This document shows positions 1 through 64,000 of a stretch of DNA of 64,000 nucleotides, piece by piece. The stretch is taken from NCBI RefSeq assembly GCF_036169555.1, contig NZ_CP108032.1, positions 4,154,001 through 4,218,000 of the forward strand, read 5' to 3'. A model generated the notes under the pieces. That model was not told the DNA's origin, searched no databases, and saw only the letters and a program-made list of their open reading frames with translations. The position numbers and the translations under genes were made by a program. This DNA is from Streptomyces sp. NBC_00306 (GTDB lineage Bacteria > Actinomycetota > Actinomycetes > Streptomycetales > Streptomycetaceae). Within the stretch, counting starts at the first letter, position 1. Every line of letters begins with the position of its first letter.

Positions 1-72
1 AGCCGTCAGCAGCAGACCGCTCGCGAGAGCGAGCGTGGCTGCTCTGCGCAGGCCCTTGTGGCTCGATATCAC
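1..72 (-). CDS. Partial secreted protein, N-terminal signal sequence only
   Basis: The first 24 codons of a minus-strand gene run off the left edge. The GTG start at 72 is preceded by a GGAGCG ribosome site. The peptide begins M-I-S-S-H-K-G-L-R-R and continues into an Ala/Leu-rich stretch ending LLLTA. That is the positively charged n-region and hydrophobic core of a Sec signal peptide or lipoprotein signal. The mature protein is outside the window, so its function cannot be given. Confidence 0.55.
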   Translation of the reverse strand, partial: MISSHKGLRRAATLALASGLLLTA

Positions 73-291
73 AGAAAACGCTCCGAGTTCGCAAATGCGT
101 CTAAACAAGTCCGAAGGGGACACGGCGAAAAGAGGGTCCCGTTACGAGACTCGTGACCGGCCCCGAAGGATGTAGTCGTGTGTGCATCTTGTCGGACTTT
201 TTTGGCTGTGCTTGACGGTGCTCACCCGTCCCGGCTGTCCGTCCTGCATCGTGGACATGGCTTTCTGATGCACCTGTCTTGTATCTAAGCT

Positions 292-939
292 GTGCGCATG
301 CCTGCCGCAGCCCCCGCCGCCGACCGCGTCTACACCCACGTCAAGCAGGCAGTCCTCGACCGCCGCTACGAGGGCGGGACCCTTCTCACCGAGGGCGAAC
401 TGGCCGACGCCGTAGGGGTGTCCCGCACGCCCGTCCGTGAGGCCCTCCTCAAGCTGGAGGTCGAAGGGCTGATCAAGCTCTACCCGAAGAAGGGCGCCCT
501 CGTCCTCGCCGTCTCCGCGCAGGAGATCGCCGACGTGGTGGAGACCCGGCTGCTCGTCGAGGAGCACGCAGCCCGCAAGGCCGTGCCCGCCCCGCCGCAG
601 CTGCTCGCCCGTCTCGAAGAGCTCCTGGAGCAGCAGAAACGGCAGGTCCAGGAGGGCGACTTGGCGGCGGTGGCGGTCACCGACCGGTGCTTCCACGCCG
701 AGATCGTCCGCAGCGGCGGCAACGAGATCCTGTCCCGCCTCTACGACCAACTCCGCGACCGGCAGCTGCGGATGGGCGTCGCCGTGATGCACGCCCATCC
801 CGACAGGATCACCAAGAACGTCGCCGAGCACAGCGAGATCCTGGAAGCCCTGCGGGCCGGCGACCCGGACCGGGCCGCGGCCCTCGTCCACCGGCACGTC
901 GGCTGGTTCAGCAACCTGGCGCGGGGCGAGGTCCGATGA
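292..939 (+). CDS. GntR-family (FadR/FCD subfamily) transcriptional regulator
   Basis: A 215-aa regulator. Residues about 10-72 form the winged helix-turn-helix (LLTEGELADAVGVSRTPVREAL, split here as a typical GntR recognition helix around SRTPVREAL). Residues about 85-205 form an all-helical FCD ligand domain with His at the expected metal positions (FHAEIV, HSEILEAL, HVGW). It presumably binds a small metabolite and controls the overlapping MFS gene. GTG 292 and ATG 298 are both possible starts. Neither has a good ribosome site, and TATCTA at 282-287 lies close, so a leaderless or nearly leaderless transcript is possible. The ligand is unknown. Confidence 0.85.
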   Translation: MRMPAAAPAADRVYTHVKQAVLDRRYEGGTLLTEGELADAVGVSRTPVREALLKLEVEGLIKLYPKKGALVLAVSAQEIADVVETRLLVEEHAARKAVPAPPQLLARLEELLEQQKRQVQEGDLAAVAVTDRCFHAEIVRSGGNEILSRLYDQLRDRQLRMGVAVMHAHPDRITKNVAEHSEILEALRAGDPDRAAALVHRHVGWFSNLARGEVR

Positions 940-2234
940 CGACCCACGCCGCGCTGCCGGGAGACCCTCCGGGCGGCCGCCGGGCCGCCGCCGTGTGGGG
1001 CATCGGCGTCGCCGTCTACTTCGTCGCCGTCATCTTCCGGACCTCCCTCGGCGTCGCCGGCCTCGACGCCGCCGACCGCTTCGATGTCAACGCCTCGGCG
1101 CTGTCCACCTTCTCCATACTCCAGCTGCTGGTCTACGCCGGCATGCAGATACCCGTCGGCCTGATGGTCGACCGGCTCGGCACCAAGAAGGTCCTGACGC
1201 TCGGCGTCGTGCTGTTCACCGTCGGACAGCTGGGCTTCGCGCTGGCCCCCTCGTACGGCACGGCGCTCGCCGCCCGCGCCCTGCTCGGCTGCGGCGACGC
1301 GATGACCTTCATCAGCGTGCTGCGGCTCGGCAGCCGCTGGTTCCCCGCCCGGCGCGGACCCCTCATCGGACAGGTCGCCGCGCTCTTCGGGATGGCCGGC
1401 AATCTCGTCTCCACCCTCGTCATCGCCCGCATGCTGCACGGCATGGGCTGGACCGCCACCTTCGCGGGCAGCGCCGGGGCCGGCGTGCTGGTCCTCGTGC
1501 TGATGCTGGTCTTCCTCAAGGACCACCCCGAGGGCCACGAACCGCCGCCCGCGCAGCACGCGGGAGCCGCGTTCGTCCGCAAACAGATCGCCCTGTCCTG
1601 GCGCGAGCCCGGCACCCGGCTCGGTATGTGGGTGCACTTCACCACCCAGTTCCCCGCCATGGTGTTCCTGCTGCTGTGGGGAATGCCCTTCCTGGTCGAG
1701 GCCCAGGGCCTGTCCCGGGAGACGGCCGGCTCGCTGCTGACCCTGGTCGTGCTCTCCAACATGGCGGTGGGGCTGGTGTACGGGCAGATCATCGCCCGCC
1801 ACCACGCGGCGCGTGCGCCGCTCGCGCTCGGCACTGTCGGTGCGACCGCGCTTCTGTGGGCCGCCACGCTCGTCCACCCCGGCGACCACGCCCCGATGTG
1901 GCTGCTGATCACACTCTGCGCCGTGCTCGGCGCCTGTGGGCCGGCGTCGATGATCGGCTTCGACTTCGCCCGGCCGGCGAACCCGCCCCAGCGGCAGGGC
2001 ACGGCGTCCGGGATCGTCAACATGGGCGGCTTCGTGGCGTCGATGACGACACTGCTCGCCGTGGGCGTGCTGCTGGACGCGACCGGCGACAACTACCGGA
2101 TCGCGTTCTCCTCCGTGTTCGTGCTGGAGGCGCTGGGGATCACCCAGATCCTGCGCCTGCGGGCGCGCACAGCGCGCCGGGAACGGGAGCGGCTGGTGGC
2201 GAGCAGGGTGGAGGCGGTGCACGTCCCGGCGTAG
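936..2234 (+). CDS. MFS transporter
   Basis: A 432-aa membrane carrier with about 12 predicted transmembrane helices and the MFS loop 2-3 signature (GLMVDRLGTKK). The ATG at 936 overlaps the TGA of the GntR gene (ATGA), so the two are translationally coupled and the regulator probably senses the transported compound or a product of it. An earlier in-frame start would place a basic, non-membrane stretch before the first helix and is less likely. The N-terminus resembles the nitrate/organic-acid MFS group, but the substrate cannot be read from sequence. Confidence 0.85.
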   Translation: MTTHAALPGDPPGGRRAAAVWGIGVAVYFVAVIFRTSLGVAGLDAADRFDVNASALSTFSILQLLVYAGMQIPVGLMVDRLGTKKVLTLGVVLFTVGQLGFALAPSYGTALAARALLGCGDAMTFISVLRLGSRWFPARRGPLIGQVAALFGMAGNLVSTLVIARMLHGMGWTATFAGSAGAGVLVLVLMLVFLKDHPEGHEPPPAQHAGAAFVRKQIALSWREPGTRLGMWVHFTTQFPAMVFLLLWGMPFLVEAQGLSRETAGSLLTLVVLSNMAVGLVYGQIIARHHAARAPLALGTVGATALLWAATLVHPGDHAPMWLLITLCAVLGACGPASMIGFDFARPANPPQRQGTASGIVNMGGFVASMTTLLAVGVLLDATGDNYRIAFSSVFVLEALGITQILRLRARTARRERERLVASRVEAVHVPA

Positions 2235-2291
2235 GGACCCGCACCGGGCTGGGCGCTGCGTGCCCCGGGCGGACCGCCTCGGACCGTGCTG

Positions 2292-2348
2292 CCCCGAGCG
2301 CACTGCCCCGAGCGCACTGCCCCGGACCGCACTGCCGCGGACCGCGTG
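2292..2348. repeat. Short tandem repeat of 14-15 bp
   Basis: Four consecutive units lie between the MFS gene and the next convergent gene: two identical CCCCGAGCGCACTG units (2292-2305, 2306-2319), then CCCCGGACCGCACTG and CCGCGGACCGCGTG. The units decay towards the right. Confidence 0.6.
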
Positions 2349-2418
2349 CCCGGGTGGACCGGCGCGGTGGCCGGCAGGGTCCCGGGCGTTCCTCGACCTC
2401 GGTCGCACCGCCCGAGCG

Positions 2419-3243
2419 TCAGGGCGTGACCGCGAACTCCCGCAGGATCGCGGTGGCCAGATCCTGGTCGCCGTCCACCTTCACCCGGTCCACCGCCGCC
2501 GTCGCCCGCATGCGGCCGCACGCCAGCCGGTGGTACGTCTCCCAGTCCATGGCCAGGGTCACGACGGGCCCCAACGAGGGTGCGCCGTCGACCGTTCCGC
2601 GTCCGTCCGCGTCCACCCGGACCGTGCGCAGGAACTCGACCGGACCGTGAACATCGAAGACAACCGCCGAGTTCGGCGGTGCGCCCGCGTCCTTGGCGAC
2701 CGTCTTCGGCAGCGCCTCCAGCAGGCAGTCCCGGGTGATGTAGGCACCGGGGGAGTCCTCGTTGCCCGGCCGGCCGATGGCGGCCCGCAGATCCTGCTCG
2801 TGCACCCAGAGGTCGAACGCACGCATCCGCATGGCGAGTTCGAGGGTCTGCTCGGCGCCCAGCGGCGCGCGGACCACCGCGTCGGGACCGCGGGTCTCGT
2901 TGCGCAGCTGGCGGGCGCGCCGGATCATCGTGTACTCGAGCTCGGAGGTCATCTCCGGCGCCGTGTGGTGGCGCCGCACATCGACCTGCATCTCCATGTA
3001 GCGCGCGAAGTCGCTCTGCACGTGGTAGAGATCACGCGGCAGTGTGTGGATCGGCCGGGGATCGCCGAGCATCTCGCACTCCATGCCGATGACGTGCGAG
3101 ACCAGGTCACGCACCGACCAGGCGGGGCACGGCGTCGGACGGTTCCACTCACCCTCGACGAGCGGCTGCACCAGCTCGGCTATCGCTTCAAGGGAGTGAG
3201 TCGAGGCGTCGGCGTAGGTCTGGAGGCTGGGATGGACGGTCAC
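2419..3243 (-). CDS. Maleylpyruvate isomerase family mycothiol-dependent enzyme
   Basis: A 274-aa DinB/MDMPI-fold protein. The N-terminal bundle contains W-S-V-R-D-L-V-S-H-V-I-G-M-E, and a second conserved segment is D-L-W-V-H-E-Q-D-L-R-A. Together these resemble the metal-binding His pattern of the actinobacterial mycothiol-dependent family. Members use mycothiol as thiol cofactor in the cytosol, but most are uncharacterised. I chose GTG 3243 because the protein begins at the first helix (T-V-H-P-S-L). The gene is divergent from the amidase at 3410, and a shared promoter region of about 165 bp separates them. Confidence 0.75.
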   Translation of the reverse strand: MTVHPSLQTYADASTHSLEAIAELVQPLVEGEWNRPTPCPAWSVRDLVSHVIGMECEMLGDPRPIHTLPRDLYHVQSDFARYMEMQVDVRRHHTAPEMTSELEYTMIRRARQLRNETRGPDAVVRAPLGAEQTLELAMRMRAFDLWVHEQDLRAAIGRPGNEDSPGAYITRDCLLEALPKTVAKDAGAPPNSAVVFDVHGPVEFLRTVRVDADGRGTVDGAPSLGPVVTLAMDWETYHRLACGRMRATAAVDRVKVDGDQDLATAILREFAVTP

Positions 3244-3409
3244 GGGACCCCTCGGCGGTTCTGCGGTACGCGGGCTGGGCTGCTGCTGACTGCTGGGCTG
3301 CGTGGGAGGCTCGGCAGTTAAGTTACGCTGCCGAGCGTCACCCCGGCAGTGCTTTCGTGTGACGATCGTAGGCCCGCCCCGAGGGCTCGAATGCCAGGAC
3401 GGTGGTAGT

Positions 3410-4210
3410 GTGCGCGCCTCCCTCATCCAGATCGCAGCAGACCCGGACGAAACGGTCAATTCCCGTAGACAGCGTGCGGCTTCACTCGTTCGTGAGCAGC
3501 GCGGTGCGGATCTGGTGGTCCTGCCCGAGTTGTGGCCGGTCGGAGCGTTCGCGTACCAGTCGTTCGAGGCCGAGGCCGAGACACCGGCCGGGCCGACGTA
3601 CGAGGTGATGGCCGAAGCCGCGAGGGACGCGGGTGTCTGGCTGCACGCGGGTTCGATCGTCGAACGCGACCCCGACGGCACGCTCTACAACACCTCCCTC
3701 GTCATCTCCCCCACGGGCGACCTCGCGGGCACCTACCGCAAGATCCACCGCTTCGGATTCGACAAGGGCGAGGCGGTGATGATGGGCGCGGGCGGGGACC
3801 TGGCGACGGTCGCGCTGCCCGACCTGACCATCGGCCTCGCCACCTGTTACGACCTGCGCTTCCCCGAGCTCTTCCGGGGCCTGGTCGACGCGGGGGCCGG
3901 CCTGTTCGTCGTTCCCGCGGGCTGGCCCGCCCGCCGCCGCGGCCACTGGACCCTGCTGGCCCGCGCCCGCGCGGTCGAGAACCAGGCGTACGTCCTCGCC
4001 TGCGGTACCGCGGGCACCCATGGGGGCGTCGAACAGGCGGGGCACAGCATCGTGGTCGACCCGTGGGGCGAGGTGCTCGCCGAGACGGGGCCGGGCGAGG
4101 AGATCCTGACCGTCGACCTCGACCCCGCGAAGGTGGCGGCGACGAGGGACCAGTTCCCGGTGCTGAAGGACCGGCGCCTCGGTGTGGTGGCGCCCGACAT
4201 CCTGCGCTGA
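3410..4210 (+). CDS. Carbon-nitrogen hydrolase (nitrilase superfamily amidase)
   Basis: A 266-aa cytosolic hydrolase with the full Glu-Lys-Cys triad of the superfamily: Glu in VVLPELWP, Lys in GTYRKIHRFGF, and the nucleophile Cys in LATCYDLRFPE. The length is normal for the Nit/omega-amidase branch. GTG 3410 is preceded by AGGAC at 9 nt and starts the first beta strand (RASLIQIA). The reaction is probably hydrolysis of a small amide, possibly a repair or omega-amidase type activity, but the substrate is not determinable. Confidence 0.85.
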   Translation: MRASLIQIAADPDETVNSRRQRAASLVREQRGADLVVLPELWPVGAFAYQSFEAEAETPAGPTYEVMAEAARDAGVWLHAGSIVERDPDGTLYNTSLVISPTGDLAGTYRKIHRFGFDKGEAVMMGAGGDLATVALPDLTIGLATCYDLRFPELFRGLVDAGAGLFVVPAGWPARRRGHWTLLARARAVENQAYVLACGTAGTHGGVEQAGHSIVVDPWGEVLAETGPGEEILTVDLDPAKVAATRDQFPVLKDRRLGVVAPDILR

Positions 4211-4250
4211 GCCCCCCGCACCCGGACCCTCCGGGGCGGGGCACGGTCGC

Positions 4251-4745
4251 TCAGTCCTCCTCGCGCTCCTTCTCCGCCATCCGGATCACACACACGGCCA
4301 CGGCGATCATCAGCGCGGCGTCCGCGTCCTCCCGGACCACGTTGACGGCGTACGTCTCCCGCACGTGGAACCACTGCCGCGAGATGTGCGCGAGCAGCTC
4401 ACCCTCGTACTCGACGACGAACTCCCGGTCGAGGATGCGCCCGCTGACATCGAGCTCGGTGCCCTCGGCGAGGGTGACGCGGTAGTGATTGCGCAGCAGC
4501 GACAGCCGCTTCCTGCGGATGGTGGCGAGGGTGCTGTCGTCGCGCTCGATGGTCATGGTGTCCCGCAGGCTGATCAGCTTCTTGCGGAGCGTGACCAGGA
4601 TCGTGCCGTTCGGGTCCTTGAGCTCCAGGGTGTCCCGGAGACGCAGCGCCTTGCCGTCGACGAGGAAGGCGTGACGGCCCTGCTCGTCCTCGATCCAGTA
4701 GTCGTCGCCGATCGCGAAGATTTTGTCGCGCACGAGATATTTCAT
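4251..4745 (-). CDS. LURP-one-related family protein
   Basis: A 164-aa protein with the tubby-like LURP-one pattern: an opening M-K-Y-L-V-R-D-K-I, D-D-Y-W-I-E-D, several short beta hairpins, and a final hydrophobic helix (LMIAVAVCVIRMAE). Bacterial members are generally annotated as LOR/YxjI proteins and lack a firm biochemical role. Membrane or phospholipid association is suggested by analogy to tubby-like folds. The gene is convergent with the amidase across a 40-bp gap. Confidence 0.75.
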   Translation of the reverse strand: MKYLVRDKIFAIGDDYWIEDEQGRHAFLVDGKALRLRDTLELKDPNGTILVTLRKKLISLRDTMTIERDDSTLATIRRKRLSLLRNHYRVTLAEGTELDVSGRILDREFVVEYEGELLAHISRQWFHVRETYAVNVVREDADAALMIAVAVCVIRMAEKEREED

Positions 4746-4826
4746 GCGGAATGCGTACCCCCGGCGGCGACGGTGGATGGGGGTCCGGGCGCACGTGCAC
4801 GCGTTCGGGCGCCCGTGCCCGTCGCG

Positions 4827-5552
4827 TCAGTCGCCGACCTGGTGTTCCACTCGGTGGCGGATGTAGTCGTCCGGATGGGACCGGGCTATGGCCACCGCCG
4901 CGTCCACCAGGCTGTGGAACTCCGCGGGATAGGCGGACTTCCGCAGTGACAGACCCGGCAGGATGCAGCGCCGGACGTCCACGTGCTCGTTGCTCACGAA
5001 CTCGCGCAGAGCGGTCTCGTTCCACTCGGCCACCACGCCCGCGCGGTCGGCGGGCTCCGGCTTCCCGATCGCTCCGGGGTTCTGGGCCCGTACGCGGGGC
5101 ATCCGCGGGGGCAGGGCCGACCAGTACCAGGCACGCGCGGCGCCGGCCCGTTCGTGGTCCGTGCCCGCCTTCAGATAGGCCAGCAGCGCGGATTGGACCC
5201 GTCGCTGACCGAATGCGTTGAGGGCCGGCTCGACGAACTGGCGGTTGAAGCTCGGATCGGGATCGTGGACGGCCGCCCTGACCAGCGTGTCGAACGACTC
5301 CTCGGAGAGGGTCAGGCCGCGGAGGCAGGCGCTGCGCAACGCGGTCCTGATGTGCTGCACCCATGTCCGCCGGCCGCCCGGCTCCGGTTCCGGCTCCGCA
5401 AGGAGACCGGCATCGAGACCGAGGATCCGGACGACGTCCACCAGACTCCTGGCGAAGACCTCCCGGCCGTCCTCCGTCCTCCCGGGCAGTGCCATGAACC
5501 CGTGCGTCGTCGCCGCGTCACCGGCAGCCGTCTCGTTCCCGTCCGCAGACAA
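4827..5552 (-). CDS. Hypothetical helical protein
   Basis: A 241-aa protein I do not recognise. It is rich in amphipathic helices with recurrent patterns such as DTLVRAAVHDPDPSFN and FHSLVDAAVAIARSHPDDY, which suggests a HEAT/armadillo-like solenoid. TTG 5552 is preferred because GGGGAGAG lies just upstream. An ATG at 5495 is the alternative but has no ribosome site. The gene is divergent from the NHL/thioredoxin gene, with about 75 bp between starts. The coding frame is supported by third-position GC, but no function is assigned. Confidence 0.6.
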   Translation of the reverse strand: MSADGNETAAGDAATTHGFMALPGRTEDGREVFARSLVDVVRILGLDAGLLAEPEPEPGGRRTWVQHIRTALRSACLRGLTLSEESFDTLVRAAVHDPDPSFNRQFVEPALNAFGQRRVQSALLAYLKAGTDHERAGAARAWYWSALPPRMPRVRAQNPGAIGKPEPADRAGVVAEWNETALREFVSNEHVDVRRCILPGLSLRKSAYPAEFHSLVDAAVAIARSHPDDYIRHRVEHQVGD

Positions 5553-5627
5553 TCGTCTCTCCCCCTGTCGTAGGCCCTGTCGTGGGCCTGCAATCCGGCA
5601 TTCACACCCAGGTGGCAAGCTTGAACC

Positions 5628-7439
5628 ATGAACGATGCCGCCCCGGCGCCCACCCCCGCGCCCCGCAAGCGTGCCCGCGTCCGTGCCCCTGAACTGGTCG
5701 GCAAGGGCGGCTGGCTCAACACCGGAGGCAAAGAGCTCACCCTCGCAGACCTGCGAGGTAAGTGCGTTGTTGTGGACTTTTGGACATTTTGCTGCATCAA
5801 CTGCCTTCACGTCCTCGACGAACTCCGCGATCTCGAGGAGAAGCACCGCGACACCGTCGTGATCATCGGCGTCCACTCGCCCAAGTTCGTGCACGAGGCC
5901 GAGCACCAGGCCGTCGTCGACGCCGTCGAGCGGTACCAGGTGCACCACCCCGTCCTGGACGATCCCGAGCTCGCCACCTGGAAGCAGTACGCCGTCCGCG
6001 CCTGGCCCACCCTCGTCGTGATCGACCCCGAGGGATACGTCGTCGCGCAGCACGCCGGTGAGGGGCATGCGCACGCCATCGCCAGGCTCGTCGAGGAGCT
6101 GGAGGCCGAGCACGAGGCCAAGGGGACGCTGCGGCGCGGGGACGGGCCCTATGTGGCGCCCGAGCCCGTCGCCACCGATCTGCGCTTCCCCGGCAAGGCC
6201 GTGCTGCTGCCGTCCGGGAACCTCCTCGTCTCCGACTCCACCCGCGATCAGCTCGTCGAGCTGGAGCCCGACGGGGAGAACGTCGTACGGCGGATCGGGG
6301 ACGGGATCCTCAACGAGCCGCAGGGGCTCGCGCTGCTGCCCGACGGGCGGGTCGCCGTAGCCGACACCGTGAACCACACCATCCGTGCGTACGACCCGGA
6401 GACCGGCGCGTTCGAGACGCTCGCCGGGACCGGCCGGCAGTGGTGGCAGGGGTCGCCCACCAGCGGTCCCGCGCTCGATGTGGCGCTGTCCTCGCCGTGG
6501 GACGTGGCCTGGTGGGGCGGGAAGCTGTGGATCGCCATGGCGGGCGTCCACCAGCTGTGGACGTACGACCCGGAGACCGGGACCGTCGAGGCCGCGGCCG
6601 GCACCACCAACGAAGGGCTCGTCGACGGACCCGCCGCCGAGGCCTGGTTCGCGCAGCCGTCGGGGCTCGCCGCCACCGAGGAGCGGCTGTGGATCGCCGA
6701 CTCGGAGACGTCCGCCCTGCGCTGGATCGACCCGGATCTCGAGGTGCACACGGCGGTCGGCACGGGACTGTTCGACTTCGGGCACCGGGACGGGCCGGCG
6801 GACCAGGCCCTCCTCCAGCACCCGTTGGGGGTCACCGCCCTGCCGGACGGGTCGGTTGCCGTGAGCGACACGTACAACCACGCGCTGCGCCGCTACGACC
6901 CGGTGAGCGGCGAGGTCAGCACGCTGGCCACGGATCTGCGGGAGCCCTCAGGGGCCGTTCTCGTCGGTGACGACATCGTCGTGGTGGAGTCGGCCCGGCA
7001 CCGGCTGACCCGGCTGCGGCTGCCGGACGAGGCGGTACGGGTCGAGGCCGTCGCGCACCGGACACAGCGTGCGGCGACCGAGGTCGCCGGTGGCACGCTC
7101 CGACTGGACGTGGTCTTCCAGGCCCCGGCCGGCCAGAAGCTCGACACCCGCTACGGGCCCTCCACCCGGCTGCTCGTCTCCTCGACGCCGCCCGAGCTGC
7201 TGGTGGCCGGCGAGGGCGCCGGGACCGATCTGTCGCGGGAGCTGGACATCGATCCGGCGGTGGGCGAGGGCGTGCTGCACATCTCGGCGATGGCGGCGTC
7301 CTGCGACGACGATCCGGAGAACGAGTACCCGGCCTGCCATGTGCATCAGCAGGACTGGGGCGTCCCGGTGAAGGTGACGGCGGACGGGGCGGCCCGGCTG
7401 CCGCTGGTCCTGGCGGGGATGGACGAGGGCCGCCAGTAG
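5628..7439 (+). CDS. NHL-repeat protein with N-terminal thioredoxin-like domain
   Basis: A 603-aa fusion. Residues about 20-165 are a TlpA/thioredoxin-like domain with the C-x-x-C motif C56-I-N-C59 after FWTFC. Residues about 175-470 form a six-bladed NHL-type propeller with repeated LLPDGRVAVADTVNHTIR-like blades. A C-terminal beta domain follows. It matches the conserved actinobacterial 'NHL domain-containing thioredoxin family protein', similar in plan to vertebrate NHLRC2. No signal peptide is visible, so the protein is probably cytosolic. The redox partner is unknown. Confidence 0.85.
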   Translation: MNDAAPAPTPAPRKRARVRAPELVGKGGWLNTGGKELTLADLRGKCVVVDFWTFCCINCLHVLDELRDLEEKHRDTVVIIGVHSPKFVHEAEHQAVVDAVERYQVHHPVLDDPELATWKQYAVRAWPTLVVIDPEGYVVAQHAGEGHAHAIARLVEELEAEHEAKGTLRRGDGPYVAPEPVATDLRFPGKAVLLPSGNLLVSDSTRDQLVELEPDGENVVRRIGDGILNEPQGLALLPDGRVAVADTVNHTIRAYDPETGAFETLAGTGRQWWQGSPTSGPALDVALSSPWDVAWWGGKLWIAMAGVHQLWTYDPETGTVEAAAGTTNEGLVDGPAAEAWFAQPSGLAATEERLWIADSETSALRWIDPDLEVHTAVGTGLFDFGHRDGPADQALLQHPLGVTALPDGSVAVSDTYNHALRRYDPVSGEVSTLATDLREPSGAVLVGDDIVVVESARHRLTRLRLPDEAVRVEAVAHRTQRAATEVAGGTLRLDVVFQAPAGQKLDTRYGPSTRLLVSSTPPELLVAGEGAGTDLSRELDIDPAVGEGVLHISAMAASCDDDPENEYPACHVHQQDWGVPVKVTADGAARLPLVLAGMDEGRQ

Positions 7440-7484
7440 CCCTTCGTGTACGGGAGGTGCGCCCACGCCGCGCTGGCCACAAGC

Positions 7485-7535
7485 CGTCTTGCGACCGCAC
7501 GCACCGGACGCTCCCCCTACGCCCTGCGGGCGTGG
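7485..7535. repeat. Decayed copy of the 24.1-kb inverted-repeat element
   Basis: The segment has CTTGCGACCGCACGCACCGG followed by a GC-rich hairpin containing GCCCTGCGGGCG. It matches the internal part of the element at 24114-24293, which has CTTGCGATCGCACGCACCGG followed by GCCCTGCGGGCG. No terminal repeat ends are seen here. It sits in a convergent gap and could act as a terminator. Confidence 0.5.
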
Positions 7536-7610
7536 GGAACCCCCAGTGCTTGACGGGCAGACATTGCTGGTCGAGGCACTGGCTCCGGACAGCGCCCAGC
7601 CGCGATGGGG

Positions 7611-7982
7611 CTAGTGGAACAGGCCCTGCCGCCAGGCCGGTCGGCCGGCCGCGCCGTCCAGGCAGCCAGCCACCCACAGGCCCGGGTCGTACGACGCCTT
7701 GCGTCCGCCCCAGCCCTCGGCGTGCAGCCGTGCGCACCCGCCGGCCAGGAGGTCCTTCACCTCCTGGCCGGTGCGGTCGTACTGCCGGACGCGGTTGCCC
7801 TGGAGGAAGCCGGATTCGTACGCCACGTCCTCGGCCCACGGCGGCCGGTCGTGGTGCCGGTCGATGAGCACCCAGGCACCGGTGGCGAGGACGGCGGCCG
7901 CCGAGGCGAGCGCGAGCAGCAGCGTGCGGCGCGAGGGGCCGGTGTGGTGGACGGCGACCGTGTCATGACCGAGCAGAACCAT
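7611..7982 (-). CDS. Small single-pass membrane-anchored protein, unknown function
   Basis: A 123-aa protein: about 18 N-terminal residues ending in basic SRRT, one hydrophobic helix (LLLALASAAAVLATGAWVL, about residues 20-38), then an extracytoplasmic domain with two Cys in GGCARLHAEGW and VAGCLDG. It resembles small Streptomyces membrane proteins of unknown function. The start is uncertain: ATG 7982 is used, and upstream GTG codons at 7988-7991 are possible. The gene lies downstream of the aminopeptidase gene on the same strand. Confidence 0.55.
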   Translation of the reverse strand: MVLLGHDTVAVHHTGPSRRTLLLALASAAAVLATGAWVLIDRHHDRPPWAEDVAYESGFLQGNRVRQYDRTGQEVKDLLAGGCARLHAEGWGGRKASYDPGLWVAGCLDGAAGRPAWRQGLFH

Positions 7983-8056
7983 GGGCACCACGGTGCCGTC
8001 CGGGGCCTTTCCCGGATGTTTCGTGGTCGCCGAACGCGCCGCCGGGGCGCGGGAGT

Positions 8057-9355
8057 TCAGCCCTCCAGGAACGACGCGATCGCGTTCGCGAGCAGATAGG
8101 GGTCGTCGGAGCCGCACAGTTCCCGCGCGCTGTGCATGGACAGGATCGCCACACCGACGTCGACGGTCTGGATGCCGTGCCGGGCCGCCGTGATGGGGCC
8201 GATCGTGGTGCCGCACGGCATCGCGTTGTTCGACACGAACGTCTGCCACGGCACGCCGGCCTTCTCGCAGGCCGCGGCGAACACCGCGCGGCCGCTGCCG
8301 TCGGTGGCGTAGCGCTGGTTGACGTTGACCTTGAGGATGGGGCCGCCGTTGGCGCGCGGGTGGTGCGTGGGGTCGTGGCGCTCCGCGTAGTTGGGGTGCA
8401 CGGCGTGGCCGGTGTCGGAGGACAGGCACACGGTGCCGGCGAAGGCCCGGGCCTTGTCCTCGAAGCTGCCGCCGCGGGCGAAGACCGAGCGTTCCAGGAC
8501 CGTGCCGAGCAGGGGGCCGTCGGCGCCGGTGTCGGACTGGGAGCCGTTCTCCTCGTGGTCGAAGGCGGCGAGTACGGGGATGTACGGCAGGTCGGACGAT
8601 GCGGAGACGGCGGCGAGTGCGGCGGTGGCCGCGTGCACGGACAGCAGGTTGTCCATGCGCGGTCCGGCGAGCAGTTCGCGGTCGCGGCCGAGGTAGGCGG
8701 GCCGCTCCACGGAGTGCACCATGAGGTCCCAGCCGGTGACGTCGCCCTCGGTGAGACCGGCCTCCTCTTCGAGGAAGTGGATGAGGTCGCCCTCGTGGGC
8801 GTCGCCCAGGCCCCAGATCGGCTGCATGTGGCGCTGCTTGTCGAGCTTGAGGCCGTCGGTGTGCACGGAGCGGTCGAGGTGGATCGCCAGCTGGGGCACG
8901 CGCAGCAGCGGCCGGTCGATGTTCACCAGGCGGTGGGACCCGTCGCGCAGGCTCAGCCGGCCGGCGAGCCCGAGGTCGCGGTCGAGCCAGCTGTTGAGGA
9001 GCGGGCCGCCGTAGACCTCGACGGCGACCTGCCGCCAGCCGTGCGCACCGGTGTCGGGCAGCGGCTTGACGCGCAGGTTCGGGGAGTCGGTGTGGGCGCC
9101 GACGATCCGGAAGGGGGTGTGCGCGGTCGCTCCCTCCGGCACGAACCAGGCGATGATCGCGCCGCCGCGGAGCACGAACCGGCCACCGGTGGTCCCGTCC
9201 CAGGCGTCGGTCTCCTGCACCTGGCGGAAGCCGGCCTTCTCCAGCCGTTCGGCCGCGGTCGCCACCGCGTGGTACGGCGTCGGCGAGGCCGTCAGGAAGG
9301 ACATGAGGTCGTCGGTGTGTCCGCGGTCGAAGCGGGCGGGGGCGCTGCTGCTCAT
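8057..9355 (-). CDS. M18 family aminopeptidase
   Basis: A 432-aa cytosolic zinc aminopeptidase of the aspartyl/ApeB type. Metal-site motifs are recognisable: GAHTDSPN near residue 88, FDHEENGSQS in the middle and SMHSARELCG near the C-terminus. The length matches the M18 family (about 430 aa). It removes N-terminal residues from peptides in general protein turnover. ATG 9355 begins the alignable region (RGHTDDLMSFL). Confidence 0.9.
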   Translation of the reverse strand: MSSSAPARFDRGHTDDLMSFLTASPTPYHAVATAAERLEKAGFRQVQETDAWDGTTGGRFVLRGGAIIAWFVPEGATAHTPFRIVGAHTDSPNLRVKPLPDTGAHGWRQVAVEVYGGPLLNSWLDRDLGLAGRLSLRDGSHRLVNIDRPLLRVPQLAIHLDRSVHTDGLKLDKQRHMQPIWGLGDAHEGDLIHFLEEEAGLTEGDVTGWDLMVHSVERPAYLGRDRELLAGPRMDNLLSVHAATAALAAVSASSDLPYIPVLAAFDHEENGSQSDTGADGPLLGTVLERSVFARGGSFEDKARAFAGTVCLSSDTGHAVHPNYAERHDPTHHPRANGGPILKVNVNQRYATDGSGRAVFAAACEKAGVPWQTFVSNNAMPCGTTIGPITAARHGIQTVDVGVAILSMHSARELCGSDDPYLLANAIASFLEG

Positions 9356-9400
9356 GGAGCCACCTTAACGAGGGCGCCGCGGCGGGCGGAAAGAGGAAAG

Positions 9401-9430
9401 CGGCCCGCCCCCCGGAGGGAGCGGGCCGCA
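9401..9430 (-). terminator. Hairpin terminator downstream of the acyl-CoA dehydrogenase gene
   Basis: GCGGCCCGC and GCGGGCCGC form a stem with a GC-rich loop. Read on the minus strand it is followed by the T-rich run TTTCCTCTTTCC, as in an intrinsic terminator. Confidence 0.65.
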
Positions 9431-9444
9431 CGAAGCGTGGTCCG

Positions 9445-11271
9445 TCAGAAGGACGCCTCGTCAAGGTCCATCAGCGAGAGGTCAACGGTTTCCGCGAGGG
9501 CGCGCTCGGCGGAGACGCCCGGCAGGATGGTGGCGGCGAAGAACTTCGCGGCCGCGATCTTGCCGCGGTAGAACGCCACGTCCTTGGCCGACGCGGTCTC
9601 CAGCTTCTCGGCCGCGACGGCCGCGCCGCGCAGCAGCAGGTAGCCGACGACGACGTCGCCGGAGGCCATCAGCAGACGCGTGGTGTTGAGGCCGACCTTG
9701 TAGATGTTCTTGACGTCCTCGCCGGTGGCGATGAGGTCGTTCGTCATGGTGCCGACGATCGCCTCGAGGTCCACCGCCGCCTTGGCGAGCGCGTCGCGGG
9801 CCGGGGCCAGCTCCTCGCCGCCGGTGCCGACCGCGAGGAACTTCTTGATCTCCTCGGAGAGGGCGTTCAGCGCCTGGCCCTGGTCGCGGACGATCTTCCG
9901 GAAGAAGTAGTCCTGGCCCTGGATGGCGGTGGTGCCCTCGTAGAGGGTGTCGATCTTGGCGTCCCGGATGTACTGCTCGACCGGGTACTCCTGGAGGTAG
10001 CCGGAGCCGCCGAAGGTCTGGAGCGACTGGGCGAGCTGCTCGTAGGACTTCTCGGAGCCGTAGCCCTTGACGATCGGCAGCAGCAGGTCGTTGAGGGCGA
10101 CGAGGGCGGCGGTGTCCTCGCCCGCGGTCTCCTTGGCGGCGATCTCGTCCTGGATGGACGCCGTGTAGAGGACCATGGCGCGCATGCCCTCGGCGTACGC
10201 CTTCTGCGTCATCAGCGAGCGGCGCACGTCGGGGTGGTGCGTGATGGTGACCTTGGGCGCGGTCTTGTCCGCGAAGTTCACCAGGTCCTGGCCCTGGACG
10301 CGCTCCTTGGCGTACTCCAGCGCGTTCAGGTAGCCGGTGGAGAGGGTGGCGATGGCCTTCGTGCCGACCATCATCCGGGCGAACTCGATGATCATGAACA
10401 TCTGGCGGATGCCGTCGTGCTTGTCGCCGATCAGCCAGCCCTTGGCGGGGTGCTGGTCGCCGAACGTGATCTCGCACGTGTTGGACGCCTTGAGGCCCAT
10501 CTTGTGCTCGACGTTCGTGGCGTACACGCCGTTGCGCTCGCCCAGCTCGCCGGTCTCCCAGTCGAAGTGGAACTTCGGGACCAGGAAGAGGGACAGGCCC
10601 TTGGTGCCCGGTCCGGCGCCCTCGGGGCGGGCCAGCACGTAGTGGAGGATGTTCTCCTCCATGTCGTGCTCACCGGAGGTGATGAAGCGCTTCACGCCCT
10701 CGATGTGCCAGGAGCCGTCCTCCTGCTCGACGGCCTTGGTGCGGCCGGCGCCCACGTCCGAGCCGGCGTCCGGCTCGGTGAGGACCATGGTGGATCCCCA
10801 GCGCTTCTCGACGGCGATCTCGGCGACCTTCTTCTGCGCCTCGTTGCCCTCGGTGAAGAGGATGCCGGCGAAGGCCGGGCCCGAGGAGTACATCCATATG
10901 GCCGGGTTGGAGCCCAGCAGCAGCTCCGCGTACGACCAGATCAGGGAGCGCGGCGCGGTGGTGCCGCCGATCTCCTCGGGCAGGCCGAGGCGCCAGTACT
11001 CGGAGTCCATGAAGGCCTGGTAGCTCTTCTTGAAGGACGCCGGTACGGGCGCGGTGTTGGTCTCGGGGTCGAAAACCGGGGGGTTGCGGTCGGCGTCCGC
11101 GAAGGACTCCGCCAGCTCGTTCTCGGCGAGCCGGGCGACCTCCTCCAGGATGCTCTTGGCGGTGTCGACGTCCATCTCCGCGAACGGACCCGTGCCGTAC
11201 AGCTTGTCGCGCCCGAGGACCTCGAAGAGGTTGAACTCGATGTCGCGGAGATTCGACTTGTAGTGCCCCAT
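9445..11271 (-). CDS. Acyl-CoA dehydrogenase (long, 608 aa, with C-terminal extension)
   Basis: A FAD-dependent acyl-CoA dehydrogenase of fatty-acid beta-oxidation. FAD/substrate motifs include [15 protein letters not shown] and the C-terminal [20 protein letters not shown] segment. The catalytic-base region is [12 protein letters not shown]. The C-terminal 130 residues form the extra helical domain of the FadE5-like class, which also has an N-terminal extension before the core. ATG 11271 follows the family start ([17 protein letters not shown]). The 11272-11414 gap shared with the divergent SseB-like gene holds possible operators. Confidence 0.92.
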
Positions 11272-11327
11272 GGCGACGGCTCCGTAAGGATCGGGAGAAG
11301 GGTCGGACGGCGGACTTCTCGTCCACG

Positions 11328-11364
11328 TACCAGTAAGTAGCTACGATGATGCTACCCGTCGGTA
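11328..11364. promoter_or_regulatory. Candidate operator cluster for the acyl-CoA dehydrogenase gene
   Basis: Three short symmetric sequences lie close together: TACCAGTAA (11328-11336), the perfect 8-bp palindrome GTAGCTAC (11337-11344) and TACC-CGTC-GGTA (11353-11364). The TACC/GGTA half-sites are compatible with a TetR-type fatty-acid regulator. No binding protein is encoded next to it. Confidence 0.35.
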
Positions 11365-11414
11365 ATAAGATGCAACCCCTCTTGGGTGAACTGTGACTCG
11401 TTACTCTTGCGGGC

Positions 11415-11873
11415 ATGTACGGCTATGACCAGAACCCGGGCGCTCAGCAGCAGTACGCCCCCCAGCAGCCATATGGGGGACAGCCGCACGGGCAGCCGCT
11501 GTATCCCGAGCCGTCGCCGCCGTCCCTCGCCGACGCCGTACGGGCCTTCACCACGGCTTCTCTGTCCGCGGAGGACTTCCAGCAGATCTTCGCGACCTCC
11601 AAGGTCTACTGCCCGCGGGGCGACAATCCGGGGTTCCTGGCGCTGCACAACACCCAGCAGCCGGTCATTCCGATGTTCACCTCCCTCAAGGAGCTGCGCA
11701 GGTACGCGGGCAAGGAGTCCAAGTACTTCGTGATCACCGGGGCCGAGGTCATCGACCTGCTGCCCACGGGGTACGGCTTCGTCCTCGACATGGAGGGTGA
11801 GCACCGCATGGTCTTCGACGCGAAGGCCGTCGAGCAGATGGTCGACTTCGCGATGCGGCGGATGTACGGCTGA
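11415..11873 (+). CDS. SseB family protein
   Basis: A 152-aa protein. The first 37 residues are disordered and rich in Gln, Pro, Gly and Tyr. Residues about 40-150 form an SseB domain (FTTASLSAEDFQQIFATSKV, CPRGDNPGFLAL, VIPMFTSLKELRRY). SseB domains occur widely in Streptomyces as small cytosolic proteins of unclear role. The gene is monocistronic, ends with a strong hairpin terminator and is divergent from the acyl-CoA dehydrogenase. Confidence 0.75.
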   Translation: MYGYDQNPGAQQQYAPQQPYGGQPHGQPLYPEPSPPSLADAVRAFTTASLSAEDFQQIFATSKVYCPRGDNPGFLALHNTQQPVIPMFTSLKELRRYAGKESKYFVITGAEVIDLLPTGYGFVLDMEGEHRMVFDAKAVEQMVDFAMRRMYG

Positions 11874-11891
11874 CGACGCCGCTCGCACGGC

Positions 11892-11915
11892 GCCCGGGAG
11901 GAATACCTCCCGGGC
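11892..11915 (+). terminator. Intrinsic terminator after the SseB-like gene
   Basis: A perfect 10-bp stem, GCCCGGGAGG with CCTCCCGGGC, and loop AATA, is followed by GTTTCTCGTT. Confidence 0.85.
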
Positions 11916-11981
11916 GTTTCTCGTTCCGGGTGGCAGGAAGTTCATCATTCAACTAAAGTGGTCGCACAAGGAGGTCCTCCC

Positions 11982-12938
11982 ATGCCTGCAGTGACTGTCG
12001 AGAACCCGCTCACCCTGCCGCGCGTGTCCGCACCCGCGGACGCCGTGCCGCGGCCCGTCCTCGCGGTGACCACCGCGCCCAGCGGCTTCGAGGGGGAGGG
12101 TTTCCCGGTGCGCCGTGCGTTCGCCGGGATCAACTACCGCTACCTCGACCCGTTCATCATGATGGACCAGATGGGCGAGGTGGAGTACGCGCCGGGCGAG
12201 CCCAAGGGAACGCCCTGGCACCCGCACCGCGGCTTCGAGACCGTCACCTACCTGATTGACGGAACGTTCATCCACCAGGACAGCAACGGCGGCGGCGGAA
12301 CCATCCAGGGCGGCGACACCCAGTGGATGACCGCGGGCTCCGGCCTGCTGCACATCGAGGCGCCGCCGGAGTCGCTCGTCATGTCCGGCGGGCTCTTCCA
12401 CGGGCTCCAGCTCTGGGTGAACCTGCCCGCGGCCGACAAGATGATGGACCCCCGCTACCAGGACATCCGCGGCGGCCAGGTCCAGCTGCTCAGCACGCCC
12501 GACGGCGGTGCGCTGCTGCGCGTCATCGCGGGTGAGCTCGACGGTCACGAGGGCCCCGGCATCACGCACACGCCGATCACGATGATCCACGCGACGGTGC
12601 GTCCCGGCGCGCAGCTCACGCTGCCGTGGCGCGAGGAGTTCAACGGCCTCGCCTACGTCCTGGCCGGACGCGGCACGGTCGGCACCGACCGCAGGCCGGT
12701 CCGCACCGGGCAGACCGCGGTCTTCGGCGACGGCGGTTCGCTGACGGTGCGCGCGGACGAGACCCAGGACTCGAACGCTCCGGACCTGGAGATCGTGCTG
12801 CTGGGCGGCCGTCCGATCCGGGAGCCCATGGCGCACTACGGACCGTTCGTGATGAACACACAGGCCGAACTCCAGCAGGCCGTCGAGGACTTCCAGAAGG
12901 GCCGCCTCGGCACCGTCCCGGCCGTCCACGGGATGTAA
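11982..12938 (+). CDS. Pirin family protein
   Basis: A 318-aa bicupin. The N-terminal cupin carries the metal site seen in pirins (WHPHRGFETVTYLIDG, then HQDSNGGGG and the downstream GLLHIEAPPE). The second cupin spans about residues 190-290 (GAQLTLPWREEFNGLAYVLAGRG). Pirins bind Fe or another metal; some are quercetinases, others are redox-sensing co-regulators. The ATG at 11982 has an excellent AAGGAGGT site at 7-8 nt. The gene stands alone and ends at a very strong hairpin. Confidence 0.9.
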   Translation: MPAVTVENPLTLPRVSAPADAVPRPVLAVTTAPSGFEGEGFPVRRAFAGINYRYLDPFIMMDQMGEVEYAPGEPKGTPWHPHRGFETVTYLIDGTFIHQDSNGGGGTIQGGDTQWMTAGSGLLHIEAPPESLVMSGGLFHGLQLWVNLPAADKMMDPRYQDIRGGQVQLLSTPDGGALLRVIAGELDGHEGPGITHTPITMIHATVRPGAQLTLPWREEFNGLAYVLAGRGTVGTDRRPVRTGQTAVFGDGGSLTVRADETQDSNAPDLEIVLLGGRPIREPMAHYGPFVMNTQAELQQAVEDFQKGRLGTVPAVHGM

Positions 12939-12948
12939 GGGCGATCCT

Positions 12949-13001
12949 CCGGACCCCGCCGGGCGGCGTGCGCTTCCCGCACGCCGCCCGGCGGGGTCCG
13001 G
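12949..13001 (+). terminator. Very strong hairpin after the pirin gene
   Basis: Two perfectly complementary 24-nt arms (12949-12972 and 12978-13001) enclose the loop CTTCC. There is no downstream T run, which is common for Streptomyces terminators. Confidence 0.85.
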
Positions 13002-13097
13002 GCCGTTCCGCCTCCCGGCGACTGCCACCTGATGGGGTGTCACCCGCCTGGCGGTGAACGGCGGGACGCGGCCGTCCGGCTGTGATCGGGTGGGGGC

Positions 13098-14177
13098 GTG
13101 CTGACCCTTCTGCCCGAGCCCGTGCGGCGCGTCACCGCCTGGTGCGTGGTCGCGCTCCTCGTGGCGGGGGTCGGCGCGGTCCTCATCTGGCTGATCAGCA
13201 CCTTCCAGGCCGCCGTCACCCCGGTCCTGCTCGCCCTGCTCGGAACGGCCCTGCTGGGGCCGCTGCACCGGCGGCTCATCCGGATGAAGATGCACCGTTC
13301 GCTGGCCGCCGGGCTGACGTGTGCCGCCGTGGTCGCCGTCGTCGGCGGCGCCGGGTACATCGTCGTCAGCGCGCTGATCGAGACCGGCGACCAGATCGTG
13401 GCCTCGGTGCGGCAGGCGGCCAGGGACCTGGCGGGCCTTCTGGGGGCCGCCGGGACATCGCTCGACGATCTCGCCGCCAACGCCCGGGAGCTGCTGGGGA
13501 AGTTCGGCAGCACCGCCGCGTCCGGCGTCATCAGCGGACTGAGCGTGGTGGCCGAACTGATCGCCACCGCCGTCCTCGCCCTGCTGCTGATCTTCTTCTT
13601 TCTGCGGGACTCCCACAAGGCCGTCGGACTGGTGCGCTCCCTGGTGCCCGGATCGAGCGGAGACGCCGCCGAGGCCATGGGGCGGCGGGCCTTCGAGGCC
13701 GTCGCGGGCTTCATGCGGGGCACCACGTTCATCGCGCTGATCGACGCGCTGTGCATCACCGTCGGACTGCTGATCCTGCGGGTGCCGGGAGCGATGGGCC
13801 TCGGCGCCCTCGTCTTCGTCGGGGCCTACATCCCGTACCTCGGGGCCTTCCTCTCCGGCACGGTCGCCGTGCTCGTGGCGCTCGCCGACCGCGGTTTCGT
13901 GATCGCGCTGTGGGTGCTCGGGGTGGTGCTGGCCGTCCAGGTGCTGGAGGGCCATGTGCTCCAGCCCGTGATCCAGAGCCGTACGGTGCAGATGCACCCG
14001 GCCGTCGTCATGCTGGCGATCACCGCCGGAGCGGGCGTCGCCGGCATTCTCGGGATGCTGCTCGCCGTGCCTGTCACGGCCGCCGTGTTCGGGGTGATCG
14101 GCGAGCTGCGCACCCGCTACGCGGCGTCGGGCTCCGGCCCGGCGGGCGGCACCTCGCCGGACGCCGGGGACTCGTAG
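13098..14177 (+). CDS. AI-2E family transporter (putative permease)
   Basis: A 359-aa polytopic membrane protein with the AI-2E/PerM layout. There is an N-terminal helix pair (CVVALLVAGVGAVLIW, LLALLGTALLGPL), a central extramembrane region (about residues 95-160) and a C-terminal bundle including GAYIPYLGAFLSG and the conserved LQPVIQSRTVQMHPAVVM segment. Family members include autoinducer exporters and Na+/H+ antiporters. The substrate here is unknown. Its last 61 nt overlap the convergent SpoIIE gene. Confidence 0.88.
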   Translation: MLTLLPEPVRRVTAWCVVALLVAGVGAVLIWLISTFQAAVTPVLLALLGTALLGPLHRRLIRMKMHRSLAAGLTCAAVVAVVGGAGYIVVSALIETGDQIVASVRQAARDLAGLLGAAGTSLDDLAANARELLGKFGSTAASGVISGLSVVAELIATAVLALLLIFFFLRDSHKAVGLVRSLVPGSSGDAAEAMGRRAFEAVAGFMRGTTFIALIDALCITVGLLILRVPGAMGLGALVFVGAYIPYLGAFLSGTVAVLVALADRGFVIALWVLGVVLAVQVLEGHVLQPVIQSRTVQMHPAVVMLAITAGAGVAGILGMLLAVPVTAAVFGVIGELRTRYAASGSGPAGGTSPDAGDS

Positions 14178-16228
14178 AGCTCGAACCAGATCGACTTCCC
14201 CTCGCCCCGCGGGTCCACCCCCCACGCGTCCGCGAGCATCTCCATCAACAGCAGGCCCCGCCCGGAGGAGGCCAGTTCGCCGGGGCGGCGCTTGTGCGGG
14301 AGTTCGTCGCTGGAGTCGGTGACCTCCACCCGCAGCCGGCGGGTGCTGTCCCGGCCGACGACCTCCGCGAGCAGCAGGGCGTTCCCGTCCGTGTGGACGA
14401 GCACATTGGTCACCATCTCCGAGACCATCAGCACCGCGGAGTCGACCTGCTCCGCGTCCGCCCAGTCGTGCAGCATCTCCCGCAACTGCCTGCGGGCCAC
14501 CGCGATCCGTTCGGGCTCCGCCTGGGCCACGCTCATCGCGGTGCGCCGCGCCGCCTCGCGGTCGGGCGATCCGTCGCGGGAGATCAGCAGGACGGCGATG
14601 TCGTCCTCGCGCCGGTCGGCGAGCGGGCCGGTGGTGTAGTGGGAGCCGGGGCCGTGCACCGCCTGGACCAGCTGGTCGGCGAGCTCCTCCAGCGACCCGG
14701 ACCCGTCGCTCTCCAGGACCGTGCGCAGCCGGGCCCACCCGGTGTCCAGATCGTGCCCGCCCGTCTCGATGAGCCCGTCGGTGCAGATCATCATCGTCTC
14801 GCCGGCCTGCAGCGTGAAGCTGGTCGTCGGGTAGTAGGTGTCCGGATCGATGCCCAGCGGCAGCCCGCCGTCGGTGGGCCGCATCAGCACCGTGCCGTCG
14901 GCCATCCTGACGGCCGGTTCCGGGTGGCCGGCGCGGGCGATCTCGATGCGGCCGGTCGACGGATCGGCCTCCAGATAGAGGCAGGTGGCGAACCGCGGGC
15001 TGGAGTGGTCCTCCTCGTCGTAGGTGTCCGTGATGCCGTGCAGAAAGCGGGAGGCCCGGGAGAGCACCGCGTCCGGCCGGTGCCCCTCGGAGGCGTAGGC
15101 GCGCAGCGCGATCCGCAGCTGGCCCATCAGCCCCGCGGCGCGCACGTCGTGGCCCTGGACGTCGCCGATCACCAGCGCCATCCGGCCCGACGGCAGGGGG
15201 ATCATGTCGTACCAGTCGCCGCCGACCTGGAGGCCGCCGCCGGTGGGCACGTACCGGGCGGCCACCGACATCCCGGGGATCGCGGGCCCGAGCACCGGCA
15301 TCATCGAGCGCTGGAGGCCCAGCGACAGCTCGCGCTCCGAGTCGGCGACACCCGCGCGGGCGAGCGCCTGCGCCAGCATGCGGGCGACGGTGGTGAGCAC
15401 GGACCGCTCGTCGGGGGTGAAGGCCACCCGGTGCTTGAACGCCGCCATCCAGGCGCCGATCGTGCGCCCGGCGACGATCAGCGGCAGGAAGGCCCAGGAC
15501 TGGCGGCCGAAGCGCTCGGCGAGCGGCCAGGTGGTGGGGTAACGGCGGCGGTACTCCGCAGGGGTGGGCAGATACGCGGCCCGGCCGGTGCGCACCACTT
15601 CGGCGGCCGGATAGTCCGTGTCCACCGACATGTCGAGGAAGGGGTGGTCGTCGTCCGCCTGGTGCCCGTGGTGGCCGATGATCGTGAGCCGGTCCCCCGT
15701 GACACCGAAGACCGCGAGCCCGTCCGGCGAGAATCCCGGCATCGAGAGGGAGGCGGCGACCCGCAGGACCTCCGCGGTGGAGCGGGCCTCGGCCAGGGCG
15801 CGGCCCGCGTCCAGCAGGAACGCCTCGCGGGAGCGCCGCCAGTCACCGGTGATGGCGGTCTGCGCCGCGGTGCCCTCCGTCGGCTCCGCGACCTCCTGGA
15901 GCATGCCGATCAGCAGGTAGCCGCCCTCCTGGGCGATGGGTCTGGAGCGGCTGCGGACGGTACGGAGCACCCGGCCGGCCTCGTCGACGATCCGCAGCCG
16001 GCCCTCGGCGAGCGTCCCCTCGGCGATGGCGAGGCTGACGACGCCGTTGATCTCGTTCCAGTCGACGGGGTGGAACCGGGAGCGCACGGTGCCCTCGGGG
16101 TACGTACCGGACTCGGCGGGCAGCTCGAGCAGCCGGGCGGCCCCCGCGTCGAGGGTGACGGTCCCGGATGCGTTGTCCCACCGCCACAGGCCGGTCGCGA
16201 TCGCGGCCAGGACGTCCTCGGTGCGCAT
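14117..16228 (-). CDS. PP2C/SpoIIE phosphatase with PAS, GAF and anti-sigma-kinase-like ATPase domains
   Basis: A 703-aa multidomain regulator. A PAS-like sensor covers about residues 1-115 and a GAF domain about 150-295. The SpoIIE phosphatase domain covers about 310-530 with LQRSMMP, QVGGDWYD, IGDVQGHD and MMICTDGLIETGG. A C-terminal HATPase_c_2 domain covers about 555-690 with MVSEMVTNVLVHT and SSGRGLLLMEML. Such proteins dephosphorylate anti-anti-sigma factors while the kinase-like domain rephosphorylates partners, tuning sigma-factor release. No transmembrane segment is visible, so it is cytosolic. No STAS partner is encoded nearby. The 3' end overlaps the AI-2E gene antisense. Confidence 0.9.
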   Translation of the reverse strand: MRTEDVLAAIATGLWRWDNASGTVTLDAGAARLLELPAESGTYPEGTVRSRFHPVDWNEINGVVSLAIAEGTLAEGRLRIVDEAGRVLRTVRSRSRPIAQEGGYLLIGMLQEVAEPTEGTAAQTAITGDWRRSREAFLLDAGRALAEARSTAEVLRVAASLSMPGFSPDGLAVFGVTGDRLTIIGHHGHQADDDHPFLDMSVDTDYPAAEVVRTGRAAYLPTPAEYRRRYPTTWPLAERFGRQSWAFLPLIVAGRTIGAWMAAFKHRVAFTPDERSVLTTVARMLAQALARAGVADSERELSLGLQRSMMPVLGPAIPGMSVAARYVPTGGGLQVGGDWYDMIPLPSGRMALVIGDVQGHDVRAAGLMGQLRIALRAYASEGHRPDAVLSRASRFLHGITDTYDEEDHSSPRFATCLYLEADPSTGRIEIARAGHPEPAVRMADGTVLMRPTDGGLPLGIDPDTYYPTTSFTLQAGETMMICTDGLIETGGHDLDTGWARLRTVLESDGSGSLEELADQLVQAVHGPGSHYTTGPLADRREDDIAVLLISRDGSPDREAARRTAMSVAQAEPERIAVARRQLREMLHDWADAEQVDSAVLMVSEMVTNVLVHTDGNALLLAEVVGRDSTRRLRVEVTDSSDELPHKRRPGELASSGRGLLLMEMLADAWGVDPRGEGKSIWFELYESPASGEVPPAGPEPDAA

Positions 16229-16423
16229 TGCCTCACTTTATTCCGATCTTCGGTCCGATGACGTCCCGGGGGGCGGGGGCCGGACGGCCGATGATCTACG
16301 GCGGCAGGGCGGTCCGAGGAGCGGCCAAGCGGGGCATGTATATGCCAATGAGGCGAAGGGGGGCCGGGCGGTAACCTTGACGGGCCCGGCCACCCCCGAA
16401 TCGCTAAGACTGGATGAACGACG

Positions 16424-18196
16424 ATGCATCGGTACAGGTCCCACACCTGCGGCGAGCTCCGCGCCTCTGACGTCGGTACCGACGTCCGGCTGAGCGGCTG
16501 GCTGCACAATCGCCGAGACCTGGGTGGCATCCTCTTCATCGATCTGCGCGACCACTACGGCATCACGCAGCTCGTGGCCCGCCCCGGCACCCCGGCCAAC
16601 GAGGCGCTGTCGAAGCTGACCAAGGAGACCGTCGTCCGTGTCGACGGCAAGGTCTCCGCGCGCGGTGCCGACAACGTCAACCCCGACCTGCCGACCGGTG
16701 AGGTCGAGATCGAGGTCTCCGAGGTCGAGGTGCTGGGCGCGGCCCAGCAGATCCCGTTCACGATCAACGCCGACGACGGTGTCAACGAGGAGCGGCGCCT
16801 GGAGTACCGCTTCCTCGACCTGCGCCGCGAGCGCATGCACCGCAACATCATGCTGCGCTCCGCCGTCATCGCCTCGATCCGCCAGAAGATGGTGGCCCTC
16901 GGCTTCAACGAGATGGCGACCCCGATCCTGACCGCGACCTCCCCCGAGGGCGCACGGGACTTCGTGGTGCCCTCCCGGCTGCACCCCGGCCGGTTCTACG
17001 CGCTGCCGCAGGCGCCGCAGCAGTTCAAGCAGCTGCTGATGGTCTCCGGCTTCGACCGCTACTTCCAGATCGCGCCCTGCTTCCGCGACGAGGACGCCCG
17101 CGCCGACCGCTCGCCCGGCGAGTTCTACCAGCTCGACCTGGAGATGAGCTTCGTCGAGCAGGAGGACGTCTTCCAGCCGATCGAGAAGCTGATGACCGAG
17201 CTCTTCGAGGAGTTCGGCGGCGGCCGGCACGTCACCTCGCCGTTCCCGCGCATCCCGTTCCGCGAGTCGATGCTCAAGTACGGCAACGACAAGCCCGACC
17301 TGCGCGCGCAGCTCGAACTGGTCGACATCACCGACGTCTTCGCGGGCTCCGACTTCAAGGCCTTCGCCGGCAAGCACGTGCGCGCCCTGCCGGTGCCGGA
17401 CGTGGCCGGCCAGTCGCGGAAGTTCTTCGACGGCCTCGGCGAGTACGCGGTCGAGCACGGCGCCAAGGGCCTCGCCTGGGTCCGCGTGGGCGAGGACGGC
17501 TCGCTGTCCGGCCCGATCGCCAAGTTCCTCACCGAGGACGACGTCAAGGTCCTCACCGAGCGCCTCGGCCTGGAGGCCGGCCACGCCGTCTTCTTCGGCG
17601 CCGGCGACTTCGACGAGGTCTCCAAGATCATGGGCGCGGTCCGCGTCGAGGCCGCCAAGCGCGCCGGCCACTTCGAGGAGAACGTCTTCCGGTTCTGCTG
17701 GATCGTCGACTTCCCGATGTACGAGAAGGACGAGGAGACCGGCAAGGTCGACTTCTCCCACAACCCCTTCTCGATGCCGCAGGGCGGCATGAAGGACCTG
17801 GAGGAGAAGGACCCGCTCGACATCCTCGCCTGGCAGTACGACATCGTCTGCAACGGCATCGAGCTCTCCTCGGGCGCCATCCGGAACCACGAGCCCGAGG
17901 TCATGCTGAAGGCCTTCGAGATCGCCGGTTACGACCGCGAGACCGTGGAGCACGAGTTCAAGGGCATGCTGAAGGCCTTCCGCCTCGGCGCCCCGCCGCA
18001 CGGCGGTATCGCCCCGGGTGTCGACCGCATCGTGATGCTGCTGGCCGACGAGCCCAACATCCGCGAGACGATCGCCTTCCCGCTCAACGGCAACGCCCAG
18101 GATCTGATGATGGGCGCGCCGACCGAGCTGGACGAGTCGCGGCTGCGCGAACTGCACCTCCAGATCCGCAAGCCGGCCGTCAAGCCCGGCGAGTAG
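16424..18196 (+). CDS. aspS: Aspartate--tRNA ligase
   Basis: A 590-aa class II synthetase of the bacterial type. An OB-fold anticodon domain is at residues 1-110. Motif 2 ([19 protein letters not shown]) is at about 220, followed by the GAD insertion (about 300-420) and motif 3 ([14 protein letters not shown]) near 540. It charges tRNA-Asp in the cytosol. Whether it also misacylates tRNA-Asn, as many actinobacterial AspRS do, cannot be settled here. The gene has its own strong terminator. Confidence 0.97.
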
Positions 18197-18215
18197 TCGC
18201 ACACGCAGCGCTGAA

Positions 18216-18255
18216 GCGAAGGCCCCGCACCGGTCATCCGGTGCGGGGCCTTCGC
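18216..18255 (+). terminator. Terminator after aspS
   Basis: An 18-bp perfect stem (18216-18233 with 18238-18255, core GGCCCCGCACCGG) encloses loop TCAT. Confidence 0.9.
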
Positions 18256-18322
18256 CGTTCCCGGACGGCCGGGCGCTGCTGGGAGGGCTTTTCGCAGCGT
18301 GTTTCGACGAGCGGCACTCCCG

Positions 18323-18352
18323 GGCAACCCGATCGGCACCCCGGCGCGTTCC
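18323..18352 (+). promoter_or_regulatory. Candidate ECF-type promoter of the sigma factor operon
   Basis: GGCAACC at 18323-18329 and CGTTCC at 18347-18352 are separated by 17 bp. This fits the AAC-type -35 and CGT-type -10 of ECF promoters and would make the sigma gene autoregulated. It lies about 40 nt before the start codon. Confidence 0.4.
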
Positions 18353-18392
18353 TCTGACGTGGAAGACCGAACGCAAGGACGGTGGCGGTGCG

Positions 18393-18917
18393 ATGGGCTC
18401 CGAGAGCGACGACGGCGACTTCGAGGAATTCGTCGCCGCCCGCGGCCCGCGACTGCTGCGCATGGCCTGGCTGCTGACCGGCGACGCCCATCTCGCCGAG
18501 GACCTGCTGCAGACGGTGCTGGCCAAGGTGTGGCCGCGCTGGCACAGAATCGCGGCGGACCATCCGGAGGCGTACATACGCAAGGCGCTGGTGCACACCC
18601 ATGCCTCCTGGTGGCGCCGGCGCTGGCGGGGCGAGGTGCCGCACGGGGTGGTCCCCGACACGGCCGCGCAGTGGGACGCGTACGCGGGGGTCGATCTGGA
18701 GCAGTCCCTGGCCGCGGCCGTACGCCTGCTGCCGGTGCGTCAGCGGGCGGTGGTGGTCCTGCGCTACTTCGAGGATCTGAGCGTCGAGGAGACCGCGGCC
18801 ACGCTCGGCTGCGCCCCGGGCACCGTCAAGAGCCAGTCCGCGAAGGCCCTGCGGACCCTGCGGGCGCTGCTGCCCGCGGCCGTCGTGGAAGGCGGTGAGC
18901 GTCGTGCCCGACCGTGA
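18393..18917 (+). CDS. SigE-family ECF RNA polymerase sigma factor
   Basis: A 174-aa sigma-70 ECF factor of the actinobacterial SigE family. Sigma region 2 lies at about residues 8-75 (FEEFVAARGPRLLRMAWLL, AEDLLQTVLAKVWPRW). Region 4 lies at about 105-165 (LPVRQRAVVVLRYFEDLSVEE, APGTVKSQSAKAL). It directs RNA polymerase to envelope- or stress-related promoters in this family. The following gene overlaps it by 23 nt and encodes a membrane protein, the usual place of an anti-sigma factor. Confidence 0.93.
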   Translation: MGSESDDGDFEEFVAARGPRLLRMAWLLTGDAHLAEDLLQTVLAKVWPRWHRIAADHPEAYIRKALVHTHASWWRRRWRGEVPHGVVPDTAAQWDAYAGVDLEQSLAAAVRLLPVRQRAVVVLRYFEDLSVEETAATLGCAPGTVKSQSAKALRTLRALLPAAVVEGGERRARP

Positions 18918-19734
18918 GGGCGACCAGGCCGAATACGCGGAGCAGGAACTCCGTGTCCTGCTGGAGCGGGCGACACCCGATCTGCCCGCGCCCGAAGGAC
19001 GGCTCCAGCAGGTGCGCGAACGCATGGCCCGCCGCCGGCGTATGCGCCGCACCGGGGGCGCCACCGCGGTCGCCGTCACCGCCGTCGTGCTCACCGGAAC
19101 GCTGGCGCCGGACCTCCTGCGCGACGACGGCACCCGGCAGGTGACCCCCGCCGCACCGATGCCCTCGGGGAGGGCGGCGCAGAAGGCGGCGCCGGAGACC
19201 GCCGTGACCTTTCCCGCGCTCGCCGCGCTCACCCTGCGGCTTCCCGAGCGGTGGCGGGCGCTGGCGGTCCCCGAGGCGCCCCGGTTCAAGTCGGCGGCTC
19301 AGGGGTTCGCCGGCAACCAGTTGCCCGGCGCGGTCGACCGGGCCTGCCCGGACAAGGACGTCCGGGGCTGCCCGCCGCTGGAGGTTCTGCGGCCCGGCGG
19401 CGTGTTGCTTACCCTGACGATGGAGCGCAGCGCCGGCCTCGGGACCAAGGCCAGACAGCCGGCGGAGCTGTACGACACGGTCACCGTGACGCCCGCCTGC
19501 CGCAAGATCGGCGGTCGGACGTCCTACAGCACACTGGTCGGCGGCGTACCGGACCCCGACGCAGGGCTTCTGGTCACCCTCTGCGTCGCCACCGGCACAC
19601 CCCGGGGAACGGTGGACGAAGCCCGGCGCATCGTGGCCGGCATGCGGTTCGGCGGCGTGACGGCCTCCCCCGCGCCCACACCGACGCCCTTCGGCACCCT
19701 GCCCGCGACACAGCAGCCGAAGGTCCCGGAATGA
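18895..19734 (+). CDS. Single-pass membrane protein, likely partner or anti-sigma of the ECF sigma factor
   Basis: A 279-aa protein. A charged cytoplasmic N-terminus of about 45 residues (QAEYAEQELRVLLERATPDL) is followed by one transmembrane helix (about 50-68) and a 200-residue extracytoplasmic region ending in a Pro/Thr tail. No HxxxCxxC zinc anti-sigma motif is present, so it would be an atypical anti-sigma factor or membrane sensor. GTG 18895 lies inside the sigma gene; GTG 18904 is the alternative. The stop overlaps the next start (ATGA), so sigma factor, membrane protein and L,D-transpeptidase form one coupled operon. Confidence 0.7.
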   Translation: MSVVPDREGDQAEYAEQELRVLLERATPDLPAPEGRLQQVRERMARRRRMRRTGGATAVAVTAVVLTGTLAPDLLRDDGTRQVTPAAPMPSGRAAQKAAPETAVTFPALAALTLRLPERWRALAVPEAPRFKSAAQGFAGNQLPGAVDRACPDKDVRGCPPLEVLRPGGVLLTLTMERSAGLGTKARQPAELYDTVTVTPACRKIGGRTSYSTLVGGVPDPDAGLLVTLCVATGTPRGTVDEARRIVAGMRFGGVTASPAPTPTPFGTLPATQQPKVPE

Positions 19735-20507
19735 AAGGCCCGTACATGCCCCTGCGGACCGGAGTGATCCCGGCAGTGGCGCTCGCGGCCTCTCTGGTGC
19801 TCACCGGCTGTGGTGCGGGCGTCACCGCGGGGCCGCCGCCCTCCGCGGACACCTCCGCCGTCACGGACACCAAGGGCGGCCGAGCGGGGGCGGCCGAGCC
19901 GCTGAGCGCACGGCCGAAGGAGATACCCGGCATCGGACCGGCGACCCGCGCCCGGATCGGCACGGCCTCCCGCCAGGCACTCGTGGTCACCGGCGGCGCC
20001 CGCGACGCCAACCGCGCCGTCGCCACCCTCTACGAGCGCGACGACACCCGCGGCTGGGAGGCCGTCGCCGGTCCCTGGCCGGCACACAACGCGCTGCGCG
20101 GCTGGACCGAGGACCACCGCCAGAACGATCTGCGGTCACCGATCGGCGTCTTCGGCCTCACGGACGCGGGCGGCCGGCTGCCCGACCCGGGCACGGCGCT
20201 GCCCTACGACCGGGGGCCGGCGTTCACCGCGCGCGGCACGAACTTCGACGGTGAGCCGCTGACCGGGGCGTTCGACTATGTGGTGGCGATCAACTACAAC
20301 CGCAAGCCCGGCACGACCCCGCTGGACTGGACCCGCCCGCTCGGCTCGTCCAAGGGCGGCGGGATCTGGATCCACGTGGACCACGGAGGCGCGACACAGG
20401 GGTGCGTGTCGCTTCCGCGCGGACGGATGAAGGAGCTCCTGAAGAAGCTCGACCCCGACCGGCGGCCGGTCGTGGTGATGGGACCCGCCGAGTCCCTGGC
20501 CCGCTGA
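19731..20507 (+). CDS. Lipoprotein L,D-transpeptidase-like (YkuD) protein
   Basis: A 258-aa predicted lipoprotein with lipobox L-T-G-C at Cys27. The C-terminal YkuD-like domain has the conserved His and Cys in WIHVDHGGATQGCVSL, with the nucleophile at Cys225. Such enzymes make 3-3 cross-links in peptidoglycan, acting outside the membrane. ATG 19731 overlaps the previous stop; ATG 19746 also gives a complete signal peptide. Co-transcription with an ECF sigma factor suggests a cell-wall stress response. Confidence 0.8.
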   Translation: MKGPYMPLRTGVIPAVALAASLVLTGCGAGVTAGPPPSADTSAVTDTKGGRAGAAEPLSARPKEIPGIGPATRARIGTASRQALVVTGGARDANRAVATLYERDDTRGWEAVAGPWPAHNALRGWTEDHRQNDLRSPIGVFGLTDAGGRLPDPGTALPYDRGPAFTARGTNFDGEPLTGAFDYVVAINYNRKPGTTPLDWTRPLGSSKGGGIWIHVDHGGATQGCVSLPRGRMKELLKKLDPDRRPVVVMGPAESLAR

Positions 20508-20528
20508 CTGCGCGGGAGGCACGGAACG

Positions 20529-20559
20529 CGCTGAGCCCCGGCGGTGCCGGGGCTCAGCG
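20529..20559. terminator. Bidirectional terminator between the L,D-transpeptidase gene and metG
   Basis: A 13-bp perfect stem, CGCTGAGCCCCGG with CCGGGGCTCAGCG, has loop CGGTG and sits in a 72-bp convergent gap. Confidence 0.85.
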
Positions 20560-20579
20560 GTTCGAGGTGCGCGACGGCG

Positions 20580-22193
20580 TTACGCCGGCTTCTCCTCCAG
20601 GCGCGGGAACAGCACCGCGCCCTTGGTGACCGTCGCGCCGACCGGCAGCCCGCCCCACTCGCCCGCCTGCTGGACACGCTGGTCCGCGAGAGCGCCGAGA
20701 CCGGCCTCCGCGCCCAGCGAGTCCCACAGCGCCTGCGACGTCTGAGGCATGACCGGGTTCAGCAGGACGGCGACCGCCCGCAGCGACTCCGCCGCCGTGT
20801 AGAGGATCGTCGCGAGACGTGCCTGGCCCTCGGGCGAGGTGTCCTTGGCGACCTTCCAGGGCTCCTGCTCGGTGATGTAGCCGTTGACCTGCTTCACGAA
20901 CTCGAAGACCGACAGGATGCCGCCCTGGAAGTCCAGCTCGTCACCGATCTTGCGGTCGGCCTCGGCGACCGCCCGGGCCAGACCCTCCTGGACCGCCTTC
21001 TCGGCATCGCCGGACGCCGTGGCCTCCGGCAGCACGCCGCCGAAGTACTTGCCGACCATCGCCGCGACCCGGGACGCGAGGTTGCCGTAGTCGTTGGCGA
21101 GCTCACTGGTGTACCGGGCGGTGAAGTCCTCCCAGGAGAACGAGCCGTCCTGGCCGAACGAGATCGCGCGCAGGAAGTACCAGCGGTACGCGTCCACGCC
21201 GAAGTGCGAGGTCAGGTCCTGCGGCTTGATGCCGGTCAGGTTCGACTTCGACATCTTCTCGCCACCGACCATCAGCCAGCCGTTGCACGCGACCTTGCCG
21301 GGCACCGGCAGACCCTGCGCCATCAGCATCGCGGGCCAGATGATCGCGTGGAACCGCAGGATGTCCTTGCCGATCAGGTGCACGTTCGCCGGGAAGGTCT
21401 CCTCGAACTTCGCCGGGTTCTCGTTGTAGCCGACGGCGGTCGCATAGTTGAGGAGCGCGTCGATCCACACGTAGATCACGTGCTTGTCGTCCCACGGCAC
21501 CTTCACGCCCCAGTCGAACGTCGACCGGGAGATCGACAGGTCCTGGAGGCCCTGCTTGACGAAGTTCATGACTTCGTTGCGGGCCGACTCGGGCTGGATG
21601 AAGCCGGGGTCGGCCTCGTAGAGCTCCAGCAGCTTCGGACCGTACTCGCTGAGCTTGAAGAAGTAGTTCTCCTCCTTGAGGAGCTCCACCGGCGTCTTGT
21701 GGATCGAGCAGAGCTTCTGCCCGGCGAACTCGCCCTCGCCGTCGATCAGGTCGCCGGGGAGCTTGTACTCCTCGCAGCCCACGCAGTACGGGCCCTCGTA
21801 GCCGCCCTTGTAGATCTCGCCCTTGTCGTACAGGTCCTGCACGAACTCCTGCACACGGTCCGTGTGCCGCTTCTCCGTCGTCCGGATGAAGTCGTCGTTC
21901 GCGATGTTCAGGTGCTCCCAGAGAGGCTTCCAGGCCTCTTCCACGAGCTTGTCGCACCACTCCTGGGGCGTGACGCCGTTCGCCTCGGCAGTGCGCATGA
22001 TCTTCTGACCGTGCTCGTCCGTGCCGGTGAGGTACCACACCTTCTCACCGCGCTGGCGGTGCCAGCGGGTGAGCACGTCGCCTGCGACGGTCGTATAGGC
22101 GTGGCCCAGGTGAGGAGCGTCGTTGACGTAGTAGATGGGGGTCGTGACGTAGTACGCCTTCGCCCCCTGCTTCTCGGATCCAGTGGCCGCCAT
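20580..22193 (-). CDS. metG: Methionine--tRNA ligase
   Basis: A 537-aa class I synthetase. The HIGH-type motif is HLGH in DAPHLGHAYTT. The Zn-knuckle region has CVGCEEY and a downstream C-S-I-H. The KMSKS loop is GEKMSKSNL near residue 310. The anticodon-binding helical domain occupies the C-terminal third. It lacks the C-terminal tRNA-binding extension of the longer type. It charges initiator and elongator tRNA-Met. Confidence 0.97.
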   Translation of the reverse strand: MAATGSEKQGAKAYYVTTPIYYVNDAPHLGHAYTTVAGDVLTRWHRQRGEKVWYLTGTDEHGQKIMRTAEANGVTPQEWCDKLVEEAWKPLWEHLNIANDDFIRTTEKRHTDRVQEFVQDLYDKGEIYKGGYEGPYCVGCEEYKLPGDLIDGEGEFAGQKLCSIHKTPVELLKEENYFFKLSEYGPKLLELYEADPGFIQPESARNEVMNFVKQGLQDLSISRSTFDWGVKVPWDDKHVIYVWIDALLNYATAVGYNENPAKFEETFPANVHLIGKDILRFHAIIWPAMLMAQGLPVPGKVACNGWLMVGGEKMSKSNLTGIKPQDLTSHFGVDAYRWYFLRAISFGQDGSFSWEDFTARYTSELANDYGNLASRVAAMVGKYFGGVLPEATASGDAEKAVQEGLARAVAEADRKIGDELDFQGGILSVFEFVKQVNGYITEQEPWKVAKDTSPEGQARLATILYTAAESLRAVAVLLNPVMPQTSQALWDSLGAEAGLGALADQRVQQAGEWGGLPVGATVTKGAVLFPRLEEKPA

Positions 22194-22339
22194 GGTCGAA
22201 ATCCTAACGGCCTCCGGAAGGTCACCTCACCCGGATAAACCCCGGCCACCGGGACGGAGACGTCCGCGAAACATCCTGTGCCGTAAAAAGACGCATCCTG
22301 GGAGGAGAGGCGGCGCGGACTGTGCAGGGGGAGGACAAC

Positions 22340-22993
22340 ATGCGGGTACTGGTCGCCGAGGACGAACAGGTTCTGGCAGAACTGGTCGCCACGGGGCTGC
22401 GGCGGGCCGGATTCGCCGTCGACACCGTCTACACCGGGGACGCGGCCCTCGCCTACCTCGGACTGCACGACTACGACGTCGTCGTCCTCGACCGCGACCT
22501 GCCGCGGGTGCACGGCGACCAGGTGGCCCGCGAACTGGTCGCCTCCGCCGCCCGCACCCGCATCCTGATGCTGACCGCGGCCTCGTCCATGGAGGACCGG
22601 GTGGAGGGGCTCGACCTCGGGGCGGACGACTATCTGGGCAAGCCCTTCGAGTTCCCCGAGCTGGTCTCCCGGGTCCGTGCGCTGCGCCGGCGCAGCGCAC
22701 GGCCGGTGCCGCCGCTGCTGGAGCGCCAGGGCGTCCGGCTGGACACGGTCCGGCGCACGGCCGAGCGCGACGGCCGGGATCTCGACCTCTCACCGAAGGA
22801 GTTCTCGGTGCTCCAGATCCTGCTGGAGGCGGACGGGGCGCCGGTCTCGGCGGAGGAACTGCTGGAGCGGGCGTGGGACGCGCACGCCGATCCCTTCACC
22901 GGCGCGGTCCGGGTCTGTATGAGCAAGCTGCGGTCGAAGCTGGGGGAGCCCGCGCTGATCCGTACGGTCCAGGGTGTGGGGTACGCCCTGTGA
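22340..22993 (+). CDS. OmpR/PhoB-type response regulator
   Basis: A 217-aa regulator. The receiver domain (about 1-118) has the acidic pair ED (residues 7-8), phospho-acceptor Asp51 (VVVLDRDLP) and Lys in LGKPFEF. The winged-helix DNA-binding domain (about 125-217) has the LSPKEFSVLQ segment and ends RTVQGVGYAL. ATG 22340 has GGGGGAGG at the right spacing. A GTG at 22322 would add six residues that are not in the fold. It is coupled to the histidine kinase by overlapping codons (GTGA). Confidence 0.93.
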   Translation: MRVLVAEDEQVLAELVATGLRRAGFAVDTVYTGDAALAYLGLHDYDVVVLDRDLPRVHGDQVARELVASAARTRILMLTAASSMEDRVEGLDLGADDYLGKPFEFPELVSRVRALRRRSARPVPPLLERQGVRLDTVRRTAERDGRDLDLSPKEFSVLQILLEADGAPVSAEELLERAWDAHADPFTGAVRVCMSKLRSKLGEPALIRTVQGVGYAL

Positions 22994-24117
22994 GCCGCGA
23001 CGGCCTGGGGCCCGGCTCGATGATCCGGACCCGGATCGCCCTCGTCTACGGAGGCGTCTTCCTGGTCCTCGGCGCCTGTCTGCTCGGCATCGTCAACGTC
23101 CTCTCGCGCGCCGGTACGCACGACAAGGTGACCGCCATCAGGGCACGCGCCGTACCGGAACTGCCGGTGCGGGACGTGCGGGGCGCGACCGTGGTGCAGC
23201 TGACCGAGAGCGTCCAGGCCGAGGCGGGGCGGCAGATGCTGATCTGGTCGGTGTTCGCCCTGCTGGCGACGGCGCTCTGCGCGGTCGTGGTGGGGTGGTG
23301 GACCGCCGGGCGGGTGCTGCGGCCCGTGCACGCCATGACGGCGAAGGCACGGACCCTCTCGGAGCGGGCGCTGCCGGAGGTCCCGCCGGGCGGGGGCTGG
23401 GGAAGGATCGGCGCGAGCGGCCCCGACGACGAGCTCAAGGAGCTCGGCGACACGCTGGACTCACTGCTGGCCCGGCTGGAGAAGGCGTTCGACAGTCAGC
23501 GGCGGTTCATCGCGAACGCCTCGCACGAGCTGCGTACGCCGCTGGCCACCCAGCGCACCGCGATCCAGGTGGGTCTGCACGCGGACGTCACCCCCGAGGA
23601 ACTGGCCGCGACCAAAGGGGTGTTGCTCGACAGCAACCGGCGCAGCGAACGGCTCATCGAAGGGCTGCTGGTCCTGGCGCGCAGCGAACGGGGGCTGGCG
23701 GAACACGAGGACGTCGACCTCGGGGAGGTCGTCGCGGAGGAGGCCGCGCGGTACGACGTGACGGCGCGGGTGGCGCAGGGCGCGGTGGTGCGGGGGAACC
23801 GGCTGCTGCTGGCGCAGCTGGTGCGCAACCTGGTGGCGAACGCGGTCGACCACAACATCCCGGACGGCACGGTGGCGGTCGCGGTGTCGGGCGGTGTGTT
23901 CACCGTCGTCAACACCGGTCCGGTCGTCCCCGCGGAGGAGATCGCGGCGCTGTTCGAGCCGTTCCGGCGAGGGGAAGGGCGGGACCGGATGGGCCCCGGG
24001 GCGGGCCTGGGGCTCTCGATCGTCCGCACGATCGCGCAGGCGCACGGCGGCACGGTGACGGCCGAGCCGGGGCCCGAGGGCGGGCTGGCCGTCACCGTGG
24101 CGCTGCCTGTGGACTAG
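22990..24117 (+). CDS. Sensor histidine kinase
   Basis: A 375-aa membrane kinase. TM1 is at about residues 13-37 and TM2 at 84-106, with a short extracytoplasmic loop of about 45 residues, then HAMP, and HisKA with His179 in NASHELRTPL. HATPase_c has N-box NLVANAVDH and G-boxes GPGAGLGLSIV. The small sensor loop suggests that it senses in or near the membrane. GTG 22990 overlaps the regulator stop. The stop codon TAG lies inside the left end of the inverted-repeat element at 24114. Confidence 0.93.
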   Translation: MSRDGLGPGSMIRTRIALVYGGVFLVLGACLLGIVNVLSRAGTHDKVTAIRARAVPELPVRDVRGATVVQLTESVQAEAGRQMLIWSVFALLATALCAVVVGWWTAGRVLRPVHAMTAKARTLSERALPEVPPGGGWGRIGASGPDDELKELGDTLDSLLARLEKAFDSQRRFIANASHELRTPLATQRTAIQVGLHADVTPEELAATKGVLLDSNRRSERLIEGLLVLARSERGLAEHEDVDLGEVVAEEAARYDVTARVAQGAVVRGNRLLLAQLVRNLVANAVDHNIPDGTVAVAVSGGVFTVVNTGPVVPAEEIAALFEPFRRGEGRDRMGPGAGLGLSIVRTIAQAHGGTVTAEPGPEGGLAVTVALPVD

Positions 24118-24293
24118 GTCGTGTCCGCAACGTCTCGTCAGGGTCGCGACGCCCAGCACGCACCCTCGCTGCGTTGCCGATACGCCCGAGTAGCTCCGCT
24201 ACGAGGGCGCACCGGCGCCTTGCGATCGCACGCACCGGACGCCGCGACCCCCGCCCTGCGGGCGGACGACGATACTTTGCGGACACTCCCTAG
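24114..24293. repeat. MITE-like inverted-repeat element in a convergent gap
   Basis: A 180-bp element with 17-bp terminal inverted repeats. The left end is CTAGGTCGTGTCCGCAA (24114-24130); the right end is the inverse of CTAGGGAGTGTCCGCAA (24277-24293); 15 of 17 positions match. The inside is also palindromic: 24183-24194 pairs with 24198-24209 around loop TCC, with two central mismatches. No ORF is inside. Both flanking genes end within the terminal CTAG, so the element supplies both stop codons and probably a bidirectional terminator. Partial relatives lie at 7485 and 57202. Confidence 0.7.
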
Positions 24294-26023
24294 AGCTTCC
24301 AGGTCTTCAGCAGACCGCCGAACACCTCGGCGTCCGACAGGTCGCGCGGTGCCGGGCCCGCGTGGAAGAACCCGGCGTTGTCGACGGAGAGCTTGCGGAG
24401 GTAGTCGAACGCCTTCGCGTCGTGCTCGCCGAAGGCGACGAACTGCCAGAACACCTTCTTGTCCGCCGCTGCGGCCAGCGCGTCGGTGGCGGCCGTCTTG
24501 GACTCGGGAGCGCCGTCCGTCTGGAAGATCACGAACGCGGGGGCGTCGGTGCCGGCCTTGGCGTGCAGGGCGAGCACCTCCTCGACGGCGAGGTGGTAGT
24601 TGGTCCGGCCCATGCGCCCGAGGGAGTCGTGCAGTTCGTCGATGCGGCCCTCGTACGCGTCGAGGGTGAGCTCGCCGGTCCCGTCGATCTCGGTCGAGAA
24701 GAACACCACGCCGACACCTGCGTCCGCGTCCAGCTCGGCGGCGAGGGCGAGGGCCTGCTCGCCGAGGTGCTGGGCGCTGCCGTCCTTGAAGTACGGCCGC
24801 ATGGACCCGGACCGGTCGAGGACGAGGTAGACGCGGGCACGGGCGGAGGAGAGCCCGGCGTCGGCGAGGGCGGCGCGGGCGGCGTCCCGACGGGCGGCCA
24901 GGGAGGCGGTGGCCCCGGTTGCCGTCTTGGCCGGCTCGGGCTCGGGCGCCGAGGCGGCCTTCGCGGTGGCGCGCTTGGCGGGAGCGGACTTCTTGGTCGC
25001 GGCGGCCTTGGTGGCAGCCTTGGCGGCGGGCTTGTCGCCGGCGTCGGCCTCCGTCGTGGCGGGAGCGGCAGCGGCCTTGGCCGGTGCCTTCTTCGCCGGT
25101 GCCTTCTTGGCCGGGGCCTTCTTGGCGGTGGTCTTCCGGGGCTTGGCAGGGGCGGGCGTCTCGGCCTTCGCCTCGGCGGCGGGCTTGTCGGCCGCGTCCG
25201 CTGCGGCGGCGGGCTCGGGGGTGGCCGCCTCGGCAGCCGCCGGAGCCTTCTCGGCCTTCGCCTCGGCGGCGGGCTCGGCCGCGGGTTCTGCCGACTTCGG
25301 GGCGGTCTCGGCCTTCGGCTTCGCTTCGGCCTTCGTGGCGGCCGACTTGGCGGGTGCCGGGTTCTTCTCGGCCTTCGGCTCGGTGGCGGGCTCGGCCGCG
25401 GGGGCTGCCGACTTCGTGGCGTCGGCGGCCTCTTCGGCAGCTTCCGGCTTCGCCGGAGCCTTCTCGGCCTTCGCCTCGGCGGCGGGCTTGTCGGCCGCGG
25501 GGGCTTCCTGCTTCGCGGGGGTCTGGGCCTTCGGCTTCGCTTCGGCCTTCGTGGCGGCCGACTTGGCGGGCGCCGGGTTCTTCTCGGCCTTCGGCTCGGT
25601 GGCGGGCTCGGCCGCGGGGGCTGCCGACTTCGTGGCGTCGGCGGCCTCTTCGGCCGCCTCCGCCTTCGCCTCGACGGGCGCGGCCGCGGAGCGCGCGGAC
25701 TCCTCCGGCTTCGCCGGTGCCGGGACCACCTCGGGCGCCGCGGACTCCGGCTTCGCCGGGGCCGTCTCCGGGTCCGGTTCCGTCCTCGCCTGGTGCGGGA
25801 CCGACTTCTTCCGGCCCTTGGGGGCCGCCTTGTCGAACGCGGCCGAGACCAGGTCCGCCGCTCTGTCCGCCGGAGTCGGTGCCGGCACCGTCGCCGAGGA
25901 CGGCGAGGTCGTCGTGGCGGTCTCCGTGCGTTCCGACTGGGGCGGGACGGATGCTGCCGTCGACTCGGTGGGCTCCGACCGGTCGCGACCGAATACCTTG
26001 CGCAGCAAGCTCCGAATGCCCAT
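24290..26023 (-). CDS. TerF-like von Willebrand A domain protein with long histone-H1-like Ala/Lys/Pro tail
   Basis: A 577-aa protein. The N-terminus starts [17 protein letters not shown]. Residues about 30-375 are low-complexity Ala/Glu/Lys/Pro sequence, including three tandem A-K-K-A-P units typical of histone-H1-like tails. Residues about 390-577 form a vWA domain with the MIDAS motif D-R-S-G-S and close resemblance to TerF-like vWA proteins of tellurite/stress systems. No other ter genes lie nearby. ATG 26023 has AAAGG at 8-9 nt; upstream ATGs lack one. Internal 128-bp DNA repeats suggest that the tail length varies between strains. Confidence 0.8.
25311..25654. repeat. Direct 128-bp repeats inside the vWA gene
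   Basis: Copies at 25311-25438 and 25527-25654 differ at one position (T versus C, in CGGGTGCCGG and CGGGCGCCGG). Their period is 216 bp, a multiple of three. They encode a roughly 42-residue segment containing [18 protein letters not shown] twice. Gain or loss of a unit would keep the reading frame. Confidence 0.9.
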
Positions 26024-26208
26024 GTGCGAGGCCTTTCGCATGAGTTGAGTGCGATGAATGTCCGCACATGGGCCGGGGTGTCCAAGGTGTGTCCTGGCCA
26101 GGGCGGACACGTAAGGTTAGCCGCCGTCCCGCCGGGAGCCCGGCAGGGGCGGGGGACCCGGCGCCGGACCGTTCGTGAACACCCGTCCGCCCGCACAGGC
26201 AGCTCCGG

Positions 26209-26230
26209 ATTCATCCACCGTTCACCTCGT
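26209..26230 (+). promoter_or_regulatory. Candidate PHO box upstream of phoX
   Basis: Two consecutive 11-bp direct-repeat units, ATTCATCCACC and GTTCACCTCGT, match the Streptomyces PhoP operator plan (repeats of GTTCACC-type units). They end about 90 nt before the phoX start, a normal distance for PhoP activation. Confidence 0.6.
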
Positions 26231-26320
26231 AGCTGCCACCTTGCACATGACCGCCCCTAATGTCACAGCCGGATCTTTTCCGACACGCTGTCGGCGCGGG
26301 GTGCGCCGTAGGAGGACGAA

Positions 26321-28372
26321 GTGCGCAAACTGCTGCCGTTGTTGAACACCAAGCCGCATGCCGGCGGACGTTCCGCCCTCACCTGCCGTTACCGCTGCGG
26401 CGACGCCTGTTTCCACGAAGTGCCGAACACCAGCGACAACGAGTACGTCGGCGACGTGATAGCCAGTGCCCTGTCGAGGCGATCCATGATGCGCGCCGCC
26501 GCCGTGGTGACGGTCGCCGCTGCCGCCGGTACCGGTGCCGTCATCGGGCTCGACGACCAGGCCTCCGCAGCGCCCGCCGGAACCCCGGGCACCGGTGGCA
26601 GGCCCGACGGTGCGCGCGGTCTGCGCTTCGCCCCCGTCGCCCCCAACAAGGACGACAAGGTCACCGTCCCGGCCGGCCACTCCCAGAACGTCGTCATCCG
26701 GTGGGGAGAGCCGATCCTCCGCGGCGCCCCCGCCTTCAACCCGGACAAGCAGACCGCCGAGGCGCAGGCCGGCCAGTTCGGTTACAACAACGACTTCCTG
26801 AGCCTGCTGCCGCTGGACGAGCGCAACCGCCAGATCCTCGTCGCGAACCACGAGTACACCGACGAGATCCTGATGTTCCGCGGCTACGACCCGGCCAACC
26901 CGACCCGTGAGCAGGTCGAGATCGCCTGGGCCGCGCACGGTCTGTCGGTCGTCGTCGTCGAGGGCGAGCGGACGTCGGGCCGGCTCACCCCCGTCACCCG
27001 CCACCACCTCAACCGCCGCCTCCACACCACCAGCGAGTTCAAGGTCACCGGACCCGCGGCGGGCAGCGCGCTGCTGAAGACGTCGGTGGACCCCTCGGGC
27101 ACCAAGGTGCTGGGCACCCTCAACAACTGCGCCGGCGGCACCACCCCGTGGGGCACCACGCTGCACGGCGAGGAGAACTTCAACCAGTACTTCGCCAACG
27201 GCTCCAGCGACACCGACAAGCGCTACGGCGTCGGCACCGCCGCCACCGAGCGCAAGTGGGAGCGGTTCGACAAGCGCTTCGACCTCAAGCAGGAGCCGAA
27301 CGAGGTCCACCGCTTCGGCTGGGTCGTCGAGCTCGACCCGTACGACCCCGACTTCACGCCCCGCAAGCGCACCGCGCTCGGCCGCTTCAAGCACGAGGCC
27401 GCCCAGCCGCGGCTGACCGCCGACGGCCGTCCGGTGGTCTACATGGGCGACGACGAGCGCTTCGACTACTTCTACAAGTTCGTCTCGTCGAAGCGGATGA
27501 AGAAGGGCAACTCCCGCGCCGCGCGTGAGCACAACCGCACGCTGCTGGACGAGGGAACCCTCTACGTCGCCAAGCTGACCGGGGACTCCCCCGCGTCGCA
27601 GATCGACGGCACCGGCAAGCTCCCGAACGACGGCGAGTTCGACGGCAGCGGCCAGTGGATCCCGCTCGCCACCGGCGACACCTCGCACGTCGAGGGCATG
27701 ACCGCCGACGAGGTCTACGTCTTCACCCGCCTCGCGGGCGACAAGGTCGGCGCCACCAAGATGGACCGCCCGGAGGACGTCGAGCCGTCCCCGCGCACCG
27801 GCCGTGTCTACGTCGCGCTGACGAACAACACCGACCGCGGCAAGGCCGGCAAGGCGGGCGCCGACGAGGCCAACCCGCGCAACGCCAACAAGCACGGCCA
27901 GATCCTGGAGCTCGCCGAGAACTGGGACGACCCGGCGGGCGACGGGTTCGCCTGGCGGCTGTTCCTGGTCGCGGGCGACCCGGAGGACCCGGCCACGTAC
28001 TTCGCGGGCTTCCCGAAGAACAAGGTCAGCCCGATCTCCTGCCCGGACAACGTGGCCTTCGACCCGCACGGCAACCTGTGGATCTCCACCGACGGCAACC
28101 AGCTCGGCTCCCACGACGGCCTGTTCGGCGTCGCGACCCAGGGCGAGCGCCGCGGTGAGCTCAAGCAGTTCCTGACCGTGCCGATCGGCGCCGAGACCTG
28201 CGGTCCGCTCATCCAGGACCGCCGGGTGCTCGTCGCGGTGCAGCACCCGGGCGAGGTCGACGGTGCGTCGGTCGAGAAGCCGGCGAGCGCCTGGCCGGAC
28301 GGACCGGGCACGATCGTCCGCCCGTCGGTCGTGGCCGTGTGGCGCAAGGACGGCGGAGACATCGGCGTCTGA
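26321..28372 (+). CDS. phoX: PhoX-family alkaline phosphatase, Tat-exported
   Basis: A 683-aa extracellular phosphatase of the PhoX/DUF839 family, monomeric metal (Ca/Fe) enzymes that release phosphate from phosphoesters. An unusually long N-terminus (about 50 residues, with C-R-Y-R-C-G-D-A-C near 22-30) precedes the twin-arginine signal S-R-R-S-M at 52-56 and its hydrophobic core. Family motifs visible include RFGWVVELDPYDP, YMGDDERFDYFYKFVS, RPEDVEPSPRTGRVYVALT and the C-terminal WISTDGNQ. The upstream PHO box supports control by phosphate limitation. Confidence 0.88.
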   Translation: MRKLLPLLNTKPHAGGRSALTCRYRCGDACFHEVPNTSDNEYVGDVIASALSRRSMMRAAAVVTVAAAAGTGAVIGLDDQASAAPAGTPGTGGRPDGARGLRFAPVAPNKDDKVTVPAGHSQNVVIRWGEPILRGAPAFNPDKQTAEAQAGQFGYNNDFLSLLPLDERNRQILVANHEYTDEILMFRGYDPANPTREQVEIAWAAHGLSVVVVEGERTSGRLTPVTRHHLNRRLHTTSEFKVTGPAAGSALLKTSVDPSGTKVLGTLNNCAGGTTPWGTTLHGEENFNQYFANGSSDTDKRYGVGTAATERKWERFDKRFDLKQEPNEVHRFGWVVELDPYDPDFTPRKRTALGRFKHEAAQPRLTADGRPVVYMGDDERFDYFYKFVSSKRMKKGNSRAAREHNRTLLDEGTLYVAKLTGDSPASQIDGTGKLPNDGEFDGSGQWIPLATGDTSHVEGMTADEVYVFTRLAGDKVGATKMDRPEDVEPSPRTGRVYVALTNNTDRGKAGKAGADEANPRNANKHGQILELAENWDDPAGDGFAWRLFLVAGDPEDPATYFAGFPKNKVSPISCPDNVAFDPHGNLWISTDGNQLGSHDGLFGVATQGERRGELKQFLTVPIGAETCGPLIQDRRVLVAVQHPGEVDGASVEKPASAWPDGPGTIVRPSVVAVWRKDGGDIGV

Positions 28373-28393
28373 TCCGGGGCCCCGGCAGTGTGA

Positions 28394-29362
28394 TCACGAG
28401 GTGGCGCGCACCTGGGCGTGCCACCTCGTGAACTCCTCGGCCGCGTCTCCGGTGTACTGCCACGGCACCCGCGCGGCCCGCCCGCCCAGCAGTGCGAACA
28501 GGTGCCGTGCCTCCTCGGCCATCCCGGCGTAGCAGGCCGCGTGGGCCAGGTGGTTGAGCTCGCCGACCTCCTCGGGGGCGGCGGGCCCCGGCGGCCGGGC
28601 GAGTATCCAGCGTTCCCAGGTGCGCCGCACCTCGGCCACCGCGAGCTCGTGGTGCCAGTGGCGGCCGAAGTCCTTCACGGGTACGCGGCCCGTGGCGTCC
28701 TCGGCGAGATGGCGGTACTCCTCGACCCGGGCGATCTGCACCAGGACCGGCAGCGGTGATCCGGGCGGCGCCGCGCCCGCCACGTCCCTGGCGAAGTCGT
28801 ACATGGCGCCGTGCGTCCCGTGCCAGCGCGCCGACCAGTAGCGCAGCAGCTGGGTGTGGCCCTCGATGTTGTCCGGGTCGCGGCGGCGCAACTCGTCGAA
28901 CCAGCGCCGCAGTTCACGCCGCGAGACCCCGGTGCCGTACAGCCGCGCGGTCGTCAGCAGCGACACCCACGGCATGGGGTCCGAGGGATGCGCGTCGGCC
29001 GCGGCCAGACAGGCCAGCACCGCCGCGTCGAGCCGTGCCCGGTCGAGCCCGGTACGCCGGCCCGCCTCGATCGCGCGGTGGAAGACGCGGACGACCTCGG
29101 TCGCCGCCCGCAGCACCGCCGCGTCCGCGCTGTGCGGCTCGGCGGCACTCCACGCCTCGGCGGCGGCCCGGCCGGCCGCCGCGTGGGACAGCAGCCGCAC
29201 CCGGTGCGTCCGCAGGGCCCAGCGGTCACCCGTGTCCCGCAGCAGGTCCCGTACCCCCTGCCAGCGTCCGATGACGATGTCGTGCAGGGCACCGGCCAGC
29301 GCCCGGTCTCCGAAGGCGGGGTCGAAGTCCGGTACGAAACGACGGCGTGGAGGCTGCGGCAC
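28394..29362 (-). CDS. Conserved hypothetical protein, helical (TPR-like)
   Basis: A 322-aa, mostly helical protein without signal peptide or transmembrane segment. It has repeated W/R/A-rich helices (LHDIVIGRWQGVRDLLRDTG, PWVSLLTTARLYG, GHTQLLRYWSARW), compatible with a tetratricopeptide-like solenoid. The start GTG 29362 lies 5 bp after the permease stop, and GGAG/GAGGG lies in the permease tail, so the two genes are co-transcribed. An 11-bp inverted repeat (28395-28405 with 28420-28430) overlaps its last codons. Function unknown. Confidence 0.65.
   Translation of the reverse strand: MPQPPRRRFVPDFDPAFGDRALAGALHDIVIGRWQGVRDLLRDTGDRWALRTHRVRLLSHAAAGRAAAEAWSAAEPHSADAAVLRAATEVVRVFHRAIEAGRRTGLDRARLDAAVLACLAAADAHPSDPMPWVSLLTTARLYGTGVSRRELRRWFDELRRRDPDNIEGHTQLLRYWSARWHGTHGAMYDFARDVAGAAPPGSPLPVLVQIARVEEYRHLAEDATGRVPVKDFGRHWHHELAVAEVRRTWERWILARPPGPAAPEEVGELNHLAHAACYAGMAEEARHLFALLGGRAARVPWQYTGDAAEEFTRWHAQVRATS
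28395..28430. terminator. Possible hairpin at the end of the hypothetical gene
   Basis: CACGAGGTGGC and GCCACCTCGTG form an 11-bp stem with a 14-nt loop. It begins at the stop codon and lies between the convergent phoX and hypothetical genes. Confidence 0.4.
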
Positions 29363-29367
29363 GTCCC

Positions 29368-30840
29368 TCAGAACTCCGTGGCCAGCGACCTGCTGGCGTA
29401 GTCGGTGTCGCGGGAGGAGTCCGTGCGGCCGTGGTCCGCCGCCAGGGCGAGCTTCGCGTCGAGGCGGGCGGGGCGGTAGTACGAACTCCCCCGGCGCCAG
29501 TAGTGGATCATCGGCACCAACCCGGCCGCGAGACCGCCGACACCGATCGCGACCGACGCCGCGCTGAGCTCGCCCAGCGCCTCGACCAGCACCCACAGCA
29601 TGAACAGCGCCCCGAGCAGCGGCCAGACGCCGCCGAGCACGAAGTCCCGTACGGACGTGAGCAGGGTGCCCCGGTAGGCGACGACCGCGGCGATCCCGGC
29701 GAGCCCGTAGTAGAAGGCGATCTGCACACCGATCGCGGCGACGGCCGCCTGGAGGACGTCGCCGACCGAGCCGAGCGCCGTCGACGCGGCGAACATCACG
29801 AGCGCCACCGTCCCGACGACGGCGACCGCGACCCACGGGGTGTTCCACTTCCGGTGGACCGTGCCGAGCGCGGCGGGCATGGTGCGGTCGCGTCCCATCG
29901 CGAACAGCGAGCGCGTCACCTGGATCAGCGTGGTCTCCAGGGTGGCGACGGTCGACAACAGCACGGCCACGACGAGCAGTTTGCCGCCGACGCCGGGCCA
30001 GATCGCGTCACCGAGCACCGCCAGTACGCCCGCTCCGCCGGCCCGGATGTCCTCGGCGGTGAGGATGACGTTCACCGCGATGGTGAACGCCTCGAAGAGG
30101 AGGAAGACCACGCCGACGCCGATGAGCGCGGCGAGCCCGGCGGTGCGGCGGCTGTCGCGCGTCTCCTCGCTGAGATTGCTGGTGACGTCCCAGCCCCAGT
30201 AGTAGAACGCGGCGATCAGTGCCCCGGAGGCGAAGCCGGCCGGACCGTCGAAGTGCGAGAAGCCCAGCCACGACCAGTCGAACGCGGCCGCGGCTCCGCT
30301 GTGCAGCAGCGCGGCGGCGATGAAGAACACCAGGATCGCCAGCTCCACACCGGACAGCACCAGTTGGGCCCGCACGGTGAGCCGGGCCCCGCCGAGGACG
30401 ACCAGCAGCATCGCCAGGAACCAGGCCGCGCCGACGGCGGTGGCGAGGAGTCTGTTCTCCGCGAGCGCGGGATCGACGAGCGACAGCGTCATCGCACCGG
30501 CCGGCAGGGAGCCCGCGACCATGAAGATCGTCGTGGAGACCACAAGTGCCCAGCCGGACAGAAAGCCCAGGAACGGATGGAGCGTACGGCCCACCCACGA
30601 GTAGCTGGCGCCCGCGTTGACATCGATCCGGCCGAGCCTGCCGAACGCGAGCACGATGCCGAGCATCGGGACCGCGCAGTACAGCAGGGACGCGGGGCCG
30701 GCCAGGCCGACGGTCGCGACGAGGACGGAGGTGGTGGCGGCGATCGAGTACGCCGGTGCGCTGCCGGCCACGGCCATCACGACGGTGTCGAGAGTCCCGA
30801 GAGCGTTGGGCCGAAGCCCTCTGCCGGAGTGGTTGCGCAT
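29368..30840 (-). CDS. APC-family amino acid permease
   Basis: A 490-aa membrane transporter with about 12 helices. The first helix has the APC pattern (LDTVVMAVAGSAPAYSIAATT), and GYWGWDVTSNLSEE-like sequence (YYWGWDVTSNLSEETRDSRRT) marks the TM6 region and loop. The C-terminal 40 residues are charged and cytosolic. The substrate is probably an amino acid or amine; specificity cannot be inferred. It forms an operon with the downstream 322-aa hypothetical gene. Confidence 0.87.
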   Translation of the reverse strand: MRNHSGRGLRPNALGTLDTVVMAVAGSAPAYSIAATTSVLVATVGLAGPASLLYCAVPMLGIVLAFGRLGRIDVNAGASYSWVGRTLHPFLGFLSGWALVVSTTIFMVAGSLPAGAMTLSLVDPALAENRLLATAVGAAWFLAMLLVVLGGARLTVRAQLVLSGVELAILVFFIAAALLHSGAAAAFDWSWLGFSHFDGPAGFASGALIAAFYYWGWDVTSNLSEETRDSRRTAGLAALIGVGVVFLLFEAFTIAVNVILTAEDIRAGGAGVLAVLGDAIWPGVGGKLLVVAVLLSTVATLETTLIQVTRSLFAMGRDRTMPAALGTVHRKWNTPWVAVAVVGTVALVMFAASTALGSVGDVLQAAVAAIGVQIAFYYGLAGIAAVVAYRGTLLTSVRDFVLGGVWPLLGALFMLWVLVEALGELSAASVAIGVGGLAAGLVPMIHYWRRGSSYYRPARLDAKLALAADHGRTDSSRDTDYASRSLATEF

Positions 30841-30868
30841 GCGATTCTCCGAAGGCCCTTGTGCCGTA

Positions 30869-30880
30869 CGACATGTGTCG
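30869..30880. promoter_or_regulatory. Palindrome upstream of the permease
   Basis: CGACATGTGTCG is a perfect 12-bp palindrome about 30 nt upstream of the permease start. It may be an operator. The rest of the 285-bp gap to the S4 gene shows no gene. Confidence 0.3.
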
Positions 30881-31125
30881 ACAGGTCAGAAACGTTCCCG
30901 CTCCGGAGTGAAGACCTCCGCGAAAGAAGGACGAGCGCATAGTAGTCGGACGGACGCACTGCGGTGACGGGGGTGGGGCCATCCCCCTCACGAGGCGTGG
31001 TCACGTCATGGGGCGCCGCCCTGCCTCTGGGAGGGCGCACCGGTGGACTCCGCGCCCGCGGAGAAGGCGGCAGGCGTTGAAGGTCCTGCCGGTGCGCGCG
31101 GCGCGGGAGTCGTAGAGTCGAAGGC

Positions 31126-31509
31126 ATGGATGCTGAGGGGACCGTGCGGGTCGACGTCTGGATCTGGTCCGTACGGCTGACGAAGACCCGCTCCCAGGCG
31201 GCCGCGGCCTGCAAGGCGGGACACGTCCGCGTCAACGGCGAGCGGGTCAAGCCCGCGCACGGCCTGCGCGTGGGCGACCAGCTGCGGCTGTTCCACGCGG
31301 GCCGGGAGCGGGTGGTCGTCGTCTCCACGATCCTGCGCAAGCGGGTCGGCGCACCGGTGGCGGTCCAGGCGTACGTGGACAACAGCCCGCCGCCCCCGCC
31401 GCGGGAGTTCACGGCGCCGGTGGCCATCCGCGACCGCGGGGCCGGCCGCCCGACGAAGAGGGACCGCCGGGAACTGGAACGGCTTCAGGGCGGTCTGCCG
31501 AAGCCGTAG
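31126..31509 (+). CDS. RNA-binding S4 domain protein (Hsp15-like)
   Basis: A 127-aa basic protein with an N-terminal S4 domain (VDVWIWSVRLTKTRSQAAAACKAGHVRVNGERVKPAHGLRVGD). The Hsp15/YrfH plan fits: S4 domain plus a short basic tail. Hsp15 binds 50S subunits carrying stalled nascent chains, which suggests a role in ribosome rescue. The C-terminal region (residues 85-127) is Pro/Arg-rich and probably disordered. Confidence 0.85.
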   Translation: MDAEGTVRVDVWIWSVRLTKTRSQAAAACKAGHVRVNGERVKPAHGLRVGDQLRLFHAGRERVVVVSTILRKRVGAPVAVQAYVDNSPPPPPREFTAPVAIRDRGAGRPTKRDRRELERLQGGLPKP

Positions 31510-31602
31510 CGCTCCGGGATCGTCCGGCCCGGCGTACGGGGACACGTGCGGGGCGGGGTCCGGGTACGGACAGTGCTTCCGTATGCCGTCCCGCGTGGCG
31601 CC

Positions 31603-33546
31603 TTACGTCCCCCGCGCCGGGGACGCGATCGCCCTTGCCGCCATGACCTCCTGGCGCAGCGGCGCCAGGACACCGTCCTCGCCGCCCTTGAGCTCCGTGC
31701 GTACCTCCACCAGCACCACGCTGCTGCGGATGCCCTCCGCCAGGCCCCGCAGCTCCCGCTCGACGTCCGTCACCTCGGCGGGCGGCGGCGGGCTCGCGCC
31801 GTGGTCGACGCGGACCCGGGCCGCCGTCGTCGCGTCCACGATGCGTTCGACGGCCACCACCAGCGGCCACCAGGCGGCAGCCCGCGTCCCCGCGGGCGGC
31901 GGTTCGGTCAGCGCCCGCTGGAACTCCGACCGCACGGTCGACAGGTCGCGGTAGATCCGACGGCGCTGCCGCAGCCGCTCCGCCCGGTCACCGGCCGCGT
32001 CGAACGCCCCCGCCACGTACCGCGCCGTCTCGTCCACCGCGTCCGCCAGCCGGTCGCCGACGCGGGTGTGCCAGCTCTCGGGCCACAGCAGATAGCCGGC
32101 CACCAGCGCGATGGCGCAGCCGATGAGGCTGTCCACGAGCCGGGGCACCACCAGGCCGAAGCCCTGGTGATTGAGGATGTCCGAGAACAGCAGGATGACC
32201 GGGGTGATGGCCGCGGTCTGGAAGGCGTATCCCTTCGCCGAGAACGCGGGGATCAGCGCCGCGAGCACCACGATCACCGGCACGTCCCACCATCCGCGCG
32301 GCACCTCGGAGAGCACGGCCGCGGCCACCACCAGCCCCGCCGCCGTACCGAGCGCCCGCATGACCGCCCGCGAGAAGACCGACCCGAAGTCCGGCTTCAT
32401 CACGAAGGTGATGGTGAGCGCGACCCAGTACGAACGGGTCACGGGCACCAGTACCACCAGCGACTGTGCGAGGCCGATGCAGAGGGCGAGCCGCAGCCCG
32501 TAGCGCCAGGACGGTTCGGACAGCAGCACACTGCGGGCCGCGCGCCGGAATCGGATGCGCAGCGCCGCCGGCCGCCCGAGCCGGTCGTCGACGTTGTACG
32601 GGTCGGGGTCGGACTCGTGCACGACGGTCACGGCGTGCCGCAGGGCCGCCTCGACGGCCCGGTCCGCGGGGCCCTGCGGCTCCGGCAGGATCAGCTCGGG
32701 CGGGTCGTTGCGCCTCTCGGCGACCGCGTCCCCCAGGTCCCGCACCGCTTCCGCGATCTCCGGCTGCCGTGAGGCCCGGCCGTGCAGATGGGCCGCGGCG
32801 GCCGCTTCCACCAGCGGGACGAGCACATTGAGCTGGGCGAGCAGCCGCACCATCGCGCTGCTCCGTCCGTGGGCACGGGCCCGGCGGGCGAGGAGCAGGT
32901 CGTAGGAGGTGTTCAGGGAGTCGGTCACGGCCTGGCGCCGCTCCGCGTACTCCGCCGTGCCCGCCGCCGCCAGCAGATCGGCGACGCTGCGATAGGTGTC
33001 GGCGACGGCGGCCCGCTCCGGCAGCCGTCTGCGCAACGGCCAGCCCAGCAGCGTCAGGAGGAGCACGAACAGCCCGCCGACCGTCAGCAGCAGCGGCGCC
33101 ACCCACCACGGCCTGGGCATCGGCAGGCCGGAGCCCACCACCGCGTTGAGCAGGAGCAGCAGCCCGGAGACGGAGGCGACGGCGCCGATCGACGAGATCA
33201 TTCCGGAGACCAGCGCGACCAGGGTCAGCACGGCCACCGCGAGCCAGCCCTGCCCGTAGACCAGGGTGCCGAGCGTGACCCCCACCGCGCCGAACAGCTG
33301 CGGGACGGCGATGTTGAAGATCCGCATGCGGTACGCGGACGCGGTGTCGCCGATGACACCGGACAGTGCGCCCATCGACGCCAGAGCGCCGTATGTGGGC
33401 TTGCCCATGGCGAGTCCGACGGCGAGGGGCGTGGCCAGTGCGACCCCGGCCCGCGCCACGGCCGCCCAGGGCACCGGGGCGGACTGCGGCCGCAGCCCGT
33501 TGAGCAGCCACTCGGGTGGGGACAGCCGTCCCGCTCGGGTCTCCAT
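31603..33546 (-). CDS. FUSC family membrane protein (aromatic acid exporter-like)
   Basis: A 647-aa protein with two membrane halves of the FUSC type. About six helices fall in residues 25-165 (ATPLAVGLAMGKPTYGALASMG) and a second bundle in about 350-480 (GLRLALCIGLAQSLVVLVPVTRSYWVALT). Long cytoplasmic helical segments follow each half. FUSC proteins relate to AaeB/YccS exporters of aromatic acids. ATG 33546 is chosen because it begins METRAGRLSP; ATG 33564 and TTG 33597 are alternatives without better ribosome sites. Confidence 0.8.
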   Translation of the reverse strand: METRAGRLSPPEWLLNGLRPQSAPVPWAAVARAGVALATPLAVGLAMGKPTYGALASMGALSGVIGDTASAYRMRIFNIAVPQLFGAVGVTLGTLVYGQGWLAVAVLTLVALVSGMISSIGAVASVSGLLLLLNAVVGSGLPMPRPWWVAPLLLTVGGLFVLLLTLLGWPLRRRLPERAAVADTYRSVADLLAAAGTAEYAERRQAVTDSLNTSYDLLLARRARAHGRSSAMVRLLAQLNVLVPLVEAAAAAHLHGRASRQPEIAEAVRDLGDAVAERRNDPPELILPEPQGPADRAVEAALRHAVTVVHESDPDPYNVDDRLGRPAALRIRFRRAARSVLLSEPSWRYGLRLALCIGLAQSLVVLVPVTRSYWVALTITFVMKPDFGSVFSRAVMRALGTAAGLVVAAAVLSEVPRGWWDVPVIVVLAALIPAFSAKGYAFQTAAITPVILLFSDILNHQGFGLVVPRLVDSLIGCAIALVAGYLLWPESWHTRVGDRLADAVDETARYVAGAFDAAGDRAERLRQRRRIYRDLSTVRSEFQRALTEPPPAGTRAAAWWPLVVAVERIVDATTAARVRVDHGASPPPPAEVTDVERELRGLAEGIRSSVVLVEVRTELKGGEDGVLAPLRQEVMAARAIASPARGT

Positions 33547-33660
33547 GGTCAACACATGCCTCATGAAGGCGCACGGGAGCAAGTCCCTCCGCTTCAACGG
33601 GGCCCTTGCCCGGCTCCGGAGGGGCCTTGTCCGGCCTGGGAGAACCGGGTCCCCGGAGCC

Positions 33661-34605
33661 TCAGAGGGTGAAGACCGTCCTGCCCCGCGCCCCGCCCGTG
33701 CCGGAGCGCACCAGGGCGTCCGGGGCCTGTTCCAGGGGGAGTTCGGCGCCCAGCGGGACCTGGAGCTCGCCGTCGGCGGCGGCCGCGGCCAGGGTGTCCA
33801 GCAGATTCGTGGACGGGCGCTGGAGGAAGTCGACGCCCTCGACGCCGGCCGGGAGGCGCGCGCCGGCCGCGACACCGCGCGTCGTGACGGCCGTGCCGCC
33901 CGCGCGGACGAGGGCCGCGTTCGCCGCGAAGGCGGCCGGGCTGTCCGAGACGAGGTCGATCACCGCGTCGACGCCGTCGGGAAAGAGGTCGCGCACGGCC
34001 GCGGCGAGGTCCCGGGCCGTGGTGTCGAGCGTGGTGTCCGCCCCCAGTGCGGCCATCCGACGCTCCCCGTACCCACGCACGGCCGCGAGGACGCGCACGT
34101 CACGCGCGGCGGCCAGCTGGGTGAGGATGCTGCCGACCCCGCCCGCCGCGCCCACGACCAGTACCGACCGGCCGGCCGTCACACCGCTGGCGGCCAGCGT
34201 CTCCGCCGCGGTCATGCCCGCCGTCGGCAGCAGCGCCGCCGTACGGAACGACAGCCCGTCCGGGACGAACGCGATCGGCCCGTCCTGCGGCATGGTGACG
34301 TACTCGGCGAACGTGCCGGTGCCGACCGGTGGCCGGGCCGCCTGGCCGAAGACCGCGTCACCCACCACGAAACGGCTGTCGCCCGGACCGACGACATCGA
34401 TGCGGCCCGCGAAGTCCCAGCCCAGGACCAGCGGGAAGACGTGTTCGGCCCGGCCGTCGAACGCGCCGTCGGCGATCTGCCGGTCGACGGGATTGAGCGC
34501 CGCGTACTCGATCTTCACCAGCACCTCGCCCTCGGCGGGGTCCGGCTTGGGGACCTGGATCAGTTCGGGCTGGGCCTTGAAGGCCTTGACCGCGACAGCG
34601 CGCAT
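33661..34605 (-). CDS. NADP-dependent quinone oxidoreductase-like MDR protein
   Basis: A 314-aa zinc-independent medium-chain dehydrogenase/reductase. The N-terminal GroES-like domain is at residues 1-125 (RAVAVKAF, ALNPVDRQIADG, GWDFAGRIDVVG). The Rossmann domain has VLVVGAAGGVGSILTQLA. It reduces quinones or other activated double bonds with NADPH. ATG 34605 has GGGAGG at 8 nt; the GTG three codons upstream sits on top of that site and is rejected. Confidence 0.88.
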   Translation of the reverse strand: MRAVAVKAFKAQPELIQVPKPDPAEGEVLVKIEYAALNPVDRQIADGAFDGRAEHVFPLVLGWDFAGRIDVVGPGDSRFVVGDAVFGQAARPPVGTGTFAEYVTMPQDGPIAFVPDGLSFRTAALLPTAGMTAAETLAASGVTAGRSVLVVGAAGGVGSILTQLAAARDVRVLAAVRGYGERRMAALGADTTLDTTARDLAAAVRDLFPDGVDAVIDLVSDSPAAFAANAALVRAGGTAVTTRGVAAGARLPAGVEGVDFLQRPSTNLLDTLAAAAADGELQVPLGAELPLEQAPDALVRSGTGGARGRTVFTL

Positions 34606-34701
34606 CCGGAACACCTCCCGACGGACGGCCCCCTGGGGGCACCCCCGGACGGAGTCCGGGGGAGATCACCACGACGCCTTCACTCTCACCCGGCGCGGCG
34701 G

Positions 34702-35721
34702 TCAGCGCACGTCGTGCAGTTCCAGGCGGACCAGCAGCGAACGGTGGTCGGTGTCGTCCAGGTCCAGGAAGCGGGCCGCACGGACCGAGAAGTCCTCGCT
34801 GACCAGCACATGGTCGATCTGTGCGCCGAGCGGGGCGCGGACGGCCGCGGGCCACGACGGAGCCCGTGAGGCGCCGCCGAGGGTGGCACCGTCCCGCAGA
34901 CCGCCCGCGTCGAGGATGCGGCGGAACGCGGAGTGGTCCTGTGTCGCGTTGAAGTCCCCGGCCACGATCGCCGACGAGCCCTTCACGCCGTCGGCGTACG
35001 TACGCAGCCGGCCGAGCTCCCTGCGCCAGTCGTCCACCCCGCCGGGCACGGGCGGCAGCGGATGCGCGAGCTGCAGGTGGATCCGCCGCTCACCGGCGAG
35101 GGCCACCGACCCGGGCATGGCGAGGGTGCTCTCGATCCCCGGGGCGGCCTTCAGCGGAAGCCGGCTCAGGATCGCGGACCCGGAGGCCCACTCGCCCTCG
35201 ACGACGTTGCGGTACGGGTAGTCGGCGGTGGAGACCTCCGCGGCGAGCGCGTCCGAGCAGCGGGCGGAGCACTCCTGGACGAAGACCAGGTCGGGCTGCT
35301 CGCGGCGGATGGTGGCCAGCAGGCCCGGGGTCGCGTTGCCGAACTCGACGTTCGACGAGAGCACGGTGAGCCGGGCGACGACCGGCCCCTTCGGATGCTC
35401 GGTGAGCCCGGTGTCGTACGGCCGGACGAACCATCCGGTGACCGCGAGCACGGCGACCGCCCAGACCATGCCGGTCCGCAGCCGGGCGAGGGCCGCGAGC
35501 AGCAGGGCGGCGCCCGCGGGGATCAGCAGCCACGGCAGGAAGGCGAGCAGCTGGGTCACCGGGGTGACGGCGTCGGTGTCCGTGAGCCGGCAGGCCGCGG
35601 CGGCGGTGGGCAGGAGCAGCAGGAGCGTCACGAGCCAGGAGGCGGCACGGCGGCGGCGCGCGGGGTACGGCGCGGGGCCCGGCGTGGCGGCCGGGGCTGC
35701 CGTGGATGTGGCGCTGTTCAA
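34702..35721 (-). CDS. Membrane-anchored endonuclease/exonuclease/phosphatase (EEP) family protein
   Basis: A 339-aa protein. Three N-terminal hydrophobic helices (about residues 28-110) are followed by a C-terminal EEP domain facing outside: VLSSNVEFGN, Glu in VFVQEC, GDFNATQDHSAFR, IDHVLVS and DHRSLLV. These carry the metal and catalytic residues of the DNase I/phosphodiesterase fold. The start is TTG 35721, with GGAGGA 5 nt before it. It probably cleaves a phosphodiester in the envelope space. The 35722-36023 gap (302 bp) shows T/G-rich GTGTGGCTG direct repeats but no gene. Confidence 0.83.
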   Translation of the reverse strand: MNSATSTAAPAATPGPAPYPARRRRAASWLVTLLLLLPTAAAACRLTDTDAVTPVTQLLAFLPWLLIPAGAALLLAALARLRTGMVWAVAVLAVTGWFVRPYDTGLTEHPKGPVVARLTVLSSNVEFGNATPGLLATIRREQPDLVFVQECSARCSDALAAEVSTADYPYRNVVEGEWASGSAILSRLPLKAAPGIESTLAMPGSVALAGERRIHLQLAHPLPPVPGGVDDWRRELGRLRTYADGVKGSSAIVAGDFNATQDHSAFRRILDAGGLRDGATLGGASRAPSWPAAVRAPLGAQIDHVLVSEDFSVRAARFLDLDDTDHRSLLVRLELHDVR

Positions 35722-36023
35722 GACGTCCTCCGGGCGCGGGGTGTGCGGATGTGTGCCGGTGCGCTCCGAACGTGTGGCTGTGTGTGGCTGCGTGTGCCGA
35801 CGGGTGCCGACGTACGGGTCGCTCCCCTGTGAGGACGCCAGTCTGGGTGAGTTTGTTGCGGGTGTCGCGGCGGCGGGGTTCGGGGCGGGGGCGGCGGTCG
35901 GGTGATTGATGCCGCATGCGGCGACGTGCCGCTCGCGGTGGGCGGCCCTGTCGAACTGTGGCGGGTCGCCGCCGCGAGAGCCGAGGCTGCTGCCGGTTGT
36001 GGACCCGTCTGACGGGCATGCGG

Positions 36024-36713
36024 TCAGCCCGCGACCGGTCCCGGTCCGTAGTCCGCCCTGAATCCACCCAGACCGTCCGCGAGGTGGGCCACCCAGCCGC
36101 TCGGGGAGTACGGCTGAGGCGGGTCGACCTCCATGCCCAGCTCCGCCACCGCGAGCGCGTAGTCGGACTCTTCGAGGCCAAGGGCGAGCAGTTCGTGGAG
36201 CTCGCCCGTGAGGCGGGCAACCAGCTGCGGGTCCGTGGTGGCCGTGTAGTCGCGTACGGCCGCGTCGTGATCCGGGAACTCGTCCGGCATGTCCTGCGAG
36301 AACCATCCGCCGAGGAACTGGCCGAGCTCGGGAAAGCGGGCGTGCCACTCCCAGTGGGTCCGAGGGGTGGACGTCGGTGGGACCTCGCCCTCCTCAATGG
36401 GCCGCTTCAGGAGGTCCGCGATCACGAACAGCCAGTCCTGGATGGCAGATTCGGGCAGCCCGACGTCCGGAACCGGGTAGAACTCGCCGAGGCTGAGGCG
36501 CAGCCGGCCCGGAGGGTTGCGGGCGTATTCGCGAAGCTGTTGTTCGGCCGTGGCAAGGGCCCAGGGGCGGGTGTGCCAGGTGTGGCGGAGGTAAGCCTGG
36601 AGGGCTTCGCTCGGGTTGTCCGGCTCGTCGTCGGCCGACATGCCGGTGTACGCGCTGATCACCTGGTCCAACTCGCCGTAGCGGCGGTCGAATTCGAGCG
36701 GCTTCATGGACAC
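36024..36713 (-). CDS. CdiI-type immunity protein (contact-dependent inhibition immunity family)
   Basis: A 229-aa cytosolic protein. Residues about 118-205 match the CdiI_2-like pattern FPELGQFLGGWFSQDMPDEFPDHDAAVRDY, common among immunity proteins of polymorphic toxins. The N-terminal 110 residues form another helical part (LGEFYPVPDVGLPESAIQDW). GTG 36713 has AGGGG at 9 nt. It lies 12 bp after the orphan RNase A-like module and is the last gene of the minus-strand toxin operon. It is presumably the cognate antidote of that module or of a replaced toxin. Confidence 0.65.
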   Translation of the reverse strand: MSMKPLEFDRRYGELDQVISAYTGMSADDEPDNPSEALQAYLRHTWHTRPWALATAEQQLREYARNPPGRLRLSLGEFYPVPDVGLPESAIQDWLFVIADLLKRPIEEGEVPPTSTPRTHWEWHARFPELGQFLGGWFSQDMPDEFPDHDAAVRDYTATTDPQLVARLTGELHELLALGLEESDYALAVAELGMEVDPPQPYSPSGWVAHLADGLGGFRADYGPGPVAG

Positions 36714-36725
36714 GGCACTGAACCC

Positions 36726-37025
36726 CTACAGGTAGATCGGGACGGTGGTGAGCACGACGAAGCCGTGCGGGCTGTTCGGATCACGCCCCAGGACGACCCG
36801 TGCCGCGCGCACATCGATGGGCTCGCGCCCGGCGAGCATCATCGCTTGGAGCAGGACTCGGCCGACGGGTAGCTCGCGGGAGGGCCAAGCGGCCTCGATG
36901 GTCAGGCGGGCGCGGGTTCCCTGGGCGAGCCAGCGGTGGATCTTCTGTTCGTTGCCGGTCACCACCTGCTGGGTGGCCCACTGGGCGGTTTCTCGGTCGG
37001 GGTAGGTGGCGGATCTGGTCAGCAA
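36726..37025 (-). CDS. Orphan RNase A-like toxin module, N-terminally truncated
   Basis: A 99-aa peptide (M-L-T-R-S-A-T-Y-P-D-R-E-T-A-Q) that matches the second half of the CdiA-CT RNase A-like domain: a YPDRETAQWATQQVV helix, an IHRWLAQGT segment, ARVVLGRD and a final FVVLTTVP. The HVGKT...R segment that carries the catalytic His and Arg in the family is absent, and a TAA lies in frame just upstream. TTG 37025 has GAGAGG at 9 nt, so it may be translated. It is best read as an orphan, probably inactive, remnant of a toxin C-terminus kept next to an immunity gene. Confidence 0.55.
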   Translation of the reverse strand: MLTRSATYPDRETAQWATQQVVTGNEQKIHRWLAQGTRARLTIEAAWPSRELPVGRVLLQAMMLAGREPIDVRAARVVLGRDPNSPHGFVVLTTVPIYL

Positions 37026-37038
37026 GGGTTGTTACCTC

Positions 37039-37659
37039 TCAACGTGGATCGAAGGACCAGATCAGCCCGACTTCCTCGTCGGACACCCAAAGGAGCCCCA
37101 AGTCCCAGGCGTACTGACTGAGTGGTGAGCAGCTCGAGATCTTCTGATAGAAGTCGGGGGCCGCGCCGCCTCCCGAGGTGTTCGTGAAGAACCGAGTCTC
37201 GTCGGGAAAGCGCGTGAGAATCACCCTGGCGTGCTCCTCCATTTCAGCCAGCTGTTCGGGGAAGCGGGGGTCCCGGGAGACATCGAGATCGATGGTGGCC
37301 AGCAGCACGAGGAGTCGCACCACCGCAGAATGCGGAATTTCTCTGAGCAGGCCTCGCCATTTTGCCGAGCCCGCCTCGTCCACGGGCGGGGTGACGAAGG
37401 GGTAGGCCGGGTCGTCCGACCTCTCCTCCTCGCCTTCGTCGGGATCGATGGTCCGCCAGGACCGGGGATCCGTCGTCTCTCCCCGCATGACCGAGGCGAC
37501 ATCGTGCAGCCAGTCCTCCCGCGTACGGGGCCCGACGGCGACAAAGGTGTACCGACGGTCGTACATCTCCACCGCCGACCACCAGGAGTCGGCATCCACT
37601 GGTGTCGGCGGCCCGTTCATCTCGGGCGTCGTTCCGTCGTCCATCCAGACCTCGCTCAT
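37039..37659 (-). CDS. Unknown protein, candidate immunity protein for the RNase A-like toxin
   Basis: A 206-aa acidic cytosolic protein that I do not recognise. It has a Trp/Asp-rich N-terminus (DADSWWSAVEMYDRRYTFVA), a helical centre (AVVRLLVLLATIDLDVSRD) and a C-terminus ending DEEVGLIWSFD. Its ATG overlaps the toxin stop by 4 nt (ATGA). That tight coupling and its acidity are what one expects of the direct antidote of a basic ribonuclease toxin. The immunity role is an inference from position only. Confidence 0.55.
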   Translation of the reverse strand: MSEVWMDDGTTPEMNGPPTPVDADSWWSAVEMYDRRYTFVAVGPRTREDWLHDVASVMRGETTDPRSWRTIDPDEGEEERSDDPAYPFVTPPVDEAGSAKWRGLLREIPHSAVVRLLVLLATIDLDVSRDPRFPEQLAEMEEHARVILTRFPDETRFFTNTSGGGAAPDFYQKISSCSPLSQYAWDLGLLWVSDEEVGLIWSFDPR

Positions 37660-39404
37660 ACGGGCATCGAGGTGAACACGAAGTAGGGCGGGTCGAGACT
37701 CGGATCGCGCATGAGTCGCAGGGAAACGCCCTTCATGTCATGCACCTCCGAAAGCTTGCTGCCGTCATAGGTGACACCCTTGCCGGTGACGGCGTCGCCG
37801 ACGAGAGGGCCTTGCACCGGAACGGAGTCGCTCCTGACGATGAGTGATGCGTCCGGCGGGTCCCCTGCCAGCCACCGATCGATGTCGTCGGTGTTGTCAC
37901 GCAGGCAATACTGCGTGAACCGTTGTGCTGCCTCGACATCGGCGTAGGTCGATGCCCCAGGAATCCTCGGCTCACCATTCCCCTTCCTCTCATCTCTCAT
38001 CCGCTGCAGCAACTGCTCGTCAGTCTTCCCCACATGCTTGTCAAGGGTATGACCATTTCCCACCCCTTCCGCGGCGGCAAGGTCGACCGAGTACATGTAG
38101 GGGAACTGGCTCTCCGGCAGCTGCCAGCTGTGCTCCTTCTTGAACTCATTGAGGGAGCGCGCACCGAACCCCTGCGCCCGAGCCCGTTCCGCCTGGAACG
38201 TGGGCACGCTCAGGAGCGCCTCGTCGAGCTCGAACTCGAGCATGGCCAGCTTGCCCGCAGCATCGCCGAACGCCTCGTGATAGGCCCCTACCGCCGCGTC
38301 CATGGCCGCCTTGTCCATGTGGGACCGGAAGGTCAGGACGACCTCCGCGACCACGAGCCCGGCCGCGAGCCTGGTGAGTTTAGAGAGATCGAGATCCGAG
38401 GTGAGGCTGTTCACCGTCTTGTCCGTGGCCTCCTTGGCCAGGCGCGTGGTGGTTTCCGTGGTCTTCTGGCCCACGTCGGCCAGGTCGTCGAACAGCTTCT
38501 GAATCACGTTCGCGCTCTTGTCGAGGACCTCGATGATGGGGCGCCTGGTGGCAGGGTCCAGTTTCCCGTTGCTCTTCCAATTCCGGGTGCCCTTCTTGGC
38601 AGTCACCTCGGCCCGTTGGTCACGGGCCTTCCCCCACGCCGTGGTTCCCCAGATCGTCTGGCAGAAAGCCCTCATCGCGGCCTGCCATTCACCGTTGCCC
38701 GTGGGGTCGGTGATGTAGGAAATGGCGTCCGTGAAGTCGTCCGCCGCCTTCTTCACGTCCTTGGAGGCATTCCTCCAGGCCCCGGCGATGTCGCGGAACT
38801 CTTCTTCCTTGACGCCCGGCGTGATCTCGTGGACGCGGCCGAGTCTCAGCCCTTCATCGACCACGGGTTTCATGATGAACATGAGGAAGTCCGGGACCTC
38901 TCCGAGGATTCCGGAAATCGCCCACGAGTCGTGGTACTCGCCCTCCCCGCGCCACGTCAGGTCGTTCGGCGGACCGTACGTGGGCACGGTTGCGATCACC
39001 GCTGGAGGCTGCTTCTCCTCCGGTGGCTCTCCCTTGCCCTTGTTCGCCGCCCAGTCCGCCTGCGCATAGTTGTTCGCGGTCTGAGTGAAGCCCACCGCGA
39101 CACCACCCACCGACACCACGCTCTTCGCCCAGAGCTGCAGGAACTTCCCGGCGACGATGCCGTACCGGTCGGCGAAGGAGTCCGCGCCCCAGCCCGTTCC
39201 CGCGGACTGGCTGTATTTGTCCAGCGTGTCCGTCAGCGCCTTCGCCTTTTTGTCGTAGGCGAACTGACCGTCGCGTACGACGAGCGAGGTGAAGTAGAGG
39301 TGCTGAGGCTTCACATCGAAGCGGCCCACACCTTGGTTGGGTGGCGCGGTCTTGGCCTGGTCCCGTTCCCGCTGCCGCTGCTTGTCGGAAGGCAGGTCAG
39401 CCAT
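37656..39404 (-). CDS. Polymorphic toxin with RNase A-like C-terminal domain, likely type VII-exported
   Basis: A 582-aa protein. Residues about 1-25 are charged. About 45-115 is a WXG-like helical region (LDKYSQSAGTGWGADSF). The middle, about 120-440, is long and helical. The C-terminal domain, about 445-582, matches CdiA-CT RNase A-like toxins: His457 in KHVGKTDEQLLQR, Arg468 eleven residues later, ASTYADVEAAQRF, DRWLAG and a terminal FVFT with Thr578. The His-Arg spacing equals that reported for the Yersinia CDI RNase A toxin. The position of that enzyme's Tyr is Met580 here. The start overlaps the WXG100 stop (TGATG) and the stop overlaps the next gene. Codon use is less GC-biased than in flanking genes. 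Confidence 0.7.
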   Translation of the reverse strand: MADLPSDKQRQRERDQAKTAPPNQGVGRFDVKPQHLYFTSLVVRDGQFAYDKKAKALTDTLDKYSQSAGTGWGADSFADRYGIVAGKFLQLWAKSVVSVGGVAVGFTQTANNYAQADWAANKGKGEPPEEKQPPAVIATVPTYGPPNDLTWRGEGEYHDSWAISGILGEVPDFLMFIMKPVVDEGLRLGRVHEITPGVKEEEFRDIAGAWRNASKDVKKAADDFTDAISYITDPTGNGEWQAAMRAFCQTIWGTTAWGKARDQRAEVTAKKGTRNWKSNGKLDPATRRPIIEVLDKSANVIQKLFDDLADVGQKTTETTTRLAKEATDKTVNSLTSDLDLSKLTRLAAGLVVAEVVLTFRSHMDKAAMDAAVGAYHEAFGDAAGKLAMLEFELDEALLSVPTFQAERARAQGFGARSLNEFKKEHSWQLPESQFPYMYSVDLAAAEGVGNGHTLDKHVGKTDEQLLQRMRDERKGNGEPRIPGASTYADVEAAQRFTQYCLRDNTDDIDRWLAGDPPDASLIVRSDSVPVQGPLVGDAVTGKGVTYDGSKLSEVHDMKGVSLRLMRDPSLDPPYFVFTSMPV

Positions 39405-39706
39405 CAGGCCGCACCCCAGCCCCGCAGTACCGCCCTGTGTGCCGCCGCGTAGTTGATCTCCCCGTTGACCACGACGTCGTGAAGCCACGCCTGGGCCGCC
39501 TGGAGGTCCGCCGCGGACCGGTCCCACTCGTCCAGCTTGTCGATGAACACCTCGCGGGCCTCGCCCTCCCAGGTCAGGACCACCTTCTCGGCGCGCCGGT
39601 AGAGCAGGTCCAACTGCTCGTTGAGGCGCTTGAGAATGTCCTCGAGATCTCCGGAAAGGTCCTGCAGCGTTGCGAAGTCGACGGTTATGTGGTCGTCGTC
39701 CACCAT
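39404..39706 (-). CDS. WXG100 family protein
   Basis: A 100-aa all-helical protein with the W-E-G turn in VVLTWEGEAREVF at about residue 49, flanked by two amphipathic helices, as in ESAT-6-like proteins. Such proteins dimerise and target partner effectors to the type VII secretion machine. It has a GGGGGAAG ribosome site and overlaps the toxin gene by one base, so it is probably the toxin's secretion partner. Confidence 0.8.
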   Translation of the reverse strand: MVDDDHITVDFATLQDLSGDLEDILKRLNEQLDLLYRRAEKVVLTWEGEAREVFIDKLDEWDRSAADLQAAQAWLHDVVVNGEINYAAAHRAVLRGWGAA

Positions 39707-39746
39707 GCTTCCCCCGTTCAGATTTGGTCAGTTGGTGTAGGCGCCC

Positions 39747-40151
39747 TCAGAGGTCGGAGAGGGTGCTGCGTGTCTCGGCGGGTACGTCGGTGTTCGGTGT
39801 CGACAAGGCGTCCGCCTCGCGCTTCACATCCGTCGTGACCTGGATCTTTCGTAGCTGCGCCATGATGTCCACGTCCTGTGCCGAGAACCCGTCCCGGCTC
39901 AATCGCACGGCCTGTTCAATAGCCTCGATGATCATGCGGATGCGTACGGCGTCCTCCGCCGCGCCCCGGTGGAGGTCTCGGTAGGCCCGGGCGGCCGGCC
40001 CCTGCCACCCCGCCTCGATCCGGTCGACGATCGCGTCCATGCGCCTGACCTGTTTGTCCAGGTAGCCCTGCATACCGTCGAGGTCATTGGCGAGGTCCGT
40101 CAGCCGTTCGGCCTGCGCCCGGAGTCGGGGCTGTCCGCCACCGCCGCTCAT
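39747..40151 (-). CDS. Second WXG100-like protein
   Basis: A 134-aa protein: helix, W-Q-G turn (IEAGWQGPAARAYRDLHRGA), helix, then a 45-residue charged tail. The layout follows WXG100 proteins with a C-terminal extension. ATG 40151 is preceded by GGGGGAAG, as in the other WXG100 gene. It is the first gene of the minus-strand toxin operon. It may form the heterodimer partner of the 100-aa protein or recognise the toxin. No EccC/EccD-type secretion gene is in the window. The 243-bp gap upstream presumably holds the operon promoter. Confidence 0.7.
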   Translation of the reverse strand: MSGGGGQPRLRAQAERLTDLANDLDGMQGYLDKQVRRMDAIVDRIEAGWQGPAARAYRDLHRGAAEDAVRIRMIIEAIEQAVRLSRDGFSAQDVDIMAQLRKIQVTTDVKREADALSTPNTDVPAETRSTLSDL

Positions 40152-40394
40152 TGCTTCCCCCAGTCCGTGTCTGTCGTCAACACTGCTGCTGTGCTGGCTA
40201 CTTGACGCACACACGTCACCCTAACAACGTCACTTCAGCCCTTGGCAACAGCAAATCCGCTAGGGACGGCACACTCAACACGGTCGGGACCCCAGACCGG
40301 AACAACCGTCGACGAGGACTCGTGCGCCTGCCCTCATAAACCCTGCCCACCCGCAGCCAACGCGTAGCTGTGACCAGCACGTTCACAACAGGCT

Positions 40395-41177
40395 CTAGGC
40401 GTCGGCCGGTCTTCCGGGGGCGTACGGGCGCAGGGCGTCGATGAGTCGCTCCAGGCCGAACGTGAACTCGGCGTCGTGGTCGATGACCGCGAGCTTCGGC
40501 GCGAGCCTCGCCACCGCGGCGAATCCCGAGCCGGCGAGCAGCTCCTCGCGCTCCCGTACCGCCGACTCGTCCTCGCCCTGGAACGCCGGTGAGTGGAACT
40601 CCCGCATCAGCGAGCCGACCTGGAAGGCGACGAGCAGCCGCAGCGCGTGCACGGCGTTCGCCTCCTCGAAGCCGTGCTCCAGCAGCACCTTGAGCGAGCA
40701 GTCGATGGTGGGCAGCACACCGGGTGAGTTCAGCTGGCGGGTGAGGACCAGTTCACCGGCGCGCGGGTGCCGCAGGGAGGCGCGCCGGAAGGCGTGGGCG
40801 ACCGAGCGGATGCCGTCCTCCCAGCTGTCGCGCGAGTGCCGGGTGATGTGCATGTCCGTGGTGATGTACTCGGTGACGCCGTCCAGCACGTCGGCCTTGC
40901 CCCCGACGTGGTTGTAGAGGGACATCGCCTGGACGCCGAGCGCGGCGGCGATACGGCGCATCGACAGCGCCTCAACGCCCTCGTCGTCGATGATCCGCAG
41001 AGCGGACTCGATGATCCGCTCACGGGACAGCGGCTCGCGAGCGGCAGCACGGGCGGTGGCTTGAGCGGTGTCGTGCGAGGTGGCGGGCGCCGTGCGGGGC
41101 GAGGCCGGGGGCACGGTGGCAGGGGAGGCCGACGCCTCGCCCTCGCGCAGCTGTTGACCTGACGCTTCGGCACACAT
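40395..41177 (-). CDS. TetR-family transcriptional regulator
   Basis: A 260-aa repressor. The N-terminal 45 residues are low-complexity Ala/Pro/Thr. The HTH lies at about 50-95 (RIIESALRIIDDEGVEALSMRRIAAALG, MSLYNHVGGK). A TetR_C ligand domain follows. ATG 41177 has GGGGAG at 7 nt; ATG 41204 has no proper spacing. It is divergent from the MBL hydrolase gene and the intergenic region carries a perfect operator-like palindrome, so it probably represses both genes. Confidence 0.88.
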   Translation of the reverse strand: MCAEASGQQLREGEASASPATVPPASPRTAPATSHDTAQATARAAAREPLSRERIIESALRIIDDEGVEALSMRRIAAALGVQAMSLYNHVGGKADVLDGVTEYITTDMHITRHSRDSWEDGIRSVAHAFRRASLRHPRAGELVLTRQLNSPGVLPTIDCSLKVLLEHGFEEANAVHALRLLVAFQVGSLMREFHSPAFQGEDESAVREREELLAGSGFAAVARLAPKLAVIDHDAEFTFGLERLIDALRPYAPGRPADA

Positions 41178-41213
41178 CCGGCCGCTCCCCGGTTTCGCCC
41201 ACATCCTTGACGG

Positions 41214-41258
41214 TTTACAGCGTAGGTGCTTCTCTCGGTGCCGACTTACGGTGTAAGT
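41214..41258. promoter_or_regulatory. TetR operators in the TetR/MBL divergon
   Basis: ACTTAC-GGT-GTAAGT at 41244-41258 is a perfect inverted repeat with a 3-bp centre. A related, imperfect site, TTTACAGCGTAGGT, lies at 41214-41227. Both fall between the divergent starts and fit the half-site TTAC/GTAA of many TetR proteins. Confidence 0.65.
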
Positions 41259-41354
41259 GTCGGTGCCAGTATTCCTGCGGCCTCGGGTTCGCGGAAGCAG
41301 CGCGCCGTCTTCTTTTCGCCTCGCTCTGTACTCCCCGCGTCGCCGGAGGCACGC

Positions 41355-42164
41355 ATGTCCTGGCCCACCGTCCACCACCTCGACTGCGCCCCGATGCACC
41401 CCCTCGGCGGCTCCCCGCTGGTCGCCCACTGCCTGCTCGTGGTCACCGGCAGCGGACTGCTTCTGGTCGACACCGGCTTCGGCACCGGTGACATCGCCAA
41501 CCCGCGCCGGCTCGGCGCGGTCTTCCGGAAGACCGCCCGCCCCCGTCTCGAACCGGCCTTCACCGCGTTCCACCAGATCCGTGAGCTCGGGTACGACCCG
41601 CGCGACGTCCAGGACATCGTGCTCACGCATCTCGACCTCGACCACGCGGGCGGCCTCGCGGACTTCCCCGACGCGCGGGTGCATGTGATGGCCGACGAGT
41701 ACCGGGCCGCGATGCGGCGCGACTCCCGTCTGGACACGGCCCGTTACGTCACCGCGCAGTGGGGCCACGGGCCGCGCTGGATCATCCACGACACCGCCGA
41801 CTCCACCTGGCACGGATTCGCCGCGAGCCCGGTGGTGCGCTCGCCCGACGTCCTGATGATCCCGATGCCCGGTCACAGCCGGGGGCACTGCGCGGTGGCG
41901 GTGCAGCAGCCGGAGAGGTGGCTGCTGCACGCCGGCGACGCGTACTTCTTCCACGGCGAGATGGACCTCCGCCGGCCGCGCTGCCCGCGCTCCCTGGCGC
42001 TCCACCAGCGTCTGATGGCCGACAACCACGACCAGCGCATGACGCAGCTGGACCGGCTGCGCGCGCTGCGGAGGGTGGACCCGCGGGTGATCAAGATCTT
42101 CTCCTCGCACGACGCGTACGAGTTCTCCCAGCTCACCTCAGAAAGGGTGCGTCCCTTGCGGTGA
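41355..42164 (+). CDS. MBL-fold metallo-hydrolase (AHL-lactonase-like)
   Basis: A 269-aa hydrolase of the metallo-beta-lactamase fold with the H-x-D-x-D-H motif THLDLDHAGGL, GHSRGHCAV, LHAGDAYF and a final His in SSHDAY. These are the metal ligands of the lactonase-type branch that includes AHL and gamma-butyrolactone hydrolases. ATG 41355 has GGAGG at 5-6 nt. Regulation by the divergent TetR protein suggests that its substrate or product is a signal or xenobiotic lactone, but this is inference. Its 3' end overlaps the convergent ATP-grasp gene by 32 nt. Confidence 0.82.
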   Translation: MSWPTVHHLDCAPMHPLGGSPLVAHCLLVVTGSGLLLVDTGFGTGDIANPRRLGAVFRKTARPRLEPAFTAFHQIRELGYDPRDVQDIVLTHLDLDHAGGLADFPDARVHVMADEYRAAMRRDSRLDTARYVTAQWGHGPRWIIHDTADSTWHGFAASPVVRSPDVLMIPMPGHSRGHCAVAVQQPERWLLHAGDAYFFHGEMDLRRPRCPRSLALHQRLMADNHDQRMTQLDRLRALRRVDPRVIKIFSSHDAYEFSQLTSERVRPLR

Positions 42165-42873
42165 CGAGCCGACGCGGGCCGGACGACCGCAGGACGACGT
42201 CCAGGACGCGGTCGGTCTCGGCGGCATAGCTCTGGGCGAACCAGGCCATGTTGGCCTCGACGACGGCCCACCGGCCTCCGACCAGCTGCCCCACGTCGAG
42301 GACGACGGCGCTCGGGAGGGTGGGGGCACAGGCTTCCAGCACCTCCTGGCCGAAGCGTTCGGCGTCCGGGGTGAGCGGGGCGGGGTCGAGGCGGCCGAAG
42401 ACGGTGTAGCGGCTGCCGGTGAGGACCTGGCCGTCGAGGACGAAGAGCCGGTACTCGGCGGCGAACTCGACGACATCGCTGACGAGTACGGGTGTCTGCG
42501 GCCCGATGCGCTCCCCGCTGAGCGGGAGGTCGCGCCCGGTGGCGTACACCGCGGCGGGCACGGACTTGTCGGACGGCGGCTTGACGAAGAGGGGTCCGTC
42601 CAGCTCGCGGGCGCGGTCGAGGGTGGTCAACTCGATGCGGCGTTGGGTGAGTTCGGGTGCGAGGGTGGTGAGCCAGTCGTCGGCCGGTTCGAGAAGCCCG
42701 ACGCGGAAGGGGCGGACGATCCGGTCGGCGGCGAGGGGGCCGCCGTACCAGTGGACGTCGCGCTCTTCGTGCCCCTGGGCGGAGGCGACGACCTCGATGC
42801 CGCGGTGGCGGGCGGCGTGGGTGAGGAGGGTGGCGGTGCTGGTGAGGGGGTGGGGGGCGAGGAGGAGGGGCAT
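42133..42873 (-). CDS. ATP-grasp domain-containing protein
   Basis: A 246-aa protein resembling the DUF4343/R2K ATP-grasp clade. It has an N-terminal domain (LLLAPHPLTSTATLLTHAA), a Lys in GPLFVKPPSDKS, EYRLFVLDGQ, and a C-terminal metal-binding part WAVVEANMAWFAQSYA. It would ligate a carboxylate to an amine or thiol using ATP; the substrate is unknown and no peptide precursor is adjacent. ATG 42873 has no clear ribosome site, so the start is tentative. A G-rich tract lies immediately upstream. Confidence 0.7.
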   Translation of the reverse strand: MPLLLAPHPLTSTATLLTHAARHRGIEVVASAQGHEERDVHWYGGPLAADRIVRPFRVGLLEPADDWLTTLAPELTQRRIELTTLDRARELDGPLFVKPPSDKSVPAAVYATGRDLPLSGERIGPQTPVLVSDVVEFAAEYRLFVLDGQVLTGSRYTVFGRLDPAPLTPDAERFGQEVLEACAPTLPSAVVLDVGQLVGGRWAVVEANMAWFAQSYAAETDRVLDVVLRSSGPRRLVTARDAPFLR

Positions 42874-43320
42874 GGGGGGACGGTAGCGGGGGGTGGGTTG
42901 GCTTGTGCGGGCCGGGTGTTGGGGGGCGGGTCCCTGGGGCTCGGGTGCTTGTGCGGTGCGGGTCCCTGGGGCGGGGCGGGCCGGGTGCTTGGGCCTTGGC
43001 GTCGTTGTGCGGCGTCGGGTTTCCTGGGGCGGGGCCAAGCGCTTGGGGCGCGGGCCCTTGTGCGGCGGCGGGTCCGGGGGCCCTGCGGGCTCGACTCCTC
43101 GGGGTCGGCGGCGTACAGCTGCGATGCATTGCGTACCCGGGAGTTGCCGCCGATCCCCTGCGGGGACGACCCTGCACGCCCCCTCCCGAGCGGTCGAGGA
43201 CGCGACCCGTTGCGGTGCGGGCACACGCGAACCCGAGCCCGTTCGGGCGGCGGATGGGATGCGGTGCGAAGCCGCCGCAGGTGAGGGAGTGCGGGGCGCA
43301 GCCCGACAGCCCCGGCGCGG
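42874..43320. other. 447-bp gene-free stretch with G-rich imperfect repeats
   Basis: The left half (about 42880-43085) has G-rich plus-strand runs in loosely repeated form, with CTTGTGCGG and GGGTCCCTGGGGC/GGGTTTCCTGGGGC recurring roughly every 50-60 bp. Many GGG and GGGG tracts could form G-quadruplexes. The right half (43086-43320) is ordinary GC-rich sequence without a supported gene. Open frames here are repeat artefacts. Confidence 0.55.
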
Positions 43321-44310
43321 CTAGTGGGGCGCAGGCTCCGTATGACTGCCCGAGCGCGCGTGCCAGGACCAGGCGCAGCAGGTCAGGGCCAGAACCGCGC
43401 CCGCTCCCAGCAGCCACCACGACGTGACCCGCAGCGTCGCCGTCAACGCTTCGAACACCGCCTCCGCCGCCGGGCGGTCCACGTCCGGGGGGAGATCGTC
43501 GAGGGCCAGGCCGCGGCCGATGGTCAGGGCCAGGCGCAGGAGGGCGCCGCCGATCGCCAGGGCCGCGCCCAGGAGCGCGAGGGCGTTCAGGCGGCGCCGG
43601 GCGAGGACGACCGCGGCCGCCGCGAGGAGCAGCGTGACCACCGGGAGCCGTACGCCCCAGAACTGGAGGTCCGCGAAGATCTCGCGCGCCGCCCCGAGCT
43701 TGTCCGCCTCCAGGATCGTGATCCGGGTGTTCCCCACCGGGACCTGGTCGGCGAACGGTACCCCCTCGTCGCTCAGCTGCCGCTTCACCTGCTCGATCAC
43801 CGGCGCCAGGTCGATGCTCGCGGTGTCCACGTCGTCGCTCGTCAGCGCCTGTTCGACCGCGGTGTGGGCCGCGCGGTTCACGGTGTTCCAGGCGATCCGG
43901 TACGCGTCGGTCCCGGCGAAGGAGATCACCGCCTCGTGCACCAGATTCTCGACACCCTGCTGGAACGGCCCCGCGTCGATCTTCTTCATGACCTCGGCGG
44001 TGATCCGGTCCGCCACCGCGTTCTGCACGGCGGGGTCGGCAGCGAGCGGCTCCATCGCCGTGACGTAACTGTCGGTGTCACCGATCTCGCGGTCCGCCCA
44101 CACGGCCAGCGCGCTCAGCGGCGTCAGAAGAGCCACGAGCACGATGAGCACCGCCGTCAGAACGCTCCGCACTCCTCCAGGGAACGCGGGCCACGCCGGG
44201 CGCGCGAGCCGTGGGCCGCCGACCGGGCTGATGGCCGGCCGCTCCGACTTGCCTGCGGGGCGGCGCGGGTGTGCTCTGAAGTGAGGACGAGGGAAGGAGC
44301 TCTCCGTCAT
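43321..44310 (-). CDS. Integral membrane protein, unknown function
   Basis: A 329-aa protein. There is a basic/proline N-terminus (about 45 aa), one helix (VLTAVLIVLVALLTPLSALAVW), a 145-residue extracytoplasmic helical region (ADREIGDTDSYVTAMEPLAADPAVQNAVADRITAEV), then three helices near the C-terminus. This layout recurs in Streptomyces hypothetical membrane proteins. Its ATG (44310-44308) overlaps the ATG of the divergent gene (44309-44311), so one of the two starts may be misplaced. It has no convincing ribosome site. Confidence 0.65.
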   Translation of the reverse strand: MTESSFPRPHFRAHPRRPAGKSERPAISPVGGPRLARPAWPAFPGGVRSVLTAVLIVLVALLTPLSALAVWADREIGDTDSYVTAMEPLAADPAVQNAVADRITAEVMKKIDAGPFQQGVENLVHEAVISFAGTDAYRIAWNTVNRAAHTAVEQALTSDDVDTASIDLAPVIEQVKRQLSDEGVPFADQVPVGNTRITILEADKLGAAREIFADLQFWGVRLPVVTLLLAAAAVVLARRRLNALALLGAALAIGGALLRLALTIGRGLALDDLPPDVDRPAAEAVFEALTATLRVTSWWLLGAGAVLALTCCAWSWHARSGSHTEPAPH

Positions 44311-44686
44311 GGCTGTTCACGCAACGATGCCCGTACGGCACCACGGATCTCTCAGCTGGGCCATGCCCGTGGGGCTGGGCACGCTCTTCGGTTTCTACGC
44401 GGGGTTCCTCCGTCGCACCGGTGAGGCCGTCAGCTGGTGGGACGTTCTATACGGGGTGGTCGCCGGGCTGGTCTTCACGGCGGTCGCCTACGGTCTCGGC
44501 CGCATCCAGAACGCCCTGCCGCGTGAGGTCCGCGCGGCCGCGTACGCGGTGGTGTGCGGCATGTCCATCGGCTTTCTGCACAGCCTGACGGGGACCAGCA
44601 TCCTGCGGTCGGCGGGGATGGGGCTCATGTTCGCCGCCGTGATGTTCGCCGTCGCGTTCTATGTGTTCTACATGAGGGAGGACTAG
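44309..44686 (+). CDS. Small integral membrane protein
   Basis: A 125-aa protein with four predicted helices (VGLGTLFGFYAGFL, VLYGVVAGLVFTAVAYGLG, YAVVCGMSIGFLHSL, LMFAAVMFAVAFYVFY) and a short charged tail. ATG 44309 has AAGGAG at 9 nt, a good site; ATG 44327 is a weaker alternative. Family not recognised. Confidence 0.7.
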   Translation: MAVHATMPVRHHGSLSWAMPVGLGTLFGFYAGFLRRTGEAVSWWDVLYGVVAGLVFTAVAYGLGRIQNALPREVRAAAYAVVCGMSIGFLHSLTGTSILRSAGMGLMFAAVMFAVAFYVFYMRED

Positions 44687-44800
44687 GTCACCGACCTGCG
44701 ACTTCTCTCTCTTCGCGCGGCCGCCAGATCTCATCTCGCGGCCGCGCGCCGTCGTCTCGCGCCTGCTGGGTGAGGAGCAACCGCAGGAGGGAGGCGCACC

Positions 44801-45346
44801 GTGCAGGAGACACCGCTGCGCGTCGCGGTCATCATCGGCAGCACCCGTGAGGGCCGCGTCGGCGAGAAGGTCGGACGCTGGTTCACCGAGCGTGCCGCCG
44901 AGCGGGCCGACGTGGAGCTCTGTGTCGTCGATCTGATCGACTTCGACTTCCCCGCCCGCTACCCGGACCGTGCGACCGCGCGGATGCGGGACTTCGTCTC
45001 GGAGATCGGCCGCGCCGACGCCTTCGTGGTCGTCACCCCCGAGTACAACCGGTCCTTCCCCGCCTCCCTCAAGCAGGCCATCGACTACGCCTACGACGAG
45101 TGGCGGACCAAGCCGGTCGCGTTCGTCAGCTACGGCCACGGCTCCCGTGGTCTGTACGCCGTGGAGCAGTTGCGCTCGGTCTTCACCGAGCTGCACACCG
45201 TGACCCTGCGCAACGGCGTGAGCATCAACCTGCTCGACGACACCGGCGAGGACCGGGACCGGGCGGCCGCTCTGATGTTGGACCAGCTCTGGTGGTGGGG
45301 GCTCGCGCTGCGCGAGGCCCGTGCCGCCCGCCCCTACGTCTCCTAG
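44801..45346 (+). CDS. NADPH-dependent FMN reductase / NAD(P)H-dependent oxidoreductase
   Basis: A 181-aa flavodoxin-like enzyme. The FMN phosphate loop is IGSTREGRVGEKV and the TPEYNRSFPASLKQAID motif is typical of the NADPH-FMN reductase family. GTG 44801 has AGGAGGGAGG just upstream. It reduces FMN, quinones or azo/nitro compounds in the cytosol. It precedes an ABC exporter operon in the same direction, with 106 bp between. Confidence 0.88.
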   Translation: MQETPLRVAVIIGSTREGRVGEKVGRWFTERAAERADVELCVVDLIDFDFPARYPDRATARMRDFVSEIGRADAFVVVTPEYNRSFPASLKQAIDYAYDEWRTKPVAFVSYGHGSRGLYAVEQLRSVFTELHTVTLRNGVSINLLDDTGEDRDRAAALMLDQLWWWGLALREARAARPYVS

Positions 45347-45452
45347 CGAGTGCTCGCGCCGGCACCGATGACTTCCGGCGGCCGCTCCGGTCACCATCCT
45401 GGACCTCCGACGACCTCACCCGACCCACCGCCGACCATGCGAAGGAACGACG

Positions 45453-46424
45453 ATGAGCACAGAACTGGCAATCGAGACCGCGGGCCTGGTGAAGGTCTTC
45501 GGTGAGAACCGGGCGGTGGACGGGGTCGATCTGTCCGTGCCGGCCGGCACCGTCTACGGCGTACTCGGGCCGAACGGCGCCGGCAAGACGACGACGGTGA
45601 AAATGCTGGCCACCCTGCTGCGGCCGGACGGCGGCGAGGCCCGTGTCTTCGGCAAGGACGTGCAGAAGGACGCGGACGCCGTGCGCAGCAGGGTCAGTCT
45701 CACCGGGCAGTACGCCTCGGTCGACGAGGACCTCACCGGTACCGAGAATCTCGTGCTGCTGGCACGGCTGCTCGGTCACGCCAAGCCGGCCGCGAAGGAG
45801 CGCGCCAGTCAGCTGCTCGACGCCTTCGGTCTGTCCGAGGCGTCCGACAAGCAGGTGAAGAACTACTCGGGCGGTATGCGGCGCCGTATCGACATCGCCG
45901 CCTCCATCCTGAACACCCCGGACCTGCTCTTCCTCGACGAGCCGACCACCGGTCTCGACCCGCGCAGCCGGAACCAGGTGTGGGACATCGTGCGCGCGGT
46001 GGTCGCCCAGGGCACGACGGTGCTGCTGACCACGCAGTACCTGGACGAGGCGGACCATCTGGCCTCCCGTATCGCCGTGATCGACCACGGCAGGGTGATC
46101 GCGGAGGGCACGAAGGGCGAGCTCAAGGCATCGGTCGGCTCGGGCGCGGTCCATCTGCGGCTGCGGGACGCGGAGCAGCGGCCGGAGGCCGAGCGGGTGC
46201 TGGCGGCGGCGCTGGGGGCGGAGGTCCTGCTGGACGCCGATCCGCTCGCGCTGACCGCCCGGGTGAACGGGCACGGCACCCAGCAGGGCGCCGCGGAGCA
46301 GGCCGCGCGGGCGCTGGCCGAGCTGGCCCGCACCGGGATCACTGTGGACAACTTCGCGCTGGGACAGCCCAGCCTGGACGAGGTCTTCCTCGCCCTGACC
46401 GACAAGAAGGGGGCGGCGGCGTGA
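45453..46424 (+). CDS. ABC transporter ATP-binding protein, DrrA-like
   Basis: A 323-aa ATPase. Walker A is [11 protein letters not shown]-loop region [15 protein letters not shown], signature [13 protein letters not shown], Walker [17 protein letters not shown]. The C-terminal 100-residue extension is of the daunorubicin-resistance (DrrA) type. It drives export by the permease encoded in the overlapping downstream gene. Substrate unknown; antibiotics or lipids are typical for the family. Confidence 0.93.
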
Positions 46425-47287
46425 GCACCGCGACGACGACGAAGTCCGTCAAGGACGCCGAGGACCTGGCACTCGAAGCACCGAAGGCCGAGGATCTGGC
46501 AGCGCTGCTGGTGGGCAAGGAGCGCCCACCGAGGCCGAGCGCGATCTCCGCGTCGCTGACGTTCGGCTGGCGGGCGATGCTGAAGATCAAGCACGTGCCG
46601 GAGCAGCTGTTCGATGTGACGGCGTTCCCGATCATGATGGTGCTGATGTACACGTACCTCTTCGGAGGGGCGCTGGCCGGCTCGGCCTCGCAGTACATCC
46701 AGTTCCTGCTGCCGGGCATCCTGACGATGAGCGTCGTGATGATCACGATGTACACGGGCGTCGCGGTCAACACCGACATCACCAAGGGTGTCTTCGACCG
46801 GTTCCGGACGCTGCCGATCTGGCGGCCGGCCCCGATGGTGGGCTATCTGCTCGGTGACGTCGTCCGCTACTTCCTCGCCTCCGTGGTCATGCTGACCGTC
46901 GGCATGATCATCGGCTACCGCGCCGACGGCGGGGTGATGGGCATCCTCATGGGCGTCGTCCTGCTGATGGTCTTCTCGTTCGCGTTCTCCTGGATCTGGA
47001 CGATGTTCGGACTGCTGCTGCGGACCGAGAAGTCGGTGATGGGCGTCAGCATGATGGTGATCTTCCCGCTGACGTTCCTGAGCAATGTCTTCGTCGACCC
47101 GAAGACGATGCCGGGCTGGCTCCAGGCGTTCGTCAACAACAGCCCGGTGACCCATGTGGCCACCGCGGTAAGGGAGCTGATGGCGGGCAACTGGCCGGCG
47201 GCGGACATTGCCTGGTCGCTGGGCTGGGCGGCACTGTTCGTGGTGGTCTTCGGCTCTGTCACGATGCGGCTCTACAACCGCAAGTAG
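46421..47287 (+). CDS. ABC-2 type transporter permease, DrrB-like
   Basis: A 288-aa membrane protein. A cytosolic N-terminus of about 45 residues is followed by six helices, with the ABC-2 signature around [23 protein letters not shown] and the [25 protein letters not shown] motif. GTG 46421 overlaps the ATPase stop (GTGA), so the pair is translationally coupled. A strong hairpin follows. Confidence 0.93.
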
Positions 47288-47301
47288 CCAGCTGTCCTGT
47301 G

Positions 47302-47337
47302 CTGCGGGCGTCCCCGGACCAGCGGGGGCGCCCGCAG
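47302..47337 (+). terminator. Terminator after the DrrAB-like operon
   Basis: A 15-bp stem (47302-47316 with 47323-47337; one T-G wobble) has loop GACCAG. Confidence 0.85.
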
Positions 47338-47364
47338 TGCTGTGTGTGCGGTTGCCGAGGGCCG

Positions 47365-47496
47365 CCGTTGACCACCCGGGGGGAAGCACCAGCTTCGGCG
47401 GGGCCGGGCGACGTCGGCGAACTGATCGCCCGCGCCCGACGTGCGGGAGGCCCCGACAACATTGCCTGTGTCGTCGCCGATGTGGTGCCGCTGTGA
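47365..47496 (+). pseudogene. Remnant of a PP2C-type protein phosphatase C-terminus
   Basis: One frame encodes GELIARARRAGGPDNIACVVADVVPL followed by TGA. AGGPDNIxCVVADV is the conserved C-terminal motif of PP2C phosphatases that carries a metal-binding Asp. The remaining 200 or so residues of the enzyme are missing; only about 43 codons are recognisable. The rest of the 47288-47610 gap holds the terminator and no other gene. Confidence 0.6.
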
Positions 47497-47610
47497 CGCC
47501 GCTGTGTCGCGCGCCGCGCCTCACACCGCATCGGATGCGAGCCCGGCGCCTGGAGGGTGAGGTGAGCGGGCACTGCCTCGCCCGCGCTGCCCGCGTCGGG
47601 TCCTTCCGGC

Positions 47611-50600
47611 TCAGAGCAGCCAGTCGACGGGGCGCCCCGGGCGGTAGGAGCAGTACGAGCCCGTCGTGACCGACTCCCGCAGGTGCGCGGCCAGTTCGGG
47701 GTGGAGGGCGTCCAGTTTGCGGAGGGTGTCGCGGATGCGGGCCGTGACCGTCTTGCGGGCGCGTTCCGCCTCGTCGCCGAGCCGGCGGGTCCGGCCGCCC
47801 AGGCCGGCCGCCGTGCGCAACTCGTCGAGCAGCGCGGCCCGTTCGCGGCCGAACTCCTCTGCCCTGCGGTCGTCGCCCAGCTCCGCCGCCCGGTCGATCT
47901 CCTCGTCGAGGCGCTCCAGCCGCCGACGGTAGCGGATCTTGGCCTCCTCGTCGAGCACCGGGTCCCCGCCGAAGCGGCGGGCGGCGATCACCGCTTCACC
48001 GCCCTCGGGGTCGAGCAGGACCACCGCTGACAGGTCGTCGCCCGCATGCGACAGCAGGGTGTGCAGATCGCGTAGCCCCTTGGCGTCCGGGACATGGACA
48101 CCGCGGCCCGCGAAGTCGAGGGCCCACACGGCGCCGTCGCGGCGGAAGCGCTGCCGGGCGGCGTGGGGCTGGAGGGCCTGGGCCGCGAGTTCGGGGGAGA
48201 CGGCGCCCACTCCGGCGTAGGCGTCGGCCGCCCGGCCGTACGCGGTCAGTTCGTCTGCGTCCTCGGTGGGCGGGGCGTCCGCGACCGCGCGCGGCGGGAC
48301 CCCGTCCAGCAAGTACGTCAGCCCCAGCTCCTCGGCCTCGCGCCGGGTCGACACGGCGAGCTCCGCCGTGTCGCCGCCCGGGCCCAGCAGACCCAGCAGC
48401 GCCGCCCGCGCCCGCACCGACCAGGGTCTCGCCCGCAGCCGGTCCGCCGAGGTGTACGCGGCGGTCAGCGCGGCCACCGCCTCCTCCCGTCGTCCGCGCG
48501 CCGCGTCGAGCATCCCCAGCCAGAGGTCCACGGGCCCGCTGATGTCGCAGCCGTACAGCGAGACGACCCACTGGCCCGCATACGGCGCGAGCGCGGCCCT
48601 GGCCTCGTCGATCCGTGCCGGGTCGCCGGACGCCGCGGCCGCGTGCGCGCGCAGCCGCATCCACAGCGGTGCGAAGATCCGGGGCACCGCCTCGGGCCGG
48701 GCCGCGATCTCGTCCACGATCCGCAGCGCCACCGCCGTACGGCCCTGCTCGATCGCGGTGAGCCCCGCCAGCAGCGGCGGATGCGGATGCCCTTGGTCGG
48801 TGAGCGTCCCGACCACGGCCTCCGCCTCGTCGAACCGGCCCTGGAGCAGGAACAGCGACCAGTGCATATGGGCGGCCATGAAGGCGAACGGCGGATGCTC
48901 GTGCTGCAGCCCGATCGCGGCCGAGAGCAGATCGGCCGCCTCGGTGAACCGCCCGCCCAGCGCGGCGATGAGGGACTGGTCGATGGCCATGCCCAGCTCG
49001 AACCTGCGCAGCCCCGCCCGCTCGGCCAGGGTGGTGAAGACGCGCAACTGGTCGAGGTAGCGCGGGTCGCCGAGCTCCAGGAGCGTCACCCAGCGCATCG
49101 CGGCCGCGTGCATCTCCATGTCGCGGTTGCCCGTGCGGCGGGCGACCTCGCCCATCTCCGCGGTGAGCACGAGGCGTTCCTCGGAGGTGCCGAGCCCCCA
49201 GATCGAGTCGTGCCGCGCCCACAGGGAGAACGCGAGGGCCTCGTCGTCCTCACCGCGCCGCGCCAGCGCCGTGGTCCGCACGGCCAGGTCCTGGGCGATC
49301 CGCTCCGGCGTCAGGCCGGCCAGTTCCTCGCCGCTGCCGCCGGCCAGCGCGCGGTACGCCTCGCGCAGCAGCTCGGCGCCCGACGCCTCCTGGCCCAGCA
49401 CGCCCCCGTGCTGATGGAGGGTGATGGCCACGCGGGCGAGCACCTCGGGGTCGTCCACCGCGCGGGCCAGATCGACGGCGAGGTCGAGGAAGCGCCGGCC
49501 CTCGGCCTCGTCGCCGTAGTGCCGCAGTTCGCCGCCGAGGTCGAGGGCGACCAGGGCGGCCCTGCGCCGGTCGTCGCCGGCGGCCTCCAGGGCCCGCCGG
49601 TAGTGCCCGACGGCCTCTTCGCCGGACAGCCTGCTGGAGGCGTCCCGCGCCGCGGCGAGCAGCAGATCGACCCGCCGGTCCCGCTCCAGCTCCTCGCCGG
49701 CCAGATAGGCGTGCCGTGCCAGATCCGCCGGGAAGACCTTCTCGCTGAGGCCGGGGGTGCGGTCCAGGGCCCGTACGACGCCGGCGTGCCGCTCCCGGGT
49801 CCGCTGCTCGTCGAGCGCCTCGTACAGCGTCTCGCGGACAAGGTCGTGGGCGAAGGCGAACCGGCCGCCGCTGCGCACGGTCACCAGCCGGGCCGTCACC
49901 GCCCGGTCCAGCAGCCGGTCCACGTGCGGGACGGGGGATGAGGCGGCCGCCGCGAGCACCTGGCGGTGGAACTCCCGGCCCAGCACGGCCGCGGTGTCCA
50001 GCAGCGTGCTCACCGGCTCGGGCAGCAGCGCCAGCCGCCGCCGCACCGCCTCGCGCACCCCCGGCGCGACGGTGGTGACCGGGCTGCCGCTGTGCCAGAT
50101 CCGCGCGGTCTGCTCGACGAAGAAGGGGTTGCCGCCGGTACGGCGGTGGACCTCCTCGACGAGGTCCGGCTCCGGCTCCACACCGGCGGTCAGCGCGATG
50201 AGCGCGCCCACCTCGTCGCGCTGGAGGCCGGTCAGGGTCACGGTCGCGGCGGCGCGGGCCGCCAGCGGGGCGATGAGCTGCCGCAGCGGGTGGTCGGGCG
50301 CCTCCACCTCGACGTCGCGATAGGTGCCGACCAGCAGCAGCCGCTCGAACCAGGCGTGCTGGGCGGCGAATTCGAGCAGTCTCAGCGAGGCCGGATCGGC
50401 CCAGTGCAGATCGTCGAGCACGACCACCAGCGGCCGTTTCTGCGAGACGGTGACCAGGGCGGTCGTCACCGCGTCGTACAGCTGGAAGCTCTCGCCGCCG
50501 TCGCCCTCGCCGGGCTCCTCGCCGAGCAGGACGGCGAGCCGCCCGCCCGCCGCCTTACCGGCCTCGGCCCACTCCGCCTCGTCGACACCCCGGCGCAGAC

Positions 50601-50841
50601 CGCGCACGACCTGGACCCACGGCCAGTACCCGGGGGCGCTGTCGGAGTCCCAGCAGGAGCCGCCCAGCACCAGGGCACCGCGCCGGCGCGCCTCGTCGGC
50701 GGCGTCGGTGACCAGCGACGTCTTGCCGATACCGGCCTCGCCGGTGACCAGCACCAGGCCCCCGTGGCTGTCCGTCGCCCGGCCGATCTCCGTCCGGAGG
50801 ACGCCTGCGGGGTGGTCGCGCCCGATGAGAGCAGGGGTCAT
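47611..50841 (-). CDS. Large AAA ATPase/TPR regulator-like protein without recognisable HTH
   Basis: A 1076-aa protein. The AAA/NB-ARC-like ATPase has Walker A GEAGIGKTSL (near residue 37) and Walker B LVVVLDDLHWAD (near 145). A long TPR/helical region spans about 400-870, followed by a coiled C-terminus (RRRLERLDEEIDRAAEL). The N-terminal two thirds resemble LuxR/LAL-type and BTAD-SARP-type regulators. No helix-turn-helix is visible at either end, so it may act through a partner. ATG 50841 begins at the conserved GRDHPAGVL. The 50842-51021 gap contains CCCCGG-rich short repeats and no gene. Confidence 0.75.
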   Translation of the reverse strand: MTPALIGRDHPAGVLRTEIGRATDSHGGLVLVTGEAGIGKTSLVTDAADEARRRGALVLGGSCWDSDSAPGYWPWVQVVRGLRRGVDEAEWAEAGKAAGGRLAVLLGEEPGEGDGGESFQLYDAVTTALVTVSQKRPLVVVLDDLHWADPASLRLLEFAAQHAWFERLLLVGTYRDVEVEAPDHPLRQLIAPLAARAAATVTLTGLQRDEVGALIALTAGVEPEPDLVEEVHRRTGGNPFFVEQTARIWHSGSPVTTVAPGVREAVRRRLALLPEPVSTLLDTAAVLGREFHRQVLAAAASSPVPHVDRLLDRAVTARLVTVRSGGRFAFAHDLVRETLYEALDEQRTRERHAGVVRALDRTPGLSEKVFPADLARHAYLAGEELERDRRVDLLLAAARDASSRLSGEEAVGHYRRALEAAGDDRRRAALVALDLGGELRHYGDEAEGRRFLDLAVDLARAVDDPEVLARVAITLHQHGGVLGQEASGAELLREAYRALAGGSGEELAGLTPERIAQDLAVRTTALARRGEDDEALAFSLWARHDSIWGLGTSEERLVLTAEMGEVARRTGNRDMEMHAAAMRWVTLLELGDPRYLDQLRVFTTLAERAGLRRFELGMAIDQSLIAALGGRFTEAADLLSAAIGLQHEHPPFAFMAAHMHWSLFLLQGRFDEAEAVVGTLTDQGHPHPPLLAGLTAIEQGRTAVALRIVDEIAARPEAVPRIFAPLWMRLRAHAAAASGDPARIDEARAALAPYAGQWVVSLYGCDISGPVDLWLGMLDAARGRREEAVAALTAAYTSADRLRARPWSVRARAALLGLLGPGGDTAELAVSTRREAEELGLTYLLDGVPPRAVADAPPTEDADELTAYGRAADAYAGVGAVSPELAAQALQPHAARQRFRRDGAVWALDFAGRGVHVPDAKGLRDLHTLLSHAGDDLSAVVLLDPEGGEAVIAARRFGGDPVLDEEAKIRYRRRLERLDEEIDRAAELGDDRRAEEFGRERAALLDELRTAAGLGGRTRRLGDEAERARKTVTARIRDTLRKLDALHPELAAHLRESVTTGSYCSYRPGRPVDWLL

Positions 50842-51021
50842 GCCGAAACCATAGGAGGCGGCACTGACAACCCGCACGCGAGAAGGCGCGCGGGTCGTCC
50901 CGGCCGGCGGCCGCCCGGTCACGACCCGGCGGCAGCCCTGGCGCCTCCTCGGTCCCGGGGCCTCTCGGTCCCGGTGCAGGCCCCGGCCCCGGTCCAGGCC
51001 CCGCTCAGGTCAGGCCAGGCC

Positions 51022-51642
51022 TCAGGCGAACGGCAGCGACAGCACCGGTTCCGTCTTCTTCCCGGCCGTCCTCCCCGACGCCGTCGCCATGAACTCCGCC
51101 AGGTCCCGCCCCGCGCGCCCGATCCGCTCGGGCAGCGTGTCCGTGAGCGCGTCGCCCGTGCCGCCCCAGTCCTCCGAGGCCGCGTAGACGGCGGTCGGCA
51201 CGACCAGCGCCCGCAGATGGGCGAAGAGCGGACGCATCGCGTGCTCCGGCACCAGCGAGTGGCGCGACGTACCGCCGGTCGCCCCGATCAGTACCGGCGT
51301 GCCGGCCAGCGCTCCGACCTCGACGAGGTCGAAGAACGACTTGAAGAGTCCGCTGTAGGAGGCCGCGAAGACGGGGGAGACGACGATCAGGCCGTCCGCC
51401 TCCGTCACCGCGTCGAGCGCCTCGCCGAGCGCGGGCGAAGGGAAGCCCGTCACCAGGTGGTTGGCGATCGGCACGGCCAGCTCGCGCAGCTCGACCACGC
51501 GCACCTCCACCTCCCGGTCACCGTCCCGCTCGCCGAGGGAGCCGCGTACGGCCTCGGTGAGCCGGTCGGCGAGGAGCCGGGTCGACGAGGGCACGCTCAG
51601 ACCGGCGGAGACGGCCACCAGTTTCAGCGCCTGCTCGCTCAT
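51022..51642 (-). CDS. FMN reductase (CE1759-type)
   Basis: A 206-aa flavodoxin-like FMN reductase (VAVSAGLSVPSSTRLLADRL, VVSPVFAASYSGLFKSFFD, GATGGTSRHSLVPEHAMRPLFAHL). These features match the CE1759 group that accompanies CE1758-type luciferase-like monooxygenases. It supplies reduced FMN to the enzyme of the overlapping upstream gene (ATGA, 4 nt). Confidence 0.88.
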   Translation of the reverse strand: MSEQALKLVAVSAGLSVPSSTRLLADRLTEAVRGSLGERDGDREVEVRVVELRELAVPIANHLVTGFPSPALGEALDAVTEADGLIVVSPVFAASYSGLFKSFFDLVEVGALAGTPVLIGATGGTSRHSLVPEHAMRPLFAHLRALVVPTAVYAASEDWGGTGDALTDTLPERIGRAGRDLAEFMATASGRTAGKKTEPVLSLPFA

Positions 51643-52769
51643 GCCGCCTCCTTCGCGGTCTCGTTCGTGTTGTTGTTCTCCGTCGTCGCGTCCTCGCTCC
51701 GGGCGGCGGCGACCGCCGGGTGCAGCGGGGCGCTCTCCGGCACACCGGCCGGCCGCAGCGCGGCGAACTCCTTGCGCAGCACCGGGACGACCTCCTCGCC
51801 GAGGATGTCGAGCTGTTCGAGGACCGTCTTCAGCGGCAGACCCGCGTGGTCCATCAGGAACAGCTGGCGCTGGTAGTCACCGACCGCGTCCCGGAAGCCG
51901 AGCGTGCGCTCGATGACCTGCTGCGGCGATCCGACGGTCAGCGGGGTCTGCTCGGTGAAGTCCTCCAGCGAGGGCCCGTGTCCGTAGACCGGCGCGTTGT
52001 CGAAGTAGGGCCGGAACTCCCTGACCGCGTCCTGCGAGTTCTTCCGCATGAACACCTGGCCGCCGAGCCCGACGATGGCCTGCTCGGCCGTGCCGTGGCC
52101 GTAGTGGGCGTAGCGCTGCCGGTAGAGGCCGACCATCTTCTTCGTGTGGGACATCGGCCAGAAGATGTTGTTGTGGAAGAAGCCGTCGCCGTAGTACGCG
52201 GCCTGTTCCGCGATCTCGGGGGAGCGGATGGAGCCGTGCCAGACGAACGGCGGGACGCCGTCCAGCGGGCGCGGGGTGGCCGTGAACGACTGGAGCGGAG
52301 TGCGGAACTTCCCTTCCCAGTCGACCACGTCCTCCCTCCACAGCCTGTGGAGGAGCGCGTAGTTCTCCACGGCGAGCGGTATGCCCTGGCGGATGTCCTT
52401 GCCGAACCAGGGGTAGACCGGCCCGGTGTTGCCGCGGCCCATCATCAGGTCGACCCGGCCGTCCGCGAGGTGCTGGAGGTACGCGTAGTCCTCGGCGATC
52501 TTCACCGGGTCGTTGGTGGTGATCAGCGTGGTCGAGGTGGACAGGATCAGGTTCTCGGTGCGGGCCGCGATGTGCCCGAGGAGGGTCGTCGGGGAGGACG
52601 GGACGAAGGGCGGGTTGTGGTGCTCGCCGGTGGCGAAGACGTCGAGGCCGACCTCCTCCGCCTTGCGGGCGATGGCGACCGTCGCCTTGATCCGCTCGTG
52701 CTCGCTCGGCGTACGGCCGTTGGTCGGGTCGGTCGTGACATCGCCGACGGTGAAGATGCCGAACTGCAT
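51639..52769 (-). CDS. LLM class flavin-dependent oxidoreductase (CE1758-type)
   Basis: A 376-aa TIM-barrel monooxygenase. MQFGIFTVGDVT opens the barrel, and GEHHNPPFVPSSP and LMMGRGNTGPVYPWFGKD are conserved luciferase-like monooxygenase segments. It uses FMNH2 made by the partner reductase to oxidise an unknown substrate. The two genes are coupled and share a promoter upstream of 52769. Confidence 0.9.
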   Translation of the reverse strand: MQFGIFTVGDVTTDPTNGRTPSEHERIKATVAIARKAEEVGLDVFATGEHHNPPFVPSSPTTLLGHIAARTENLILSTSTTLITTNDPVKIAEDYAYLQHLADGRVDLMMGRGNTGPVYPWFGKDIRQGIPLAVENYALLHRLWREDVVDWEGKFRTPLQSFTATPRPLDGVPPFVWHGSIRSPEIAEQAAYYGDGFFHNNIFWPMSHTKKMVGLYRQRYAHYGHGTAEQAIVGLGGQVFMRKNSQDAVREFRPYFDNAPVYGHGPSLEDFTEQTPLTVGSPQQVIERTLGFRDAVGDYQRQLFLMDHAGLPLKTVLEQLDILGEEVVPVLRKEFAALRPAGVPESAPLHPAVAAARSEDATTENNNTNETAKEAA

Positions 52770-52863
52770 GTGAGCCCACCTCTCGGGTCCGGTTGGTTGA
52801 ATGTTGAACCAAACCCTACAACGGGGACCCCGTCCTCCCTATTCCGGGTCGTCGGCGGGTGCC

Positions 52864-53646
52864 TCAGCCCAGACCCGCGGCGCGGGGGAACAGCTGGCGG
52901 AAGGCATCGGCGGACTCCGAGCCCGAGCGCCCGAACGGTGCGTCGAAGTCCCACACCAGGAAGAGCAGGAACGCGATCAGCGCGCTGAACAGACCGGCGA
53001 GCAGCAGCTCGCGGTAGGAGCGGCCGATCTGCATGGTGAAGATCAGTCCGACGGTCACCAGGGCGCCGGTGATCAGGCCGAACCACACCACGCCCGGCAG
53101 GGTCGCGCCGGCGTTCGACTCCCGGGCGTTGCGCGCGTCGTCGGCGACCGCCACCTGGTCGAGCATCGGCTGGTACGCCTGGGCCTCCAGCTCTCCCACG
53201 GGCACGCGCCTGGCGATGTCCGAGCGCACCACGTCGAGCAGCTCGCCGCCCCGCCCGGTCTGCTCCTGGCCGTCGATCATCCTCGGCCACTCCTGGTGGA
53301 CGACGTGCGCGACGTACCGGTCGATGTCCGAGTGGAGCTTGCGCTGAACGTCGGGCGGGTAGACCTCGGCGCGCTGGGTGACCTCGTACAGGGCCTGCGC
53401 CTCACGGCGTACGTCGTCCTGCGCGGCGCTGCGTGCCTCCCACACACCGGCGATGGCGAGGCCCAGCACGATGGCGTACACGACGCCGACCATCATCGTC
53501 ATGTACTCGAGGACGTCGGGGGTCTCGGCGGGCTCCACGCCCGTTTCCTCGGCGTCGTGCCGCCGGCGCTGGAGGAGAAGGGTGGCGATGAGGACGACGG
53601 CGCAGGCGGCGGCCATCGCGATGGCCAGGACCAGCCATTCCGACAT
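52864..53646 (-). CDS. DUF4239 / bestrophin-like membrane protein
   Basis: A 260-aa protein. Helices at about 3-24, 48-70, 185-207 and 213-235 enclose a central helical region with RREAQALYEVTQRAEV and VARALEE-like segments; the order matches DUF4239 proteins. Some relatives resemble bestrophin-like anion channels, but function is unproven. No partner genes are visible. Confidence 0.78.
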   Translation of the reverse strand: MSEWLVLAIAMAAACAVVLIATLLLQRRRHDAEETGVEPAETPDVLEYMTMMVGVVYAIVLGLAIAGVWEARSAAQDDVRREAQALYEVTQRAEVYPPDVQRKLHSDIDRYVAHVVHQEWPRMIDGQEQTGRGGELLDVVRSDIARRVPVGELEAQAYQPMLDQVAVADDARNARESNAGATLPGVVWFGLITGALVTVGLIFTMQIGRSYRELLLAGLFSALIAFLLFLVWDFDAPFGRSGSESADAFRQLFPRAAGLG

Positions 53647-53691
53647 GGGCTCACTCCGAAAGATGTGGTGGTGCGGTCGGTGGGGTGTCGC

Positions 53692-54906
53692 TCAGGCGCG
53701 GCCGCGCCCCGGCCGCAGCAGGGCCGCGGCGAGCACGGCCGGTGTCGTGGTGACGAGCACCAGGACGACGAGGGGCATCCCCTCGCGCTCCGGCCTACCG
53801 GGCAACGGCCGGTGGTTGCGTACGGTCACGGCCTGCGGCGGAGCGGCGGGCGGACCGGCCGCGGGAGGCGGCGGTACGACGGCCGGCTCGGTCTCGGGAA
53901 CGACCGGCGCGGGCGGCAGCGGAGCCGGCGGTACGGGTGAGGGTTCGGGCGCCGGAGGCGGCGGCGTCGGGCGCGGCTGCGGCGGCGCGGGGGTGGTCGG
54001 CGCGGGCGGTTCCGGCACCGGCGGCGGGCTGCTGGGCGGCGGCGGGCTCGGGGGCTCGCTCGGCGGCGGCTCGCTCGGCGGCGGTTCGGGCGGACACGGC
54101 TCGGGCGGCGGTGGCGGGCAGTGCGTGAAGAGGTCCACGGACACGTCCACGTCGACCGACACATCCACCAGGAGGTCGCCGGCTCCGGGCCGGCCCCCGA
54201 CGGACACCTGCACCGACGCGCAGATGAGACCAGGCAGATGGAGGGCCCATGTGCCGTGCGGGGGCAGGGGCGCCACGCTCACGGTGCCGGCGAAGAGGGC
54301 GCCGAAGGAGGGGACGACGGTGCCGGGGTCCGGCAGGACCGGGCCGATGGGTGTCGCCGCCGGAGCGGGGCTCTGCCGGTCGTGACCGGAGCCGGCCGCG
54401 CCCGCAGCCGCGCTCGTCGGTGCGCCACCAGCCGCGCCCGCACCTGTGCCTGCGCCTGCGCCCGCACCTGAGTCCGCACCTGCGTCCGGGGCAGGGTCGT
54501 GCGCCCGAGACGCCGGGGCCGGATCCCGCTCGGCCGGGACCGCGCCCGCGTCCTCCCGGGCCGGCCCCTTGTGCTCGCTCTCACGGCCCGGCGGCGCACC
54601 GCCCTCGTCGTCGCTGTCGGCCTCACCGTCGGCCTCGCGAACCAGGCCGGGCTCAGGGCCGGTTTCGGGTTCCGCGCCCGCCCGGGACGCCGAGCTCGCC
54701 TCCGGCCTCGGCTCCTGATCCGGCGGGGCCGGACCGGGCCGCGGCTCGGCCGGGTCGGAATCCCCCGTGGCCGGCTCGGCCTCGGCCCGGGAGACGGACG
54801 CGGCCGGAGCCGGCTCGTCCGTCACTCCTGCCGCTACTGCCCCGATCCCCTGCGAGCCGAGAATCGCAACGATCCCCAGTGCACTCAACTGCTCCCATCC
54901 CGCCAC
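53692..54906 (-). CDS. Proline/alanine-rich wall-spanning membrane protein, unknown function
   Basis: A 404-aa protein. The N-terminus is hydrophobic (LSALGIVAILGSQGIGAVAAG). About 170 residues of Ala/Pro/Glu-rich disorder follow, then a short beta-like domain (WALHLPGLICASVQVSVGG) with the alternating VDVSVDVDVSVDL. Next comes a long poly-Pro (PPPPEP/PPSEPP) region and a C-terminal membrane helix (LVVLVLVTTTPAVLAAALL). The layout suggests an anchored protein that crosses the cell wall. GTG 54906 has no strong ribosome site, so the start is tentative. Confidence 0.6.
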   Translation of the reverse strand: MAGWEQLSALGIVAILGSQGIGAVAAGVTDEPAPAASVSRAEAEPATGDSDPAEPRPGPAPPDQEPRPEASSASRAGAEPETGPEPGLVREADGEADSDDEGGAPPGRESEHKGPAREDAGAVPAERDPAPASRAHDPAPDAGADSGAGAGAGTGAGAAGGAPTSAAAGAAGSGHDRQSPAPAATPIGPVLPDPGTVVPSFGALFAGTVSVAPLPPHGTWALHLPGLICASVQVSVGGRPGAGDLLVDVSVDVDVSVDLFTHCPPPPPEPCPPEPPPSEPPPSEPPSPPPPSSPPPVPEPPAPTTPAPPQPRPTPPPPAPEPSPVPPAPLPPAPVVPETEPAVVPPPPAAGPPAAPPQAVTVRNHRPLPGRPEREGMPLVVLVLVTTTPAVLAAALLRPGRGRA

Positions 54907-54996
54907 ATCGGCACGTTATTGGTGAAGGCAGGGCAGAGGGGACCACTTTCACACGGATAGGTGAATCATCCGGTTGTCGGACCGGCTTCTCCGTGA

Positions 54997-57120
<2,124 letters not shown>

Positions 57121-57201
57121 CGGCCCGCCGCGGGCGCACGGACAGCTCCCCGGGCGGTGCCCGCTGCGTCCTGCCTGTTCCGCCTGTTCCGCTGTGGTCC
57201 T

Positions 57202-57236
57202 CGGGCGGCCGACGGCGCTTTCCGGACACTCCCTAG
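57202..57236. repeat. Decayed right end of the inverted-repeat element
   Basis: The last 35 bp before the PadR gene match the right end of the 24.1-kb element at 30 of 35 positions, ending in GGACACTCCCTAG. No matching left end is nearby. Confidence 0.55.
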
Positions 57237-57245
57237 GATCGGGCC

Positions 57246-57785
57246 ATGTCGCTCCCGCACGCCATCCTCACGGCCCTGCTCGAAAAGCCCTCGTCGGGCC
57301 TGGAGCTGACCCGCCGCTTCGACAAGTCGATCGGCTACTTCTGGTCGGCCACCCATCAGCAGATCTACCGCGAGCTGGGCAAGCTGGAGCAGGCGGGCCA
57401 GATCCGGGCGCTGCCGTCCGCGCAGCCGACGCGGGGTCAGAAGAAGGAGTACGAGGTGCTGCCCGCGGGCCGCGCCGAGCTGGCCTCCTGGGTGGCGCGG
57501 CCGGAGGACCCGAGGCCGGTCCGCGACCCGCTGCTGCTGCGGCTGCGGGCCGCGGGCGTGGTGGGCGGCGCCGGGCTGCGGGAGGAGCTGGAGCGCCATC
57601 TCGCCCTGCACCAGCGGCAGCTGGAGCAGTACCGCGAGATCGAGGAGCGCGACTTCGCGCCGGAGCGGACCGTCACCGAACAGGACGCGCTGCGCCACAT
57701 GGTGCTGCGCGGGGGCATCGAGCTGGAGTCGTTCTGGACGAAGTGGCTCACCGAGACCCTGGCGGCGCTCCCCGCCACGCCCTGA
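57246..57785 (+). CDS. PadR-family transcriptional regulator
   Basis: A 179-aa regulator. The winged helix at about 1-80 (AILTALLEKPSSGLELTRRFDKSIGYFW, QIYRELGKLEQAGQI) is followed by a dimerisation helix bundle (about 95-175). The length fits PadR subfamily 1. It usually represses stress or efflux genes. It follows the fadH-like gene in the same direction after 125 bp, so a link to that gene is possible but unproven. Confidence 0.88.
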   Translation: MSLPHAILTALLEKPSSGLELTRRFDKSIGYFWSATHQQIYRELGKLEQAGQIRALPSAQPTRGQKKEYEVLPAGRAELASWVARPEDPRPVRDPLLLRLRAAGVVGGAGLREELERHLALHQRQLEQYREIEERDFAPERTVTEQDALRHMVLRGGIELESFWTKWLTETLAALPATP

Positions 57786-58039
57786 ACCCGGCGGGTCCCG
57801 GCCGCTACGCGGGGCCGCCCGTGCTCGTCGAAGGGCGCCGAAGGCCTTCGCACCCCGTAGCACGGGCGTGCGACCTTTCGACTCCCATCGAAAAGCTCGC
57901 GCCGGCGGGGCCTGTCCGATGAGAATCGCGATCAGGCGGACCGGACCGGGCTCCGTTCCCGGCAGGGCTACGGGGGTGGCCTGCCGAGAACGGAGCAGTC
58001 CGGGATGCGGGAGCTGACGGGCCGTGAGACGGTCGCCGG

Positions 58040-58234
58040 GTGATGGATGCCCTGATCGTCGCCATGGTCGCCGCCTGCTCGGCCGGCGCACTCGCCCTGC
58101 TGGTCACCTCGGCCCTCGGCCTGGCACGCGCCGGCCGTGGCGATCCCTCCGACGAGGCGCGTGCCGTGACGCTCGCGCTGTACGGCTGTGCGGTCGCGAT
58201 CGCGACCCTCGGGATGTTCGTCACGCTCCTGTGA
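58040..58234 (+). CDS. Small two-helix membrane protein
   Basis: A 64-aa protein with helices at about 4-28 and 43-63 (LIVAMVAACSAGALALLVTSALGL, LALYGCAVAIATLGMFVTLL) joined by a charged loop (RAGRGDPSDEAR). GTG 58040 and ATG 58043 are adjacent possible starts. It resembles small Streptomyces membrane proteins; function unknown. Confidence 0.5.
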   Translation: MMDALIVAMVAACSAGALALLVTSALGLARAGRGDPSDEARAVTLALYGCAVAIATLGMFVTLL

Positions 58235-58255
58235 GCGGCCGTTGACCGGGCCGGC

Positions 58256-59362
58256 TCACAGCCAGCCGTTGCGGCGGAAACTACGGTGGATCACCAGACA
58301 GGCGACCACCATGACGGCCATCACCACCGGATAGCCGAAGGGCGAGCGCAGCCCCGGCATGTGCTCGAAGTTCATTCCGTACGCACCGCACACCATCGTC
58401 GGCACGGCCACGATCGCCGCCCATGCGGTGATCTTCCGCATGTCCTCGTTCTGGGCGACGGTCACCTGCGCCAGGTGTGCCTGGAGGATCGAGTCGAGCA
58501 GGGCGTCGTAGGAGATGATCTGCTCGTTGATCCGGGCCAGATGGTCGACGAGGTCGCGGAAGTACGGCTGTATCTCGGGTCCGACCGGCGGCAGAGGTGT
58601 GGTCGCCAGGGTCCACATCGGCCTGTCCAGCGGCGCGACGGCCCGCTTGAGCTCCAGCAGTTCGCGCTTGAGCTGGTAGATCCGCCCGGGGTCGGCCCGC
58701 CCCGCCGACGTGTCGAAGACGGTGCTCTCGACGTCGTCGACATCGGTCTGCACGGCCTCGGCGACGACGAGGTAGTCGTCGACGATCCGGTCGGCTATCG
58801 CGTGCAGCACGGCGGCCGGTCCCTTGGACAACTGCTCGGTGTCCCCTTCGAGGGCCTCGCGGAGCGGGCCGAGCGAGCCGTGCCTGCCGTGCCGGACGGT
58901 GATGACGAAGTTCGACCCGGTGAAGACCATGAGGTCGCCGGTGTCCACGACCTCGCTGGAGCACGTGAGTTCCTCGTGCTCGACGTAGCGGCAGGTCTTG
59001 AAGACGGCGAACAGCGTGCCGTTGCGGGTGCCGTCCCCTTCGTACCGCTGGAGCTTGGGCCGCTGGTGCGCGTGCACCGCGTCCGCCACGGCCAGCGGGT
59101 GCAGCGCGAAGAGCTCCGCGAGTCCGGCGAACTCGGCCGCCGTGGGCTCGTGGAGCCCGATCCAGACGAAGCGGCCCTCGTGCTTGCGGACCTGGCGCAG
59201 GGCGTCCTCGGCGGAGGCGTGGCCCGACAGCCGCATCCCGTCCTCGTAGACCACGCAGTTGACGACCGAGCTGCCGAGCGGCGACCTTGCCGGGTGGCTG
59301 AGGTCGACGCGGGGTTGGTGCGCACGCCCCACGGCACGGCGCAGGGTGCGGATCATCGGCAC
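58256..59362 (-). CDS. corA: CorA-family magnesium/cobalt transporter
   Basis: A 368-aa channel. The large cytosolic alpha/beta domain (about 20-300) is followed by two C-terminal helices, with the signature Y-G-M-N after helix 1 (VCGAYGMNFEHMP) and a positively charged end. GTG 59362 has AAGGAG at 7 nt. It mediates divalent cation uptake across the plasma membrane. Confidence 0.93.
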   Translation of the reverse strand: MPMIRTLRRAVGRAHQPRVDLSHPARSPLGSSVVNCVVYEDGMRLSGHASAEDALRQVRKHEGRFVWIGLHEPTAAEFAGLAELFALHPLAVADAVHAHQRPKLQRYEGDGTRNGTLFAVFKTCRYVEHEELTCSSEVVDTGDLMVFTGSNFVITVRHGRHGSLGPLREALEGDTEQLSKGPAAVLHAIADRIVDDYLVVAEAVQTDVDDVESTVFDTSAGRADPGRIYQLKRELLELKRAVAPLDRPMWTLATTPLPPVGPEIQPYFRDLVDHLARINEQIISYDALLDSILQAHLAQVTVAQNEDMRKITAWAAIVAVPTMVCGAYGMNFEHMPGLRSPFGYPVVMAVMVVACLVIHRSFRRNGWL

Positions 59363-59621
59363 GGCGGAGCTCCTTCGAACGACCGCCGGTCAGTGTGCCA
59401 CCCGAGCCTGTCCGCTGTCGTCGGCGCAGGTGGGGGCTTCGGTGGCGGGGCGGTCGCGCGGCGCTTCCTTCCCCGCGTGTTCGAGGGCCGCGCGCAGGAC
59501 GTAAGACTTTCGTCACCGGCCCATGGCCACCGTCGCGGCTCGTGCTGCCGTTGAATGCCGTGGAGGGCCGAGCGGATCCCGACGGGGGACGACGCCGGAC
59601 ACGCGACGGGGAGTGGATCAC

Positions 59622-60167
59622 ATGCGGGCGATACTGCGACGGCCGGTGGTCGTCGGACTGCTGCTTCTGGGACTGGCCGCGGGCGCCGTCGGTGCCGTGT
59701 GGTTCCAGCCGTGGAAGCTGTGGGTGGACGAGACCGTAAGCGAGGACCTGCCGGCGGCGGCCCCCGCCGGGGTGCCGGAGCAGGACGCCGCCGACTCCCC
59801 GCCGCAGGCCGGGCCCCGCACGCTGGCCACCGGCGAACTGATCAGCCACGAGCACCGGACGACCGGCACGGTGAAGATCGTGCGGCTGGCCGACGGCTCG
59901 CACGTGCTCCGGCTGGAGAACCTCGACACCAGCAACGGGCCCGATCTGCGCGTCCTGCTGGCGGACGCTCCGGTCAAGGAGGGCACGGCCGGGTGGCGTG
60001 TCTTCGACGACGGCAAGCACACGGCACTCGGCAAGCTGAAGGGCAACAAGGGCGACCAGAACTATGCGCTGCCGCGAGGCGTCGATCCGGCCGACTACAG
60101 CAGTGTGAGCATCTGGTGCGACCGTTTCGACGTCTCCTTCGGGGCCGCGGAGCTCGCTCCCGTATGA
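59622..60167 (+). CDS. DM13 domain membrane-anchored protein
   Basis: A 181-aa protein. It has one N-terminal helix (VVVGLLLLGLAAGAVGAVW) and an extracytoplasmic DM13 domain (about 70-180) with GTVKIVRLADGSHVLRLENLDTSNGPDLRVLL and a C-terminal Cys in SIWCDRFDVSFG. DM13 domains are linked to redox/electron-transfer roles. ATG 59622 has GGGGAG at about 8 nt. The next gene is convergent. Confidence 0.8.
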   Translation: MRAILRRPVVVGLLLLGLAAGAVGAVWFQPWKLWVDETVSEDLPAAAPAGVPEQDAADSPPQAGPRTLATGELISHEHRTTGTVKIVRLADGSHVLRLENLDTSNGPDLRVLLADAPVKEGTAGWRVFDDGKHTALGKLKGNKGDQNYALPRGVDPADYSSVSIWCDRFDVSFGAAELAPV

Positions 60168-60202
60168 CCCGGCCGGTCAGCCGGTGACCCGAACCACGCC
60201 GG

Positions 60203-61030
60203 TCAGCCGGCGTTGGAGGCGCTGAGCCCGGCGGACAGTGTCATGGCCTCGCCATTGAGGAATCCGCCGGAGTCCGCGAGCAGAAGGAGCACCGCCGCGG
60301 TGACGTCCTCGGGTTCCATCAGCCCGGGCCCCTGACCCTCCAGCACCGGCAGGACGTCTTCTCGCGCCGGGTCGTCCAGGTCGGGACGCAGCAGCCGGTA
60401 CGTGGCCCGGTTGTGGATCATCGTCGTGTTCACCCCGGCGGGCAGGACCGCGTTCACGGTGATGCCGTGCTCGGCCACCTCCAGCGCCAGGGACTTCACC
60501 AGCCCGATGACGCCCCACTTGGCCGCCGCGTAGTGCGCGCTGTTCTTCGCGCCCATCCGGGCGACGACGGAGGAGGTGGCGACGATCCGGCCGTAGCCCT
60601 GCTCGATCATGTGCGGCACGACCGCGCGGAACGAGTGGAAGACGCCGGTCAGATTGACGTCGATCATCTCCTGCCACTGGAGGGCGTCCATCGAGGCGAG
60701 GGGGGAGGCGGACGCGATCCCGGCGTTGGCCAGCAGGAAGTCGATACGGCCGAACTCCTCCAGTGCCCGTGCCGCGACGTTCTCCATCTCCTGGAGACTG
60801 CGGACGTCTCCCATCAGGGCGACGCAGCGCCGGCCGGTCGACTCCACCAGGTCGACCGTGCGGGCCAGTTCGGCCTCGCTGCCCAGCGGATAGGGAACGC
60901 TCTCCAGCTCCCCGGCGATGTCGCACGTCACGATGTCGGCGCCTTCACGCGCCAGGGCCACGGCATGCGCCCGTCCCTGTCCCCGCGCGCCACCGGTGAT
61001 CAACGCGACCTTGCCGTCGAACTTCCCCAC
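60203..61030 (-). CDS. SDR-family oxidoreductase, mycofactocin-coupled type
   Basis: A 275-aa short-chain dehydrogenase. The Rossmann loop is TGGARGQGRAHA, NAG is in LLANAGIASA, the catalytic Tyr-Lys is Y-A-A-A-K, and the C-terminus is typical. An insertion after the first beta-alpha-beta unit (VTCDIAGELESVPYPLGSEAELARTV) is characteristic of mycofactocin-dependent SDRs, which keep NAD bound and pass electrons to mycofactocin. No mft biosynthesis genes are in the window. Confidence 0.85.
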   Translation of the reverse strand: MGKFDGKVALITGGARGQGRAHAVALAREGADIVTCDIAGELESVPYPLGSEAELARTVDLVESTGRRCVALMGDVRSLQEMENVAARALEEFGRIDFLLANAGIASASPLASMDALQWQEMIDVNLTGVFHSFRAVVPHMIEQGYGRIVATSSVVARMGAKNSAHYAAAKWGVIGLVKSLALEVAEHGITVNAVLPAGVNTTMIHNRATYRLLRPDLDDPAREDVLPVLEGQGPGLMEPEDVTAAVLLLLADSGGFLNGEAMTLSAGLSASNAG

Positions 61031-61583
61031 TGCGTGTGCCTCCTCGACGCGAGCCTGTCCGGACCGAACCTATGGTCGGAACCGGCGCGCCACCAGACGG
61101 CATCCGAGGGTGTCCGCGGTACCGCCGGCGTGCTTTTCATCGCTGGACCGACCTCGAGGGACCCGCGTTTCAGTAATTCCTGAAATGACAGCGGCAGAAG
61201 CGGACGCCTCCTTACCGGTGGCAAGCATTCCGCCCGGGAATGGCAGATGATCACCGCCCACGCGCCGTCCGGAATCGGCGCGCTCGGCCACCGCGTACAT
61301 CCGTCCCTCGCCCCGGCCTCCTGGTCGCACCGCTCTGAACTGCTGTTTCTCCTCACAGGGGCGGGAGTTGGCGCCGCTGTCCGGCATGAACCGGCCACCT
61401 CCGCGGCAGGCACCTTCATGCCAGGCAGGTTCCTGGTCTGGCCGAAAGCAGACAACAGTACGGGGTCGGTGATTTCCTCTAGCTACGCAGTCGAAAGGCC
61501 CCCGGGCCGGACGGCCGCCGGACAACTTCTTCCGAATGGAAACACTGCCGCATTCGTATCCACCGCACGAATGGAGACGATCA
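61031..61583. other. 553-bp gene-free divergent region
   Basis: Between the SDR and repeat-protein starts no frame has a credible start plus coding bias. It contains TTTCAG-TAATTC-CTGAAA, an exact inverted repeat (61168-61185), and a comparatively A/T-rich promoter-like stretch just before 61584 (CATTCGTATCCACCGCACGA). It presumably holds both promoters and possibly a small regulator target. Confidence 0.5.
61168..61185. promoter_or_regulatory. Inverted repeat in the divergent region
   Basis: TTTCAG and CTGAAA arms, 6-bp centre TAATTC. Could be an operator or a short hairpin. Confidence 0.3.
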
Positions 61584-61970
61584 ATGTCACGTGTAACCCG
61601 CTGTACCGCCGCCGCTTCCGTCATAGCCGCCACCGTTCTCGGCTCGCTGCTCTTCTCCTCGCCGGCGCAGGCCGCCGGGCAGCAGGGGCCGGCCGCGTCG
61701 GTGCAGATCTCCCAGACGCCCAGCGGCGAGGACGACTTCGTCTGGCCGCAGCCGAAGACCGAGCCCGGCACGGACGGTGCGCAGAGCGCCCGCGGCGGGG
61801 ACCGGACGGCGGCCAAGGACGGCAAGGACGACTTCGTGTGGCCGCAGCCCCAGGGTGAGCCGGGCGTCCCGGACGACTTCGTCTGGCCGATCCTGGGCGA
61901 ACTCCCCGACCTCCCGGGCCTCCCCGGAATCCCGGACGACTTCGTCTGGCCGACCCCGCCGAAGAGGTGA
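61584..61970 (+). CDS. Small secreted protein with four DDFVWP repeats
   Basis: A 128-aa precursor. The signal peptide is about residues 1-30 (cleavage predicted after A-Q-A). The mature part is 98 residues, Pro/Gly/Asp-rich, with D-D-F-V-W-P at 50-55, 82-87, 97-102 and 118-123. Linkers are partly shared (QPKTEP, QPQGEP). No Cys is in the mature part and no known domain was recognised. ATG 61584 has GGAGA at 6-7 nt. It ends 25 bp from a convergent LuxR-type regulator gene. Function unknown; the repeats look like peptide units or binding modules. Confidence 0.75.
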   Translation: MSRVTRCTAAASVIAATVLGSLLFSSPAQAAGQQGPAASVQISQTPSGEDDFVWPQPKTEPGTDGAQSARGGDRTAAKDGKDDFVWPQPQGEPGVPDDFVWPILGELPDLPGLPGIPDDFVWPTPPKR

Positions 61971-61995
61971 CTACGTTGTCAGCACAGCAGTTCCG

Positions 61996-62979
61996 TCAGA
62001 TCCACTCCCGCCGGGTCGCCTGCACGCCGGCCTCGAACCGGCTCGACGCGCCCAGCCGGTCCATCAGTTCGGCCACGATGCGGCGTTCGGTGCGGACCCC
62101 GATACCCAGCGCACGCGCCACCGCCTCGTCGGTGAGACCCGTGGCCAGCAGCTGGAGCAACTTGCGCTCCTGCGCGGTCAGTCCGCCGGGGTGCGAGTCC
62201 GCCGGGGTGTTGAGGGGGCTGGCATGCTCCCAGTACGCCTCGAACAGGGCGCGCATGGCGTGCACCACGGGCGGGTTGCTGAACAGCAGCGCGGACGGCT
62301 GTGCCTGTCCCGGCAGACCCGCGACGACCGCGGCCGTGGTGTCGACGATGAGCAGCCGCATCGGCAGGGTCGGCGAGGTGCGTATCTCGCTGCGGCGCTC
62401 GGCCATCCACTGAGCGTGGGCCCGGGTCACCCGGTCGTTGGCGACGCTGTCGAGATAGATGGAGCGGAATCGTACGCCCCGGGCGAGCGCTCGTTCGTTG
62501 AGCGGCCGCCCGGCCTCGATCGACTCCTCCGTCAGTGCGTTGACGGGGTGGAAGGCGAGGGACTCCACGGCACAGGACTCGGCCAGGGCTTCGAGGCGGA
62601 TGCGGATGTCGTCGACGTTGTCGAGGTGTTCGGTGCCGCCGAGCGACTCGGTCCCCCCGGACGCGGTGTATTCGGCGGCGAGAGCGGCGAGAGCCGAGCG
62701 GTTCTGCTCGATCTGCTGCTGTCGCCAGGCCAGTTCGTCCTGCTCCCGCTGGAGCAGGACCTTGAGACCGAGTGCCGGGTTGACCGCCCGGAGCCTGCCC
62801 GGACTGTCCCGGGACGGTGCCAGCAGAGAGAGCTTGGACAGCCGGCCGAGTGCGGCCTCCACCTCCTCCGGAGTGCTGTCCAGAAGCTTGGCGAGCTGCA
62901 CGGGGTCGTGTTCCTTGTGGAACAGGATCGCGCGATAGACGCCAAGGGTCTGTTGATCCAATGACGAAACCTCGTCCAC
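61996..62979 (-). CDS. TrmB/LuxR-type transcriptional regulator
   Basis: A 327-aa regulator with two DNA-binding parts. The N-terminal TrmB-like winged helix spans about 5-65 (DQQTLGVYRAILFHKEHDPVQLAKLL). A middle domain lies at about 110-240 with PVNALTEESIEAGRPLNERALARGVRFRSIYLDS, similar to TrmB-family sugar/phosphodiester-sensor regions. A C-terminal LuxR HTH spans about 265-325 (LTAQERKLLQLLATGLTDEAVARALG). GTG 62979 has GGGGGAAA at about 8 nt. It probably controls the repeat protein or the genes to its right. Confidence 0.82.
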   Translation of the reverse strand: MDEVSSLDQQTLGVYRAILFHKEHDPVQLAKLLDSTPEEVEAALGRLSKLSLLAPSRDSPGRLRAVNPALGLKVLLQREQDELAWRQQQIEQNRSALAALAAEYTASGGTESLGGTEHLDNVDDIRIRLEALAESCAVESLAFHPVNALTEESIEAGRPLNERALARGVRFRSIYLDSVANDRVTRAHAQWMAERRSEIRTSPTLPMRLLIVDTTAAVVAGLPGQAQPSALLFSNPPVVHAMRALFEAYWEHASPLNTPADSHPGGLTAQERKLLQLLATGLTDEAVARALGIGVRTERRIVAELMDRLGASSRFEAGVQATRREWI

Positions 62980-63194
62980 GTGGCATTTCCCCCTTGAACC
63001 ACGGTTGAACGGAACTTCACTGCGAAACAAGGGCACGCACGCGGACGTGCACCTGGTTCCCGCTCGAGCAAGTCGGCTTCACGGGCGGGCCCCATCTGTT
63101 CACACATTTGGCACGTTACCTGCTCGTCGTACCCACCGACAGGGATCTACGACTGCCGCCGGGTTCTGCCCGCGCACAGACCCCAGGAGTCCTC

Positions 63195-63746
63195 ATGCCG
63201 TTCGCCGGGCCCCACCCTCCCGCGCCGCTCGACGGCTGCATCGTGCTCGTCGTCGACGCCACCACGGGCGCCGGCCGGATCGTGACCGCACGACTGTGTG
63301 CGGCCGGTGCCGCCGTCGCCGTCGTCGGGGCCGGACACCCCGGCCGGGGCGACGACGCGGCCACCAAGGCGGCTTTCCTGTGCAAGGAACTCGCGGACAT
63401 CGATCGTGTGGCGCTGCCGTACCGGACGGACATCGACGACCTCGACATGGTGCGCGAGCTGCCGGCGCAGATCGCCGCCGACCTCGGGCCGGTCTCGACC
63501 TCGGTCGTCGTCATTCCGTCCGGCTCGGGAACGGACAGGCTCGCGGAAAGGTTTCGCGCCGCGTCCCGGGTGATCGCCGCGGCCCTCCCCGAGGGAGCCC
63601 GGCACATCGAACTCGCATCGGACACCGCCGCCGGCACCGGCCAGGACGAAGAACTGGCCCGCCGCGTGGTCGAACAGCTTCTCAGCGGAACGGACCGCCC
63701 GCCGGACGCACGGCCGTCGGCCGGGCCACCGGTCACAGCACACTGA
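63195..63746 (+). CDS. Degenerate short-chain-dehydrogenase-like Rossmann protein
   Basis: A 183-aa protein with an SDR-like beginning (IVLVVDATTGAGRIVTARLCAAGAAVAVVG) but without the catalytic Y-x-x-x-K or the N-A-G motif. The middle keeps the SDR fold plan (RTDIDDLDMVRELPAQIAADLG). It is shorter than typical SDRs (about 250 aa). ATG 63195 has AGGAG 5 nt before it. It may be a regulatory, non-catalytic NAD(P)-binding protein. Confidence 0.65.
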   Translation: MPFAGPHPPAPLDGCIVLVVDATTGAGRIVTARLCAAGAAVAVVGAGHPGRGDDAATKAAFLCKELADIDRVALPYRTDIDDLDMVRELPAQIAADLGPVSTSVVVIPSGSGTDRLAERFRAASRVIAAALPEGARHIELASDTAAGTGQDEELARRVVEQLLSGTDRPPDARPSAGPPVTAH

Positions 63747-63761
63747 TTGTGGGGGCACAGC

Positions 63762-64000
63762 ATGTCGATACGCGTCGTCGTCGCCGGTGATCACCAGCTC
63801 GTGCTGGAAGCGTTCGCCGAGACACTCAACGGAACGGACGGTCTGGAGGTGGTGGGCCTCGCGACCACCTTCGAGGCCGTACTGCCCACCGTCGAACGGT
63901 GCAGGCCGACCGTTCTCCTGCTCGGCGAGAGCACCATGGGCGGCAAGGCGCTGCGGATCGCGACCGACGTCCGCTCCCACCACCCCGGCTGCGGCGTCGC
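63762..64000 (+). CDS. Partial response regulator, atypical receiver
   Basis: The first 79 residues of a NarL-like receiver (MSIRVVVAGDHQLVLEAFAETL). The strand that should carry the phospho-acceptor Asp reads TVLLLGESTMGG, with Gly or Glu instead of Asp. The acidic pair is reduced to G-D. The rest is outside the window; a LuxR output domain is expected for this family. GTGGGGG lies upstream of the ATG 63762 start. Confidence 0.7.
   Translation, partial: MSIRVVVAGDHQLVLEAFAETLNGTDGLEVVGLATTFEAVLPTVERCRPTVLLLGESTMGGKALRIATDVRSHHPGCGV

What the first reader, a model, noticed from the sequence alone, without database searches (positions are those of the whole stretch)
37656..39404. Polymorphic toxin with RNase A-like C-terminal domain in an actinobacterial WXG100 operon
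The C-terminal 126 residues resemble the CdiA-CT RNase A-like toxin family. As I recall it, the Yersinia kristensenii CDI enzyme uses His175, Arg186, Thr276 and Tyr278. Here His457 and Arg468 have the same 11-residue spacing and Thr578 sits in the terminal FVFT. The Tyr site is Met, which may alter activity. In Gram-negatives this domain rides on CdiA; here it is in a 582-aa protein directly behind WXG100 genes, implying type VII export. That delivery route for a bacterial RNase A-type toxin looks under-described.
Basis: partly seen in the sequence, partly recalled or inferred. Interest (0 to 1): 0.8.

Follow-up and report, generated by a model that had tools for sequence, protein, structure and literature searches.

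The report
Dead RNase partner in toxin operon
A Streptomyces RNase A-type toxin on a carrier that looks made for type VII secretion sits in an operon with a small, highly conserved RNase look-alike that has lost its catalytic helix and travels with an immunity gene, which suggests an undescribed second layer of self-protection.

Summary
The gene is on the minus strand (39404 to 37656, 582 aa). Residues 451-581 match Pfam RNAse_A_bac (3.7e-21) and the model fits the Y. kristensenii CdiA-CT structure (Z 12.2, 1.5 A). His457, Arg468 and Thr578 are conserved; Met at the Tyr site is usual in this family. The carrier resembles ESX-1 EspB, has YxxxD/E in 60 of 60 aligned toxins, and the genome has EccC and EccD. 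Type VII export is likely, not shown.

The surprise lies downstream. After a variable immunity gene comes a 99-aa RNase A homologue (tRA, 36726-37025) without the N-terminal catalytic helix, then CdiI_2. In the best 80 of 179 related loci, tRA never has the catalytic His and Arg, directly precedes CdiI_2 in 78, and is the most constrained of five parts measured (dN/dS 0.19; toxin domain 0.62). It lies near 71 of 73 near-complete carrier genes and can outlive the toxin. I read tRA-CdiI_2 as a beheaded toxin-immunity pair kept as a second, family-wide immunity-side module. The mechanism is inferred; a co-fold was uninformative.

The parts
37656..39404 (-). toxin gene, 582 aa: EspB-like helical carrier plus C-terminal RNase A domain
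38157..39320 (-). carrier region, residues 29-416, resembles ESX-1 EspB
   Evidence: VIA rows 2-10: eight chains titled EspB and 4wj2 ('Mycobacterial protein'), Z 9.8-12.1, rmsd 4.3-6.0, 8-11% identity; next row 7.1; Foldseek prob 0.57 at best
39054..39068 (-). YxxxD/E motif, residues 113-117 (YAQAD)
   Evidence: 60 of 60 aligned toxins, window included
37662..38054 (-). RNase A-like toxin domain, residues 451-581; His457 38034-38036, Arg468 38001-38003, Thr578 37671-37673, Met580 37665-37667
   Evidence: PF18431 3.7e-21; 5e3e Z 12.2; residue census
37039..37659 (-). proximal variable immunity protein, 206 aa (IMM206 type), overlaps the toxin stop by 4 bases
   Evidence: no Pfam or NCBIfam match; nearest toxins share immunity type in 75 of 75
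36726..37025 (-). tRA: stand-alone RNase A homologue, 99 aa, TTG start, lacks the N-terminal catalytic helix
   Evidence: PF18431 positions 26-113 at 2e-11; in-frame stop 3 codons above the TTG; family of 80 loci
36024..36713 (-). CdiI_2 immunity protein, 229 aa (GTG, or ATG at residue 3)
   Evidence: PF18593 5e-28; 5e3e_C (Ykris CdiI) Z 15.8, 1.5 A over 92 residues
39404..39706 (-). WXG100 protein b, 100 aa
   Evidence: PF06013 2e-10
39747..40151 (-). WXG100 protein a, 134 aa
   Evidence: PF06013 5e-10

Best explanation
This is a Streptomyces type VII-linked antibacterial operon in two halves. The attack half is an EspB-like carrier fused to an RNase A toxin domain, with two WXG100 partners and a fast-evolving immunity protein specific to the toxin variant. 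The second half, tRA-CdiI_2, is an old RNase A toxin and its CdiI_2 immunity protein: the toxin lost its N-terminal helix (hence catalytic His and Arg) and its carrier, and the pair was kept as a constant, non-toxic module on the immunity side. Proposed mechanism: basic tRA and acidic CdiI_2 are made together by coupled translation, bind each other, and protect against the whole family of these toxins, whatever the variable immunity type; the empty helix site of tRA may accept the toxin's N-terminal helix, the most constrained part of the toxin domain. Shown: gene content, order, loss of catalytic parts, selection, co-occurrence. Inferred: history, binding, export, protection, helix capture.
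For: Toxin. Order: tRA directly before CdiI_2 in 78 of 80 loci. Helix absent: His175 and Arg186 positions empty in 81 of 81 tRAs; no helix motif in any frame within 180 nt upstream in 80 of 80, against 75 of 78 toxins with it; a start codon available at residue -1 to 2 in 79 of 80. Selection: median dN/dS tRA 0.19, CdiI_2 0.27, WXGb 0.30, toxin RNase domain 0.62, IMM206 0.62. Dependence: 71 of 73 near-complete carriers have tRA within 4 kb; in G211:C48 the RNase domain is broken; in G222 the toxin frame is broken twice, the contig ends 0.9 kb after the immunity gene, and tRA sits 164 nt from the end of another contig. Asymmetry: of 14 loci in 13 genomes without a carrier match, 7 keep full-length tRA with the toxin absent or truncated, tRA dN/dS there 0.17-0.30 against a median 0.19 elsewhere. 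Constant module: tRA identity 0.817 within and 0.812 between immunity types, CdiI_2 0.726 and 0.727. Origin: CdiI_2 directly follows full RNase A tips in 21 of 23 non-carrier loci; tRA core identity is 0.31 to those, 0.24 to its own operons' toxins. Charge medians: tRA +5, CdiI_2 -19, toxin domain -3. Distances tRA-CdiI_2 rho 0.60, 0.46 with WXGb controlled. Helix: at core identity 0.35-0.55, helix identity 0.77 in tRA-linked toxins against 0.55 in 21 others, difference 0.15-0.29.
Against: The co-fold of tRA with CdiI_2 left tRA at pLDDT about 25-47 and gave no complex, so no model supports its fold or binding. In 4 of the 14 loci tRA itself is partial. Y. kristensenii CdiI binds through His175, Thr276 and Tyr278 (PMC9086364), of which tRA always lacks the His and often the Thr. 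Adjacent genes co-inherit: tRA also correlates with WXGb (0.52) and, with WXGb controlled, with the toxin core (0.26); among IMM206 loci the toxin core follows IMM206 (0.55) only a little more than tRA and CdiI_2 (0.45 each). The tree is unresolved on whether tRA came from non-carrier or carrier toxins. The helix constraint may come from substrate or catalysis. The 80 loci are the best of 179, picked by tRA identity; 30 of 80 have an open frame more than 25 codons upstream of tRA.
Confidence: 0.55

Rival explanations
1. tRA is only a folding or storage partner: it stabilises CdiI_2 (or keeps it occupied until a real toxin displaces it) and has no contact with the operon's own toxin; CdiI_2 guards against other RNase A toxins of competitors.
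For: Close genes, opposite charge, correlated distances, and CdiI_2 being the usual neighbour of non-carrier RNase A toxins.
Against: Does not explain why nearly every carrier locus has tRA (71 of 73) nor the extra helix constraint.
Confidence: 0.25
2. tRA is a toxin-side helper: it pairs with the RNase domain inside the producer (chaperone, or heterodimer by helix swapping) and is needed for safe folding or export.
For: Nearly strict presence with carriers; RNase A proteins are known for helix swapping (recalled; PMC6901985 seen only in the listing).
Against: Persists under constraint in 7 loci whose toxin is gone or truncated; sits beside CdiI_2, not beside the toxin gene.
Confidence: 0.1
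3. tRA is an RNA-binding protein: a dead RNase that still binds RNA, either shielding the toxin's target RNA or regulating the operon mRNA.
For: Basic (median +5, pI 11) with many invariant Arg among 14 aligned.
Against: The same charge fits the acidic neighbour; nothing here tests RNA binding.
Confidence: 0.08
4. tRA-CdiI_2 is an ordinary orphan toxin/immunity cassette, a relic or a reservoir for recombination.
For: Orphan modules are common downstream of CDI loci (PMC9086364 section 11); tRA is partial in 4 of 14 toxin-poor loci.
Against: Those lack start codons and are toxic when expressed; tRA has a start available in 79 of 80, lacks the catalytic helix in all, is one clade, and has the lowest dN/dS of five parts.
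Confidence: 0.02

Closest known systems
CdiA-CT/CdiI of Yersinia kristensenii (PDB 5e3e), RNAse_A_bac PF18431 and CdiI_2 PF18593
   Same: RNase A fold, His/Arg/Thr of the active site, and a CdiI_2 protein whose C-terminal half has the same fold as Ykris CdiI (Z 15.8)
   Different: EspB-like carrier instead of CdiA; Met for Tyr278; extra N-terminal half on CdiI_2; a second, variable immunity protein; and the helix-less RNase A
Orphan CdiA-CT/CdiI modules downstream of cdi loci (PMC9086364, section 11 read)
   Same: A toxin-like piece plus immunity gene downstream of a full toxin gene
   Different: tRA has its own start codon, no catalytic helix, one clade and strong purifying selection
Tde5 with Tdi5a and Tdi5b (PMC13392607; abstract and Discussion read)
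   Same: One nuclease toxin with two unlike immunity genes directly downstream
   Different: There the second immunity protein is not described as paired with a dead copy of the toxin; dual immunity is shown there, inferred here
EspB (ESX-1) and CpnT (ESX-5 substrate; PMC8092274, outline and short abstract seen)
   Same: Type VII carrier; CpnT too has an N-terminal part needed for secretion and a C-terminal toxin domain
   Different: Different toxin domain; antibacterial role assumed here; secretion in Streptomyces not shown
MafB2/MafI2 of Neisseria meningitidis (PMC9970974, passages seen)
   Same: Another bacterial polymorphic toxin with RNase A fold and an immunity protein that covers the RNA-binding surface
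   Different: Three His residues matter for its toxicity; other delivery; no dead RNase partner in the passages seen

Membership tests
RNAse_A_bac / CdiA-CT RNase A toxin family | HMM match above the curated cut-off over the whole domain | tested here: met
   76.5 bits against 27, profile 1-113
RNAse_A_bac / CdiA-CT RNase A toxin family | RNase A fold as in 5e3e | tested here: met
   Z 12.2, 1.5 A over 112 residues; ten-residue pLDDT means 81-96 from residue 451 on
RNAse_A_bac / CdiA-CT RNase A toxin family | His175, Arg186, Thr276 | tested here: met
   His457, Arg468, Thr578; of 78 rows H 75 and R 75 (3 gaps each), T 74 and S 4
RNAse_A_bac / CdiA-CT RNase A toxin family | Tyr278 | tested here: not met
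   Met580; Met in 63 and Tyr in 8 of 78 rows
RNAse_A_bac / CdiA-CT RNase A toxin family | metal-independent RNase activity | not testable with these tools
   needs an assay
   60 of 60 aligned toxins
ESX/type VII effector | EspB-like PE-PPE helical fold | tested here: inconclusive
   Z 9.8-12.1 in rows 2-10, next row 7.1, but helical bundles under about 13 can be a common arrangement; rmsd 4.3-6.0, identity 8-11%
ESX/type VII effector | T7SS machine in the genome | tested here: met
   EccC 878 bits, over cut-off; EccD 168 bits, over cut-off; about 1.8 Mb from the operon. Other components not searched
ESX/type VII effector | secretion through that machine | not testable with these tools
   needs an experiment
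CDI (CdiB/CdiA) system | CdiA filament carrier | tested here: not met
   no such Pfam domain in the 582 aa; carrier modelled as helical. CdiB was not searched
CdiI_2 immunity family (36024-36713) | PF18593 above cut-off and Ykris CdiI fold | tested here: met
   98.1 bits against 26.7; Z 15.8
orphan CDI toxin/immunity module (for tRA-CdiI_2) | toxin piece without a start codon | tested here: not met
   a start codon at residue -1 to 2 in 79 of 80
orphan CDI toxin/immunity module (for tRA-CdiI_2) | piece carries a complete active toxin domain | tested here: not met
   catalytic His and Arg absent in 81 of 81; activity itself not tested

The most novel reading that the evidence does not exclude
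tRA is a natural counterpart of ribonuclease S-protein used as an immunity factor: its empty helix site captures the near-invariant N-terminal catalytic helix of any toxin of the family, pulling the catalytic His and Arg into a dead body that CdiI_2 holds, which gives family-wide protection while the toxin core and its specific immunity proteins diversify freely.
Probability: 0.18. Interest if true: 0.88.

Novelty: new variant of a known kind. Interest (0 to 1): 0.62.

Why it matters
If tRA-CdiI_2 is an immunity-side module, toxin operons can domesticate a beheaded copy of a toxin as a constant safety device, which would explain how the toxin and its specific immunity protein can diversify without self-killing. 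It gives a testable case for how new toxin/immunity specificities arise, and a place to test type VII antibacterial warfare in Streptomyces. By its Pfam match tRA would be labelled one more RNase A-like toxin domain, which is probably wrong.

Tried and rejected
Co-fold of tRA with CdiI_2 as a read-through fusion: CdiI_2 well modelled, tRA not (pLDDT about 25-47), so no statement on fold or contact; Foldseek and VIA on that model had clear matches only for the CdiI_2 part.

Relic hypothesis: disfavoured by selection, start codons and distribution. Helix encoded upstream in another frame: 0 of 80. tRA outside the genus: in 296 genomes of the phylum five had a match; the strong ones were this genome and one more of the genus (at most 16 candidates a genome were scored). 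PADLOC: nothing at E 0.01 for four proteins. IMM206 as a hidden CdiI_2: no support (hhalign prob 0.5); X223 and IMM236 are probably distant CdiI_2 relatives (prob 88 and 65; IMM236 PF18593 E 0.0018, below cut-off).

Limits of the genome searches: one search scored only 5 candidates a genome and only 12, so a weak or second copy can be missed; a carrier elsewhere in the 13 'carrier-less' genomes is not excluded, only near tRA. Rows dropped before counts: one search used 73 carrier matches that cover nearly the whole query (fragments and two stop-bearing shorter ones left out) and 93 near-complete tRA matches (partial matches and the 28-38% group left out); both lists were transcribed by hand. 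Of the 21 tRAs without a near-complete carrier, 11 were opened (in one search, together with 3 partial tRA matches outside the 93); of the other 10, eight have a partial or stop-bearing carrier match beside them, G222 has its carrier on another contig, and G242:C1:2187040 has none. The toxin alignment used 59 of the 68 toxin genes. The fusion alignment used 28 of 33 in-frame pairs plus 21 tRA-only and 35 CdiI_2-only rows. The matched helix test left out L042 and L044. Non-carrier toxins are 23 of the 30 best matches, not a random sample. The tree used 32 of 78 toxin and 21 of 81 tRA rows, on 87 columns; the program warned of few columns and of long branches meeting (tRA with L054).

Literature: ten searches listed no paper whose title or abstract start points to a helix-less RNase A partner in toxin operons; the library lacks most subscription papers, and Batot 2017 is not held.
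Full report
1. The gene. The ORF lies on the minus strand, 39404 to 37656, 582 aa. PF18431 RNAse_A_bac covers residues 451-581 at 3.7e-21. The best PDB sequence match is 5e3e_B, the Y. kristensenii CDI toxin (5e-6). The AlphaFold2 model (mean pLDDT 83, pTM 0.84) places residues 450-582 on 5e3e_D with Z 12.2 and 1.5 A over 112 residues. His457, Arg468 and Thr578 stand at the His175, Arg186 and Thr276 sites. The fourth site is Met; of 78 toxin rows it is Met in 63 and Tyr in 8, so it is the habit of this family, while 23 non-carrier Streptomyces relatives have Tyr 14, Phe 8, His 1.

2. Delivery. About 390 N-terminal residues match EspB, an ESX-1 substrate: VIA rows 2-10 are eight chains titled EspB and 4wj2, titled only 'Mycobacterial protein' (Z 9.8-12.1, rmsd 4.3-6.0, identity 8-11%; next row 7.1). 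Foldseek alone gives probability 0.57 at best, and helical bundles can reach such Z by a common arrangement. A YxxxD/E motif sits at residues 113-117 in 60 of 60 aligned toxins, window included. Two WXG100 genes precede the toxin. The genome has EccC and EccD about 1.8 Mb away. Export by the type VII system is the natural reading, not a demonstrated fact.

3. What follows the toxin. A 206-aa gene overlaps its stop by four bases and matches no family. Then comes a 99-aa gene matching positions 26-113 of the same RNase A profile (2e-11), here called tRA, and then CdiI_2 (5e-28), whose C-terminal half has the fold of Y. kristensenii CdiI (Z 15.8). The same genome has a second operon of this kind.

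4. tRA is a family. A search of 392 genomes of the genus found matches in 99; the near-full-length ones split into a 62-99% group (tRA) and a 28-38% group (RNase A tips of other proteins). A scan of GTDB genomes gave 179 relatives, of which the best 80 were returned, all from records named Streptomyces. Among these 80 loci tRA is directly followed by CdiI_2 in 78 (L145 has the WXG pair in between, L144 lacks CdiI_2). In 47 of 80 the order is exactly WXGa, WXGb, toxin, one immunity gene, tRA, CdiI_2; the rest have extra, missing or moved pieces or meet a contig end. In 81 of 81 tRAs, window included, the catalytic His and Arg are absent, and the Thr site is Thr 40, Ala 30, Ser 10, Gly 1. No helix motif lies within 180 nt upstream in any frame (0 of 80), and a start codon is available at residue -1 to 2 in 79 of 80; an in-frame stop lies within 25 codons upstream in 50 of 80, so in 30 the frame stays open further up.

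5. Selection. Median pairwise dN/dS (Nei-Gojobori, pairs with dS 0.05-1; pairs are not independent) is 0.19 for tRA, 0.27 for CdiI_2, 0.30 for WXGb, 0.62 for the toxin RNase domain and 0.62 for IMM206. tRA is the most constrained of the five parts measured; WXGa, the carrier and the other immunity types were not measured.

6. Co-occurrence. Of 73 near-complete carrier matches in 392 genomes, 71 have tRA within 4 kb downstream. In the first exception, G211:C48, the RNase domain is broken. In the second, G222:C447, the contig ends 0.9 kb after the immunity gene and carrier and RNase domain each fall in two frames; tRA with CdiI_2 lies at the end of another contig. Conversely 21 of 93 near-complete tRAs lack a near-complete carrier within 6 kb. 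I opened 14 loci from 13 genomes with no carrier match (11 of those 21 and 3 partial tRAs): in 7 the toxin is absent or truncated while tRA is full length (CdiI_2 also in 6 of these 7); in 2 the RNase domain is frame-shifted; one starts at a contig end; in 4 tRA is partial. In the 7, tRA dN/dS to nearest relatives is 0.17-0.30, against a median of 0.19 elsewhere.

7. Two kinds of immunity. The nearest toxin by RNase core shares the proximal immunity type in 75 of 75 cases (shuffles at most 0.77), so the proximal protein is very likely the specific immunity protein. tRA and CdiI_2, by contrast, are as alike between immunity types as within them (0.812 and 0.817; 0.727 and 0.726). Against too clean a picture: among IMM206 loci the toxin core correlates with IMM206 at 0.55 and with tRA and CdiI_2 at 0.45 each, WXGb 0.24.

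8. Origin. In 21 of 23 non-carrier RNase A loci of the genus, CdiI_2 directly follows the RNase A tip. tRA core identity to those tips is 0.31, to the toxins of its own operons 0.24. tRA forms one clade (SH-aLRT 100) on a long stem (1.36 changes per column), but the tree has few columns and leaves open whether tRA branches from the carrier or the non-carrier toxins. The simplest history is one loss of the helix and carrier from a CdiI_2-type toxin, followed by a new, constrained role; this is inference.

9. Mechanism. tRA is basic (median +5, pI 11), the only part of nine with a positive median; CdiI_2 is -19 and the operon's toxin domain -3, while non-carrier toxin domains, the usual neighbours of CdiI_2, are +5. 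The stop of tRA lies 10-37 nt before the CdiI_2 match in 75 of 79 loci, fitting coupled translation. Their distances correlate (rho 0.60; 0.46 with WXGb controlled; tRA with toxin core 0.26, with toxin helix 0.17). In tRA-linked toxins the N-terminal helix is far more constrained than the core: at core identity 0.35-0.55 the helix identity is 0.77, against 0.55 in 21 other RNase A toxins (95% interval of the difference 0.15-0.29). That is what helix capture by tRA predicts, though catalysis or substrate could also cause it. The attempt to co-fold tRA with CdiI_2 failed to fold tRA, so contact rests on indirect evidence.

10. Place among known things. The toxin is a member of the RNase A toxin family on another kind of carrier than CdiA. 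tRA-CdiI_2 resembles the orphan modules of CDI loci but fails two of their marks (start codon absent; complete toxin domain). The nearest recent idea is the dual immunity of Tde5 (PMC13392607). I found no report of a catalytically dead, helix-less toxin copy as a fixed operon member in ten searches of an incomplete library.

Noticed in passing
L025 (G000:C1:4867000-4880000), minus strand: A second complete operon of this kind in the same genome, with a different proximal immunity type (IMM236) and further immunity-like genes (X223 type 223 aa, IMM248 248 aa) downstream.
   Followed up: partly
L204, L205, L145: In L204 and L205 the WXG100 pair sits between the immunity gene and tRA, in L145 between tRA and CdiI_2; in the first two, WXGa-WXGb-tRA-CdiI_2 mimics the order WXGa-WXGb-toxin-immunity.
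   Followed up: no
tRA stop codons in 79 loci; window 36726-36728: tRA ends in TAG in 67 of 79 loci (7 TAA, 5 TGA), perhaps because the stop forms part of the ribosome site of CdiI_2 (TAGGGG in the window).
   Followed up: no
toxin RNase domain, window 37662-38054: The toxin RNase domains of these operons are acidic by median (-3 or -4), unusual for an RNase, while their non-carrier relatives are basic (+5).
   Followed up: partly
L042, L044: Two identical, divergent RNase A tips (G198, G153) with no CdiI_2 recognised in the 1.5 kb held downstream; their immunity is unknown.
   Followed up: no

Follow-up and report, generated by a model that had tools for sequence, protein, structure and literature searches.

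Why would a streptomycete export a small protein that carries the same tryptophan-containing motif four times, from a gene that lies beside that of a regulator with two helix-turn-helix (HTH) domains? The question is raised by a locus near the end of the window, the stretch of 64,000 nucleotides from Streptomyces sp. NBC_00306 analyzed here. Translation of positions 61584-61970 bears out the sequence-only reading of a small exported protein with four exact DDFVWP copies:

61584..61970, + strand: 128-aa exported precursor with four DDFVWP units, the core pentapeptide being DFVWP (translation)
61584..61673, + strand: Sec-type signal peptide, residues 1-30, cleavage site AQA/A (by eye)
61731..61748, + strand: unit 1, DDFVWP (translation)
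61827..61844, + strand: unit 2, DDFVWP, valine codon GTG where the other copies have GTC
61872..61889, + strand: unit 3, DDFVWP (translation)
61935..61952, + strand: unit 4, DDFVWP, followed by TPPKR and the stop codon (translation)

The 128-residue translation opens with MSRVTRCTAAASVIAATVLGSLLFSSPAQA, continues after the cleavage site as AGQQ, and has its DDFVWP units at residues 50, 82, 97 and 118. The ATG at 61584 has a GGAG ribosome-binding site in front of it and is therefore preferred as the start over an alternative in-frame ATG at 61536. Two further features read from the letters hold up: units 1 and 2 each precede a Q-P-x-x-E-P linker (QPKTEP and QPQGEP), and the mature part is free of Cys and of known domains, the precursor having no match in Pfam or NCBIfam. 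Within its own 8.5-Mb genome, the only full-length match to the precursor is the precursor itself.

To find relatives, we translated DDF[V/I/M]WP back into a degenerate DNA pattern and scanned 393 Streptomyces genomes with it. Nineteen genomes matched; upon translation, 14 gave small exported multi-unit proteins, one (G373) a single-unit protein, and four chance matches in unrelated proteins. The DDFVWP pattern is mostly present in at least two copies within one small exported ORF, whereas its reversed control never occurs twice on one strand of any of the 393 genomes, indicating that the repetition is not due to chance. About 15 relatives of the window precursor are thus found, among them those of S. 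aureus NRRL B-2808 (a Streptomyces), S. flavochromogenes, S. tanashiensis and S. laculatispora; the number of units, a point on which the sequence-only reading had asked for a check, varies from 1 to 4, and the linkers change. Multi-unit DFxW precursors have 2, 3 or 4 units, with spacers of 4 to 32 residues. The motif is neither specific to one strain nor part of a known structural family, given these relatives and the lack of Pfam and NCBIfam matches. The residue preceding DF varies between copies (D, F, L, G, Q or R), and the neighboring clade of S. caelestis, S. massasporeus and S. africanus carries DDFTWT, DFTWG and DDFTWQ in place of DDFVWP, which leaves the pentapeptide DF[V/T/I]Wx as the conserved unit. 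The repeated core of the six-residue unit originally proposed therefore stands, while its first D is variable and the unit becomes DF[V/T/I]W followed by P, T or other residues. An x-x-Pro sequence (TPP, TAP, IAP, VAP) usually follows DFxW units, as it does the internal cores of most other types described below. The DFxW core is kept across relatives as linkers and leaders drift; because of this drift, a whole-protein similarity search with the window precursor returned weak matches only, and motif and regulator routes were needed.

The regulator next to the precursor was examined by profile search and by structure prediction:

61996..62979, - strand: TrmB-HTH / PLD-like / LuxR-HTH regulator, 327 aa, putative pheromone receptor

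Its gene lies tail to tail with the precursor gene, separated by 25 bp, and the earlier description of a LuxR-type neighbor with two HTH domains proved correct. The TrmB/LuxR regulator adjoins the precursor at every intact DFxW relative, with 79-89% identity in the window clade and 52% in G373, where the DFIWP precursor is divergent from the regulator rather than convergent as in the window. In profile searches, residues 6-253 match archaeal TrmBL2 (hmmsearch against 5box, E 3e-10), and the C-terminal HTH matches DevR/NarL, with PF00196 (GerE/LuxR HTH) at E 3e-6, above its gathering score; Pfam TrmB gives only a marginal match, E 0.034, seen for a regulator paralogue. In the AF2 model (mean pLDDT 79, pTM 0.48), a winged HTH leads through a helix of 39 residues to a PLD-like domain, with a LuxR HTH at the C-terminus, and Foldseek ranks TrmBL2, TrmB and PLD-family nucleases at the top (E 7e-14 against 5bpd). 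The protein is thus TrmB-family by its winged HTH and PLD-like domain and LuxR-type by its C-terminal GerE/LuxR HTH. We found no TPR repeats in it (Pfam, PDB profile search, AF2 model, Foldseek) and no match to an autoinducer-binding domain, the sensor region being PLD-like (Pfam, AF2 model, Foldseek). Because the closest solved structures are of the TrmB family, the regulator appears related to ligand-responsive regulators.

A profile search located regulators of this type, at E≤1e-45, in 231 of the 393 Streptomyces genomes; 19 close ones (E<1e-140) are sharply set apart from the others, whose E-values start at about 1e-95 and weaken from there. Paralogues about 40-50% identical adjoin small exported ORFs with other pentapeptides that also have Trp in the fourth position. 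Some of these cores are repeated (VIGWD in 2-5 copies, SINWD in 2-4, SISWD in 6 or more, GAGWD in 6 on a plasmid, DAGWQ in 1-3, TTVWE in 4 and TIGWD in 3), and others are single and C-terminal (DMIWQ, DMSWQ, NMIWG, DYIWG, DIRWD, TTGWD, NWAWD and others), so that precursors span 1 to 6 or more copies. In most non-DFxW precursors the core is the final five residues, and many relatives are proteins of 45-75 aa with a single core right at the C-terminus. The n-, h- and c-regions of the signal peptides are clear by eye and by a hydrophobicity rule. An ORF with at least two cores is present at 42 of 86 regulator loci (at least one of which, L186, looks spurious); in 347 kb of control DNA only two such ORFs turned up, each at a genuine DFVWP locus. 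A precursor is detectable at about 60-72% of regulator loci, depending on set and detector; in the tree set, 45 of the 113 non-redundant regulators lack one, among them the five further paralogues in the window genome, whose sole match (beside L208) was taken to be spurious. Either the ligands of some regulators are of another kind, or some cores escape the detector. Searching for a short GGxWQ-stop pattern in DNA did not help, its forward count being about equal to the control count.

To evaluate how core and regulator vary together, we collapsed near-identical regulators to 113, of which 68 have a curated core, of 35 kinds. The residue after Trp requires 10 changes on the regulator tree versus 31-41 in 200 shuffles, and the whole pentapeptide 36 versus 52-59, or 30 versus 39-45 when the DFxW clade is left out; the shuffles were run after IHPWW and AVVWG, two core calls made automatically, had been dropped as artefacts, although the tree was drawn with both. 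Judged from sequence, then, the core peptide tracks the regulator tree, a congruence that partly reflects simple linkage. The core is also unchanged where precursor placement has altered: NWAWD in L160 and L192, GIGWD in L157 and L167, and DFxWP in G373 compared with the window clade.

A further shared feature lies upstream of the precursor:

61409..61437, + strand: putative operator, two 14-bp palindrome-like units, GGCACCTTCATGCC-A-GGCAGGTTCCTGGT (alignment, genome-wide search)

This element is 147-175 bp upstream of the start codon. In 23 distinct DFxW upstream regions there is one strongly conserved block, GGCANCTCNNTGCC-A-GGCAGCTTCCTGGC, and the rest cannot be aligned. The VIGWD and DAGWQ types have elements of the same build with their own half-sites, GGCACCTTCGTGCC-A-GCCACCTTGGTGCC and GGACGCATNNGTCC-AA-GGCCCTTTCCGTCC, respectively, and a tandem palindrome stands about 150-190 bp upstream of most precursors. 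An element score of at least 23 is reached by 75% of 76 precursor upstream regions versus 0.9% of 926 control windows, a score designed after viewing some of the regions scored; the genome-wide searches are more independent. In these, the DFVWP-type element has 11 matches in 393 genomes, 10 of them at DFxW precursors, and its reversed control has none; the DAGWQ-type element has 7 matches in 334 genomes, each of them at a DAGWQ locus. The window genome has one exact copy of the DFVWP-type element, at 61409-61437; two further matches there each have 3 mismatches. Three close-clade loci without a precursor keep the element near the regulator. The eleventh DFVWP-type match, in G322, lies 15 kb from that genome's close regulator, upstream of a formerly missed precursor remnant in which DFTWP and the signal peptide are in different frames; a SARP gene (BTAD, E 1.2e-22) follows the remnant:

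L251:15795-17405: G322 intact element, frame-disrupted DFTWP precursor and SARP activator

In L139 and L141 the element precedes a sequence that reads, by eye, like a SARP start. These positions suggest that SARP genes are targets of the circuit.

How might such a pair operate? We think it probable that precursor and regulator form a peptide-pheromone pair, analogous to PapR-PlcR and other RRNPP systems, with a non-TPR receptor unrelated to those of RRNPP. The genomic comparison itself establishes a repeat precursor with an export signal, its constant pairing with a single family of regulators, the tracking of the regulator by the core, a shared upstream element and a conserved cluster context, and we infer the remaining steps. 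The 128-aa precursor would leave the cell by the Sec pathway, as its signal sequence indicates, and would be cut outside into several Trp pentapeptides, DFVWP. These would be re-imported, most likely through an oligopeptide permease, and would bind directly to the neighboring TrmB/LuxR regulator, in its PLD-like sensor domain. The peptide-bound regulator would then act at the tandem-palindrome element, to which the element itself and the linkage of the genes point, and would thereby autoinduce the precursor promoter; the effect would be activation rather than repression, and would depend on cell density. No permease or protease gene was found linked to the pair. Unit-number variation, core conservation and regulator adjacency all favor the multi-core precursor with a signaling role, one of the options that the sequence-only reading had listed.

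It is instructive to compare this arrangement with known systems. RRNPP systems are recognized by a propeptide of 10-100 aa, Sec export, a receptor of 250-500 aa with TPR repeats, adjacent genes and cytoplasmic binding (PMC10075063). Like the RRNPP/RRNPPA systems of Bacillota (PlcR-PapR, Rap-Phr, NprR-NprX, Rgg-SHP; PMC10075063, PMC9765709), the Streptomyces pairs combine a small propeptide that has a Sec-like signal sequence and a short, often C-terminal core with an adjacent cytoplasmic DNA-binding regulator of 250-500 aa, on plasmids as well as chromosomes. Most precursors have 45-113 aa (the 128 aa of the window precursor exceed the detector default, with the same build), the regulator has 327 aa, and the genes adjoin, although WQ, WG and WE types often have one gene between them. 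In contrast, the receptor here combines a TrmB HTH, a PLD-like domain and a LuxR HTH, the host belongs to Actinomycetota, Trp is almost always fourth, and a tandem-palindrome element usually precedes the propeptide. Since TPR repeats define RRNPP receptors, the Streptomyces pair is not a member, though it may work alike. Tandem Phr propeptides (Phr3T, Phr105; PMC11343458) likewise carry several pheromone copies, identical or pseudo-repeats, with conserved cores and variable spacers, but the copies here reach 6, and both peptide and receptor family differ. The known ligands of TrmB proteins are sugars, not peptides. Archaeal TrmB and TrmBL2 (PDB 3qph, 2f5t, 5box) share the N-terminal winged HTH, long helix and PLD-like domain with residues 6-253 of the Streptomyces regulator, to which a C-terminal LuxR HTH is added. 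LuxR/AHL quorum sensing calls for an autoinducer-binding domain and a LuxI partner; with a PLD-like sensor region and no match to that domain, the Streptomyces regulator does not belong to it. Actinomycetota signals are typically small molecules made by enzymes (PMC10075063). As in gamma-butyrolactone signaling, secondary metabolism in the same organisms would be under the control of a diffusible signal, but that signal would be a peptide rather than a lactone, and the pair includes no AfsA-type synthase or TetR-type receptor.

A secreted toxin, RiPP or adhesin that is regulated by its neighbor but not sensed by it would leave many identical traces, and these readings must be weighed. If the product were a ribosomal peptide (multi-core and RiPP-like, or unmodified and antimicrobial or protease-inhibitory), it would act on other cells and the regulator would control its expression only. 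Multi-copy cores in an exported precursor do resemble multi-core RiPP precursors, and the window clade adjoins an azole-RiPP cluster; but that cluster has two precursor-like ORFs of its own, and no modification enzyme, immunity gene or dedicated transporter is common to the pairs examined, a modification enzyme being conserved neither at G373 nor in the examined flanks of other core types. The cores are moreover very short, single-core precursors with the same layout exist, and the core residue follows the regulator tree. We regard such a product as unlikely.

The same tree bears on the reading that the peptide is a signal sensed at the cell surface by an unlinked receptor, the TrmB/LuxR protein controlling production only. 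The orphan response regulator next door in the window clade would fit, but it is confined to that clade, no histidine kinase is linked, and the core is predicted by the regulator tree, making this scheme improbable. A secreted structural or surface protein that uses its Trp motifs to bind the wall, polysaccharide or a protein partner, and that the regulator merely controls, seems still more remote: export, low-complexity Pro-rich linkers and a repeated aromatic motif would suit it, but many relatives offer almost no scaffold, being single-core at the C-terminus of 45-75 aa, the linkers are unconserved, and the core diversifies with the regulator.

If the pair is a pheromone circuit, what might it control? 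On the far side of the regulator lie two genes:

63108..63746, + strand: SDR-like partial-domain protein, divergent from the regulator, conserved in the window clade only
63747..64000, + strand: orphan LuxR-type response regulator, running past the window end, complete in L079:748-1368

The response regulator, with a weak PF00072 match (E 3.4e-7), has by eye a G at the expected phospho-acceptor Asp position (PTVLLLGE). The unusual adjacent response regulator seen in the letters is therefore present, but it is conserved in the window clade only. The order in this clade is regulator, SDR-like protein, orphan response regulator, BagC/FevH-type 3,4-AHBA synthase, BagB/FevI-type aldolase, AMP ligase, PhsA-like multicopper oxidase and SagB dehydrogenase, conserved in 14 of 14 genomes examined over 20 kb and absent at G373. 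Beyond SagB, the window genome has a YcaO gene and a pair of short precursor-like ORFs whose products end in SGSIGTSSSSS(S)TCS[AG]C. This azole-RiPP cluster lies just past the window end (L079:6696-18974; G000:C1, about 4223.7-4236 kb), and its two ORFs are adjacent and near-identical, ...SGSIGTSSSSSSTCSAC and ...SGSIGTSSSSSTCSGC. Azole-RiPP genes with 3,4-AHBA synthesis and a PhsA-like multicopper oxidase are an unusual combination. The conserved order places the circuit at the edge of a conserved 3,4-AHBA/azole-RiPP cluster, into which it may feed in the window clade. The element was not found before the cluster's own genes in the window genome, so any control is more likely indirect or through another site. 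That DDFVWP belongs solely to the neighboring RiPP cluster was considered and rejected, as the pair occurs without the cluster in G373 and with all other core types.

Beyond this clade, we lean slightly towards a large ribosomal pheromone family in Streptomyces and some relatives, independent of RRNPP in origin, in which dozens of mutually distinct Trp-pentapeptide signals, matched one by one with a TrmB/LuxR receptor and an operator type of their own, would serve as strain-group-specific private channels activating antibiotic and RiPP clusters. The literature searched, with preprints and most subscription journals outside its scope, contains no description of the precursor-regulator system, and the Trp-pentapeptide precursor family is apparently undescribed so far. 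To our knowledge, signaling in Streptomyces is known almost entirely through small-molecule hormones. This looks like an unrecognized peptide-hormone system in the bacteria that produce most antibiotics, and would be a second system, apart from TPR receptors, in which short peptides and cytoplasmic regulators co-diversified. If so, silent antibiotic clusters could be awakened through a genetically encoded channel whose five-residue signals can be predicted, and DFVWP would be a candidate inducer of the conserved 3,4-AHBA/azole-RiPP cluster of the window clade.

The WQ, WG and WE types often have between regulator and precursor a conserved protein of about 105 aa that lacks a Pfam match, a possible third component:

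L134:2636-2983, L198:2029-2373, also L197 and others: MYLVHA/MHLIHV-start protein, about 105 aa

Linear plasmids carry such pairs too (DDLGWQ in S. yangpuensis, TTGWQ in S. europaeiscabiei), annotated there as 'hypothetical protein'. On the S. europaeiscabiei plasmid (L199:1-3500), the TTGWQ pair adjoins a second LuxR-type gene as well as transposase genes of the TnsA/Mu type, a hint that the module may be mobile. Phages contain no genuine relative of the regulator, and regulator relatives in Kribbella, Streptosporangium and Longispora (L100-L107) showed no Trp-core precursor. Outside Streptomycetaceae, pairs are found in another family of the class, with GAGWQ (twice), GIIWD and NTWPGAV repeats. 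The last of these is a different repeat design: near a divergent regulator in G549, an exported ORF (L233:3035-3313) carries four NTWPGAV/NTWPGV repeats (GNTWPGAVCTD).
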